A model generated the notes under the pieces. The model had not been told where the DNA came from. It did no database searches and saw only the letters and a program-made list of their open reading frames with translations. Below are positions 1 to 37,302 of a stretch of DNA of 37,302 nucleotides, piece after piece. Position numbers and translations under genes: made by a program. The stretch comes from a virus. The stretch lies in IMG/VR virus record IMGVR_UViG_3300032046_000094, positions 1 to 37,302 of that record. One strand, written 5' to 3'. Numbering within the stretch: the first letter of the stretch is position 1; the number at the start of each line of letters is the position of its first letter.

Positions 1-837
1 AGGAGAAATTGCTGTTCCACCTATCGTAATGTTTGAGCCGGCATTAACTTTATTAACAAATATATTATAAATATCAGTACTTCCTGAATAAATTGTTCCA
101 CCACTTAATGTGCTCGCAGATAAACCTGCACTAAAGTTACTTGAACCTGATGATGTAATTGAATTAACAGTAAGAGACGCAGTTGTACTAATTGTTGGAT
201 TTGTTGCAGTACCACCAGTTAATATGTTTGTGCCTTGACCTATTGTTTGTACACTTGAACCTAGTTGTGAAAATATAGAATAAAGATTTGTATTTCCAGA
301 AAATATTGTTCCACCAGAAACTGTAGTTGCAGTTAAAGTATTTAATGTTGTATTACCAGTTACTGTAAGATTATTAAAAGTATCTATTACAACTGTTACA
401 TTTGGTTTACCTTGATTTAATTTAAGTGTTAACGTATTTGGAACCCAAGTAGCACCAGTAGTATAAGAGTCTGTTGAAGCTGCGATATCAGCTATGTTTG
501 CAATAACATAACCTGCAGATGTACCTGATAAAAATGTTCCGGCCAATCCAGCTCCTGTAGTTCCTTGATAAGTAGAAATTGTACCGGTATTACCACTGAT
601 AATAAAATTATTATTAATGTTTAAACGATTACTAATTTTCTGATTATACAAAGCGGAACCTACTTCAAAAACATTTGTTTGGGAAGATGGTTCAAAAGAA
701 CCTCCTGTTGTTGCAGAAAATTTAAGAACACCATCAAATAGATTTACAAATGGTTCTCCCATTAATGCAGAACCCGGTATCGCACCACCTGTTGTTTGTT
801 TCTTTTTTACTAAAATTGTTACTGGTCTATTTGCCAT
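1..837 (-). CDS. Tail fibre or other repeat-rich virion protein, 3' part cut by window edge
   Basis: The frame is open from the ATG at 837 to the left edge, so 279 codons are visible and the C-terminus is missing. The protein begins MANRPVTILVKKK and is then very rich in T, S, G and N with almost no charged residues, as in beta-structured fibre or baseplate-appendage proteins. A segment of the type SGGTIFSGNTNLYSIF occurs twice here (about 268-320 and 58-105) and a related copy lies in the gene at 883-1431. It is the most downstream visible gene of the minus-strand tail operon, behind the tube and baseplate-like genes, which fits a fibre. An ATAAATAGT-class late motif lies 26 nt upstream. The exact role and host-binding function are inference. 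Confidence 0.75.
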   Translation of the reverse strand, partial: MANRPVTILVKKKQTTGGAIPGSALMGEPFVNLFDGVLKFSATTGGSFEPSSQTNVFEVGSALYNQKISNRLNINNNFIISGNTGTISTYQGTTGAGLAGTFLSGTSAGYVIANIADIAASTDSYTTGATWVPNTLTLKLNQGKPNVTVVIDTFNNLTVTGNTTLNTLTATTVSGGTIFSGNTNLYSIFSQLGSSVQTIGQGTNILTGGTATNPTISTTASLTVNSITSSGSSNFSAGLSASTLSGGTIYSGSTDIYNIFVNKVNAGSNITIGGTAISP

Positions 838-863
838 TTTGCGTTATATTTTGTTTTATATTA

Positions 864-872
864 TTAAATAGT
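864..872 (-). promoter_or_regulatory. Late-promoter-like motif (variant)
   Basis: On the minus strand this reads ACTATTTAA, a one-base variant of the ACTATTTAT motif found before other virion genes. It ends 26 nt before the start of the gene at 837. Confidence 0.35.
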
Positions 873-882
873 TGTTGTTTTT

Positions 883-1431
883 TTATACCCAATCTTCTAC
901 GTGTAAATTTCCATCAATTGTATCACCTGTTGTAACGATGCTGTATTGCGACAACAAAACATTACCTAATTGTATTTCTGGAGTATACACTCTTGTTGTA
1001 GCTGTAAAAAAAACAGAAACTCCACTTACAGTATATAAGCTTCTAAATCTTTTAATTGGAGTTCCTAAATCTGTATTACTGTCTGTTATTGGACTTATTT
1101 CAGAATCCACATAAACATTTGTTGCAGAAAATGTAGTAGCACTTGCTTGCCAAAACTGAGTTATTCCACTTGTATATAAATCACTAAAACTGCCTCCAGT
1201 GATATTCACAGAAGTGTTTAAAATAGTGCCGGCCGTAAATGTATTTATACCAGGAATTACTTTAGTTCCACCTGAAACAACTGTGTTTAATAAATCAGAT
1301 AGATTTGTACTTCCAGAAAATATTGTATTCGCGGATAAATTAGCCGTAAATAGGGTATCTCCAGTAACGGTTCCGCCACTGAGGTTTAAAAATTCCCTAT
1401 TTATAGGATAAAAATAATTTCCACTTCCCAT
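883..1431 (-). CDS. Fibre-like structural protein sharing a repeat with the neighbouring gene
   Basis: The 182-residue protein is rich in T, S, G, N and V and poor in charged residues. Residues around 30-50 (SANTIFSGSTNLSDLL) repeat the motif seen twice in the downstream gene. The C-terminal half contains SPITDSNTDLGTPIKRFRSLY, which resembles the segment placed just before coiled or chaperone-like ends of many phage fibres; that comparison is from memory. It is followed after a gap of about 45 nt by the partial gene at 837 and lies 4 nt downstream of the gene at 1436-1795, so all three are probably co-transcribed. The likely role is a short fibre or fibre-adaptor subunit. No enzymatic motif is visible. 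Confidence 0.7.
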   Translation of the reverse strand: MGSGNYFYPINREFLNLSGGTVTGDTLFTANLSANTIFSGSTNLSDLLNTVVSGGTKVIPGINTFTAGTILNTSVNITGGSFSDLYTSGITQFWQASATTFSATNVYVDSEISPITDSNTDLGTPIKRFRSLYTVSGVSVFFTATTRVYTPEIQLGNVLLSQYSIVTTGDTIDGNLHVEDWV

Positions 1432-1435
1432 CTAA

Positions 1436-1795
1436 TTATACGTCGTTTACGTCTTTTAAAATATTTACCTCTATAACACCAAGTGTAGGTACTGTCATTT
1501 TTTTACCATCAGAAAAAAATAATTCAAATTCTGCCTTAAATTTTCCAGCAGTATCAGTATCTCCTTCTATCCAATTGTATTGAACACTTCCGCCTGAATA
1601 ACTGTTTATAGCGGCAGGCATTGAAGATATTTTTAAATTTCCACAATCATCTGCCATAGAAAAAGTACAAGCCGTTACTCCACTTAAATTAAAACAAATA
1701 ACAGAATCCAAACAACCTCTGGCTTTTATGTTTACCTGAAGTGATGGAAGCGTATCATTTTGCTTCATTTGAAATGTTTTTACGTTTTGTTGCAT
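1436..1795 (-). CDS. BppU-N-like baseplate or tail accessory protein
   Basis: This is a 119-residue protein. The pattern LPSLQVNIKARG followed by an inner segment with W-x-E-G-D-TDTAGKFKAEFELFFSDGK and a final T-P-x-x-G-V-I-E-V-N-I resembles the N-terminal beta-sandwich of phage baseplate upper proteins (BppU, DUF2479), which attaches receptor-binding proteins to the baseplate. The match is by eye and covers the whole length, so a free-standing domain is likely. It lies inside the fibre gene block, which supports an attachment role. Two Cys pairs (residues near 28/33 and 42/51) are unusual for this composition. It could instead be an unrelated Ig-like tail decoration. Confidence 0.65.
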   Translation of the reverse strand: MQQNVKTFQMKQNDTLPSLQVNIKARGCLDSVICFNLSGVTACTFSMADDCGNLKISSMPAAINSYSGGSVQYNWIEGDTDTAGKFKAEFELFFSDGKKMTVPTLGVIEVNILKDVNDV

Positions 1796-1807
1796 TTTTT
1801 TTATTTT

Positions 1808-2182
1808 TTATATTCTTCCTAAAATTTCTATATCAATTCCATATGATGGAGAAACAATTTCAACATCAATAATACCACTAACATTATTTGGATTCAACCT
1901 AAATCTCGTTGTTAATTTTTTTACCGGCGAAAATGAGTTATAAACCACACTCCATACCAATTCATATGTGTTATCAAAAGAATATAAAATAGGATTTAAA
2001 TTAACATAATATCTTCCTGTTGATTCATTATAAACTGCAAGATTTTCCGTTAAAGCTGTAGAATTGTTTATATACGTATTTGCCGAAAGCTCTATTGGTG
2101 TAATTAATGTGTAAGTATCGGCACTATTGAAAATCGAATGATTTATACAATAAAAATCTCTATAAAGTGTCAAATTAGCCAT
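1808..2182 (-). CDS. Hypothetical tail-region structural protein
   Basis: I place the start at the internal ATG at 2182 (MANLTLYRDFYC), giving 124 residues. The frame can be extended upstream, but that extension would cover the late-type motif at 2209-2217, while the chosen start lies 26 nt from it. The protein is rich in Y, N, S and T with alternating hydrophobic residues, suggesting beta structure, and the final third (FRLNPNNVSGIIDVEIVSPS) looks like an Ig-like or jelly-roll edge. No family is recognised. Its place between the tube gene and fibre-like genes suggests a virion component. Confidence 0.65.
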   Translation of the reverse strand: MANLTLYRDFYCINHSIFNSADTYTLITPIELSANTYINNSTALTENLAVYNESTGRYYVNLNPILYSFDNTYELVWSVVYNSFSPVKKLTTRFRLNPNNVSGIIDVEIVSPSYGIDIEILGRI

Positions 2183-2208
2183 AGAATACAACAATAGATT
2201 GCTTTGCA

Positions 2209-2217
2209 ATAAATAGT
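2209..2217 (-). promoter_or_regulatory. Late-promoter-like motif ACTATTTAT
   Basis: The minus-strand reading is ACTATTTAT, identical to the motif before the protease, scaffold and other virion genes. It lies 26 nt from the start at 2182 and just past the tube-gene terminator, as expected of a promoter for the fibre operon. Confidence 0.5.
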
Positions 2218-2225
2218 GTTTAAAA

Positions 2226-2258
2226 AAAAGAGAGGCCAATTTTTTCGACCTCTCTTTT
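2226..2258 (-). terminator. Rho-independent terminator after the tail tube gene
   Basis: AAAAGAGAGG pairs with CCTCTCTTTT over 10 bp around a 13-nt loop. On the minus strand a T-run follows. It lies about 30 nt past the tube gene stop. Confidence 0.8.
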
Positions 2259-2286
2259 TAGTTATTTTCTCTATGTAAATTTTACT

Positions 2287-2775
2287 TTATGCTAATAAAC
2301 ATCTGTCTGGCTGTATAGTGATTTTACACTTAATAACATCATCAGAACCATAATCGAATGAATCGAAGTCTGCAGATGTAATCATACAACCTACCATTGT
2401 CCATTTTTCAACGTCAACACCTACCGGGTCAAGAGCTTTAAGAACAAGGTTTTTCTTGTATCCTACAGCATAACCCATTTTTCCGGTTGCTGATTCAGCG
2501 TGTAAACGAACCCACTCCATAACTTTTTGAGTAGTAGATGGTCCTATTACGTCGATAAATTCGATATCAATAGTTTCCCATTTGTATCTACCAGCAACGA
2601 AAGTTGAGGTGTTCATATACTGAATTTCAGTGGAATTGATTGTGATTTTAGGTTTTCCTGAAGTTTGTACCAGGTAAGACTCAAATCCAAGCTCAGTTGG
2701 AAATTCAAGATAAAATCTATTTTTTCTTTTTGGTTCCTGTTCGATTGGAACTGGACGAAACATTACTACTCCCAT
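2287..2775 (-). CDS. gp19: Tail tube protein (T4 gp19-like)
   Basis: The 162-residue size and sequence fit the T4 gp19 tail-tube family. The protein starts MGVVMFRPVPIEQEPKRKNRF, a typical opening in which the subunit is described as living in a ring. It has a central TFVAGRYKWETIDIEFIDVIG strand pair and a C-terminal DFDSFDYGSDDVIKCKITIQPD strand that closes the beta-sandwich. Subunits would stack as hexamers inside the sheath and guide DNA. Met1 and Met5 are both possible starts; Met1 lies 21 nt from a late motif. The gene follows the sheath in the same direction, as in T4, but here two extra genes (endonuclease and phosphatase-like) separate them. Confidence 0.9.
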   Translation of the reverse strand: MGVVMFRPVPIEQEPKRKNRFYLEFPTELGFESYLVQTSGKPKITINSTEIQYMNTSTFVAGRYKWETIDIEFIDVIGPSTTQKVMEWVRLHAESATGKMGYAVGYKKNLVLKALDPVGVDVEKWTMVGCMITSADFDSFDYGSDDVIKCKITIQPDRCLLA

Positions 2776-2796
2776 GTTATATTGTTTTATTTTATT

Positions 2797-2805
2797 ATAA
2801 ATACA
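2797..2805 (-). promoter_or_regulatory. Late-promoter-like motif (variant)
   Basis: The minus-strand reading is TGTATTTAT, sharing the TATTTAT core of the late motif. It lies 21 nt before the tube gene start. Confidence 0.4.
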
Positions 2806-2843
2806 GGAGAAAAAAAAATATGGATAATATGTAAAAAAAATTT

Positions 2844-3200
2844 TTAAACGAAAGGATTTCCTGATTTTTTCAGGTTTTCTATAAGGCTTTCTATTTTAAT
2901 GCAGTTTTGTTTAAAAGCTAAAATATCTTCAGCTGATAAATCAAACCATTCACCTTTTAATTTCTCAAAATCAAATTTATAATTTTCAGCAACTTTTCTT
3001 GAAGATAATGAATTATGTAATATTTTTTCTACTTTAAAAGGGAACTTGCTTTCATGAACATAAACTATTGAAAGAGCGTATGGAGTGCCGGTTTGAAGCT
3101 GTTTTAATCTTTTTTGAGGATTAACAGATATACCTATTTTATAAAAATTAATAATTTTACAATGAATAAGATAAATTTTATATTCCCTCTTTTTTTGCAT
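2844..3200 (-). CDS. T5orf172/MUG113 (GIY-YIG superfamily) nuclease-like protein
   Basis: The 118-residue protein has the hallmark core IYLIHC...NFYKIGISVNPQKRLKQLQTGTP (residues about 9-40). This is the T5orf172/MUG113 variant of the GIY-YIG fold, with the catalytic-type R in KRLKQLQ. The later FKVEKILHNSL and GEWFDLS segments are also typical. Such single-domain proteins are common in phages as presumed homing or DNA-repair nucleases. The gene sits between tube and phosphatase-like genes in a virion operon, which is a usual place for a mobile endonuclease. No intron is visible beside it. Catalytic activity is inferred, not shown. Confidence 0.8.
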   Translation of the reverse strand: MQKKREYKIYLIHCKIINFYKIGISVNPQKRLKQLQTGTPYALSIVYVHESKFPFKVEKILHNSLSSRKVAENYKFDFEKLKGEWFDLSAEDILAFKQNCIKIESLIENLKKSGNPFV

Positions 3201-3229
3201 TAACTTAAAATTAAAGAATATAAATTTAA

Positions 3230-3925
3230 TTATAAAGTACTATTATAATATTTAATCAATGCTTCATAAGTAGAGGCCCAAGGATGACTAAACGCTTTTG
3301 CTCCCAATGGCGGTCTTTGTGTTAAAACATTTTCAAGTGATATGCCCATATATTTAAGCATATAAGCCCCAGTAACCGCGCCAGTTCTGTCATGTCCATG
3401 TTCACAATGATAATATATTACAGTATTTTCTTCTGTTTTCATCATTAAATGAATATAATCTATAAGTCCTGAAAAATTAAATTGAGTAGGTTCAACTAAA
3501 CTGCAATTACTCATATCTGTACAGCCTTGTACCGGATACCAAATCACACTTCCACTATAGCCATTAACGCTATTTCCATATTGTTTTCTTACATTAACAC
3601 CATTCCAGAATGGTGGCCAAGTTGTTTGAAAAGGAAATGTTTTATCAAATTCTTCTTGAGACATTCCATAAGCAAGAAACTCATCATTAAGGTCCCCTCT
3701 TTCACTATTCGGATTATTATCAATAATGGATATTGTAATAAGTTTATTTTTTGTTAAATCAAAATCAGTAATTAATGTTTGTAATTTTTCATTAATAGAA
3801 TCATAAGTAAATGTACCATCTTCATTTAATGGCTCGTTTCCACGAACAAGATAATTATTGTTTTCTGTATTTGCAGTAACTAAATAAGTACGTTTTGGAC
3901 TATAAGTTGCATTTGGTGTTTTCAT
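3230..3925 (-). CDS. Tyrosine/dual-specificity phosphatase-like protein
   Basis: Residues 172-181 read YHCEHGHDRT, the HCx5R signature of cysteine-dependent protein tyrosine phosphatases, with nucleophile C174 and phosphate-binding R180. The downstream helix TGAVTGAYMLKYMG is also typical. The general-acid Asp should lie 30-50 residues earlier; D137 (in CTDMSN) or D156 are candidates. The total of 231 residues is close to a single PTP domain plus an N-terminal strand region. It lies between sheath and tube, with a late-type motif 8 nt upstream, so it may be made late and might even be packaged. The substrate is unknown: host phosphoproteins, phosphoinositides and RNA 5' ends are all possible for this fold. 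Confidence 0.8.
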   Translation of the reverse strand: MKTPNATYSPKRTYLVTANTENNNYLVRGNEPLNEDGTFTYDSINEKLQTLITDFDLTKNKLITISIIDNNPNSERGDLNDEFLAYGMSQEEFDKTFPFQTTWPPFWNGVNVRKQYGNSVNGYSGSVIWYPVQGCTDMSNCSLVEPTQFNFSGLIDYIHLMMKTEENTVIYYHCEHGHDRTGAVTGAYMLKYMGISLENVLTQRPPLGAKAFSHPWASTYEALIKYYNSTL

Positions 3926-3933
3926 TTTTTATT

Positions 3934-3942
3934 ATAAATAAC
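3934..3942 (-). promoter_or_regulatory. Late-promoter-like motif (variant)
   Basis: The minus-strand reading is GTTATTTAT, sharing the TATTTAT core. It is only 8 nt from the start at 3925 and lies just past the sheath terminator. Confidence 0.4.
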
Positions 3943-3947
3943 AAAAA

Positions 3948-3977
3948 AAAAGGGATACATTTTATTGTATCCCTTTT
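3948..3977 (-). terminator. Terminator after the tail sheath gene
   Basis: AAAAGGGATACA pairs with TGTATCCCTTTT over 12 bp with a 6-nt loop, followed on the minus strand by a long T-run. It lies 22 nt past the sheath stop codon. Confidence 0.85.
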
Positions 3978-3998
3978 ATTATTTAATTTACGTTTTTA

Positions 3999-6653
3999 TT
4001 AGAAATCTTGGAAGTTAGCTCCTTGAGGTAAAACTTGGAATGTCAAGTCAATAAACTCTAAAGCTGGTGTAGGTTTAAGCTGAATTTTACCGGTTAAAGT
4101 ATTTGGGTCAGCTTGTGGACTACTATCAAGAACAACCCTGAAAGCTTCTAAACCTCTTTGATTTTGAATCTGAAGAAGGATTGGTTCTACTTTTTGTAAG
4201 AATTGGTCTCTAACAGTTGCATCGTTTTGTTCAAACAATAACGTTTGAGATGCTGCCGCGATTAATCTTCTTACTTGTAATAATAATCTTCTAACATTAA
4301 CTCTATCAAGAGTAGATTGTCTAACTTGTAAAGTTTTTTGTCCAAAAATCACAACACCTTGCTGTACAAATGTCGCGATAGGATTAATTCTATCTTGATA
4401 TAAAGTATCTCTATCATTCTGGTCAAGTCTGATATCAGCTCTTTGAACCATGTTTGACACAACACCTCTATTGTAACCTGCAGGTGCAAACCAAGGATAA
4501 GCTACATTGTCAGTTAATGCTATTGCTCTTACTACTTCCATAGTAGGGGCTACATAAACGTATTTGTTGTAGTTTTGGTCATTGATTTGAATCCAAGGCC
4601 AGTATGTTGCAGCGTAGTTAGAGTCAATTCCAGTAGCTTGAAGGTCAGATACCGCTTCAGCAGATGTTCCTTTTGCGTTAGCATCAGAAATTCTTGGAGC
4701 ATCAACAATATAAAGTGAATCAGCTCTGTTTTCAACCATAGTTAAAGCATATTTTACAACAGCTTCGTGATTGTAATAATCTACACCCGGAACAGCAACT
4801 AAGTTAATGTCAACTTTTTCAGGATTTGACATTGCATCAATACCTTCTTTAATTGCAGCAACGTTATTTGCATCTATTGCAGAAGCTGTAAAATCTGGGT
4901 CTCTAAATTTATTCCATCCATCAAAACCACCGGCAGGTACTAAAGTAAACTTACGTTCTGATTTTGTATAAGCACTAAGAGCAATTTTGTCACCAACTTC
5001 ATAAGTTGCAGTAGGAGCTGTACTTTCTAAGTGAAATCCTTTCACAACAGTTGTTCCACTAGGTGTTGCACCAAGGAAACTCCATAAATCATGCTCAAGA
5101 GTCTTAATAGATTGACTAATTGAAACTTGTGAAGAAGTATAACCAGTATAAGCTAATTCTGATACACCAAGATAAGTTTTAAACACTGAATCTCCACTGA
5201 AATATTGTGTCTTGTAATAAAGATGTGGAGTTGCACCAGTACCATTAATTTCTCTAAAAGTATAACCTCCAAAACCTGCAGGAACCGTATTTACCGGAGC
5301 ATTTTCTGCTAAATCAAGAGTTACATAATTTGAGCGTCTTGGGTATTCTTCATCAGTTGTACCAATTGCTTTTGCAATATAATTCGGTTGAGAAGGGTCA
5401 AGAGTTAATGCTCTAAATCTTTCTAAAGTAACAATAGCTGAATCGGTGTCACTATAAGCTCTGATTATAACATCAAAAGTTTTTGTAACATCATCAATGT
5501 TTGCGATAGTAATTTTAATTTCTTCATTTGCACTATCACCATCAGATATTGATGTGAATTTAAATAAATCTCTAACAATACCACCAGCAACTTTAGAAAC
5601 TATATAAGGTGTTTCTGGGGTTTTATATTCTGTAATATAATCAGTGTAAATAGAGTTAGTAGAATAAGTAATCGCAGTGCTAAGACCTAAAATATCACCT
5701 CTTTTTGAAGCTTCTCTTACAAAGTGAGGATAAATACTTTCAACATATAATCCAAAGTCATTATTAAATTTCTTTGGATTTTTTCCAAGAACCTTAACAA
5801 TATAATCATCTCTTGTTTCATCTAATGAAACAGTAAGACCACTTTGAGTTTGAGCTGTTAATGGACCTGTTGTTCCGCTTATGAAAAAAGGAAGTAATGT
5901 TCCAGTAATATTTCCTATTTGGACAGCACTTGATAAATTTGCATAAAATTGTGCACCAAGATTAGGGTCACCTTCATTAGAAGATTTACTTCTAATTATA
6001 CAAATAGGCGCTCCTGAATATGCTCCTGAGCTTTGTAACGAATTCGCATTTAAAGTAAAAGTCTCAGTTCCTGCAGAATTAATATAAGTCGATGGACTAG
6101 CTCCTACTACTGAAATACCAAAACCACTAAATGGAGTTGAATTAATTGTATTTAACCAAGTAGTTGTAGTAATAGCACTACCACTGAAACTTACGAAAAC
6201 ATCATTTGCAATTGTTGTAGCAGTTATAGTTCCATTAGCCATTGAGGTGTTAGCAGAAGTTACAAAATTCCAAGCTGTAATATTTGCTACATTTGAAATA
6301 GAAAAAGTCATACCAGAAGACGTTGTTGTTCCTGAGAAGAAATCTTCATCACTAGCTTTTATAATCCAAGCAGCTGAATTTGTATAACCTTCTTTTCCAA
6401 GAACCCTAGTTATAGTAAGTTCTTGAGATTGTTGCAAAAATGAATTTGCAACATATGGCAACTGAAGCTTTGGGTCTGTTGTACCAAATCTAGCCACATA
6501 TTCATCTGTGCTTCCTATTTTTATAGGTTCAAAAGCCGGTCCTTTAGTAGTTTGACCTACTAAACCTAGTCTTGTTATTCCTATTTGAGATGCGAATACT
6601 GAAAAATCTTGTTCTCTTGTGTAAACGCCTGGTGATACGAAAACTGTTGCCAT
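3999..6653 (-). CDS. gp18: Contractile tail sheath protein (T4 gp18-like)
   Basis: The 884-residue protein opens MATVFVSPGVYTREQDFS, the standard N-terminus of phage sheath proteins that forms the inter-ring arm. The C-terminal domain is highly typical, with NPIATFVQQGVVIFGQKTL, NVRRLLLQVRRLI, LFEQNDATVRDQF and a final FRVVLD...KIQLKPTPALEFIDLTFQV. The central part (about residues 100-400) is a large T/S/G-rich insertion facing outward in this family; it makes the protein longer than T4 gp18 (659 residues). Sheath hexamers surround the tube and contract on infection. It is downstream of the neck and tail-terminator genes in T4 order. An in-frame shadow ORF on the same strand is not a gene. 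Confidence 0.95.
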   Translation of the reverse strand: MATVFVSPGVYTREQDFSVFASQIGITRLGLVGQTTKGPAFEPIKIGSTDEYVARFGTTDPKLQLPYVANSFLQQSQELTITRVLGKEGYTNSAAWIIKASDEDFFSGTTTSSGMTFSISNVANITAWNFVTSANTSMANGTITATTIANDVFVSFSGSAITTTTWLNTINSTPFSGFGISVVGASPSTYINSAGTETFTLNANSLQSSGAYSGAPICIIRSKSSNEGDPNLGAQFYANLSSAVQIGNITGTLLPFFISGTTGPLTAQTQSGLTVSLDETRDDYIVKVLGKNPKKFNNDFGLYVESIYPHFVREASKRGDILGLSTAITYSTNSIYTDYITEYKTPETPYIVSKVAGGIVRDLFKFTSISDGDSANEEIKITIANIDDVTKTFDVIIRAYSDTDSAIVTLERFRALTLDPSQPNYIAKAIGTTDEEYPRRSNYVTLDLAENAPVNTVPAGFGGYTFREINGTGATPHLYYKTQYFSGDSVFKTYLGVSELAYTGYTSSQVSISQSIKTLEHDLWSFLGATPSGTTVVKGFHLESTAPTATYEVGDKIALSAYTKSERKFTLVPAGGFDGWNKFRDPDFTASAIDANNVAAIKEGIDAMSNPEKVDINLVAVPGVDYYNHEAVVKYALTMVENRADSLYIVDAPRISDANAKGTSAEAVSDLQATGIDSNYAATYWPWIQINDQNYNKYVYVAPTMEVVRAIALTDNVAYPWFAPAGYNRGVVSNMVQRADIRLDQNDRDTLYQDRINPIATFVQQGVVIFGQKTLQVRQSTLDRVNVRRLLLQVRRLIAAASQTLLFEQNDATVRDQFLQKVEPILLQIQNQRGLEAFRVVLDSSPQADPNTLTGKIQLKPTPALEFIDLTFQVLPQGANFQDF

Positions 6654-6678
6654 TTATTTTATTTGTTTTTTTACTGTT

Positions 6679-6945
6679 TTATTTTTTCTTTGAGCTTTTT
6701 TTCTCTTCACTTTCAGACATATAGCTCTCTACGTCTTTTGTTGCTTTTGCTAATTTTTCACTATCAGAAATCTTTTCATCTACAATACTTACCCAAGCAT
6801 TTTCGATTTCAATTTTATTTAAGATTTCAGAACAATCATTAATTTCAATAATTCCATTAGATTCTAACTCAACTGATTTACGAGCACCTTCATTATTAAT
6901 ATAATAAATCATTTTAGGACCTACGCTATTATTTTTAAGTTTCAT
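6679..6945 (-). CDS. Small hypothetical protein upstream of the sheath
   Basis: The 88-residue protein has a short beta-rich N-terminal part (KMIYYINNEGARKSVELESNG) and a charged helical tail ending SEEKKSSKKK. It has no recognised family. It is 25 nt upstream of the sheath gene with no terminator between, and a late motif sits 22 nt before its start, so it is probably the first gene of the sheath transcript. A small virion or assembly factor is possible. Confidence 0.65.
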   Translation of the reverse strand: MKLKNNSVGPKMIYYINNEGARKSVELESNGIIEINDCSEILNKIEIENAWVSIVDEKISDSEKLAKATKDVESYMSESEEKKSSKKK

Positions 6946-6967
6946 TATCTCTTAATTTTTATTTCCA

Positions 6968-6976
6968 ATAAATAGT
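6968..6976 (-). promoter_or_regulatory. Late-promoter-like motif ACTATTTAT
   Basis: Exact minus-strand ACTATTTAT, 22 nt before the start at 6945, heading the sheath transcript. Confidence 0.55.
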
Positions 6977-6992
6977 GGGAAATTCTCAAAAC

Positions 6993-7703
6993 TCACAGCT
7001 CTTTTATGTCTATTTTAATTTTAGTTATCGTTGGCACTCTTTCAAAGTTTGCAGGGTCCACTAATTTGCCATAAACTGACAATGGAAACACAATTTGAAA
7101 CTTTCTATCTGCAGTAATTTCATCAACAGTATTATCTTCACTTGGGTCACTAAGCATTAATGGAATATGATAGCCATTTATGTTCATATAGCCCTGTCCA
7201 TCAGAAAATCCATCCATTATCATTCTTTCATAAGAAGTATTCGTATCCTGTATGTAATGTGTTAAGAAACGCAATTCATATTGAGCGTCTACTCGCGGAG
7301 GTTGTGGAATTTTATATAAATCATAACCTTTAAGAGTTCCGTCAAAAATAGGAACTTTTACAAAAACAAATTTTTTCTTTTTTGGAATAGTTCTTTTTAA
7401 GGGATTTTGGCCGGGTTTTACGCCAGTTCTTCTAATTGCCATAAAAGGCATATTTATTTCCTCTCCACTTTCATCTTTTAAGAATTTCCAGTTCATTTTA
7501 AATTCAGCCCATCTTTCTTGATTTAAAAATATAAGAGGAACCTTTGCCAATCTATCTTCAGCATTAACAACAGAAATGTTTAAAGAATTAATATAATCCA
7601 CTACTCCTTGGTCAATATCTTCCAAAAGGAGCTTTTTTGGTAGGTAATCATTGTTTTCAAAACTTTGATTAAGTAGGTCGTTTATGTTTTTTTGAATAGA
7701 CAT
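6993..7703 (-). CDS. Tail completion / sheath terminator protein (T4 gp15-like)
   Basis: The 236-residue protein fits the gp15 tail-terminator group in length and position (between neck genes and sheath, as in T4). Visible features include a basic loop NPLKRTIPKKKKFVFVKVPIFDG, the segment YDLYKIPQPPRVDAQYELRFLTHYIQDTN, and a strand-rich C-terminus ending ITKIKIDIKEL. The motif in which the protein describes a conversion from ligand map to direct coordinates (QYELRF) is typical of this family as I recall it. The protein caps the last sheath/tube ring and joins tail to neck. The assignment depends partly on gene order. Confidence 0.7.
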   Translation of the reverse strand: MSIQKNINDLLNQSFENNDYLPKKLLLEDIDQGVVDYINSLNISVVNAEDRLAKVPLIFLNQERWAEFKMNWKFLKDESGEEINMPFMAIRRTGVKPGQNPLKRTIPKKKKFVFVKVPIFDGTLKGYDLYKIPQPPRVDAQYELRFLTHYIQDTNTSYERMIMDGFSDGQGYMNINGYHIPLMLSDPSEDNTVDEITADRKFQIVFPLSVYGKLVDPANFERVPTITKIKIDIKEL

Positions 7704-7721
7704 TTATTAACAATTCTTTAA

Positions 7722-7730
7722 ATAAATAGA
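7722..7730 (-). promoter_or_regulatory. Late-promoter-like motif (TCTATTTAT)
   Basis: The minus-strand reading is TCTATTTAT, one base from consensus, 18 nt before the gp15-like start. Confidence 0.45.
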
Positions 7731-7746
7731 TTCCTTTTATTATAAA

Positions 7747-7778
7747 TTTGCTTTTATTGAAACAAGATTATATATTTG
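7747..7778 (+). promoter_or_regulatory. Bacteroidota-type promoter of the structured RNA
   Basis: TTTG at 7747-7750 is followed after exactly 20 nt by TATATTTG at 7771-7778. This matches the -33 TTTG / -7 TAnnTTTG promoter of Bacteroidota. It drives plus-strand transcription away from any plus-strand ORF and into the ncRNA. Confidence 0.75.
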
Positions 7779-7784
7779 CGATAG

Positions 7785-8035
7785 GTTTTTTACCCGTCAA
7801 GCAGTTTTTTTCGAAAACTTGTATCTGCTCCGGGGAGTTTACACTGACGGAAGTAGTGCTTTAGCACTCTTTTAAAGAGTTAAATTTTGTTTGTACGATG
7901 AAACTAAAGTCGTAACATTCTGGCATGTCAAATCAAAAATGACTACTATGTCCTTGAATTATCGTTTTTAAATTAAAATAAAATATAGATAAGCAAGTTG
8001 TTTTTTTGTAGGGTTTTTTGACAACTTGTTTTTGT
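7785..8035 (+). ncRNA. Candidate structured non-coding RNA, about 250 nt
   Basis: This 435-nt gap between two minus-strand genes contains no credible ORF but has a promoter at its left and a terminator at its right. Nested helices can be drawn: CCGTCA (7794-7799) with TGACGG (7845-7850), AGCAG (7800-7804) with CTGCT (7825-7829), and an inner GTTTT/AAAAC hairpin. They are followed by AGTGC/GCACT around a TTTA loop (7855-7868), a competing 15-nt palindrome ACTCTTTTAAAGAGT (7866-7880), and TACGA/TCGTA (7894-7914). The GC content of 7790-7870 is clearly above the surroundings. It does not look like tRNA, tmRNA or rRNA. The role is unknown; regulatory or antisense action is possible. Confidence 0.65.
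7991..8035 (+). terminator. Terminator of the structured RNA
   Basis: CAAGTTGT (7994-8001) pairs with ACAACTTG (8021-8028). The stem extends outward by a G-T and two A-T pairs, and is followed by TTTTTG. The loop is T-rich (19 nt). Confidence 0.7.
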
Positions 8036-8138
8036 TGGGTTTTCCTATCAAAAGTAATAATAATAATATAGATTATACTATAATAAGAAGATAGTATTGC
8101 CAGCTCCCCACACCTTGAAATATAATTTTTAAGGAAAA

Positions 8139-8678
8139 TTACTTCGCGTTGAAAACGTCGTCTTTTACTCTTATTCCTATTATTTTTATTGAAAAAACAA
8201 TATCACCTGCATAAGATTGTTCGTTTCCTATGTTTGAAGAACCGTCATCGATAACTTCATAATAATGTCCCTTAAAATACATATAATCACCAATTCTTAT
8301 GTTTACATTAAGTTCGCTCAAATGAGACCTAAAAACATCTGCAGTTATTTTTCCATAACCCTTCTTGATAATTCCGCCCGCAGTCATATACTCTGGAGAC
8401 TCTACTTCAACATTTATTCTACCAAAAACTTCAACTGGTGTATGGTAAGCTTTTTTCTTAGCTTCACCATAAAGTGAATGTGTTTTTGTTCTTGCGTAAT
8501 CAACTTTATAAAAAATAAAGCTTTCTTTTAAAATATCATTAACAATTTCTCTTCCCACACTATCTAAGAATGCGCGCTCTTTTTCTCCAAAAAATAAATC
8601 AATACCTTTTTTCGAGATATCTTGATTTTTTGCCTCTTCTGGCTTTTCTTCATTGTTATTATAAGGGGGATTTGCCAT
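8139..8678 (-). CDS. gp14: Neck protein (T4 gp14-like)
   Basis: The 179-residue protein lies directly downstream of the gp13-like gene, as gp14 does in T4-type phages. The segment KESFIFYKVDYARTKTHSLYGEAKKKAYHTPVEVFGRINVE (about residues 50-90) matches what I know of neck gp14 proteins. The following GDYMYFKGHYYEVID reads as a beta-barrel strand pair in head-to-tail connector proteins. It would form part of the collar that closes the head and accepts the tail. The first 25 residues are charged and probably disordered. Spacing to the upstream gene is 6 nt, indicating one transcript. Confidence 0.75.
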   Translation of the reverse strand: MANPPYNNNEEKPEEAKNQDISKKGIDLFFGEKERAFLDSVGREIVNDILKESFIFYKVDYARTKTHSLYGEAKKKAYHTPVEVFGRINVEVESPEYMTAGGIIKKGYGKITADVFRSHLSELNVNIRIGDYMYFKGHYYEVIDDGSSNIGNEQSYAGDIVFSIKIIGIRVKDDVFNAK

Positions 8679-8684
8679 AATTTA

Positions 8685-9869
8685 TTATCCTCTCCAGACA
8701 CCTAGAGGGCTGTACATAAATGTTTTATTTATACTTTCTTGAATAGCAGCATTATTTTCTAATATTGCTTTGTAATTTAATTTTTCTAAAGTAGCTTTTA
8801 TTTCTTCTCTAAGAGCATCCATATCAGCTCTACCATTAGTTATTAATGATTCTGCATTAAGCGTAACTTCTCCACCGGGAATAGGAAGAACGCCACTAAA
8901 TTTACCTCTAACACCTAAACCTAAAAGTTCTTTTGCATTAGCTTGAGCGAATCTTTTTACCCATCTTTTTGCTGGGTCATTAAGTTCGTCGTAAGTTAAA
9001 TTATATAATTTCGCATCAGAAGGTCCTGAAACAAGTCCATTTCCTTGACTTACATTCCCAAAAGCATCAGTAGTTCCGGTAAATCCAGGATTTGAACTAT
9101 ATCCAGAAAGACCCATATTTCCGCCAACACTAGCATCGTCATAATAATAATAAAAAAGAGTTCCCGGATTACTATACATTGGATTCACAGTTGTTCCGGC
9201 CGCAGCTGGAACTCTTGGAACTGGATATACAGATAATCTTTTTGTACCATTGGGACCACCAATTAATCTGTATGAATATTCAGAACCTCTTACTTTATTT
9301 CTAACAGTAGCAGCTTGAGCTGTCATCATTGTATCATAAATAGGCATTACACTATAAAGTGAATTACCGGCAAAGCTGGCCCCAAATTCAGTAAATGCAA
9401 TATTTGCATTAGAAAAAGGGTCTAAACCAAATAAGTTAATAAAGCTTGGTGTATACCATAAAACCTCATTTACTTCTCTACCTGCTGGTATAAAATAATG
9501 TTGAGTTCCGGCTGTTAAAGTAATGCCGGTTAATTTAAGTTCTCTAAGAGAAGTTGAGGATGTACCAACAATTTCTCCATATGCCCTAGCGTATGTTCTT
9601 TCGAATCCAAAATTGTTTGAAACAAATTTTAAAGTAAAATCGATATTACTTGGCAAACCAAGCATTTGAGACATTTTATTTTCAAGTGCCCAATTGTTGA
9701 TAAATGCAGAATATTCTTCAATAGCTTCGCAAACGCACTCTTGTAATTGTTCGTCGCGTAGTTCAACTCCCATAACCGGCTCTCCAAGCTTTCTTCGTAT
9801 TCTACGATAAAGTCTTGAAACATCCGATTGAGTCATACCGGTTAAGCAATTGTCAGCACAAATTTCCAT
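8685..9869 (-). CDS. gp13: Neck protein (T4 gp13-like)
   Basis: The 394-residue protein shows the pattern of T4-type gp13 neck proteins. An N-terminal helical segment (LYRRIRRKLGEPVMGVELRDEQLQECVCEAIEEYSAF) is followed by a long middle with YFIPAGREVNEVLW and a C-terminal WVKRFAQANAKELLGLGVRGKFSGVLPIPGGEVTLNAESL. The last segment is very typical of the family. A glycine- and tyrosine-rich insertion sits at about residues 225-275 (PMYSNPGTLFYYYYDD and after). Gp13 binds beneath the portal after packaging and recruits gp14 and the tail. It is 2 nt from the small gene at 9872-10165. Confidence 0.85.
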   Translation of the reverse strand: MEICADNCLTGMTQSDVSRLYRRIRRKLGEPVMGVELRDEQLQECVCEAIEEYSAFINNWALENKMSQMLGLPSNIDFTLKFVSNNFGFERTYARAYGEIVGTSSTSLRELKLTGITLTAGTQHYFIPAGREVNEVLWYTPSFINLFGLDPFSNANIAFTEFGASFAGNSLYSVMPIYDTMMTAQAATVRNKVRGSEYSYRLIGGPNGTKRLSVYPVPRVPAAAGTTVNPMYSNPGTLFYYYYDDASVGGNMGLSGYSSNPGFTGTTDAFGNVSQGNGLVSGPSDAKLYNLTYDELNDPAKRWVKRFAQANAKELLGLGVRGKFSGVLPIPGGEVTLNAESLITNGRADMDALREEIKATLEKLNYKAILENNAAIQESINKTFMYSPLGVWRG

Positions 9870-9871
9870 TT

Positions 9872-10165
9872 TTATCCATTATAAGTGTTTGGAGTATATG
9901 AAATACCCATATTTTTTGTTTTAAAAGCAACATAAGTTCCAGAGCTAACTACTAATTTTGAAGGTACTACATCTATGGATGTATTAGCAGCTGTTGGAGT
10001 CCAAACAAACGTTCCGCCTCCCATTGCAGTAATTGTAATACTGCCGGTTGTTAAACAGTAAATTTGATGAACTGAATTTCCAGTTATTCCATTTCCTAAT
10101 ACATCTAAATTGTAAGTTCCAGCAGCTAAATTTAAAGCTTCGTAATTTTTCGATTCTAATCCCAT
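9872..10165 (-). CDS. Small glycine/threonine-rich structural-like protein
   Basis: The 97-residue protein is mostly predicted beta by pattern: ITGNSVHQIYCLTTGSITITAMGGGTFVWTPTAAN. It starts the neck operon, with a late-type motif 21 nt upstream, and its stop abuts the gp13-like start. Composition resembles small head decoration or neck-whisker-like proteins. No family is recognised, so the virion role is inferred from context. Confidence 0.65.
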   Translation of the reverse strand: MGLESKNYEALNLAAGTYNLDVLGNGITGNSVHQIYCLTTGSITITAMGGGTFVWTPTAANTSIDVVPSKLVVSSGTYVAFKTKNMGISYTPNTYNG

Positions 10166-10186
10166 GACTTTTTATTGTAAATAGTC

Positions 10187-10195
10187 GCTAAAAAC
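10187..10195 (-). promoter_or_regulatory. Late-promoter-like motif (ACTATTTAC)
   Basis: The minus-strand reading is ACTATTTAC, one base from consensus, 21 nt before the start at 10165. It heads the neck operon and is back to back with the plus-strand promoter at 10228. Confidence 0.45.
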
Positions 10196-10227
10196 TAATA
10201 TATTTCATTTTATTTCATAAAAAACAC

Positions 10228-10235
10228 TACATTTG
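10228..10235 (+). promoter_or_regulatory. Host-type -7 box TACATTTG
   Basis: Perfect TAnnTTTG, ending 3 nt before the ATG at 10239. A start site 5-7 nt further on would make the message leaderless. No clear -33 TTTG is seen at the expected distance. Confidence 0.5.
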
Positions 10236-10238
10236 TAT

Positions 10239-10472
10239 ATGAATTTTGAAGAAAAAAGGCTCCATCAAACCTTAATAAAATTAACAAGAACCTTTACTCG
10301 TAAAGATTTTCATGAATATCGAAAAGATAGAAATTGGCAAAAATATGATGCTATGCATCCAATTGAGAGATTGCAGTTAATTTTAAAAGAAATAAATGAA
10401 TATCAAAAAGGATATTTTGAAGACGAAAATTACTATGGAGATGAAGAAAATAATACTGATGAATATTATTAG
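10239..10472 (+). CDS. Small acidic hypothetical protein
   Basis: I take the ATG at 10239 (MNFEEKRLHQTLI), giving 77 residues; the frame could be opened at a TTG 6 nt earlier, inside the promoter box. The protein is helical and charged, with a basic, aromatic middle (RKDFHEYRKDRNWQKYDAMHP) and an acidic tyrosine-rich tail (DEENNTDEYY). No family is recognised. It is the first plus-strand gene facing away from the neck operon and is followed by a separate promoter at 10519, so it is probably a single-gene early transcript. Confidence 0.6.
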   Translation: MNFEEKRLHQTLIKLTRTFTRKDFHEYRKDRNWQKYDAMHPIERLQLILKEINEYQKGYFEDENYYGDEENNTDEYY

Positions 10473-10496
10473 ACTGAAATTCAATTACTTACATTT

Positions 10497-10526
10497 TTTG
10501 TAGTTTAAAAAAAAATCGTACATTTG
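10497..10526 (+). promoter_or_regulatory. Host-type promoter before the HD-domain gene
   Basis: TTTG at 10497-10500 and TACATTTG at 10519-10526 are 18 nt apart. The ATG at 10531 begins only 4 nt after the box, so transcription should begin at or near the start codon. Confidence 0.65.
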
Positions 10527-10530
10527 TAGC

Positions 10531-11085
10531 ATGGAAACTCCCGAATGGATTAGAACGTACAGTGGTAAAAAGTTTTACGTTTTCAAACCAAAACAAAAAG
10601 ATATCATCATTGAAGATATCGCTCATTCATTAAGTTTAATTTGTAGATTTACTGGTCACACAGAGGATTTATACTCTGTTGGTCAACATTCTCTTTTGGT
10701 TATGGAATTATGTCCTGATGAATTAAAATTAGAAGGATTAACACATGATTTTCCGGAAGCTTATGTTACAGATTTGGCAACTCCAATAAAGAGACAAATG
10801 CCAAATTATAGAGCAATTGAAGATAATCTTCATGTGGCTATCGCAAAAAGATTTAATTTACAATTTCCAATGCCAAGCATTATTAAAGAAATAGATACTG
10901 AAGTATTTCATATGGAGTGGGCATATCTAATGGAAAGAGATAAAAAAGTAAAATCCGGCCGATTCCGTATGGAAAGGGAGGAATTTAGGATTTTATCGCC
11001 AAAAGAAGTTGAAAAAAGAATAATTTATAACTTCAACAAATTACTTAAAGAAAGAATTCAAAAATTATCTTTACAAAATAAGTAA
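10531..11085 (+). CDS. HD-domain nucleotide phosphohydrolase (YfbR-like)
   Basis: The 184-residue protein has the HD-domain metal pattern of the YfbR/5'-deoxynucleotidase group: H32 in DIAHSLSL, H53 in SVGQHSLLV, H72-D73 in GLTHDFPEAYVTDLATPIK, with E76 and D81 nearby. These enzymes remove phosphates from (deoxy)nucleotides. Phage members are thought to adjust the nucleotide pool, and a relative (DatZ) destroys dATP in phages with modified DNA. The gene has its own host-type promoter and an apparently leaderless start, consistent with early expression. The substrate cannot be read from the sequence. Confidence 0.8.
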   Translation: METPEWIRTYSGKKFYVFKPKQKDIIIEDIAHSLSLICRFTGHTEDLYSVGQHSLLVMELCPDELKLEGLTHDFPEAYVTDLATPIKRQMPNYRAIEDNLHVAIAKRFNLQFPMPSIIKEIDTEVFHMEWAYLMERDKKVKSGRFRMEREEFRILSPKEVEKRIIYNFNKLLKERIQKLSLQNK

Positions 11086-11100
11086 CATTTTAAAAAAAAA

Positions 11101-11110
11101 TACGTTTAAA
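11101..11110 (+). promoter_or_regulatory. TACGTTTAAA motif (candidate middle promoter)
   Basis: TACGTTTAAA lies 16 nt before the nicotinamidase ATG. The same sequence at nearly the same distance precedes the genes at 13382, 32545 and (as ATCGTTTAAA) 28900. Confidence 0.5.
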
Positions 11111-11126
11111 CAAATAAGAACCATTT

Positions 11127-11921
11127 ATGAAAAAATCATTATTGATTATTGACCCTCAAGTAGATTTTTGTATGCCAGGAGGAGCGCTTTATGTTAATGG
11201 CGCAGACGTTGATATGCAACGATTAGCAAATTTTATTACAGAAAATGCAGAACAAATAGATTCAATATGTGTTTCGCTTGATATGCATAACATAGAAGAT
11301 ATAGCTCATTCGATTTATTGGATTGATTCAGAAGGTAAACATCCGGAACCATTTACTAATATTACTTTTAATGATGTAAAGTCTGGTGTTTGGAAAACAC
11401 AAAATCCGATAATGCAAAGTCATGTATTATACTATCTTAAACAATTAGAATCAGGTGGAAAATTTGTTCATACAATATGGCCAAATCATTGTATTGCCGG
11501 TACACAAGGTTCAAATATTTTCCCAACACTTTTGGTTGCTCTTAAAAACTGGATGGAAGTATCTAAAAAACCATTTACTACATACATAAAAGGGATGAAT
11601 CCAACATCTGAACAATTCGGAATATTTCAAGAAGAATTACAAACAAGTGATATTGAAGGAGGTTTTAATCATAATCTTTTTAAACAAATTTTTAAATACA
11701 ACAAAGAAGTATTAGTTGCTGGACAAGCAAAATCACATTGCATAGCAACTTCTTTGAAACAAATTTATGAAATGTTTCCAAATACTATTAAAAACATAAC
11801 TCTTTTAACTGATACAACGTCTAATGTAACCGGATGCGAACATATTGCAGATGAAATTTATGAAAATTTACGTTCTGCAGGAATGAAAGAATCAACAACA
11901 TCAGAAATTTTTAAAAAATAA
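11127..11921 (+). CDS. pncA: Nicotinamidase (isochorismatase-fold amidohydrolase)
   Basis: The 264-residue protein carries the PncA active site: D9 in LIIDPQVDF, metal ligands D52 and H54 in SLDMHN, WPNHCIAGTQGS at 119-130 (metal ligand H121), catalytic K155 in TYIKGM, and nucleophile C205 in GQAKSHCIATS. PncA converts nicotinamide to nicotinate, the entry to the deamidated NAD salvage path. It is longer than E. coli PncA (about 213 residues), with extra segments before and after the lysine as in eukaryote-type enzymes. The NMN-adenylyltransferase-like gene at 30529 in the same window suggests NAD rebuilding during infection. The next gene follows after 3 nt. Confidence 0.88.
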   Translation: MKKSLLIIDPQVDFCMPGGALYVNGADVDMQRLANFITENAEQIDSICVSLDMHNIEDIAHSIYWIDSEGKHPEPFTNITFNDVKSGVWKTQNPIMQSHVLYYLKQLESGGKFVHTIWPNHCIAGTQGSNIFPTLLVALKNWMEVSKKPFTTYIKGMNPTSEQFGIFQEELQTSDIEGGFNHNLFKQIFKYNKEVLVAGQAKSHCIATSLKQIYEMFPNTIKNITLLTDTTSNVTGCEHIADEIYENLRSAGMKESTTSEIFKK

Positions 11922-11924
11922 AAT

Positions 11925-12140
11925 ATGAAAACAATAATTATTACTTACAGCATATATTTTGCAATAGCAATTTTTGGCTTAATTGGTTGGATAAAAAACA
12001 TTTCCAAATTAATTGATTGTGATTTTGAGCCAAGCTACAAAAGCGAAGTGTTAAGAATTATAGGTATTCCTATGGCTCCTATGGGTGCTGTAATTGGATA
12101 TATGGATTTAATTGACGTAAAAAAACCCGAAAACAAATAA
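11925..12140 (+). CDS. Small membrane protein
   Basis: The 71-residue protein has one clear transmembrane helix (TYSIYFAIAIFGLIGWI, residues 8-24) and a second hydrophobic stretch (GIPMAPMGAVIGYM) near the C-terminus. No family is recognised. It follows nicotinamidase by 3 nt and precedes the outer-membrane protein by 8 nt, so all three are likely on one transcript. Role unknown; inner-membrane location inferred. Confidence 0.65.
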   Translation: MKTIIITYSIYFAIAIFGLIGWIKNISKLIDCDFEPSYKSEVLRIIGIPMAPMGAVIGYMDLIDVKKPENK

Positions 12141-12148
12141 TATAAATT

Positions 12149-12622
12149 ATGAAAAAAATCATCACCTTAGCTTTAATCGTGCTTTCATTTGGCGCGTTTT
12201 CACAAATAGATTCAACAAAAACAAAAACCAGTTATTACGCCTCGGTCGGATTATCAATTGGACACGTTGACCCTAATGACCAAAATATTGATAATTTCAA
12301 TAAAGCATCATACCCTTCTGTTGAAGTTGGTTTTATGCGTAAAAACGTAAGTCTTGGCGCGGTGTTCGGAGTTGAAAATATTTTTGTTTCATCTAACACG
12401 AGAGGATTTTACGAACTTAAAACTTCAATATCTAAACCAATAGGCGATTTTAGTGGATATGCCTTATTTGGAGTTGGAGCCTATATGGAAAGTGGATTTA
12501 ATAACTTTATTGAATATGGTGCTGGATTTTCTTATGCTCCGGGTAAAATTGGATATTTTGTACAATACAGTAATTGGGCCAGAACGAATTACGTTTCAAC
12601 CGGTTTAATATTTAATTTTTAA
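12149..12622 (+). CDS. Phage-encoded outer-membrane beta-barrel protein
   Basis: The 157-residue protein begins with a signal peptide (KKIITLALIVLSFGAFSQ, cleavage near residue 19). It continues with alternating hydrophobic/polar strands such as YYASVGLSIGHV, VEVGFMRKNVSLGAVFGVEN, GYALFGVGAYM, EYGAGFSYA and GYFVQYSNW, and ends in NF with the C-terminal Phe used by the BAM machinery. The length fits an 8-stranded barrel. No lipobox is seen. In a phage an outer-membrane protein could block or mask the receptor against a second phage, or alter permeability; this is inference. The stop is 1 nt from the next ATG. Confidence 0.75.
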   Translation: MKKIITLALIVLSFGAFSQIDSTKTKTSYYASVGLSIGHVDPNDQNIDNFNKASYPSVEVGFMRKNVSLGAVFGVENIFVSSNTRGFYELKTSISKPIGDFSGYALFGVGAYMESGFNNFIEYGAGFSYAPGKIGYFVQYSNWARTNYVSTGLIFNF

Positions 12623-12623
12623 A

Positions 12624-13349
12624 ATGAATCCAACTTCTTTAATATTAAGAAATAATAATTTTTTGGGCAGAGGTATCGTTACTATTGCATCTAAAAGTGG
12701 TGAAGGTAAAACTTTATTATGTAATTCAATGTTATATCATTTTTTAGAATCAGGAATTAACGTAATAATGTTTTCTGAGGGTGTAATTAGAAAAATACGT
12801 CCAACAAAAAAAGGATTTAAGGCCATAGCTATTTTATCTGAAAACTTTGGAACATACGACAATACTGTTGACAGATTTAATAAAGTTTTAAATCATAATA
12901 TTCCATTTCTTAAAGGACAAACTGTTGTGATTTTGGATTCACCTTTGTTTTTAACCCATAATTCAGAATCTATGGTTTATGATAAAATAAAATGTGAAAA
13001 TACAAGACGCGTTCTTTTTGAAAAAATAAATTCAAACAAAATAATTTCTTATACTAAATCATATAATTCGTATGAATCTGCTAGAAGAAATATTGAATCT
13101 TTACAAGAATTATCTCGAAAATTCAATATGTCAATCATAACCACAACTCAATTAAACAGAACATCTAGTAGACATTCTGTTGAAAATGTTAACACACATC
13201 TAGCAATGCATAGTAATTTAATAATAACATCAGAAAAAAATGAAAGTGGTTATAATTTAAAAATTATAAAATCAAGATATTCTGATGTAAATCAACGCAT
13301 TGAGTGTGTTTATGATAATAATTCACATTCTTTTGTAACAAAAAAATAA
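12624..13349 (+). CDS. RecA-fold ATPase of the DnaB/RadA type, single domain
   Basis: The 241-residue protein has a P-loop SKSGEGKT (residues 23-30, K29) with Ser where most DnaB-type loops have Ala/Gly. It also has a Walker B strand TVVILDS (D105) and the DnaB-type motif ITTTQLNRTSSRH (Q176), where the sensor Gln and the Arg sit. The DnaB N-terminal domain and linker are absent. Length and motif spacing fit a stand-alone RecA-like core, as in KaiC/RadA-like or phage helicase relatives. It sits between an outer-membrane protein and coiled-coil membrane genes, not near replication genes, so helicase activity should not be assumed. Confidence 0.75.
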   Translation: MNPTSLILRNNNFLGRGIVTIASKSGEGKTLLCNSMLYHFLESGINVIMFSEGVIRKIRPTKKGFKAIAILSENFGTYDNTVDRFNKVLNHNIPFLKGQTVVILDSPLFLTHNSESMVYDKIKCENTRRVLFEKINSNKIISYTKSYNSYESARRNIESLQELSRKFNMSIITTTQLNRTSSRHSVENVNTHLAMHSNLIITSEKNESGYNLKIIKSRYSDVNQRIECVYDNNSHSFVTKK

Positions 13350-13353
13350 AAAT

Positions 13354-13363
13354 TACGTTTAAA
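13354..13363 (+). promoter_or_regulatory. TACGTTTAAA motif (candidate middle promoter)
   Basis: TACGTTTAAA followed by CTATAAATAA, 18 nt before the ATG at 13382. It would drive the envelope island. TATAAATA itself equals the T4 late promoter core, which is an alternative reading. Confidence 0.5.
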
Positions 13364-13381
13364 CTATAAATAATATACACA

Positions 13382-14065
13382 ATGGGCTTTAAAAGTTTAT
13401 TTCTTAACGATACTGACGAACCTCAAAAAGAGGAAACAAAATCAGAAGTTAAATCGGAAATCAAAAAAGAATCTTCCGTGAAGTTTCCTTCATCTAATGA
13501 ATTTGAAACACCGGTTAAACAAAAACAATCTCAAGGAAATCCAGATATTCAAAAACATCTGGAAAAATTCGCAGAGATTTATCATACTACCTTTGAAGGT
13601 TTAAATCAACCTGGATATGATTTTTTCGAATATTATACAGCAGTAATTAGTGGAGATATTTCAGACCCTAAAACATACGTTATGGCTTTCAATATGGGCA
13701 AAGCTATGGATAAAACAATTACGAAAGAAAAATTGTTAGAATATTCACAGTATTATACTACTGAAACGGATAAGATTTATAACAAATTTGTTTCTGATGG
13801 AAATGCCAAAAAACAAGATTTGGAAAATCAGAAACATACAGAGAATGAAAATCTTTCTAGTGAACTAAGTTCACTTAAACAACAACTGGAAAGTATTAAA
13901 GTACAAATTCAGGATAAAGAAAATAAATTATCTCTTATTGATAATAAGTATCAACCTCTAATTGTAGAAGTTGAGAATAAACTTACAGCAAATGACACGG
14001 CTAAAAATAAAATGATGTCAACAATCGAAACAGTAAAACAAGGAATAATTAATAATTTAAAATAA
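13382..14065 (+). CDS. Cytoplasmic coiled-coil protein, first gene of the envelope island
   Basis: The 227-residue protein has three parts: a charged, disordered N-terminus (residues 1-50, rich in K, E, S), a folded helical middle (HLEKFAEIYHTTFEGLNQPGYDFFEYYTAV to EYSQYYTTETDKIY), and a long coiled coil from about 150 (ENENLSSELSSLKQQLESIKVQIQDKENKLSLIDNKY). There is no signal peptide or transmembrane segment. It ends 4 nt before the PspA-like gene, whose long coiled coil may pair with it. No family is recognised with confidence; the arrangement recalls cytosolic partners of TelA/XpaC-type membrane-stress operons, which is a guess. Confidence 0.7.
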   Translation: MGFKSLFLNDTDEPQKEETKSEVKSEIKKESSVKFPSSNEFETPVKQKQSQGNPDIQKHLEKFAEIYHTTFEGLNQPGYDFFEYYTAVISGDISDPKTYVMAFNMGKAMDKTITKEKLLEYSQYYTTETDKIYNKFVSDGNAKKQDLENQKHTENENLSSELSSLKQQLESIKVQIQDKENKLSLIDNKYQPLIVEVENKLTANDTAKNKMMSTIETVKQGIINNLK

Positions 14066-14069
14066 AATT

Positions 14070-15221
14070 ATGGAAACCAAAACAAAAACAATTAGTATAA
14101 ACGGCACTAGCTCTCTTGGCTCAAACAACAAGATGATGGAATTGCCAATTTTTAAACATTTTAGTGAAAGTGAAATTACTAAACAAGTAGATTCTTTCAG
14201 AAAAGGAGAGAAAGGACTTTTTAGTATTTTGAAATTATTATTCTTTGGAGGTTTAGCAGTTGCATTTTTTATGTTTGCTTTACCTAAAATTATGGTTATG
14301 GTTGGTGCAACATTAGGAGCAATTGCTTCAGTTGCTGCAGTTGTGGCAGCTATAATTTTCGCACCGGTAGGTATTAAGTGGATGCGTAAACTTGCAAGAG
14401 GTTTACATAAAAATCTTATCAAAAGTGACCCTTTTGGTCAATTAGAACAAGAGAGGGTTAAAATGCTTGAAAATCAACAACAATTTCGAGTTGCTACCAG
14501 TAAAGTTGCTCAACTTAGAAGTGATATGGAAACGGAGTCTGTAAAATCCGAAAAAGATGCTCTTAAACTACAAACTGACATTTTGGTAATACAAGGTCAA
14601 GTTGAAAAAATGAAGAACGCTTTAGAAGAAATGGTTAAAACTCAAGGTGTTGAAGCTCGCGAATCAGATGAATATGTGAATTTAAATTCTGAATACATAA
14701 AAGCATTATCAAAATCTGATGTTGTTCGTAATAAATTAATACAAGCAAAAGATTTTGTTACAAAATATGGTACTCGTGCGGCCATTATGAAAAAGTTTAC
14801 TCAAAAACTTAAGATGGTTGAAACTGGTATGGAAATAAAACTTTCTGACTTTGATGCGACTATTGAAATTCTTAAGAAAGATTATGAATTCGCTTCAAAA
14901 TCTCGATTAGCAACAGAAAGTGCAAAATCAGCAATGTTATTTACAAAAAGCTGGGAATTAGAATATGCTTTAGATGTTGTAACTACAACTATTGCTGAAG
15001 ATATCGCGATTACGTCTGGTAATTTAAGAGATATTGATTCAATCTCAAGTGGTAAATACAACGTAAACAGCGACGAATTATATATCAACTTAAATCAATT
15101 AGCTGATGGGATAAAAGTTGGAGAAAATCTTGTTCCTAAAGCAAAAGCTTATGCGAACCCTGATTATGTATTAACACAAAACGACAGAGCTAGTTCTGGT
15201 GGTTTAGATAACGTATTTTAG
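14070..15221 (+). CDS. Two-TM membrane protein with PspA-like coiled coil
   Basis: The 383-residue protein has two transmembrane helices at about residues 48-66 and 70-92 (LLFFGGLAVAFFMFALPKI and GATLGAIASVAAVVAAIIF). A basic stop follows, and then about 200 residues of heptad-rich helix (from QLEQERVKMLENQQQF to LKKDYEFA) of PspA/IM30 or XpaC style. The C-terminus is acidic and glycine-rich. It probably anchors to the inner membrane with the coiled coil in the cytoplasm. It lies between the coiled-coil gene and the OmpA-fused binding protein, so it may couple the cytoplasmic and periplasmic parts of the island. PspA relationship is by appearance only. Confidence 0.7.
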   Translation: METKTKTISINGTSSLGSNNKMMELPIFKHFSESEITKQVDSFRKGEKGLFSILKLLFFGGLAVAFFMFALPKIMVMVGATLGAIASVAAVVAAIIFAPVGIKWMRKLARGLHKNLIKSDPFGQLEQERVKMLENQQQFRVATSKVAQLRSDMETESVKSEKDALKLQTDILVIQGQVEKMKNALEEMVKTQGVEARESDEYVNLNSEYIKALSKSDVVRNKLIQAKDFVTKYGTRAAIMKKFTQKLKMVETGMEIKLSDFDATIEILKKDYEFASKSRLATESAKSAMLFTKSWELEYALDVVTTTIAEDIAITSGNLRDIDSISSGKYNVNSDELYINLNQLADGIKVGENLVPKAKAYANPDYVLTQNDRASSGGLDNVF

Positions 15222-15223
15222 TG

Positions 15224-15391
15224 ATGGCAGTACACAAAGAAATAATCGGCAAAGAGCTTTATGTTTATATGAATGGAAAACTTTTATATAAAAGATGGCT
15301 CGACACCGGACAATCATTAACTTTTGACGTGAGACCTTATGACAAACATACATTAGTTAGTATTACAGAAAATGCAACAATAAAAAAATAA
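15224..15391 (+). CDS. Small hypothetical protein (55 aa)
   Basis: A 55-codon frame starts at an ATG 2 nt past the stop of the PspA-like gene and fills most of the gap to the OmpA-fused gene. The product (MAVHKEIIGKELYVYMNG...) is beta-rich, with alternating residues such as ELYVYMNGKLLYKRWL and TLVSITEN. The tight spacing and coding-like codon use support a real gene. Function unknown. Confidence 0.6.
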   Translation: MAVHKEIIGKELYVYMNGKLLYKRWLDTGQSLTFDVRPYDKHTLVSITENATIKK

Positions 15392-15464
15392 CAAAACAAA
15401 AACAAATAAGTAAAACAAAAAAACAACAATTAAAGTAAGTATAAACGTAAAAAAAAAAGAAAAA

Positions 15465-17279
15465 ATGGGAAAAATCTTAAAAATTGAAAAATTCACAACA
15501 CTATTAGAACTTGTGATATTAATTTTCGGACTTGGAATAGTCGGAACTGGTGTATATTATTTTGCTCCGGGACTTCGAGTGAGCGAATCAAAACAGTTAG
15601 AGTCATTAACATTAAATAATGACAATCTTGACAATGTTACAAAAGGAGCTAGATTGCCAATGCCGGCATTAGAAGTTTCTACAAAAGTAGCTAGTCAAGG
15701 ATTGGTTCGAATTGCAGAATATGCTTGGAATGCAAACTCTGGAATGATTAGCGCGAATGGTGGACCTCGTACAACTAAAGGTTCATTAATGGAAAACGCT
15801 GGTGTTAATTTAGAAATTGTACGACAAGATATGGTTGGTGGTTTACGCGATATGCAAATTAAATTCGTTGAAGAATATAATGGCGGAGCAGAATACCCAA
15901 CATCGGACAAAGCTGCATTTGCTGTTAGTATAATGGGAGACGGTGTGCCGTTTTATATTAGTACAACTCAAAAAGCTTTAGATGAAAAATTCGGTAAAGG
16001 AAAATACCACGTTCAAAATATTGGAGCTATCGGCTTATCATATGGTGAAGATAAATTAATTGGCCCTAAAGAATGGAAAGATAATCCTAAATCAATGTTA
16101 GGTTCTGTTATTTCATCAGTAGTTGGTGATGGTGATTGGGTTGTTGCTTTAAATTATTGTTTCTTAAATAAATTAAAAGTAAATCCAGACGTAACAACAT
16201 ATGATGCACAAGCAGTTAATTTTGTACCATCTGAAAATGACGATTATATTAACTCTGTAAAAGAATTAATTAAGTCTCAAAAAACAGGTTATACAGTTCC
16301 ATTAAAAGAAGTTGTAAACGGAAAATTAACAGGAAAAACAATTAATCACAAAATTGATGGTGGTACAACTTGGACTCCTGGTGATAAAATTGCATTTGAT
16401 GCTTTAACCGGTTTCACTGACGTTGTTTCAACAAAAGATTTTGTTAATCAAATGGCAACTTCAATTATTGTTATTAAAGAATGGGCTTTACAACACGATA
16501 AAATTGTAACTAACATTTTAAAGCAATCATATGTTGCAGCGAATCAAATTAAGCAATATGATGAGTGGTCTTTAAAAGCAGCAGAAGCTGTAGCTAAAAC
16601 TTATAATTTAGAAAATCAAAAATACTGGTATGATTTATTTAAAGGTCAAAAAGGTACAAAAGATGGTTTAGATTATAATATCGGTGGTTCAAAAGTATTT
16701 AATTATGCAGATGCAATGCAATACTTTGGTATAACTGATGGAACGAATCGTTATAAGACTGTTTATAATCAAATCTCAACGTACATTAAAGAATTAAATC
16801 CTTGTGGATTTAATGAAGCTGTACCAACCGGAGTTGTTCCTTATGAAGATGCTGTAAATTTATACTTCTTAAAAAACATTAATGATATCGATGCTGGTAC
16901 AACTGAAAAAGTTGATTACACTGCAAAGAAAACAGAAGTTATGGCTAAAGGTGAATGGAATATTAATTTCGCAACTGGAAGCACAGCTATTCAAGGTTCT
17001 GATGAAGATTTGGAAACAATCTATAATCTTTTAGTTCAAGCTGAAGATACAAAGTTAAAAATTGTAGGTCATACAGATAACACCGGTAATTCAAATGCTA
17101 ATCTTACATTATCTAAAGGTCGCGCTAATTCAGTTGTAGAATACTTAAGAAATAAAGGTATTCCTGAAAAACGTTTCCAATTAGTTGATGGTGCCGGTGA
17201 TACACAACCTGTAGCTGATAATAAAACATCAGAAGGTAAGGCAAAAAACAGACGTGTTGACATTACATTGTTAAAATAA
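15465..17279 (+). CDS. ABC-type substrate-binding protein fused to a C-terminal OmpA domain
   Basis: The 604-residue protein has a transmembrane anchor at residues 12-32 (LLELVILIFGLGIVGTGVYYF). A periplasmic binding-protein-like region at about 60-430 resembles NitT/TauT or phosphate-type receptors: SMLGSVISSVVGDGDWVV, TTYDAQAVNFVPSENDDY and paired helices around KEWALQHDKIV. An OmpA/MotB peptidoglycan-binding domain occupies about 485-604, with VGHTDNTGN, LSKGRANSVVEYL and KNRRVDITLL. Thus the binding domain is tied both to the inner membrane and to peptidoglycan. The gene is 4 nt from a permease gene, so the three ABC parts form one operon. Bacterial SBP/OmpA fusions are known; a phage-borne one is unusual. 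The ligand is not evident. Confidence 0.85.
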   Translation: MGKILKIEKFTTLLELVILIFGLGIVGTGVYYFAPGLRVSESKQLESLTLNNDNLDNVTKGARLPMPALEVSTKVASQGLVRIAEYAWNANSGMISANGGPRTTKGSLMENAGVNLEIVRQDMVGGLRDMQIKFVEEYNGGAEYPTSDKAAFAVSIMGDGVPFYISTTQKALDEKFGKGKYHVQNIGAIGLSYGEDKLIGPKEWKDNPKSMLGSVISSVVGDGDWVVALNYCFLNKLKVNPDVTTYDAQAVNFVPSENDDYINSVKELIKSQKTGYTVPLKEVVNGKLTGKTINHKIDGGTTWTPGDKIAFDALTGFTDVVSTKDFVNQMATSIIVIKEWALQHDKIVTNILKQSYVAANQIKQYDEWSLKAAEAVAKTYNLENQKYWYDLFKGQKGTKDGLDYNIGGSKVFNYADAMQYFGITDGTNRYKTVYNQISTYIKELNPCGFNEAVPTGVVPYEDAVNLYFLKNINDIDAGTTEKVDYTAKKTEVMAKGEWNINFATGSTAIQGSDEDLETIYNLLVQAEDTKLKIVGHTDNTGNSNANLTLSKGRANSVVEYLRNKGIPEKRFQLVDGAGDTQPVADNKTSEGKAKNRRVDITLLK

Positions 17280-17283
17280 AAAT

Positions 17284-18051
17284 ATGAAACTATTAAAACC
17301 TTTCGAAGAAGTTAAGGGAAAAACAAAATTAGCCATCCAAATAGGATGGTTAATTTTTATCCTTTCAATGTGGTTTGTTGCTAGTCTCGGAGAGACGCAC
17401 TTATTTCCAACACCATTACAAGTATTAACTGGATTTAAAGAATTGTTTTTTGAAGGATTAACAGTTCACGTTTTTAGTTCTTTGGCTTTATGCGCAAAAT
17501 CAGTATTATACGGTTCAATTATATCTTTGATATTTTGTTACTTATCTCCTATTCCTATTTTAAAACCATTGGCTGAATTTATATCTAAGCTTAGATTTTT
17601 GCCATTGACTGGAATTGCTTTTTATATAACAATTTTAATTAATGACGCCAGAGGTATTCAAATTTGGGTGTTGGTTATTTTTATGACAACATTCTTAATT
17701 ACATCAATACTTGGTGTTATTAATGATATTCCAGAAGAAGAATTTGACCACGCGAAAACACAAGGTTGTACGCGCTGGGAAATACTTTGGGAAGTTGTTA
17801 TTAAAGGTAGATTTGATTATGTTATTGAAACTATTAGACAAAATTTAGCTATAGTCTGGATGATGTTAGTATCTGTTGAGTCTATTTTAATGGCTGCTGG
17901 TGGTCTTGGAACCTTAATAAAGAATTCAGACAAAACAGGTAGTAATGGCAGGGTAATAGCTGTGCAAATCATTATAATCCTAATAGGATTAAGTTTAGAT
18001 TATGTTCTAACAAAAATAAGAAAATTATCATTCAGATATTCAAATTTTTAA
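17284..18051 (+). CDS. ABC transporter permease (SsuC/TauC/NrtB type)
   Basis: The 255-residue protein has about six hydrophobic helices beginning at IQIGWLIFILSMWFVASLG. It carries a recognisable EAA coupling loop, EEFDHAKTQGCTRWEILWEVVIKG (about residues 158-181), which docks on the ATPase. The N-terminal FPTPLQVLTGFKELFFEG is the standard segment of the sulfonate/taurine/nitrate permease family. Length is normal for that family, so the gene appears intact. It is followed by a 52-residue gene and the ATPase on the same strand. Confidence 0.88.
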   Translation: MKLLKPFEEVKGKTKLAIQIGWLIFILSMWFVASLGETHLFPTPLQVLTGFKELFFEGLTVHVFSSLALCAKSVLYGSIISLIFCYLSPIPILKPLAEFISKLRFLPLTGIAFYITILINDARGIQIWVLVIFMTTFLITSILGVINDIPEEEFDHAKTQGCTRWEILWEVVIKGRFDYVIETIRQNLAIVWMMLVSVESILMAAGGLGTLIKNSDKTGSNGRVIAVQIIIILIGLSLDYVLTKIRKLSFRYSNF

Positions 18052-18053
18052 TT

Positions 18054-18212
18054 ATGGATTTAAATGAATTGATAGAACTTAAAAAAGTTTTAGAAAATAA
18101 ATTAGAAAATTATTTTGGTGATGAACAGAAACATTCTGGAGATAGAGGATATCAAGAACTACTTGAAGAATTAGAAAATATTGAAGAAGAAATTGAAAAT
18201 TTAAAAAATTAA
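18054..18212 (+). CDS. Small coiled-coil protein (52 aa) between permease and ATPase
   Basis: A 52-codon frame begins 2 nt past the permease stop and ends 2 nt before the ATPase start. The product is almost entirely charged helix (LIELKKVLENKLENY and ELLEELENIEEEIENL) and strongly acidic. Such exact fitting between two ABC genes argues it is real and translationally coupled. It may adapt the ATPase to the coiled-coil proteins of the island; no family is recognised. Confidence 0.65.
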   Translation: MDLNELIELKKVLENKLENYFGDEQKHSGDRGYQELLEELENIEEEIENLKN

Positions 18213-18214
18213 TT

Positions 18215-19036
18215 ATGAGCTACACTTCAAAAGAAACAATATTATACCTAGACAAAGTAAGTGGTGGGTATGATGGTAAAGTTATTATAAAAGACATTAG
18301 TCTTATTGAAAAAAACATTGTTCGCGATGGACACGAATCTACTGGTCAAGTAATCGCATTTCTTGGCAGGTCTGGTCGTGGTAAATCAACGTTGTTTAAA
18401 TTACTTACCGGGCTTTTAAAACCAATTCAAGGTAAAGTATTAATTACTGACATGTCAACTCCATCAATTGATGACGCAAAAGAAGTTGGTGAGGGAGATG
18501 TTGGTTTTGTTAATCAGAAATATACATTATTCCGCCATAAAACAGTTTATCAAATCTGTAAATATGCTTTACGTAAAAGCACTCTTACGGAAATTGAGAA
18601 AAAGGAATTAATAGAAAAATATCTTATTGAATGGGGATTGGTTGAACACGCTCAGAAGTATTCTAATGAATTATCTGGTGGTCAGCGTCAACGTACTGCC
18701 ATCATAGAACAAATTCTTTCCTCAAAGCATTTTATGGTGTTTGACGAGCCTTTTTCTGGATTAGATGTTGGAAATATCGAAAAAGTTAAACAATCGTTTG
18801 ATAAAATTCAAAACAATAACGAATTAAATACAATCATATTTTCAACACACGACATTAAATTGGCGATTGAATTGGCTGATAGTATTTATGTTATCGGTCA
18901 CCCAGAGGGAGAGACTGAATATAGTACAATTCTTAAAAACTTTGATTTGAAAGCTATGGGATTGGCTTGGCAGGAGTATGGTGACGGCCATAGAAAAGTT
19001 TATAACGACATAAAAGAATTAATGTTAAAGTCGTAA
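18215..19036 (+). CDS. ABC transporter ATPase
   Basis: The 273-residue protein has all catalytic motifs of an ABC nucleotide-binding domain: Walker A GRSGRGKST (51-59, K57), Q-loop Q101, signature LSGGQ (153-157), Walker B FMVFDE with D177/E178, D-loop SGLD and H-loop H212 in STHD. It should therefore hydrolyse ATP as a dimer under the permease. The C-terminal extension (after about 235) contains LAWQEYGDGHRKVYNDIKELM, unlike the short ends of importer ATPases, and may be an island-specific contact. Confidence 0.92.
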   Translation: MSYTSKETILYLDKVSGGYDGKVIIKDISLIEKNIVRDGHESTGQVIAFLGRSGRGKSTLFKLLTGLLKPIQGKVLITDMSTPSIDDAKEVGEGDVGFVNQKYTLFRHKTVYQICKYALRKSTLTEIEKKELIEKYLIEWGLVEHAQKYSNELSGGQRQRTAIIEQILSSKHFMVFDEPFSGLDVGNIEKVKQSFDKIQNNNELNTIIFSTHDIKLAIELADSIYVIGHPEGETEYSTILKNFDLKAMGLAWQEYGDGHRKVYNDIKELMLKS

Positions 19037-19053
19037 AATTAAAAAAAAATCAT

Positions 19054-19061
19054 TATATTTG
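19054..19061 (+). promoter_or_regulatory. Host-type -7 box TATATTTG
   Basis: Perfect TAnnTTTG, 20 nt before the ATG of the H1-like gene. The -33 region is A-rich without clear TTTG. Confidence 0.5.
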
Positions 19062-19081
19062 AAATCTTAAACCTAAAATAA

Positions 19082-19450
19082 ATGAAAAAAATGAAAAAAT
19101 CATCAACAAAGAAGCAAGTTAAAAAAACTGTTTCTAAAACAAAAACGTCAGTAAAATCTTCAAAAAAGACAGCGCCGGCAAAAACTTCTGTAAAAACAGC
19201 AGTTAAAAAAACAACATCAACTTCAGATAAATCTGCAAAGAGTGTTGAAAATGGAATTAAAGTTATTCAATACGCTATTAAAAACAAAACTTCTATTTCA
19301 GAAGCTGCGCGTAAAAATGGTCATGGCAGAAATTATGTTTCTGACATTAAAGCAAGAATTGATAAAAACTTCAAAAGTAAATCTATCAAACGTGAGTTGT
19401 ATGATTCTTTTAAAGGTTTATCAAAAACTTACGATAAAACCGTAGGATAA
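19082..19450 (+). CDS. Histone-H1-like basic protein with C-terminal helix-turn-helix
   Basis: The 122-residue protein has a low-complexity tail of K, T, S, A and P over residues 1-55 (repeats such as KKTVSKTKTSVKSSKKT), like bacterial H1/HU-tail proteins. A compact helical domain follows, with TSISEAARKNGHGRNYVSDIKARI at about 76-100, which looks like a resolvase-type helix-turn-helix. It should bind DNA; the tail would give non-specific affinity and the HTH some preference. It has its own host-type promoter and a strong terminator, forming a single-gene unit inside the island. Possible roles are nucleoid control or transcription switching. Confidence 0.75.
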   Translation: MKKMKKSSTKKQVKKTVSKTKTSVKSSKKTAPAKTSVKTAVKKTTSTSDKSAKSVENGIKVIQYAIKNKTSISEAARKNGHGRNYVSDIKARIDKNFKSKSIKRELYDSFKGLSKTYDKTVG

Positions 19451-19472
19451 TAAATAATTTATATAAAATATG

Positions 19473-19503
19473 AAAAGGAGAATTTTTAATTCTCCTTTTT
19501 TTT
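19473..19503 (+). terminator. Terminator after the H1-like gene
   Basis: AAAAGGAGAA pairs with TTCTCCTTTT over 10 bp with a 7-nt loop, followed by a T-run. Confidence 0.85.
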
Positions 19504-19506
19504 TGT

Positions 19507-19514
19507 TATTTTTG
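19507..19514 (+). promoter_or_regulatory. Possible host-type -7 box TATTTTTG
   Basis: TAnnTTTG ending 4 nt before the ATG at 19519, so any transcript from it would be leaderless. It lies just past a T-run, so chance is possible. Confidence 0.35.
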
Positions 19515-19518
19515 AATT

Positions 19519-20340
19519 ATGAAACAAGTATTTAAAAATGATTGGATTTCTATTTATAGAGGTTTTGAAAAAATGGGGTTTAGAATAGCGCCGGCATTTT
19601 ATTTTGATGATAGAGCACATATTAGTTTTGCTCCATCTATTTTAATTCCTTTAATTGGAATTTTTTTTACCGGTCTTTCATTCTGGTCATTAATTTGGAT
19701 ACCTTTCTTTATTATTGGTTATGGGCATATATATATGAATTTACCAATTCATTCAGGAATAGATGAGTGTGAACCGCCAGAATATGGTTTTTATTTTTAT
19801 GGAGAAGGTAAAAAAATATTTACAAGTTTTTGGTTATGTTTAGGTAATAAGAAAAAGTGTTTTTATATGCCTTGGGATTGGAGTTGGGTTCGCACAAGTA
19901 AATTAAGAAAAGATGGAACTTGGGAAAATGAAACTTCAAAAAATAGAAAAGATTTTTATGATGAAAAAAAATGGAATAATATTATTTGGAAAGAAGAATA
20001 TCCTTATGTTTATAAATTGAAAAATGGCGAGATTCAAGAAAGAATTGCAACAATAGAAGTTGAAGAAAGAGAATGGCGTTTCCGAGCATTAAAATGGTTG
20101 CCTTTTCCAAGAATGATAAATAAATCAATTTCTATAGATTTCAGTTATGGTGGACCAATACCAAGAGAAGTTATAATTGAAAAAGATGGTTTTAAATTAA
20201 AACATAAACAATCTGGAGAAGTAGGAGAAAGAGCTGGTGGTTGGAAGGGTGGCACTTTAGGATGTAGTTATAGTATGTTACCAAAAGAAACACCATTACA
20301 AACGTTAAAAAGAATGGAAAAAGAAAGAATTTTTACTTAA
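19519..20340 (+). CDS. Conserved-looking membrane protein, function unknown
   Basis: The 273-residue protein has two adjacent hydrophobic helices at about 38-72 (ILIPLIGIFFTGLSFWSLIWIPFFIIGYGHIYM) after a short soluble N-terminus. A tryptophan-rich soluble domain follows (FYMPWDWSWVRTSKLR, WNNIIWKEEYPYV, EEREWRFRALKWLP), ending RAGGWKGGTLGCSYSMLPKETPLQTLKRMEKER. The final segment resembles an uncharacterised family I have seen in phages. There is no catalytic signature. It lies inside the envelope island, so it may belong functionally with the SPFH and ABC proteins. Confidence 0.7.
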   Translation: MKQVFKNDWISIYRGFEKMGFRIAPAFYFDDRAHISFAPSILIPLIGIFFTGLSFWSLIWIPFFIIGYGHIYMNLPIHSGIDECEPPEYGFYFYGEGKKIFTSFWLCLGNKKKCFYMPWDWSWVRTSKLRKDGTWENETSKNRKDFYDEKKWNNIIWKEEYPYVYKLKNGEIQERIATIEVEEREWRFRALKWLPFPRMINKSISIDFSYGGPIPREVIIEKDGFKLKHKQSGEVGERAGGWKGGTLGCSYSMLPKETPLQTLKRMEKERIFT

Positions 20341-20344
20341 TTTA

Positions 20345-20373
20345 TTGTTATTGCATTAAAATAACTATATTTG
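20345..20373 (+). promoter_or_regulatory. Host-type promoter before the SPFH operon
   Basis: TTG at 20345-20347 and TATATTTG at 20366-20373 are 18 nt apart. The first downstream ATG is at 20399. Confidence 0.6.
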
Positions 20374-20398
20374 CACACTAATCTTAAACTAAAATAAA

Positions 20399-20689
20399 AT
20401 GTGGAAAATACTACAAACTTTATTGCCATGGTTATTAATAATATTGATATTCAGTCAATATATAATACCTCTTATTTTTAATCAGGAAAAATGGTGGCTA
20501 TTCAAATCAAGCAAAAAAAACACAAAAGACCTTGAAAATTCTAAAGAAACAACATTGACAAAAGAAGTTGAAGAGACTAAAATTGTTGTTAATGAAGTTA
20601 AAGAAAAGGTTACTAAAGTAAAAGACAAAGTTGACCAAAATTTTAAGTCAGCTGAAGATTTAAAAAAAGAAACAGACAATTTAATTTAA
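20399..20689 (+). CDS. Single-pass membrane coiled-coil protein
   Basis: The 96-residue protein has an N-terminal transmembrane segment (LLPWLLIILIFSQYIIPLIF, residues 8-27). A charged helix rich in K, E and V follows (residues 40-90; EVEETKIVVNEVKEKVTKVKDKV). Long heptads suggest self-association. It is 18 nt upstream of the SPFH gene and shares its promoter, so it may be a partner of the SPFH assembly. No family recognised. Confidence 0.7.
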   Translation: MWKILQTLLPWLLIILIFSQYIIPLIFNQEKWWLFKSSKKNTKDLENSKETTLTKEVEETKIVVNEVKEKVTKVKDKVDQNFKSAEDLKKETDNLI

Positions 20690-20707
20690 TAATTTAAAAA
20701 ATAAAAA

Positions 20708-21892
20708 ATGGATATTAAAAATTTCTCAATTAAAAAAATTACACTTATTGCATTCTCAGTATTGACGTTAATAGTTTGTATAAGCTATTCAGGAAAAATG
20801 TTCGAAGAAGTTGATGCCGGCGAAATAGTAGTAATTCAACATCCTTTAAGTGGAGAACTTGATGTTTACACAACAGCTGGAACATACAGTCAGTACTTAG
20901 GAAAAGCAACTCATTATAAACGTAGAAGTCAAATTTGGTTTTCTAAAATTATTACCGATAAAGACACTATAGACCAATCTATAAAAATTAGATTTAATGA
21001 TGGCGGTCATGCTAATATAGCCGGCTCAGTTTCAATGGAGTTGCCATTAGATATTAAAAGCATTATTGCGCTACATACTAATTTTGGTTCTCAAGAAGCG
21101 ATTGAGCGCGATTTGGTTACAACAATTATACAAAAAGCTGTATTTATGAGTGGGCCACTTATGTCATCTAAAGAGTCTTATGCTGAAAAGCGTAATGCTT
21201 TAATTTCTTACATTGAAGACCAGTCAAGTAATGGTGTTTATAAAACAACTCAAAAAGATGAAAAAACTATTGATGCTCTGACAAAGGCTGAAAAAATTGT
21301 TACAATAGTTGAAATAGAAAAAGATTCTAAAGGTATTTTATTAAGAGTTGAAAAATCCCCAATTCAACGTTATGCCGTAAGGTTATCAAATTTATCTATT
21401 AATGGTGTTGATTATGATAAAAATGTTGAAAAACAAATTAAAGACCAACAAGGTTTAACAATGCAAGTTCAAACATCTATTGCTAATGCAAAAAAATCCG
21501 AACAAGATGCATTGACAGCAGAACAAAAAGGTAAAGCTGATGCTGCGACTGCTAGATGGACACAAGAAGTTATAAAAGCTAAATTAGTAACTGAGGCAGA
21601 ACAGAAAAAAGCAGTAGCTGAATTAGAGGCTAAGACGGCTATATTTAATGCTCAAACCACACGTACTGATGCAGATGCTGAAGCATATAAGGCCGCAAGA
21701 TTAGTGTCGGCAGGATTAAGTCCTTGGGATAAAGCTGATTTTGAAATGAAAACTAAAATTGGTATTGCTGAAGCTTTTTCTAAAATGGTATTGCCTACAA
21801 CATACTTTAATGGTGGTGGAAGTGGTCAAAATAAAGAAAGTATGTTAGAATCAATTATCTCAGCTAAATTGCTGGGTTTAGATAAAAAATAA
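20708..21892 (+). CDS. SPFH / band-7 (prohibitin-like) membrane protein
   Basis: The 394-residue protein has an N-terminal hydrophobic anchor (ITLIAFSVLTLIVCISYS, residues 11-28). An SPFH-like region follows, with VDAGEIVVIQHPLSGELDVYTTAGTY and NIAGSVSMELPLD and the ERDLVTTIIQKAV helix. A long alanine/glutamate-rich coiled coil at about 255-340 (QDALTAEQKGKADAATARW, EQKKAVAELEAKTAIFNAQ) is typical of prohibitin, HflK/HflC and flotillin. These proteins build ring or cage assemblies that organise membrane proteases or lipid domains. With the ABC and PspA-like genes it suggests a membrane-shaping island. Some large phages are known to carry SPFH genes. Confidence 0.85.
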   Translation: MDIKNFSIKKITLIAFSVLTLIVCISYSGKMFEEVDAGEIVVIQHPLSGELDVYTTAGTYSQYLGKATHYKRRSQIWFSKIITDKDTIDQSIKIRFNDGGHANIAGSVSMELPLDIKSIIALHTNFGSQEAIERDLVTTIIQKAVFMSGPLMSSKESYAEKRNALISYIEDQSSNGVYKTTQKDEKTIDALTKAEKIVTIVEIEKDSKGILLRVEKSPIQRYAVRLSNLSINGVDYDKNVEKQIKDQQGLTMQVQTSIANAKKSEQDALTAEQKGKADAATARWTQEVIKAKLVTEAEQKKAVAELEAKTAIFNAQTTRTDADAEAYKAARLVSAGLSPWDKADFEMKTKIGIAEAFSKMVLPTTYFNGGGSGQNKESMLESIISAKLLGLDKK

Positions 21893-21900
21893 CATTAAAA

Positions 21901-22272
21901 ATGGAAACATCAAATATAGGCAAAAGAGTTAAAGTACTTGCGAATCCAATTGGCATTCCAGTTGGTATTATTTCTAAAATTGTTGACATTGGAAGTGGTG
22001 GCGGTGTTTTTATTGAATTTTATCCAAGCGCTCTGATTTCAAGTGAATTTGAAATTCTTTCTTATACAAAAGAAGACATTAATAAAGATATTGATTCTTT
22101 AAAAAAAGAAATTACAGAATTAAAATTGAAGGAGAAATTTATTATAGATAATAATGTTGATGAATTTGATGAAGTTCAATATAAAGTATTCCAAACACTG
22201 GAAACTTTGGATAATAAAGATATTTCTGATATAGAAAAATCCAAATTAATTTCTGATTTAATAAGTAAATAA
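21901..22272 (+). CDS. SH3-like/coiled-coil protein, first of a tandem pair
   Basis: The 123-residue protein has a small beta-barrel-like N-terminus (GKRVKVLANPIGIPVGIISKIVDIGSGGGVFIEF). A helical hairpin follows from about residue 55, ending NNVDEFDEVQYKVFQTLETLDNKDISDIEKSKLI. The second half is nearly the same in the next gene, so the two arose by duplication. The barrel half recalls KOW/SH3-type modules seen in small regulators, but no family is claimed. It begins 8 nt after the SPFH stop. Confidence 0.7.
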   Translation: METSNIGKRVKVLANPIGIPVGIISKIVDIGSGGGVFIEFYPSALISSEFEILSYTKEDINKDIDSLKKEITELKLKEKFIIDNNVDEFDEVQYKVFQTLETLDNKDISDIEKSKLISDLISK

Positions 22273-22298
22273 ATTATAAACAAATAAAAAATAAAAAA

Positions 22299-22682
22299 AT
22301 GGTAGACACATCAAAAAACTTAGTAGGTAAAAAAGTTAAAGTACAAAAAACATCAGGCCATGGAGCTCCAATAGGTTCAATGGCCACAATCACATCTGTA
22401 GCAAATGGACAAATAAGATTGAAAGAATTTCCTTCTTGGACATTTTATGCAACTGATATAGAGCTTTGTGCTTTAACTCGCGAAGAAATTCAGAAAGAAA
22501 TTTCAAGTCTTGAAGAAAAAATAAAAGTAGAACAAGAAAAACTACAATTTATGTCAGACAATAATGTTGAAGAGTTTGACGAAACTCAATACAAGGTGTT
22601 TAAAACACTGGCAACATTGGATAATAAGGAGATTTCTGCTATGGAAAAATCCAAATTAATCGCCTCATTAATAAACGGTTAA
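22299..22682 (+). CDS. SH3-like/coiled-coil protein, second of a tandem pair
   Basis: The 127-residue protein is a paralogue of the preceding one. Shared segments are GK-VKV in the barrel, and NNV-EFDE-QYKVF-TL-TLDNK-IS--EKSKLI in the C-terminal helices. The barrel half has diverged strongly (GHGAPIGSMATITSVANGQIRLKEFPSW), which suggests the copies bind different partners through different barrels while the helical half dimerises. It is the last gene before the tRNA-cluster promoter. Confidence 0.7.
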   Translation: MVDTSKNLVGKKVKVQKTSGHGAPIGSMATITSVANGQIRLKEFPSWTFYATDIELCALTREEIQKEISSLEEKIKVEQEKLQFMSDNNVEEFDETQYKVFKTLATLDNKEISAMEKSKLIASLING

Positions 22683-22700
22683 AAAATATTTTCAAAAATA

Positions 22701-22732
22701 TTTGGTTTTTTGTAACTTTTGTACTATCTTTG
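22701..22732 (+). promoter_or_regulatory. Host-type promoter of the tRNA cluster leader
   Basis: TTTG at 22701-22704 and TATCTTTG at 22725-22732 with exactly 20 nt between, the same geometry as the promoter at 7747-7778. Transcription would start near 22739. Confidence 0.7.
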
Positions 22733-22764
22733 ACGTATAAATAAAAAAACGAACTATTTAATAT

Positions 22765-22814
22765 AAGTTGAACCCCAGAAAAACGAAAGATAAAGTGTGG
22801 GTCTTTCGCAACTT
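22765..22814 (+). promoter_or_regulatory. Possible pseudoknotted 5' leader structure
   Basis: AAGTTG (22765-22770) pairs with CAACTT (22809-22814), and inside it CGAAAGA (22784-22790) pairs with TCTTTCG (22802-22808), so the two helices stack end to end. CCCA at 22774-22777, in the left loop, can pair with TGGG at 22798-22801 in the hairpin loop, giving a pseudoknot. It lies between the promoter and the leader ORF at 22830. It may be an aptamer or a stability element; no known riboswitch class is recognised. Confidence 0.45.
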
Positions 22815-22829
22815 GATTAGAATTTTAAA

Positions 22830-22928
22830 ATGAAAAATGTAAACACATACACGGCTTCTCAAAGACAATTGTCTTTAGAACAACTAATATTAAGTTGTAA
22901 GGCCGGGCTATGTTCGTTTATTAAGTAA
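22830..22928 (+). CDS. Leader peptide 1 (32 aa), codon-sampling
   Basis: A 33-codon frame (MKNVNTYTASQRQLSLEQL...) lies between the tRNA-cluster promoter and a terminator. Codons 8-21 (22851-22892) read ACG GCT TCT CAA AGA CAA TTG, then TCT TTA GAA CAA CTA ATA TTA. The first seven tRNA genes downstream have anticodons for ACG, TTA, AGA, TTG, GAA, ATA and CTA, and every one of those codons is present; CAA is read by a later gene. Codons 24-26 (AAG GCC GGG) hold the antiterminator strand. A protein function is unlikely; the frame most likely senses translation speed. Many of these codons are common in AT-rich genomes, so chance is not excluded. Confidence 0.6.
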   Translation: MKNVNTYTASQRQLSLEQLILSCKAGLCSFIK

Positions 22929-22979
22929 TATAAATAACGTTCTTTTAGAAACCCCGGCTTGAAAAAGTCGGGGTTTTTT
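22899..22979 (+). promoter_or_regulatory. Attenuator 1: terminator with competing antiterminator
   Basis: The terminator stem is CCCCGGCTT (22952-22960) with AAGTCGGGG (22965-22973), GAAA loop, then TTTTTT. AAGGCCGGG at 22899-22907, inside leader ORF 1, resembles the 3' strand and can pair with CCCGGCTT (8 bp with one bulged G). The two pairings exclude each other. A ribosome held on the codon run would leave the antiterminator strand free; one moving on would cover or pass it and let the terminator form. Confidence 0.6.
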
Positions 22980-22994
22980 GTTTTATTGAATTTT

Positions 22995-23065
22995 GCCTTT
23001 GTAGCTCAGTTGTAGAGCGTCTCTTTCGTAAAGAGAAGGTCACCAGGTCGAACTGGTCTAAGGCT
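22995..23065 (+). tRNA. tRNA-Thr (CGU)
   Basis: Anticodon loop TTCGTAA between TCTCT and AGAGA gives CGU. D-arm GCTC/GAGC is normal. The T-arm is odd: CCAG GTCGAA CTGG has a 6-nt loop, one base short, and the acceptor has a T-T mismatch at 6-67. CCA is not encoded. It might be inactive or tolerated. Confidence 0.7.
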
Positions 23066-23073
23066 CAAAAAAT

Positions 23074-23154
23074 GTCCCTGTGGCGAAATTGGAAGCACGC
23101 GTAGGTCTTAAACACCTATCCTTCGGGGTGCCGGTTCGAAGCCGGCCAGGGATA
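23074..23154 (+). tRNA. tRNA-Leu (UAA)
   Basis: Anticodon stem TAGGT/ACCTA with loop CTTAAAC gives UAA. Long variable arm (TCCTTCGGGG), T-arm GCCGG/CCGGC, A73. Class II body as expected for Leu. Confidence 0.9.
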
Positions 23155-23166
23155 CAACAAATAAAT

Positions 23167-23240
23167 GCTCTCGTAGCACAACGGAATAGTGTCTTTGTTT
23201 TCTAAACAATTGGATGGAGGTTCGAATCCTCTCGAGAGTA
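23167..23240 (+). tRNA. tRNA-Arg (UCU)
   Basis: Acceptor GCTCTCG/CGAGAGT, anticodon loop TTTCTAA gives UCU (AGA codons). T-arm GGAGG/CCTCT region intact. A second UCU tRNA lies at 30080. Confidence 0.88.
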
Positions 23241-23261
23241 CAAATGGTTCTTTGAAATAAT

Positions 23262-23345
23262 GCCGAAATGGTGGAATGGTAGACACCGCAGATTCAAAAC
23301 CTGCCGCTTATATGCGTAAGAGTTCGAGTCTCTTTTTCGGCACCA
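23262..23345 (+). tRNA. tRNA-Leu (CAA)
   Basis: Acceptor GCCGAAA/TTTCGGC, anticodon loop TTCAAAA gives CAA (TTG codons), with an A-C mismatch at the loop-closing pair. Long variable arm. The 3' ACCA is encoded, unlike its neighbours. Confidence 0.85.
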
Positions 23346-23348
23346 AAT

Positions 23349-23433
23349 GGTGTGTTATGCAAACTGGTTGACGCGGTCAGTTTTTCAAACTGGCGTCCGA
23401 AAGGATTTAAGGGTTCGAGCCCCTTACACACTA
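23349..23433 (+). tRNA. Class II tRNA with apparent Glu anticodon (UUC)
   Basis: Acceptor GGTGTGT/ACACACT, D-arm TGC/GCG, anticodon stem TCAGT/ACTGG with loop TTTTCAA giving UUC, then a 15-nt variable arm folding as TCC GAAA GGA, T-arm AAGGG/CCCTT, A73. Glu tRNAs normally have a short variable loop; this body is Leu-like. If the stem is drawn one step differently the anticodon centre becomes ambiguous (UCA possible), so amino-acid identity is uncertain. Confidence 0.75.
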
Positions 23434-23437
23434 CAAT

Positions 23438-23511
23438 GGCCACATAGCTCAATTGGTGAGAGCAGGACGCTTATATCGTCAAGGTTGGGGGTTCGAGACC
23501 CTCTGTGGCTA
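23438..23511 (+). tRNA. tRNA-Ile (UAU)
   Basis: Acceptor GGCCACA/TGTGGCT, D-arm GCTC/GAGC, anticodon loop CTTATAT gives UAU, reading the AUA codon. One G-A mismatch at the base of the anticodon stem. Confidence 0.85.
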
Positions 23512-23528
23512 CAATAAATAAAAATGAA

Positions 23529-23696
23529 ATGAGTAAAATAGAAAAGAAAAAAGAAAAATTAAAAGAAAGAATTGAAATTTTAGAAACTGAATTAAGAATG
23601 TCATTGACAAAGAAAACATCTACAACGAAAGAAATAAATGTTCCTTCTTACCAAAGAAAAATTCAAGAACTAAAAATTGAATTACAAAAAATGTAA
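23529..23696 (+). CDS. Small coiled-coil protein inside the tRNA cluster (55 aa)
   Basis: I choose the ATG at 23529; the frame can be opened by a GTG inside the preceding tRNA, which is unlikely. The product is a charged coiled coil (KKKEKLKERIEILETELRMSLTKK, then YQRKIQELKIELQKM) with a central EINVPSY turn. Small proteins of this look occur in Bacteroidota and their phages, as I recall. It ends 8 nt before tRNA-Leu (UAG), so it shares the tRNA transcript. Function unknown. Confidence 0.65.
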   Translation: MSKIEKKKEKLKERIEILETELRMSLTKKTSTTKEINVPSYQRKIQELKIELQKM

Positions 23697-23704
23697 TTTA
23701 AAAT

Positions 23705-23786
23705 GCCTCCTTGGTGGAAAGAGTAGACGCGCTGGTCTTAGGAACCAGTATCGAAAGATGTTCCGGTTCGAGTCCGGAAGGAGGTA
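23705..23786 (+). tRNA. tRNA-Leu (UAG)
   Basis: Acceptor GCCTCCT/AGGAGGT, anticodon stem CTGGT/ACCAG with loop CTTAGGA gives UAG (CTA codons), long variable arm, T-arm TCCGG/CCGGA, A73. Confidence 0.92.
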
Positions 23787-23874
23787 CTAACTGAAAAGAA
23801 TGTTTTTGCAACTGAAGAACTTTGCAAAAATGTTTTTCTGAATTGAGTGCACACAATTTAGATAGGTTTAAAAT

Positions 23875-23948
23875 GGTCCTGTGGAGTAGCTGGTTAACTC
23901 GTCGCACTTTCACTGCGAAGATTGCGGGTTCGAACCCCGTCGGGACTA
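23875..23948 (+). tRNA. tRNA-Glu (UUC)
   Basis: Acceptor GGTCCTG/CGGGACT, anticodon stem TCGCA/TGCGA with loop CTTTCAC gives UUC. Short variable loop, T-arm GCGGG/CCCGT. This is a normal class I Glu tRNA, in contrast to the class II one at 23349. Confidence 0.9.
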
Positions 23949-24023
23949 CGCGTGAGTGATGACTAAGGTTCCTCATAAAGGTAAAAATGAACGTAGTTGA
24001 CAATCTGGAATAGACAGATATAT

Positions 24024-24096
24024 GACCCTATCGTCTAATGGCTTAGGATACTGCTTTCTCAAGGCGGTGATGCGGATTCGAATTCCGTTGGGGTTA
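24024..24096 (+). tRNA. tRNA-Glu (CUC)
   Basis: Acceptor GACCCTA/TGGGGTT, D-arm of Glu type (TCGTCTAATGG), anticodon loop TTCTCAA gives CUC (GAG codons). T-arm GCGGA/TCCGT region present. Confidence 0.85.
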
Positions 24097-24122
24097 CAAG
24101 TTTACTTTTTAATTAAAGTAAG

Positions 24123-24130
24123 TATATTTG
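24123..24130 (+). promoter_or_regulatory. Host-type -7 box TATATTTG before tRNA-Leu (AAG)
   Basis: Perfect TAnnTTTG, 12 nt before the tRNA at 24143 and just after a weak TTACTTT/AAAGTAA hairpin. It could start a second transcript carrying the Gln-codon leader. Confidence 0.5.
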
Positions 24131-24142
24131 AACAATAACAAT

Positions 24143-24222
24143 GCCGATGTGGTGTAACTGGCAGCCACGTATGTCTAAGAAGCATATGCGAAAGCGTCTC
24201 GGTTCGATTCCGGGCATCGGCA
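24143..24222 (+). tRNA. tRNA-Leu (AAG)
   Basis: Acceptor GCCGATG/CATCGGC, anticodon stem TATGT/GCATA with loop CTAAGAA gives AAG (CUU codons). Variable arm with a GAAA loop, A73. A34 may be read as is or after deamination. Confidence 0.8.
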
Positions 24223-24237
24223 CAATATAATAAAAAA

Positions 24238-24312
24238 ATGAAAACAAATTTTGTACAACAACAGCAACAACAACAAACTCTGAACAAGGGTTCTGGAATT
24301 GCTATGTCGTAA
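24238..24312 (+). CDS. Leader peptide 2 (24 aa) with seven consecutive Gln codons
   Basis: The frame is MKTNFVQQQQQQQTLNKGSG plus four more residues. Codons 7-13 (24256-24276) are CAA CAA CAG CAA CAA CAA CAA. It is followed by a terminator and then by three tRNA genes with Gln anticodons: UUG, a class II UUG, and CUG. Codons GGT TCT GGA (24289-24297) carry GTTCTGG, a copy of the terminator's 3' strand. This is the design of amino-acid biosynthesis attenuators (trp, his), but here the regulated genes are the tRNAs themselves. The peptide itself probably has no function. Confidence 0.8.
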   Translation: MKTNFVQQQQQQQTLNKGSGIAMS

Positions 24313-24366
24313 AAAATTAATTAATGATGTACAAGCCTGGAACTTAAATGTTCTGGGCTTTTTTAT
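24290..24366 (+). promoter_or_regulatory. Attenuator 2: terminator with competing antiterminator
   Basis: The terminator stem is AGCCTGGAAC (24334-24343) with GTTCTGGGCT (24350-24359), 10 bp with two G-T pairs, then TTTTTTATTTTA. GTTCTGG at 24290-24296, within the leader ORF, repeats the first seven bases of the 3' strand and can pair with CTGGAAC in place of it. A ribosome waiting on the Gln run leaves it free (read-through); a ribosome at the stop codon (24310-24312) would cover part of it (termination). Confidence 0.72.
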
Positions 24367-24373
24367 TTTATAA

Positions 24374-24444
24374 TGTGCTGTAGTTTAATGTAGAATTCCG
24401 CCCTTTGAAGGCGTGAGATAATGGTTCGAGTCCATTTGGCACAA
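24374..24444 (+). tRNA. tRNA-Gln (UUG)
   Basis: Acceptor TGTGCTG/TGGCACA with the weak U1-A72 pair typical of bacterial Gln tRNA. Anticodon stem CGCC/GGCG with loop CTTTGAA gives UUG. Short variable loop. First gene after attenuator 2. Confidence 0.88.
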
Positions 24445-24450
24445 CAATAT

Positions 24451-24535
24451 TACGGGATATGCAAATTGGCAAGCACACATACTTTGAATATGTTTTGGAG
24501 AAATCCATTTGTAGGTTCGAACCCTACTCCCGTAA
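24451..24535 (+). tRNA. Class II tRNA with apparent Gln anticodon (UUG)
   Basis: Acceptor TACGGGA/TCCCGTA (7 bp, U1-A72), D-arm TGC/GCA, perfect anticodon stem ACATA/TATGT with loop CTTTGAA giving UUG. A 17-nt variable arm contains TGGA GAAA TCCA; T-arm GTAGG/CCTAC; A73. The length of 85 nt and D-arm (TATGCAAA-TGG) match the class II Glu-anticodon tRNA at 23349. Gln tRNAs are not class II, so charging identity is uncertain (Leu or Gln). Confidence 0.8.
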
Positions 24536-24537
24536 CT

Positions 24538-24664
24538 TGGTATTGACAATTGCTTTCTTCGGTAAAGATAGTCCTAAATAACTGCAGAAAAGCAGAAGAA
24601 TGAGGAGGATTGATTTACAGAAAGGCGCAGAAGAAGTAAGTCCTTTCTAGCGTTGTTGATACCA
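24538..24664 (+). ncRNA. Candidate stable structured RNA between tRNA genes
   Basis: The spacer is closed by a 12-bp helix with two G-T pairs: TGGTATTGACAA (24538-24549) with TTGTTGATACCA (24653-24664). Inside are CTTT/AAAG (24553-24566 area), AGTCCT/AGGATT enclosing CTGC/GCAG, and GAAAGG/CCTTTC. That makes a multibranched, cloverleaf-like fold of 127 nt. No ORF of note is present. T4 also has two stable RNAs of unknown function (species 1 and 2, or RNA C and D) inside its tRNA cluster, which makes a similar role plausible. Confidence 0.6.
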
Positions 24665-24671
24665 TATTATT

Positions 24672-24741
24672 GGAGAGTCGTCTAATGGTAGTGATTTGTG
24701 GCTCTGAACCACAAGATGGCAGTTCGAGTCTGTCCTCTCCA
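24672..24741 (+). tRNA. tRNA-Gln (CUG)
   Basis: Acceptor GGAGAGT/CCTCTCC (one T-C mismatch at 7-66), anticodon stem TGTGG/CCACA with loop CTCTGAA gives CUG (CAG codons). Short variable loop. Last tRNA of the main cluster. Confidence 0.85.
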
Positions 24742-24778
24742 ACTTATTATATTGTCGTTAATATTTAAGTTTTTTCGA

Positions 24779-24787
24779 ACTATTTAT
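24779..24787 (+). promoter_or_regulatory. Late-promoter-like motif ACTATTTAT on the plus strand
   Basis: Exact copy of the virion-operon motif in plus orientation, 23 nt before the HNH gene at 24811. It is the only exact copy I found before a plus-strand gene. Confidence 0.45.
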
Positions 24788-24810
24788 ATTAAACTTAAAA
24801 AGCAACGACT

Positions 24811-25650
24811 ATGAAAAATGAAGGAAAATTATGGACATATGAAGAAAGTGAATTTCTTAAAAGAAATTATTCAATTTATGGACCACAATATTGTTCTGAA
24901 AAATTATTTCGAAATAAAAAAGCAATCATAAAAAGAGCTAATATTTTAAAAATAAAATTTAATGGAATAAAATTTATTTATTTACAAGAAAATTTAGAAC
25001 CAATTATAAAAGAATCATTATCCATAACAGAAGTTATTAAAAAATTAGGTTTAAAAGCAGCTGGTGGTAATCATAAAACAATAAAAAATTATATAGAAAG
25101 ATATTGTATTAATATATCGCATTTTAATAATCAAGCTATTGAAAATTTAAAAACTCATATAATCAAAATTACCATTCCATTAGAAGATATATTGGTAGAA
25201 AATTCTAATTATAACAGAACTCATTTAAAAGCACGTTTATATAAAGAAGGTTTAAAAAAACATGAATGTGAAGATTGTGGACAAGGAGAAGAGTGGAATG
25301 GTAAAAAAATGAGTTTAATTCTTGACCATAAAAATGGAATTAACAATGATAATAGATTATTAAATTTGAGAATTTTATGTCCTAATTGTGCATCTACACT
25401 TCCAACTCATTGTAGGGGAAGTAAAGGTTTAGAAAACAATAAAAAAATAATATTAGAAAAAACCAAAAAAATACTTATTGATAAAAGAAATAGAGCGGCT
25501 TTAGAAAAAAGAATAGTAAATAGACCTCCATTTGAAGAACTTAAGAAAGAAATTAAAATCACAGGATATTCAGCTACAGGTAGAAAATACGGAGTTTCAG
25601 ATAATGCTATAAGAAAATGGATAAAAAGCTATGAAAAATATGGACTATGA
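24811..25650 (+). CDS. HNH endonuclease (probable homing endonuclease)
   Basis: The 279-residue protein has a zinc-stabilised HNH core: CEDCG near residue 152, LILDHKNGINNDNRLLNLRILCPNC at about 170-194, with catalytic His in LDHKNG and the N/R of NDNRLLNLR. Flanking regions hold DNA-binding repeats: an N-terminal segment (WTYEESEFLKRNYSIYGPQYCSEKL, SANT/Myb-like) and a C-terminal HTH (SATGRKYGVSDNAIRKWIKSY). This order fits a free-standing homing endonuclease. It lies next to the tRNA cluster and is very AT-rich. The 4-nt overlap with the next gene couples their translation. Confidence 0.85.
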   Translation: MKNEGKLWTYEESEFLKRNYSIYGPQYCSEKLFRNKKAIIKRANILKIKFNGIKFIYLQENLEPIIKESLSITEVIKKLGLKAAGGNHKTIKNYIERYCINISHFNNQAIENLKTHIIKITIPLEDILVENSNYNRTHLKARLYKEGLKKHECEDCGQGEEWNGKKMSLILDHKNGINNDNRLLNLRILCPNCASTLPTHCRGSKGLENNKKIILEKTKKILIDKRNRAALEKRIVNRPPFEELKKEIKITGYSATGRKYGVSDNAIRKWIKSYEKYGL

Positions 25651-25931
25651 AAGAACACGAAAAATTCTTCGAAGTAATTAAATATTATGAAACCGGAGCA
25701 GTTGAAGAAAATGAATTTTTTGATTTAAACAAAAATAAAACTGGATGTTGGACTCGTTATTCTGAAAATGGAAACATTGTTGGAGAAGCGAATTTTAAAA
25801 ATGATAAAAAAGACGGTGATTGGAAATTATATAACGAAAAAGGTCAAATGTTTTTATATATAAAATACAAAAACGGAAAAAAAGAAACACTTTCAACATG
25901 GAACCAAGAACAAGGTATGGTTGTTCGATAA
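25647..25931 (+). CDS. MORN-repeat (YwqK-like) protein
   Basis: The 94-residue protein contains MORN-type repeats: YYETGAVEENEFFDLNKNKTGCWTRYSENGNIVGEANFKNDKKDGDWKLYNEKGQ. These have the G-x-W-x-x-Y-x-x-x-G pattern seen in YwqK-family proteins, which are often called antitoxin components. It overlaps the HNH gene by 4 nt. A terminator follows at 25951. Role unknown; MORN repeats usually bind proteins or membranes. Confidence 0.75.
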   Translation: MKEHEKFFEVIKYYETGAVEENEFFDLNKNKTGCWTRYSENGNIVGEANFKNDKKDGDWKLYNEKGQMFLYIKYKNGKKETLSTWNQEQGMVVR

Positions 25932-25950
25932 ATTATAATTAAATAATATT

Positions 25951-25981
25951 AAAAAGCAGTTCTTATGAGCTGCTTTTTTTG
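25951..25981 (+). terminator. Terminator after the HNH/MORN pair
   Basis: AAAAGCAG pairs with CTGCTTTT around a loop, with further weak pairs inside, followed by a T-run. Confidence 0.82.
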
Positions 25982-26017
25982 TTTAAAAATATCTCATTTT
26001 TATGTCATTTTTTTCAC

Positions 26018-26025
26018 TATATTTG
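26018..26025 (+). promoter_or_regulatory. Host-type -7 box TATATTTG before RNA ligase
   Basis: Perfect TAnnTTTG directly after a terminator and 13 nt before the RNA ligase ATG at 26039. No clear -33 TTTG. Confidence 0.5.
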
Positions 26026-26038
26026 ATATCTATAAACA

Positions 26039-26851
26039 ATGAACGAATCACAAAAATATTGCAGGAGCTTACATGCTCAAATTTCTCTTGGAACCACAAG
26101 TGATGACCGGTTTATGCCTGATGGATACATAAAAGCTTTTGCTGATATGCCGGTTGGGCATATTCTTACCGAGAAATTGGATGGAGAAAATAATGCATTT
26201 ACAAAATATGGTTTTTTTGCAAGAAGTCATACGGCCCCAACTGTAAGTCCTTGGACTAAACCATTAAGAGAACGATGGGAACTTATAAAAAACGACCTTG
26301 GTGATTTAGAAATATTTGGTGAAGGAATGTATGGTATTCATTCTATAGAATATTCAAAACTTGAATCATATTATTATATGTTCGGAATTAGAGAAAAAGG
26401 TGTGTGGCTTAGTTGGGAAGAAGTTAAATTTTATGCTAATCTTTTTGATTTCCCTACAGTTCCGGAAATAGAAATCAGAGTTCCATTAAAAGATTTTTCT
26501 TTTGCATTAAAAGAGGGACATGATGAAAATTTTGTATTGAGAGATTGGTTTAGAGCTAATCTAGGAATGACTTGGGAAGAAAGTGTAGATACAGAAGGAT
26601 TGCTCGGAGGAAAAGACCCAGTGACAGGAAAACCTTGTTCAGAAGGATTTGTAATTAGAAATTCAAATTCATTTAAAACGAATGATGGAGTATTACCGGT
26701 AGCTGATAATGAGTTTAATAATTTATTTAAACTTGTTCGAGGTAAACACGTTAAAACAGATGTGCATTGGACAAAAACTTGGAAACCAGCGACGCTTATA
26801 GATTATACAAAATTTAATTGGCATTCTTACGAATTTATGAAAACAAAATAA
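26039..26851 (+). CDS. RNA ligase
   Basis: The 270-residue protein shows the nucleotidyltransferase motifs of the RNA-ligase family in order: motif I EKLDGEN with adenylated K46, motif Ia-like FFARSHT, motif III YYYMFGIR, motif IV EGFVIR (near 205), motif V NLFKLVRGK (near 230). It lacks the C-terminal domain of T4 Rnl1, so it is a small Rnl2/Rnl5-like type. It seals 5'-phosphate and 3'-OH RNA ends using ATP. The end-healing enzyme HD-Pnk lies two genes downstream on the same strand, giving a full repair pathway for cut tRNAs. Confidence 0.9.
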   Translation: MNESQKYCRSLHAQISLGTTSDDRFMPDGYIKAFADMPVGHILTEKLDGENNAFTKYGFFARSHTAPTVSPWTKPLRERWELIKNDLGDLEIFGEGMYGIHSIEYSKLESYYYMFGIREKGVWLSWEEVKFYANLFDFPTVPEIEIRVPLKDFSFALKEGHDENFVLRDWFRANLGMTWEESVDTEGLLGGKDPVTGKPCSEGFVIRNSNSFKTNDGVLPVADNEFNNLFKLVRGKHVKTDVHWTKTWKPATLIDYTKFNWHSYEFMKTK

Positions 26852-26852
26852 A

Positions 26853-27032
26853 ATGAAATCAATTTTTAGAATTTTAGCAATAGTTTCTTGTATTTCTCAC
26901 ATAATATATGCTTTAGTGTGGCTTTATATAGGAGATTCGGAAAAATGTATGCACAGAGCTGATATGGCTGTTGTATTTGGGTTATTATATTATGTAATAA
27001 AAATGTTGGAAGATGGCCGAAGAGTTGATTAA
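26853..27032 (+). CDS. Small membrane protein (59 aa)
   Basis: A 59-codon frame starts 1 nt past the ligase stop and overlaps the start of the next gene by 20 nt in another frame. The product has two hydrophobic stretches (ILAIVSCISHIIYALVWLYI and ADMAVVFGLLYYVIKML) separated by a short charged loop, so it is probably a two-pass membrane protein. Overlap and spacing suggest translational coupling. Function unknown. Confidence 0.6.
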   Translation: MKSIFRILAIVSCISHIIYALVWLYIGDSEKCMHRADMAVVFGLLYYVIKMLEDGRRVD

Positions 27033-27336
27033 GACAATACATAAAGTAAGAGTAACCGAAGGTAAATGGACTGAATTTTGGTTTAAAGAAGACTTGGTAC
27101 CTATTGAAATATATAGTGAGCGTGATAAGTTTAACGCAAATGAAAGTTTTCACGCATGTATGAAAACTTATATGTTTTTAGATGTTTTATATAATGAAGG
27201 AATTTATTCAGACGTTTTAACAGATGGGTTTAAAAATAGAAAAACAGTTTGGAAAATGAGTCAATATGAAACACATTATGAATTTGTAGGTATGTTAAAG
27301 GAAACTAGAATAGTGTTGTTTGAAAAAGTAAAATGA
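27013..27336 (+). CDS. Hypothetical protein between RNA ligase and HD-Pnk
   Basis: The 107-residue protein is soluble and mixed alpha/beta, with RVTEGKWTEFWFKEDLVPIEIYSE in the first half and THYEFVGMLKETRIVLFEKVK at the end. No family is recognised. It overlaps both neighbours (20 nt and 4 nt), so it is co-translated with the RNA-repair genes. Confidence 0.65.
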   Translation: MAEELIKTIHKVRVTEGKWTEFWFKEDLVPIEIYSERDKFNANESFHACMKTYMFLDVLYNEGIYSDVLTDGFKNRKTVWKMSQYETHYEFVGMLKETRIVLFEKVK

Positions 27337-28421
27337 AAAAAATAGAGTCATATAACAATTTCAGTAAGGATGTTTTGGATATTTTCGAACAAATGAAAGT
27401 AACCAAACAAAGTCCTATTCACCATGCTGAAGGTGATGTATATACTCATACTTGTATGGTTGTGGATGAAGTCGAAAAAATAAAATCAAACTTTAATCCA
27501 GACGCACAAGAACGACTTATTTATACCGGCATTTTTCATGACATTGCAAAACCAAAAACAACAATTTTTGACGAAGAAATAACAGATTGGGTTAGTCCAA
27601 AACATTCAAAAATCGGAGAGCCTATGTTTAGAGATTTGATGTGGGATAATTTTAATCATAATCAAAGGGAGCAAATTGCAAAATTAATTCGATATCACGG
27701 ACTACCTATTTGGAACGAAGAAAAGGAAGACCCAGATATGTCAATAATAAAAGCTTCTATAGGATGTAATATAAAAGAGCTTTCTACATTTGCAGAATGT
27801 GATTTTAGAGGAAGAATTTGTAGTGATTTAGATGAATGTATTTTTAAAATAGAACTTTTCAAAGAAAGAGCTCAAAACCTTAATTGTTTTGACCAACCAT
27901 ACCAATTTTCAAATGATTGGGCCAGAATTCATTATTTTAAAAATGGTGGATATCCCGGTAAAGAAATTTGGGAACCAGAAGGTGGATGGGTTACAATTAT
28001 GTGTGGTCTTCCTGGAAGTGGCAAAAACACTTGGATAGAAAAAAATTATAGTGGGCCAATTATTGAACTTGATGCTATTCGTAAAAAACACAAAATAAAA
28101 TGGAGTGATGAAAAAGCTCAAGGATTCGTTTTTCAAGAAGCAAAAGAAGAATTAAAAGTTAATCTTAGAAAAAAACAAGATGTTCTTTGGAATGGAACTA
28201 ATATGACCGAACTTCAAAGGTCAACTATTGCAGACATGGCTCTTGATTATCGCGCTAAAGTTAAAATTATTTATATTGATTGTTCTGTTGAGCAAGCTTT
28301 GATTCAAAACAGAAAAAGAGAAGAGTCTAAGATGGTTAAAGATGAAGTAATAAAAAGATATTCTAGAAAAATGGAAATTCCAAGTTTGGCTGAATGTCAT
28401 AAGTTAGAAATAATAAAATAA
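27333..28421 (+). CDS. HD-Pnk: HD-domain phosphoesterase fused to polynucleotide kinase
   Basis: The 362-residue protein has an HD domain at about 28-190 (H39 in YTHT, H69-D70 in GIFHDIAKP, H110-type histidines further on). A P-loop kinase domain starts at about 215 with CGLPGSGKNTW (K231). It matches the HD-Pnk type described from Runella: the HD part removes 2',3'-cyclic or terminal phosphates and the kinase phosphorylates 5'-OH ends. N232 stands where the Walker A Ser/Thr is usual, a variant I have seen in phage kinases. With the ligase two genes upstream and 15 tRNA genes nearby it should mend RNAs cut by host anticodon nucleases. Confidence 0.88.
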   Translation: MKKIESYNNFSKDVLDIFEQMKVTKQSPIHHAEGDVYTHTCMVVDEVEKIKSNFNPDAQERLIYTGIFHDIAKPKTTIFDEEITDWVSPKHSKIGEPMFRDLMWDNFNHNQREQIAKLIRYHGLPIWNEEKEDPDMSIIKASIGCNIKELSTFAECDFRGRICSDLDECIFKIELFKERAQNLNCFDQPYQFSNDWARIHYFKNGGYPGKEIWEPEGGWVTIMCGLPGSGKNTWIEKNYSGPIIELDAIRKKHKIKWSDEKAQGFVFQEAKEELKVNLRKKQDVLWNGTNMTELQRSTIADMALDYRAKVKIIYIDCSVEQALIQNRKREESKMVKDEVIKRYSRKMEIPSLAECHKLEIIK

Positions 28422-28429
28422 TAATTAAA

Positions 28430-28855
28430 ATGAGTTTTTGGGGAAAGATAAAAGTTAAATTAGCAAGAAAGAAACTTAAATTTAGAAGAAGAATTAGTAA
28501 GCCATATATTCCTAATGAAAGGGAACAGGAAGCTATACATATCATTAAAACATTAATTAAAGATGAGACCTCTGTAATGATGGTAGCTCCTATATCAAAA
28601 AAAAGATATATCAGAAATGAACGTAGAAAAATGTTTGTTATAATGGAAGATGTACATCTTACATTGACTAGTAGTAAATCTATGTATTATTATGATTTAG
28701 TTGTGTGTCAGACAGTATCAGATATTTTAAATAAAAATTTCGATAATGTCTTAGAAATTAGGAGAGCCAGAATGGAAAAAGATATGATTCAAGGAGTTAC
28801 AAGTAATTTAAGTTTTATTGCTAAACATATGGGTGACGCAGAAAAAGATAAGTAA
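28430..28855 (+). CDS. Hypothetical basic protein
   Basis: The 141-residue protein starts with a strongly basic segment (KIKVKLARKKLKFRRRISKPYIPN) and continues with a mixed domain (REQEAIHIIKTLIKDETSVMMVAPISKKRYIRNERRKMFVIMEDVHLTLTSSKSMYYYDLVV). The basic start suggests nucleic-acid binding. No family recognised. It lies 8 nt after HD-Pnk in the same direction. Confidence 0.65.
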   Translation: MSFWGKIKVKLARKKLKFRRRISKPYIPNEREQEAIHIIKTLIKDETSVMMVAPISKKRYIRNERRKMFVIMEDVHLTLTSSKSMYYYDLVVCQTVSDILNKNFDNVLEIRRARMEKDMIQGVTSNLSFIAKHMGDAEKDK

Positions 28856-28870
28856 CTTTTTTGAAATTTT

Positions 28871-28880
28871 ATCGTTTAAA
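28871..28880 (+). promoter_or_regulatory. ATCGTTTAAA motif (candidate middle promoter variant)
   Basis: One base from TACGTTTAAA at the second position; it ends 19 nt before the ATG at 28900. Confidence 0.4.
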
Positions 28881-28899
28881 CAATATTGAAATAATGATT

Positions 28900-29463
28900 A
28901 TGGAATCAAAAGAAGATAAATTAGAGAAATTACGTAAAGAGAGAGAGTTAGAAATTCTTAAGAAAAACCATAAAGAAAATAAGTTTTATCTTAGTGAAAG
29001 CGGTGGTCTTTCTCGATATGGATGGGGAGATAATATTCTTTTTATAGGTATGCCGGTTAAGGTTAGTAAACCAGATAAAACTTGGAGAAATGGAGTCATT
29101 GAATACTTTAATGTAGAAGATGAAACTTATCCTAAAATAGGTGTTATTTGTGGCAAAAATAAAGTGAGATTTGAAAAAACATTTGGCCAAGTAATTCCAG
29201 ATAAAACCCTTCAAGAAATAGCTAATTGGGAAAACATAGAAGTTCCGGAAAAATTACAAAAAATGCCTACCAAACAACTTCTTACTGAATTTAGAAGAAT
29301 GAGAAAGTTTTATCACTCTGACTATGAAGATGATGACATTCAATTAGAAGAAGCATTTAAAAAAGAACTTTTTTTAAGAGAGCACGTCGGCCCAACTAGT
29401 GCAAAAACCAGAAAAGAAGATAGAAGAAAAAAAGCCAAGGAACATCATGGTAAATCTAAGTAA
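28900..29463 (+). CDS. Hypothetical protein with central SH3-like segment
   Basis: I choose the ATG at 28900 (MESKEDKLEKLRKERELE); an ATG at 28894 and a TTG at 28861 are alternatives, but the promoter-like motif at 28871 argues against the TTG. The 187-residue protein has a charged helical start, a beta-rich middle with IGMPVKVSKPDKTWRNGVIEYFNVEDETYPKIGVICGKNKVRF (barrel-like), and a basic tail (KTRKEDRRKKAKEHHGK). It may be a nucleic-acid-binding protein. No family claimed. The 3' end overlaps the next gene. Confidence 0.65.
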   Translation: MESKEDKLEKLRKERELEILKKNHKENKFYLSESGGLSRYGWGDNILFIGMPVKVSKPDKTWRNGVIEYFNVEDETYPKIGVICGKNKVRFEKTFGQVIPDKTLQEIANWENIEVPEKLQKMPTKQLLTEFRRMRKFYHSDYEDDDIQLEEAFKKELFLREHVGPTSAKTRKEDRRKKAKEHHGKSK

Positions 29464-30052
29464 TTCATATATAAATCACACTAAGAAATCATTAAAATCT
29501 CAAGGATTAAATCCTCAAGATTGTGTTACTTGTTTTATTTGTAAACAAAACCAAAGTTCAGAATATGTTTTAAATACTATCGTATATCCTCTTTATTTAT
29601 TTGACAACAATGATGAAAAGGTAAAATTAAAAATGGACCAACCTTCTTTATATAAAAAGGGAGGGTGTTGGTTTGCTTCTGATACCAATTCATTCTTTTT
29701 GTTGATTTCCAAAAAAATAACTGTTAATAAAAAGGGGGAAATTAATGTTTTAAAAACACCTTCAGAAGGTAAGGGTTCATTAATACATTTCATAGGAGCT
29801 TGTTTAAAAGAACACGCAATTAATAAAAAACTTTCATATAAAGAATTAGCAGCAAATTTAGATTTATCAGAATATAAACTTGATAAAATTTTTAAAGGCA
29901 TATATGGAAAACTTGATTTAAAGAATTTAATAAGAATTTCAATGGAATTTGAAGGTCACGGAAATCTTACAAAAAGATTCGTAATGTTGGAAAAAATTGT
30001 TTCTCAAAAACAAAATTTTGAATATGATTATGGTCTTGATTTTGATGAATAA
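29447..30052 (+). CDS. Hypothetical protein with possible Zn pair and C-terminal HTH
   Basis: I take the ATG at 29447 (MVNLSNSYINHTKKSL), overlapping the previous stop by 17 nt; a GTG at 29399 is less likely. The 201-residue protein has CVTCFICK near its start, which may bind zinc. Its C-terminal part contains LSYKELAANLDLSEYKLDKIFKGIYGKLDLKNLIRISMEFEG, which reads as an XRE-type helix-turn-helix. A transcription-factor role is possible but no operator is visible. The promoter of the following tRNA pair lies 12 nt past its stop. Confidence 0.65.
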   Translation: MVNLSNSYINHTKKSLKSQGLNPQDCVTCFICKQNQSSEYVLNTIVYPLYLFDNNDEKVKLKMDQPSLYKKGGCWFASDTNSFFLLISKKITVNKKGEINVLKTPSEGKGSLIHFIGACLKEHAINKKLSYKELAANLDLSEYKLDKIFKGIYGKLDLKNLIRISMEFEGHGNLTKRFVMLEKIVSQKQNFEYDYGLDFDE

Positions 30053-30071
30053 AAAATAATAATTATATTTG
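30041..30071 (+). promoter_or_regulatory. Host-type promoter of the second tRNA group
   Basis: TTTG at 30041-30044 and TATATTTG at 30064-30071, 19 nt apart. The tRNA-Arg gene starts 8 nt after the box, so its 5' end may coincide with the transcription start. Confidence 0.65.
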
Positions 30072-30079
30072 CACAATAT

Positions 30080-30153
30080 GGTTCCGTAGCTCAGTTGGAT
30101 AGAGCACATGTTTTCTAAACATGCGGTCGATGGTTCGACTCCATCCGGGACTA
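30080..30153 (+). tRNA. tRNA-Arg (UCU), second copy
   Basis: Acceptor GGTTCCG/CGGGACT, D-arm GCTC/GAGC, anticodon stem CATGT/ACATG with loop TTTCTAA gives UCU. Body differs from the copy at 23167, so it is not a recent duplicate. Confidence 0.92.
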
Positions 30154-30294
30154 CAAATCAACCACATATAGTTGATTAAGGGGTGAATAAGCTGCACCTA
30201 GCATCAGAAAAAAAATGTTTAATTAAAAGGTACAATGATACAAGTAGTGATAGAAACACTCCGCTTGTTTTTGTAAAGTCGAGGCCTTTATTTT
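30154..30294 (+). other. Structured spacer between two tRNA genes
   Basis: The 141-nt spacer holds ATCAAC/GTTGAT (30157-30176 area), GGTG/CACC, and CAAG-T-AGTG paired with CACT-CCG-CTTG (30241-30267) followed by TTTTTG. A 13-codon frame (30235-30276) overlaps the last hairpin. It may be a processed spacer, a weak terminator or a third leader; no gene is claimed. Confidence 0.4.
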
Positions 30295-30369
30295 GCTCCT
30301 GTAGCTCAGTTGGTTAGTAGCACATGACTCATAATCATGGGGTCCCTGGTTCGAACCCAGGTGGGAGCA
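30295..30369 (+). tRNA. tRNA with CAU anticodon (Met or Ile2)
   Basis: Acceptor GCTCCTG/TGGGAGC, anticodon stem CATGA/TCATG with loop CTCATAA gives CAU. It lacks the unpaired first base of initiator tRNA. Elongator Met and lysidine-modified Ile cannot be separated here. Confidence 0.88.
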
Positions 30370-30377
30370 CATTTGTA

Positions 30378-30524
30378 ATGGAAACAATTTATCATTTAAT
30401 AGGAATGTGTCCAGATGCACAATCACATATAGATATTATTGATTTATGTTTGATTTGGGATTCTTTTTATTTATATTTAACTAAATTTCCATTATCATTT
30501 ATTAAATCAAAATTTAAATTATAA
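30378..30524 (+). CDS. Small hypothetical protein (48 aa)
   Basis: The frame continues upstream through the tRNA gene, so I place the start at the ATG at 30378, 8 nt past the tRNA. The product (METIYHLIGMCPDAQSHID...) is hydrophobic and aromatic in its middle (DLCLIWDSFYLYLTKFPLSF), perhaps membrane-associated. It is 4 nt upstream of the adenylyltransferase gene. Function unknown. Confidence 0.55.
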   Translation: METIYHLIGMCPDAQSHIDIIDLCLIWDSFYLYLTKFPLSFIKSKFKL

Positions 30525-30528
30525 AATA

Positions 30529-31293
30529 ATGTCAAACGAAAAAAGAGCTTTGTTTATAGGAAGGTGGCAACCATTTCATTTAGGTCACGAATGGTTAATT
30601 AAAAACAAACTAGATAAAAATATTCCGGTCTTAATAATGGTTAGAGATGTTACTCCGGACGAATCAAATCCTTTACCTGCAGAAACCTCAGCAATGATAA
30701 TTGAAAAAGCTTTTGAAACTTGTGATGTTGAAGTTATGATTATACCAGACATTGAATCTGTAAATTGGGGAAGAGGTGTTGGTTATGAAGTAAATGAATT
30801 TGAGCCACCTCCAGCAATATACAATATTAGTGCTACTCAAATAAGAAAAGAAATTTCTGAAGGAAGTGAATCTTGGAAAGAAAAAGTAAATCCAAGAATA
30901 CACAATATTGTTGAAGAAAGTTTATCTTCTATTAATAAATTAAAAACATATCGTTTTTATAAAGAAGGCAAAAGGTGGTATGTTGACCTTCCTGAATGGA
31001 CTGGAACAAAAGCTGATTTAGAAATGGTAGCCGGCGCCGACACAATGCTTGAAATCATTACAGAAAACGGGACAGAAGTTAAATTAAACATTTCTTTATC
31101 AGAATACCCTGGTTCAACAGAATTGAAATTGATACGCAACGGAGGAGAAGAAGGTGGAGGTTATTATATTATGGAAAGTTATGAAGAATCTTCAAATACA
31201 CCATTAAATCTTGAATTATGGCTTTGTGATGTAACAAAGTTTGTCTTCGATGGTCCAATGCCAGAAAAGATTTTTATAAGAAAAACTTTATAA
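30529..31293 (+). CDS. NMN-adenylyltransferase-like domain fused to an uncharacterised C-terminal domain
   Basis: Residues 1-130 form a nucleotidyltransferase domain with LFIGRWQPFHLGHEWLI (the GRxQPxHxGH nucleotide site) and YNISATQIRKEI (the ISxTxIR motif), as in NadM/NadR-type NMN adenylyltransferases that make NAD from NMN and ATP. Residues about 140-254 are a separate beta-rich domain: FYKEGKRWYVDLPEWTGTKADLEMVAGADTMLE, later LELWLCDVTKFVFDG. It looks like a small uncharacterised family (I believe DUF6717). The fusion is unusual. With the nicotinamidase at 11127 it points to NAD metabolism. The stop overlaps the start of the methyltransferase by one base. Confidence 0.85.
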   Translation: MSNEKRALFIGRWQPFHLGHEWLIKNKLDKNIPVLIMVRDVTPDESNPLPAETSAMIIEKAFETCDVEVMIIPDIESVNWGRGVGYEVNEFEPPPAIYNISATQIRKEISEGSESWKEKVNPRIHNIVEESLSSINKLKTYRFYKEGKRWYVDLPEWTGTKADLEMVAGADTMLEIITENGTEVKLNISLSEYPGSTELKLIRNGGEEGGGYYIMESYEESSNTPLNLELWLCDVTKFVFDGPMPEKIFIRKTL

Positions 31294-32123
31294 TGTCCAA
31301 GAAAAACATTTTATCTTTATTTGATGGTTTAGGAGGAGCACGAATTGCTTTAGATGAATTAGGTGTTGAGTGTAATTATTATGCCAGCGAAATTGATGAA
31401 TATGCAATGAGGGTTCATAAAGCAAATTATCCTAACACTATTCATCTTGGAGATATTAGAAATATAAAAGCTGCTGATTTACCTAAAATACATTTATTAA
31501 TTGGAGGTTCTCCTTGTCAAAATTTAACTATGGCCGGGGATAAAAAAGGATTAGATGGAGAAAAGAGTTCTTTATTTTTTGAATATGTGAGATTAAAAAA
31601 AGAATTAAATCCAAAATATTTTTTATTAGAAAATGTGGCCAGTATGAAAAATACTGAAAAAGATAAAATGAGCGAATTAATGGGTGTCCAACCTATTAAA
31701 ATAAACTCGGCCGATTTCACAGCTCAAAATAGAAATAGATATTACTGGACAAATATACCGGTAGATGAATATGGAAAATGCGACATAATGTTAAAAGATG
31801 TTTTGGAAGATATTGATGAATTTCATTTGTCAAAAAAACATCATCAAGCATTTTTAAAATCTTATAAATGGAAATCAACGGACATTAATGGCAAATCAAA
31901 AGTATTGATGGCTTCTTATTATAAACAACCTCCTCACGCGCCATATATTGAATGTAAAACAAGTGAAAGTGGATTTAGAATGTTGTCGCCTTTAGAGTGT
32001 GAACGATTACAGGGACTGCCAGATAATTATACGAATTATGTCAGCAAGACTCAAAGATATAAAATGATTGGAAATGGATTCACAGTGCCAGTTATTAAAC
32101 ACTTATTAAAGAATATAAAATAA
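31293..32123 (+). CDS. DNA cytosine-C5 methyltransferase
   Basis: The 276-residue protein has the ordered motifs of C5-MTases: I SLFDGLGGARIAL, IV GGSPCQNL with catalytic C75, VI ENV (113-115), VIII QNRNRYYW (145-152), IX RMLSPLECERLQGLPDNYT and X YKMIGNGFTVPVI. The target-recognition region between VIII and IX is short (about 75 residues), so the recognition site is probably short. No restriction endonuclease is adjacent, so it is a solitary enzyme that may protect phage DNA or affect gene expression. Its start overlaps the previous stop by one base, and a bidirectional terminator follows. Confidence 0.93.
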   Translation: MSKKNILSLFDGLGGARIALDELGVECNYYASEIDEYAMRVHKANYPNTIHLGDIRNIKAADLPKIHLLIGGSPCQNLTMAGDKKGLDGEKSSLFFEYVRLKKELNPKYFLLENVASMKNTEKDKMSELMGVQPIKINSADFTAQNRNRYYWTNIPVDEYGKCDIMLKDVLEDIDEFHLSKKHHQAFLKSYKWKSTDINGKSKVLMASYYKQPPHAPYIECKTSESGFRMLSPLECERLQGLPDNYTNYVSKTQRYKMIGNGFTVPVIKHLLKNIK

Positions 32124-32124
32124 A

Positions 32125-32147
32125 AAACCGGCTATTAACCGGTTTCT
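32125..32147. terminator. Bidirectional terminator between convergent genes
   Basis: AAACCGG (32125-32131) pairs with CCGGTTT (32139-32145). A-run on the left and T-run on the right serve both the methyltransferase (+) and the lysine-rich gene (-). Confidence 0.75.
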
Positions 32148-32150
32148 TTA

Positions 32151-32453
32151 TTATTTTTTCGCTGCTTTTTTCTTTGCTAAGTTTTTCCACATTGCCGCAC
32201 CAGCAACTGCTTTAGGGTCTTTAGCGCCACTTTCTTTCGCTTTTTTCTCAATTTCTTTAAAACCTTTTCCTTTTTCTCCGATATCTTCACCAGCTTTAGC
32301 TTTTTTAACTACTGTTGATTTCTCTTTCTTTGTAAGTCCGGCAGAGGGCTTCTTTTTGGCAGCTTCTTCAAGGATTTCATCCGCTTTTAAACGTTTTTTT
32401 ACTTCTTCTTTTATAAGATTTTTAAGTTGTAATATTGTTATTTTCTGACCCAT
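32151..32453 (-). CDS. Lysine/alanine-rich small phage protein
   Basis: The 100-residue protein has an amphipathic start (ITILQLKNLIKEEVKKRLKADEILEEA) and a basic remainder (TKKEKSTVVKKAKAGEDIGEKGKGFKEIEKKAKESGAKDPKAVAGAAMWKNLAKKKAAKK). The phrase DPKAVAGAAMWKN occurs, as I recall, in small basic phage proteins linked to heads or DNA. A late-type motif lies 24 nt upstream, so it is expressed with virion genes; a packaged DNA-binding role is possible. Confidence 0.7.
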   Translation of the reverse strand: MGQKITILQLKNLIKEEVKKRLKADEILEEAAKKKPSAGLTKKEKSTVVKKAKAGEDIGEKGKGFKEIEKKAKESGAKDPKAVAGAAMWKNLAKKKAAKK

Positions 32454-32477
32454 TTTGATTGTTTTTAAGTTATGTGC

Positions 32478-32486
32478 ATAAATAGT
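32478..32486 (-). promoter_or_regulatory. Late-promoter-like motif ACTATTTAT
   Basis: Exact minus-strand ACTATTTAT, 24 nt before the start at 32453. Confidence 0.5.
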
Positions 32487-32517
32487 TTAATAAAAAGTGT
32501 AACATTTTCAAGGTTTA

Positions 32518-32527
32518 TACGTTTAAA
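32518..32527 (+). promoter_or_regulatory. TACGTTTAAA motif (candidate middle promoter)
   Basis: TACGTTTAAA, 17 nt before the ATG at 32545. AAAGGAG follows at 32533-32539, one of few Shine-Dalgarno-like sites in the window. Confidence 0.5.
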
Positions 32528-32544
32528 TAATAAAAGGAGACATT

Positions 32545-32943
32545 ATGAAAACTAAATTAATCGCAATTTTCGCCATCATTTTATCATATGGTGCTATCTC
32601 TCAAACAGTTAGTAAACCATATGCTAATCCAGCTAATATTTTTGGTTCTAATTTTGGAGATTTCTTCATTTCTATGTTGAGTAATCAACATTATGATATG
32701 GCTTTAAAATTTACTTCTAAAGAATCGATTAAAAAGTCTGGTTCCGCGAAAGTTCTTGAGTCATATACAAGTTATGATTACAATTATAAACTTAAGGTTA
32801 AATCAATTATTAAAGTTAATGATGTATACATCGTTAAATTTACAACCAATGAATTTGCGACCGGAAAGTTTAAAGAAATGAGAGTTATTGTTGAAAACGA
32901 TTCTTGTAAAATAATTCTTCAAGACTTAAAAATATTTAAATAA
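32545..32943 (+). CDS. Small secreted (periplasmic) protein
   Basis: The 132-residue protein has a signal peptide (KLIAIFAIILSYGAISQ, cleavage near residue 20) closely like that of the outer-membrane protein at 12149. The mature part looks like a small NTF2/DUF4783-type fold (FFISMLSNQHYDMALKFTSKES and later YIVKFTTNEFATGKFKEMRVIVEND). A role in the periplasm during infection is likely. It is preceded by a purine-rich ribosome site and a TACGTTTAAA motif and followed by a structured 3' region. Confidence 0.7.
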   Translation: MKTKLIAIFAIILSYGAISQTVSKPYANPANIFGSNFGDFFISMLSNQHYDMALKFTSKESIKKSGSAKVLESYTSYDYNYKLKVKSIIKVNDVYIVKFTTNEFATGKFKEMRVIVENDSCKIILQDLKIFK

Positions 32944-32945
32944 TT

Positions 32946-33026
32946 GGGAGTGGAGTTCGGGCAGAGTAAAGTAGAAGGCGTTTTGCAAGAGGACGCTGGC
33001 ATCGAAATGAATTGACCGCCATTCCC
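32946..33026 (+). ncRNA. GC-rich structured RNA element
   Basis: GGGAGTGG (32946-32953) pairs with CCATTCCC (33019-33026) over 8 bp with one G-T. Inside, TTCG (about 32956) pairs with CGAA (33003-33006) and GCGT (32978-32982 area) with ACGC. The stretch is far richer in G and C than its surroundings. It begins 2 nt after the secreted-protein stop and ends before a strong terminator, so it is either a structured 3' UTR or a processed small RNA. No known class is recognised. Confidence 0.55.
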
Positions 33027-33045
33027 TTTGGCCATTATAACAACA

Positions 33046-33078
33046 AAAAACCCCGGCAATCTAATTACCGGGGTTTTT
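33046..33078. terminator. Strong bidirectional terminator
   Basis: AAAAACCCCGG (33046-33056) pairs with CCGGGGTTTTT (33068-33078), 11 bp with an 11-nt loop. It ends the secreted-protein transcript (+) and the major-capsid transcript (-). Confidence 0.9.
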
Positions 33079-33110
33079 ATTATCTAATCCTTACTCAGGT
33101 ATTACTCAGA

Positions 33111-34688
33111 TTAAGAGTAAACTTGTGCGTAAGTATTCAAGTTATCAAGGATGATAACACCGTAGAAACGGTTGTTAATCATTTTCTTAGCGTAACGAGT
33201 CATAATACCTTTACGTGGAGTAAAGTCATTAGGGTCGTAGATAGTAGCAGTTAACTGAAGTGGAATGTACGGAGCGTACACGTAACCAGCCTCAAGGAAA
33301 GTGTTACCTTTGTGTCCTAAAAGAACGATACCAGCAGGCATATAAGGGTCTTTGTAAACCACATATCTATTACCTAAGTTACCCATTTTCTCAACACCTA
33401 AGTTGTATTTTTCTGTTTCTGGAGAAGCAGAAGAATCTACGTGGAAATATTCCAAGTCATCAAAAATAGCACCAGCTTCTGCAGAGCAGATAATCCAATT
33501 AGCACCACCACGTAATGTAGCTTTGTGTATTTGAGCAGAAAGCTCATTTACTCTAGTGATAAGAGTTTGGTTCCAGTCTTTTTGAGTACCGAAGAAGTTA
33601 GCATTGTTTTTTAAACCTGCATAATCCCAACGAGCTTCAAACATAGCACCTTGCACAAGGTCTCTGATGATTTCACGGTCGATTTCAGCAGCAATTTCTT
33701 CAGAAAGAAGAGCGGTTAACTCAGCTTCTGCATCAATTGAATGATATGCTTCTAAATCTTGAGCTAATTCAGGAGTCCAGTGTGCTCTCATTTTTCTTGT
33801 CATAGTGTTAACTGTAACAGAAGAGAAACGAATTGTAAGTTCAGACATTTCAGACTTAGCTTCAAGGTCGTTATAAACTTGGTAAGTTGGAATGAAAGTG
33901 AAATCTTTCAATAATGCATAGTTAAATGCAGCACCATAAACACCTACAGGACGAACGTCAAGAACGATACCAGCACTTTGCGTAACAGGAGATGGACCAT
34001 TAGCAAATAAATCAGCTCCCCATTTCTGAAGTGATGAGTAATATTTAATTGTAGAACCTGAAAGAACCACGATTGAACCGTTGTAAACAACGTTAGTTAC
34101 AGCAGACATTGCTAAAGAAGCAGATGACTGAGCTTTGTTAACATCAAAAGATGTTCCAAGTAGTATATTGGTTTCAAGTAAACCAGTAGTTGTGTTTCCA
34201 GAACCTACAGTTTGAACAGTACCATAAGCAGTAACTGCAGTACCGAAAGATGCATCATAACCTCTGTTGTCATAGAATCTCTCATATGCAGAGTTCGGGC
34301 TGAAGTTTGGACCAGCTTGGCCATTAGCAGTATTTTGAGGAGCTACTTTATCCAAAGAAACTCTTGCATCCATATAGAATAACAAACCAGAAGGTAAAGC
34401 CAAAGGCTGTACAGAAACGATTTCGTTAGCTAATAGACGAGAGAAAATTCTACGTACCATTGGGAAAGCAACAGTGTCAAAACGACCTGCAGATGAATCA
34501 AGAGTTACCTCGTTCAACATATGAGAAGCTTGGTTCTCAAGTAACTGTGCAATATTTTGTTTTTTGCCAGTGTTTAATCCTTCAAGTAAACCTGAGTTCT
34601 CCCAGTTCTTGATGATTGTTTTTCTTTGTTCGGACAAATTTCTAAGAGTTGTTAGACCAACTTGTCCTGAATTTAATAATTCACTCAT
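33111..34688 (-). CDS. gp23: Major capsid protein (T4 gp23-like)
   Basis: The 525-residue protein matches the T4 gp23 family: ENQASHMLNE and VAFPMVRRIFSRLLANEIVSVQPLALPSGLLFYMDARV in the N-terminal third, RKMRAHWTPELAQDLEAYHSIDAEAELTALLSEEIAAEIDREI in the middle, and AGIVLLGHKGNTFLEAGYVYAPYIPLQ, DPNDFTPRKGIMTRYAKKMINNRFYG at the end. The first about 65 residues would be removed by the prohead protease encoded upstream. It assembles into HK97-fold hexamers of the head. It follows the scaffold gene by 33 nt, as 22-23 do in T4, and ends in a strong terminator. Confidence 0.96.
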   Translation of the reverse strand: MSELLNSGQVGLTTLRNLSEQRKTIIKNWENSGLLEGLNTGKKQNIAQLLENQASHMLNEVTLDSSAGRFDTVAFPMVRRIFSRLLANEIVSVQPLALPSGLLFYMDARVSLDKVAPQNTANGQAGPNFSPNSAYERFYDNRGYDASFGTAVTAYGTVQTVGSGNTTTGLLETNILLGTSFDVNKAQSSASLAMSAVTNVVYNGSIVVLSGSTIKYYSSLQKWGADLFANGPSPVTQSAGIVLDVRPVGVYGAAFNYALLKDFTFIPTYQVYNDLEAKSEMSELTIRFSSVTVNTMTRKMRAHWTPELAQDLEAYHSIDAEAELTALLSEEIAAEIDREIIRDLVQGAMFEARWDYAGLKNNANFFGTQKDWNQTLITRVNELSAQIHKATLRGGANWIICSAEAGAIFDDLEYFHVDSSASPETEKYNLGVEKMGNLGNRYVVYKDPYMPAGIVLLGHKGNTFLEAGYVYAPYIPLQLTATIYDPNDFTPRKGIMTRYAKKMINNRFYGVIILDNLNTYAQVYS

Positions 34689-34721
34689 TTTTTTAGTTTT
34701 AGTTTTTTTTATTTGTTTAAT

Positions 34722-36176
34722 TTACCCTTCAATTTTTTTACTAATTCCGGCTAATCTTTTCATTCTTCTCATTTCATCACTTTCAAAAAGTGTTTGAGAA
34801 TTTGAAGAACTTACAACAGCTGGGCTAGAGGATTTCAATTTATCAATAGGAGTAGTTTTTGGTGATTTTGAAATTTTCATTTCGCTTAAGAATGTATTGT
34901 AAAGTTTTTTAGCCTCTTCAATAGTTTGAACTTTGTCAAAATCTTCAGCGATTTTAATTTTCTCATCATTTGTAAGACCTCCATTTGTGAAGAGCTTATT
35001 AGCGTAAGCTAATTTTGCATTGAAAATCTGTACTTCATTGATTTGTTTTCTAAGAACAACAAAAGACTCTTTATATTCTTTTATCGTCTGTTTTAAACTT
35101 TCGTTTTCCTTTAGTATCTCGTCGTTTTTCGACTCATTTTGAGATTTAATTTTATTTTTGTTTTCATTAACTGCAATTTGCGAATGAGGTGCATGTTTGC
35201 TTAACGAAACTCCATTTCTTTCTTTTTGTCTTTGGTCAGCACGAAGTCTTCTATGTAAAGAATCTTCTTCCATTGTTGAATCTTCTTCTGCATCAAAAGT
35301 TGCTTCATCTTCGTCAACAATTTCAAGTTCATTAAAAATGTCTAATTCATTATCGTCTCCATTATCGCCAAATCCTCCTTGTGCTTCATCTTCGAATTCA
35401 AACATAACTTCTTCTCCCACATTTGCATCATCTTCCATTTCATAAACAACTTCTTCTTCCATATCATTGTCATCAAGTTCATATTCAAATAAGTCATCTT
35501 CTTGTAAAGCTGGAGCTGGTGCTGGAGCTGGTGCTGGAGCCGGTGCTGGAGGACCTGCAGGAGCTTGAGCTTCTGGTTGGTCATCAATAATCTCAACATC
35601 ACCTTCGCCTTCGCCTTCACCATGTTCTTCAGATTCTTCTGAAGAGATTGCTTCAAGTTTAGCTAAAACGTCATCAAGTTTTTGATTAACAGTTTCGATA
35701 GTTGCTGCTTCTTCGCCTTCTGGAGCTGGAGCTTCTGTACCTTCCGGAGCAGTTGCATCTTCTGGAGCTGGCATTTCTGCTGGAGCTGCCCCACCTTCTG
35801 GTTGAGCTATTTCTTCTGCCTCACCAAGGCCATCAATTTCAAAAATATCCATTTCGTCTAAATTGTCTATGTTATTGTTTTCTTCAGATGGAATCTCATC
35901 GTCAGCTATTTCATTTTCATCACCCAATGTTTCAGGGGTTTCGTCGTTAGTTATTTCTGGAGTTTCAATTGTTTCACCACCATCGGTAGCTATTTTAATT
36001 GTTATATCTTCATTAATAGCTTTTTGCTCAAATTCTTTAAGTGCATCAATAGCAACTTGTTTGATTTTAGGAGCCAACTCTTCTTCTAGAGCCTTTCTAG
36101 CGTTATCAAGCGCAGATTTTTCTATTTCTCTGGCTTCGATTAGTGCTTGCTGTATTGAACTTTTTTTAATGCTCAT
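34722..36176 (-). CDS. Prohead core/scaffold protein (T4 gp22-like) with acidic insert
   Basis: The 484-residue protein lies between protease and capsid genes, the place of gp22. The N-terminus (residues 1-60) and C-terminal third (from about 340: ENESLKQTIKEYKESFVVLRKQINEVQIFNAKLAYANKLF, then DEKIKIAEDFDKVQTIEEAKKLYNTFL) are helical, as in scaffold proteins, and the end KSSSPAVVSSSNSQTLFE is a typical tail. Between them is a long E/D-rich, P/A-repeat region (about 70-320) with a PAPAPA run near 215. The acidic insert is much longer than in T4 gp22 (269 residues). It should be cleaved and lost or degraded during maturation. Confidence 0.82.
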   Translation of the reverse strand: MSIKKSSIQQALIEAREIEKSALDNARKALEEELAPKIKQVAIDALKEFEQKAINEDITIKIATDGGETIETPEITNDETPETLGDENEIADDEIPSEENNNIDNLDEMDIFEIDGLGEAEEIAQPEGGAAPAEMPAPEDATAPEGTEAPAPEGEEAATIETVNQKLDDVLAKLEAISSEESEEHGEGEGEGDVEIIDDQPEAQAPAGPPAPAPAPAPAPAPALQEDDLFEYELDDNDMEEEVVYEMEDDANVGEEVMFEFEDEAQGGFGDNGDDNELDIFNELEIVDEDEATFDAEEDSTMEEDSLHRRLRADQRQKERNGVSLSKHAPHSQIAVNENKNKIKSQNESKNDEILKENESLKQTIKEYKESFVVLRKQINEVQIFNAKLAYANKLFTNGGLTNDEKIKIAEDFDKVQTIEEAKKLYNTFLSEMKISKSPKTTPIDKLKSSSPAVVSSSNSQTLFESDEMRRMKRLAGISKKIEG

Positions 36177-36211
36177 CTCTAATATTGATTTGAAAGACGT
36201 TTTATTTCATC

Positions 36212-36220
36212 ATAAATAGT
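36212..36220 (-). promoter_or_regulatory. Late-promoter-like motif ACTATTTAT
   Basis: Exact minus-strand ACTATTTAT, 35 nt before the scaffold start and inside the protease-scaffold gap. Confidence 0.5.
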
Positions 36221-36246
36221 AGATAAAAAAGTAAATTCCATTTTAT

Positions 36247-36906
36247 TTACGACTTTATCCAAAATTTTTGGTTAGCTATGCTAAGTAATTTGTTGTGTTT
36301 TATAGTATTTGACGCTGAATCAACGTCTTCTGCTCTTAAAGTTTTAAAACTATCATCAGTAATTCTTTTCATACCAACTCTTTCTACACCTTCTTTAAAC
36401 ATATAAGCACCAGGAGTTGATGGAGAAGAAACGAAGTCAAAAGCGATTAATTCAAAATCTTCTTGAACTATATCAGCTCCACCTTGACTTTTTACAGAAC
36501 CAACTCCTCTCGAAGAGATTCCTAACATAACACCACTTCTTAATAAACCTTTAAGAATATTTCCAGACGGAGTATCGATAATTTCAACTTCTCCATAAAG
36601 AGTTTCTCCTTCCCACCACATTTTTGTAACAAGGTGAGAAACATTTGATAATGATACTACTGCTGAATCCGGATGGTCTAATTCTCCAAGAGCTCTTCTT
36701 TCTTTTACAAGTTGATTATATTTATCAACTTCTCTTTTAAGAATTTCTATTGGATATTTTCTTCCGTTTTTATTAAGGGCATTTCCTTTTTGTAAAATAC
36801 CTTTTAAAGTAATAGCTACTTTATTATCTTCAGCTTCTTTTATTAAGAGTCTGTCCGGACTAAAAGCGTAGAATTCGCTTATAATATATTTTCCTTCTTT
36901 TGACAT
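36247..36906 (-). CDS. gp21: Prohead core protease (T4 gp21-like)
   Basis: The 219-residue protein has the catalytic layout of the T4 gp21 / herpesvirus-type prohead protease fold: NKNGRKYPIEIL, then His78 in GELDHPDS, and nucleophile S131 in LGISSRGVGS, followed by LIAFDFVSSPSTPGAYM. The segment with NKNGRKYP and the final PSTPGA are family signatures. It processes scaffold and capsid proteins during head maturation. It is the upstream-most complete gene of the head block, and the portal (gp20) would be expected beyond the window edge. Confidence 0.93.
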   Translation of the reverse strand: MSKEGKYIISEFYAFSPDRLLIKEAEDNKVAITLKGILQKGNALNKNGRKYPIEILKREVDKYNQLVKERRALGELDHPDSAVVSLSNVSHLVTKMWWEGETLYGEVEIIDTPSGNILKGLLRSGVMLGISSRGVGSVKSQGGADIVQEDFELIAFDFVSSPSTPGAYMFKEGVERVGMKRITDDSFKTLRAEDVDSASNTIKHNKLLSIANQKFWIKS

Positions 36907-36924
36907 TTAGTTTATTATTTTCAA

Positions 36925-36933
36925 ATAAATAGT
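36925..36933 (-). promoter_or_regulatory. Late-promoter-like motif ACTATTTAT
   Basis: Exact minus-strand ACTATTTAT, 18 nt before the protease start. Confidence 0.55.
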
Positions 36934-36947
36934 TTGGAAAAAATAAA

Positions 36948-36971
36948 AAAGCACCATACTTATGGTGCTTT
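36948..36971 (-). terminator. Terminator after the right-edge gene
   Basis: AAAGCACCATA pairs with TATGGTGCTTT over 11 bp with a 2-nt loop, with an A/T-rich tail. On the minus strand it follows the gene ending at 37001. Confidence 0.78.
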
Positions 36972-37000
36972 AAATGTCAATATGATATTATAATATTATG

Positions 37001-37302
37001 TTACTTGTTTTTATGTATACTAAAATCTAATTTCCCTTTCAACAAATCAGTATTTGCAATAATTTCAGATATCTTCATCATCTCCGTAAATAACTCATTA
37101 TCATTTTTATCTTTTAATGAATAATTAGAATCTTTACTTAGACAATTTGCTGTGTGTAAATTAATTTCTATAGATGTAAAGCTTTTTTTTGAATTATAAT
37201 TTAAATTTTCTGGAAATTCATAAATAAAAATATTATCGTAATACATAGGGAATATTTTATTGTTTTCGAGTGTTGATTTTAGGTGTACTTTATAAATGTC
37301 TT
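37001..37302 (-). CDS. Partial hypothetical protein, 5' end beyond the right edge
   Basis: The frame has no stop between the internal ATG at 37246 and the right edge, so the true start may lie outside the window; about 100 residues are visible. The C-terminal part is NCLSKDSNYSLKDKNDNELFTEMMKISEIIANTDLLKGKLDFSI. It is soluble, rich in N, K and I, with no recognised family. A terminator separates it from the protease promoter. Confidence 0.6.
   Translation of the reverse strand, partial: DIYKVHLKSTLENNKIFPMYYDNIFIYEFPENLNYNSKKSFTSIEINLHTANCLSKDSNYSLKDKNDNELFTEMMKISEIIANTDLLKGKLDFSIHKNK

Follow-up and report, generated by a model that had tools for sequence, protein, structure and literature searches.

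The question raised by this locus is why a short open reading frame (ORF) containing seven consecutive Gln codons, followed by an intrinsic terminator, should be situated directly before tRNA-Gln genes. The stretch analysed here, referred to as the window, comprises 37,302 nucleotides of viral DNA. An earlier note, made from the sequence alone, had proposed that the layout is that of trp/his-type attenuation with the sensed tRNA as the output. We consider it very likely that ribosome-mediated transcription attenuation controls each tRNA operon in the window phage and its relatives; no expression data are available. The analysis shows the parts of such a system, their recurrence, the match between leader codons and tRNAs, a mutually exclusive pairing and its compensatory evolution.

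Two leader units in the window

Leader ORF 2 and terminator 2 are placed between a tRNA-Leu gene and three tRNA-Gln genes. The features of this unit are as follows; the tRNA genes are ARAGORN/Rfam calls and the antiterminator strands come from predicted folds.

24238..24312, forward strand: leader ORF 2, ATG at 24238, stop codon TAA at 24310-24312, 24 codons, MKTNFVQQQQQQQTLNKGSGIAMS
24288..24310, forward strand: antiterminator 5' strand of leader 2, GGGTTCTGG..TTG.TATGTCGT
24324..24345, forward strand: antiterminator 3' strand of leader 2, including the terminator 5' arm CCTGGAAC
24333..24369, forward strand: intrinsic terminator 2, an 11-pair stem (24333-24343 / 24350-24360) followed by a T-rich tract, TTTTTTATTTT
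24374-24445, forward strand: tRNA-Gln(UUG)
24451-24536, forward strand: tRNA-Gln(UUG) with a long variable arm, 86 nt
24671-24743, forward strand: tRNA-Gln(CUG)

The seven Gln codons occupy 24256-24276 and form the longest Gln run in the six frames of the window. The earlier note had described the 24-codon ORF with this run, the intrinsic terminator before the tRNA-Gln genes and the anticodons UUG, UUG (long variable arm) and CUG in the genes that follow, and all of these claims held. Its further claim, that a copy of GTTCTGG within the ORF (24290-24296) enables an antiterminator, also held, the predicted antiterminator being longer than had been claimed. The segments GGGTTCTGG (24288-24296), TTG (24299-24301) and TATGTCGT (24303-24310) are predicted to pair with 24324-24334 and 24337-24345, and the 5' strand runs over the ORF end as far as the first base of the stop codon. 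The RNA from 24283 to 24350 is predicted to fold into the antiterminator (-16.0 kcal/mol) while the terminator 3' arm is still unmade, and in the full-length leader RNA the terminator is predicted to win over the antiterminator. The folding z-score of the 150-nt leader region is -4.9 and the pairing of leader 2 with the terminator arm gave p = 0.012 against shuffles; together with the Gln run and the recurrence of all parts in a near relative (L002), these results show that the arrangement exceeds chance.

A second attenuator in the same window (22830-22977) had been overlooked by the earlier note. Leader ORF 1 was found by a scan for an ORF and a terminator in which codons were not a criterion, and its unit consists of the following features.

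22725..22732, forward strand: promoter motif TATCTTTG, matching the Bacteroidota -7 consensus TAnnTTTG
22830..22928, forward strand: leader ORF 1, MKNVNTYTASQRQLSLEQLILSCKAGLCSFIK, with Leu, Arg, Glu, Ile and Thr codons
22899..22916, forward strand: antiterminator 5' strand of leader 1, AAGGCCGGGCTATGTTCG, pairing with 22948-22961
22948..22977, forward strand: intrinsic terminator 1, GAAACCCCGGCTTGAAAAAGTCGGGGTTTT, preceding ten tRNA genes
22995..23065, forward strand: tRNA-Thr, anticodon loop CGU read by eye (Rfam RF00005, 56.8 bits; missed by ARAGORN)
23074..24223, forward strand: tRNA genes Leu(UAA), Arg(UCU), Leu(CAA), Glu(UUC), Ile(UAU), Leu(UAG), Glu(UUC), Glu(CUC) and Leu(AAG)

TAnnTTTG is the -7 promoter consensus of Bacteroidota, and the TATCTTTG motif lies 98 nt upstream of the first leader ATG. 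The ten tRNAs behind terminator 1 are, in order, Thr, Leu, Arg, Leu, Glu, Ile, Leu, Glu, Glu and Leu. The leader-1 antiterminator duplex has a predicted energy of -16.1 kcal/mol (shuffle p = 0.014), and a homologue of the leader, MKNITTYNSLRQLSLEQLIEEKSVWPDNVRL, is present in L002. A small lysine/glutamate-rich coding frame was also observed in the tRNA array, between tRNA-Ile and the following tRNA (window 23505-23696), and is kept in L002 at about 6889-7054.

The near relative L002 was found via the neighbouring RNA ligase (62% identity) and is represented by three identical contigs. Its Gln leader at 7358-7429 (MKTIFVQQQQQQTLSKSSGIAMS; MKTIFVQ6TLSKSSGIAMS) occupies the same place as leader 2; behind it come a terminator and two tRNA-Gln(UUG) genes. 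Between the two phages the ORF has been kept, with 22 identical bases at its end, and the terminator stem has largely changed (AAACCCGGGACA/TGTCTCGGGTTT vs AAGCCTGGAAC/GTTCTGGGCTT, L002 vs window comparison); despite the re-made stem, the L002 terminator 5' arm CCGGGAC is still able to pair with GTTCTGG. The check that the earlier note had asked for, conservation of the Gln run, the mimic and the terminator in relatives, gave a positive result.

Leaders before Gln and other tRNA operons

A DNA pattern for the exact peptide of the Gln leader matched only the near relative, and a structural pattern was therefore adopted: five Gln codons, a T-run and a tRNA T-loop with the anticodon unspecified, scanned over 2.9 million viral contigs. 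At least 119 stretches were recovered, most matches of this and a second generic scan being coding poly-Gln. In the first scan, every same-strand tRNA preceded by a run of at least four Gln codons at a distance of no more than 300 nt was a tRNA-Gln. The second generic scan added MKNLTLQQQQQMIKLD and one unrelated exception, L170, where poly-Q lies upstream of a CUA tRNA within a longer 53-aa frame; it was rejected as a leader.

The Gln leaders found include MNNNISNMIQ5TYV, MRTTTQYQ5INPTD, MTTTSQYQ5INRTD, MTTFTQYQ5INRTD and MKTVININVQ7SSKEDSPGGA, each with a terminator next to it, and mostly they stand directly behind a tRNA, that is, as internal attenuators. With one exception, the Gln leaders show clear pairing between ORF end and terminator arm (e.g. 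CAGATTGA:TCAATCTG). The exception, L027/L254, has tandem terminators of which the scanner took the second; inspection by eye shows GATTGGGT, downstream of the ORF, pairing with ACCCAATC in the first terminator. On the reverse strand of L027, two tandem terminators follow the MNNNISNMIQQQQQTYV leader, and the ORF end pairs with the first. Phage isolates searched with the window tRNA region gave tRNA matches only, and no cultured phage with these leaders came to light among the isolates.

The trp/his-type reading predicts leaders for other amino acids before other tRNAs. These were found without codon selection by a codon-blind scan that required a terminator no more than 150 nt upstream of a tRNA and, ahead of that terminator, a short ORF, a generality that the earlier note had overlooked. 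In several phages nearly every tRNA operon has a leader, with codons matching the tRNAs behind it, and the same layout occurs in about 20 other phage records, including public huge phages of 634, 642 and 735 kb. These three genomes have been placed in the Mahaphage clade, with predicted Bacteroidetes hosts (Al-Shayeb et al. 2020); the phages carrying such leaders are large and their hosts are probably Bacteroidota. The leaders and the tRNAs that they precede include the following.

HKHFSKSSKWF: Phe, His, (Trp) and Lys
SKSSSSRSSR (SSSSRSS): Arg and three Ser, the Ser genes read by eye
YYYEE: Glu and Tyr
IAIIAGGAG: Ile and Gly
Q5-7: Gln
NLNMNMNTLTVVNNTLCIR: Asn, Arg, Leu, Val, Ile, Thr and Met
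NPQPQVVIDQDPD: Asp and Pro
TTINNTICNKKQN: Asn, Thr, Lys, Ile and Cys
TPAPAVAFRRGTGTGTGTCVPAG: a 15-tRNA array of Arg, Thr, Val, Ala, Gly and Pro in the 735-kb phage LR756501

Leaders change with operon fusion: separate Tyr/Glu and Ile/Gly operons have separate leaders, and fused operons have GAYEAGYAYEG or EAIGYAYEAG, the latter preceding Tyr, Glu, Ile, Gly and Ala. On the reverse strand of L283 (1905-2108, LR756501.1), a single leader for six amino acids stands before the 15-tRNA array for the same six, apparently as a many-input OR gate. The start codons have the A/T-rich context before ATG that is typical of Bacteroidota, which does not itself show translation, and TAnnTTTG lies within 95 nt of 22 of the 30 operon-head leaders in related phages (1.7 expected from shuffles).

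The codon match was assessed by re-pairing leaders with operons in all possible ways within each genome, homologous leaders not being independent. The true pairing of the eight leaders of LR745206 with its eight operons ranks 1/40320; other single genomes gave ranks of 1/720, 1/720 and 1/24, and a 385-kb phage, in which ARAGORN missed the Ser genes, gave 2/5040. The true pairing was matched in 0/100000 joint permutations across genomes. Clustering of leaders into families by shared 3-mers had chained unrelated leaders and weakened the permutation test, and the within-genome permutation was used instead. Of the leader residues upstream of the antiterminator strand, 47% are encoded by cognate codons, vs 21% of those downstream; the direction is the same in 41/41 leaders, with the boundary itself chosen by the duplex search.

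Pairing of the ORF end with the terminator 5' arm exceeded dinucleotide shuffles, with a Fisher p of 3e-14 when 22 operon classes are taken and of 9e-30 when all 43 cases, which are not independent, are included; it was weak against shuffles in L271 (Ser/Arg, p = 0.60) and L241 (Ile/Gly, p = 0.35). The native terminator arm pairs more strongly than arms swapped within the same genome in 156 of 170 comparisons (permutation 0/100000), and among HKHFSK homologues in 141 of 146 (-13.3 vs -7.8 kcal/mol). Fifteen such homologues have a common coding core and an antiterminator in at least five complementary sequence versions (GTTCGGTAC:GTCCGAAC, GAACTTGG:CCAAGTTC, ATCGGGGTT:AACCCCGAT, GGTTCGTGC:GCTCGAACC and GATTCGA:TCGAATT). 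The leader-terminator pairing has been rebuilt by compensating changes between homologues.

No leader was detected by the same scan in the fetched regions of LR756511, LR756508 and Flavobacterium phage immuto, which hold more than 70 tRNA genes. In bacterial genomes the HKHFSK pattern gave 38 matches, none of which serves a tRNA operon as its leader; this leaves room for cellular leaders with different sequences. An ORF before a lone tRNA-Met (L277) failed both tests and was taken as a scanner false positive. Lone tRNAs with a CUA anticodon (amber suppressor; "Pyl" in ARAGORN) occur without a leader in L244, L245, L252, L267 and L284, and in L252 a terminator, with no ORF, lies just before the tRNA. 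A GOLLD RNA (Rfam RF02032, 287 bits) is located beside a tRNA-Met at L256 40876-41281 (LR745206.1, the 634-kb phage).

Predicted mechanism and rival explanations

In the proposed mechanism the transcript would start upstream, often at a Bacteroidota-type promoter, and would first encode a leader peptide of 16-42 codons, the early and middle codons of which are those read by the tRNAs of the operon. A strand complementary to the terminator 5' arm would follow at the ORF end, just past the cognate codons, with the intrinsic terminator placed directly ahead of the tRNA genes. When cognate charged tRNAs are plentiful, the ribosome would trail RNA polymerase to the ORF end, where it would make the antiterminator strand unavailable, so that the terminator is made and transcription stops. 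When one cognate tRNA is short, the ribosome would stall on its codons and leave that strand free, whereupon the antiterminator would form and the tRNA genes would be transcribed, giving a feedback loop whose output is the very species that it senses. Translation of the ORFs, stalling, read-through and a tRNA-depleting signal are inferred, and the leader peptides are likely to be unfolded. The proposal of trp/his-type attenuation with the sensed tRNA as output is supported; that read-through depends on leader translation remains unproven.

In fold predictions with the ribosome stalled at the last cognate codon before the strand, the terminator 5' arm is sequestered with a mean probability of 0.69; with the ribosome at the stop codon the value falls to 0.09, assuming no pairing across the ribosome. 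Without a ribosome the mean is 0.64, and mostly read-through is predicted. The predicted logic is therefore that efficient translation of the test codons gives termination and slow translation gives read-through into the tRNA genes. The trp leader has a protector 1:2 hairpin that leads to termination without translation, a feature not required of the class. Since the terminator arm is mostly sequestered in the absence of a ribosome, a general trp-like 1:2 hairpin halting the untranslated leader is unsupported, in which respect the phage units differ from trp; a candidate protector hairpin (AACUCU/AGRGUU) occurs in the window and L002 and is not general among leaders. In several HKHFSK-type leaders 21-25 nt separate the end of the antiterminator strand from the stop codon, which places the strand upstream of the footprint of a terminating ribosome; shut-off there must therefore depend on timing or on strand separation by the ribosome.

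Four other readings were weighed. The elements could be ordinary terminators and promoters between tRNA units, with coincidental small ORFs and a Gln microsatellite; terminators are indeed common between transcription units, and slippage can yield CAA repeats in an AT-rich genome. Coincidence is nevertheless very improbable in view of the leader-operon codon match, the shuffle and swap tests, the retention of the peptide beside a re-made terminator, the compensatory changes, and the leaderless result of the same scan in LR756511, LR756508 and immuto. It could also be argued that the peptides themselves act, as arrest peptides or small regulatory proteins, with the codon match being secondary, since the Gln leaders of the window and L002 share the C-terminal residues SGIAMS, and other leader ends are likewise identical within families. 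The conserved ends, however, are the antiterminator strands and differ wholly between families, the composition tracks the tRNAs, and some Gln leaders are just 16-17 aa long; we hold this reading to be most unlikely.

Reverse polarity, in which a stalled ribosome causes termination and tRNAs are made only under efficient translation, draws on the predicted read-through of ribosome-free RNA, which means that translation as such represses. Against it, the folds predict that a ribosome stalled on the cognate codons does not mask the antiterminator strand (terminator arm sequestered at 0.69, vs 0.09 for a ribosome at the stop codon if nothing pairs across it), the cognate codons precede that strand and are not within it, and positive feedback on tRNA supply needs no operon-specific cognate codons, so that it too has very little to commend it. 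A less remote possibility, still unlikely, accepts the attenuator and takes host amino-acid starvation, not tRNA loss, as the meaningful signal. Classical attenuators sense charged tRNA, which drops when the amino acid is scarce, and a leader cannot distinguish starvation from tRNA loss; but extra tRNA is no cure for an amino-acid shortage, one operon may serve amino acids with no relation to each other (e.g. His, Phe, Trp and Lys), and the output consists of tRNA genes only. Attenuation answering to the supply of the individual tRNA remains the preferred reading.

Known systems, possible purpose and neighbouring genes

The phage units show four of the defining parts of trp/his-type attenuation: a leader ORF, its translation being inferred, cognate codons, a terminator, and an antiterminator using the terminator 5' arm. 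Like the trp, his, ilvGMEDA and thr leaders of E. coli, they have a short ORF with codons for the regulated species, a terminator before the first gene and a mutually exclusive antiterminator, and, as in ilv and thr, several amino acids may be represented in one leader. They differ from amino-acid attenuators in that the output is tRNA genes and that there is one matched leader per tRNA operon genome-wide. In E. coli pheST (pheM leader, Phe codons) leader codons likewise control a component of tRNA charging; that attenuator regulates an aminoacyl-tRNA synthetase, not tRNA genes, and responds to a single amino acid. T-box riboswitches also let the charging state of a specific tRNA control terminator read-through, but bind uncharged tRNA directly and have no leader ORF. 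No T-box was matched by Rfam in window 22600-24900 at E ≤ 1, none reached the gathering score in six related loci, and no Rfam leader family reached its gathering score at the sites examined.

The earlier note knew of no phage system that regulates its own tRNA genes by codon supply, and no contrary description, nor any account of such control of tRNA operons, was met in the literature searched, which was open-access only and cannot prove absence. Trp-type attenuation is known; what distinguishes the phage units is that tRNA-gene operons are the output.

The purpose of phage tRNA genes has been debated for more than 50 years (PMC10264068). Host nucleases destroy particular tRNAs and phage tRNAs replace them (PMC10264068, PMC11555353, PMC13096335), and such defence-evading replacement offers a plausible purpose for attenuator control. 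The searched text from these three papers, a set only partly covered, mentions no attenuator or leader peptide, and PMC11555353 describes strong promoters for phage tRNAs rather than feedback control. The physiological trigger is a matter of inference: it may be cleavage of host tRNAs, turnover of tRNA or starvation for amino acids. A bolder reading, which seems to us slightly less likely than not, is that large Bacteroidota phages carry genome-wide, codon-addressed tripwires. Each operon would have a leader of its own that probes translation of just those codons which its tRNAs decode, so that a host tRNA cleaved by a defence system, or lost by decay, would switch on only the matching operon as a replacement.

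If attenuation is confirmed, these phages would be adjusting to how much of each tRNA is available in the course of infection, and would appear to make tRNAs on demand. Codon compensation and defence evasion would become directly testable, each leader reporting which tRNA runs short and when. Ribosome-mediated attenuation, familiar from amino-acid biosynthesis, would gain a further role in the feedback control of tRNA genes, in which leaders can take several inputs (OR gates) and some tRNA arrays contain a second, internal attenuator. The leaders also offer a route to annotating tRNA clusters of huge phages and predicting their regulation.

Two genes behind the tRNA array bear on the question of purpose.

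26039-26851 of the window: RNA ligase (Pfam RNA_ligase, 6e-21), immediately following the tRNA array
27333-28421 of the window: HD + AAA_33 protein, weakly similar to RNA kinases, also behind the tRNA array

The HD + AAA_33 protein may be an RNA end-healing enzyme, and the two proteins, whose function is inferred, are likely to form a repair pair, which would fit tRNA repair. L002 has the ligase; the HD/AAA families had no match among the six downstream ORFs tested there. Directly after tRNA-Gln(CUG), window 24811-25650 encodes CxxC...DHxNGxxxDNR...CPNC, a pattern that visual inspection assigns to an HNH homing-type endonuclease; the equivalent place in L002 holds other ORFs, and a LAGLIDADG-like ORF lies at L002 9511-10422. 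Further along the window, an NMN adenylyltransferase-like protein (30529-31293) adjoins a DNA cytosine methyltransferase (31293-32123).
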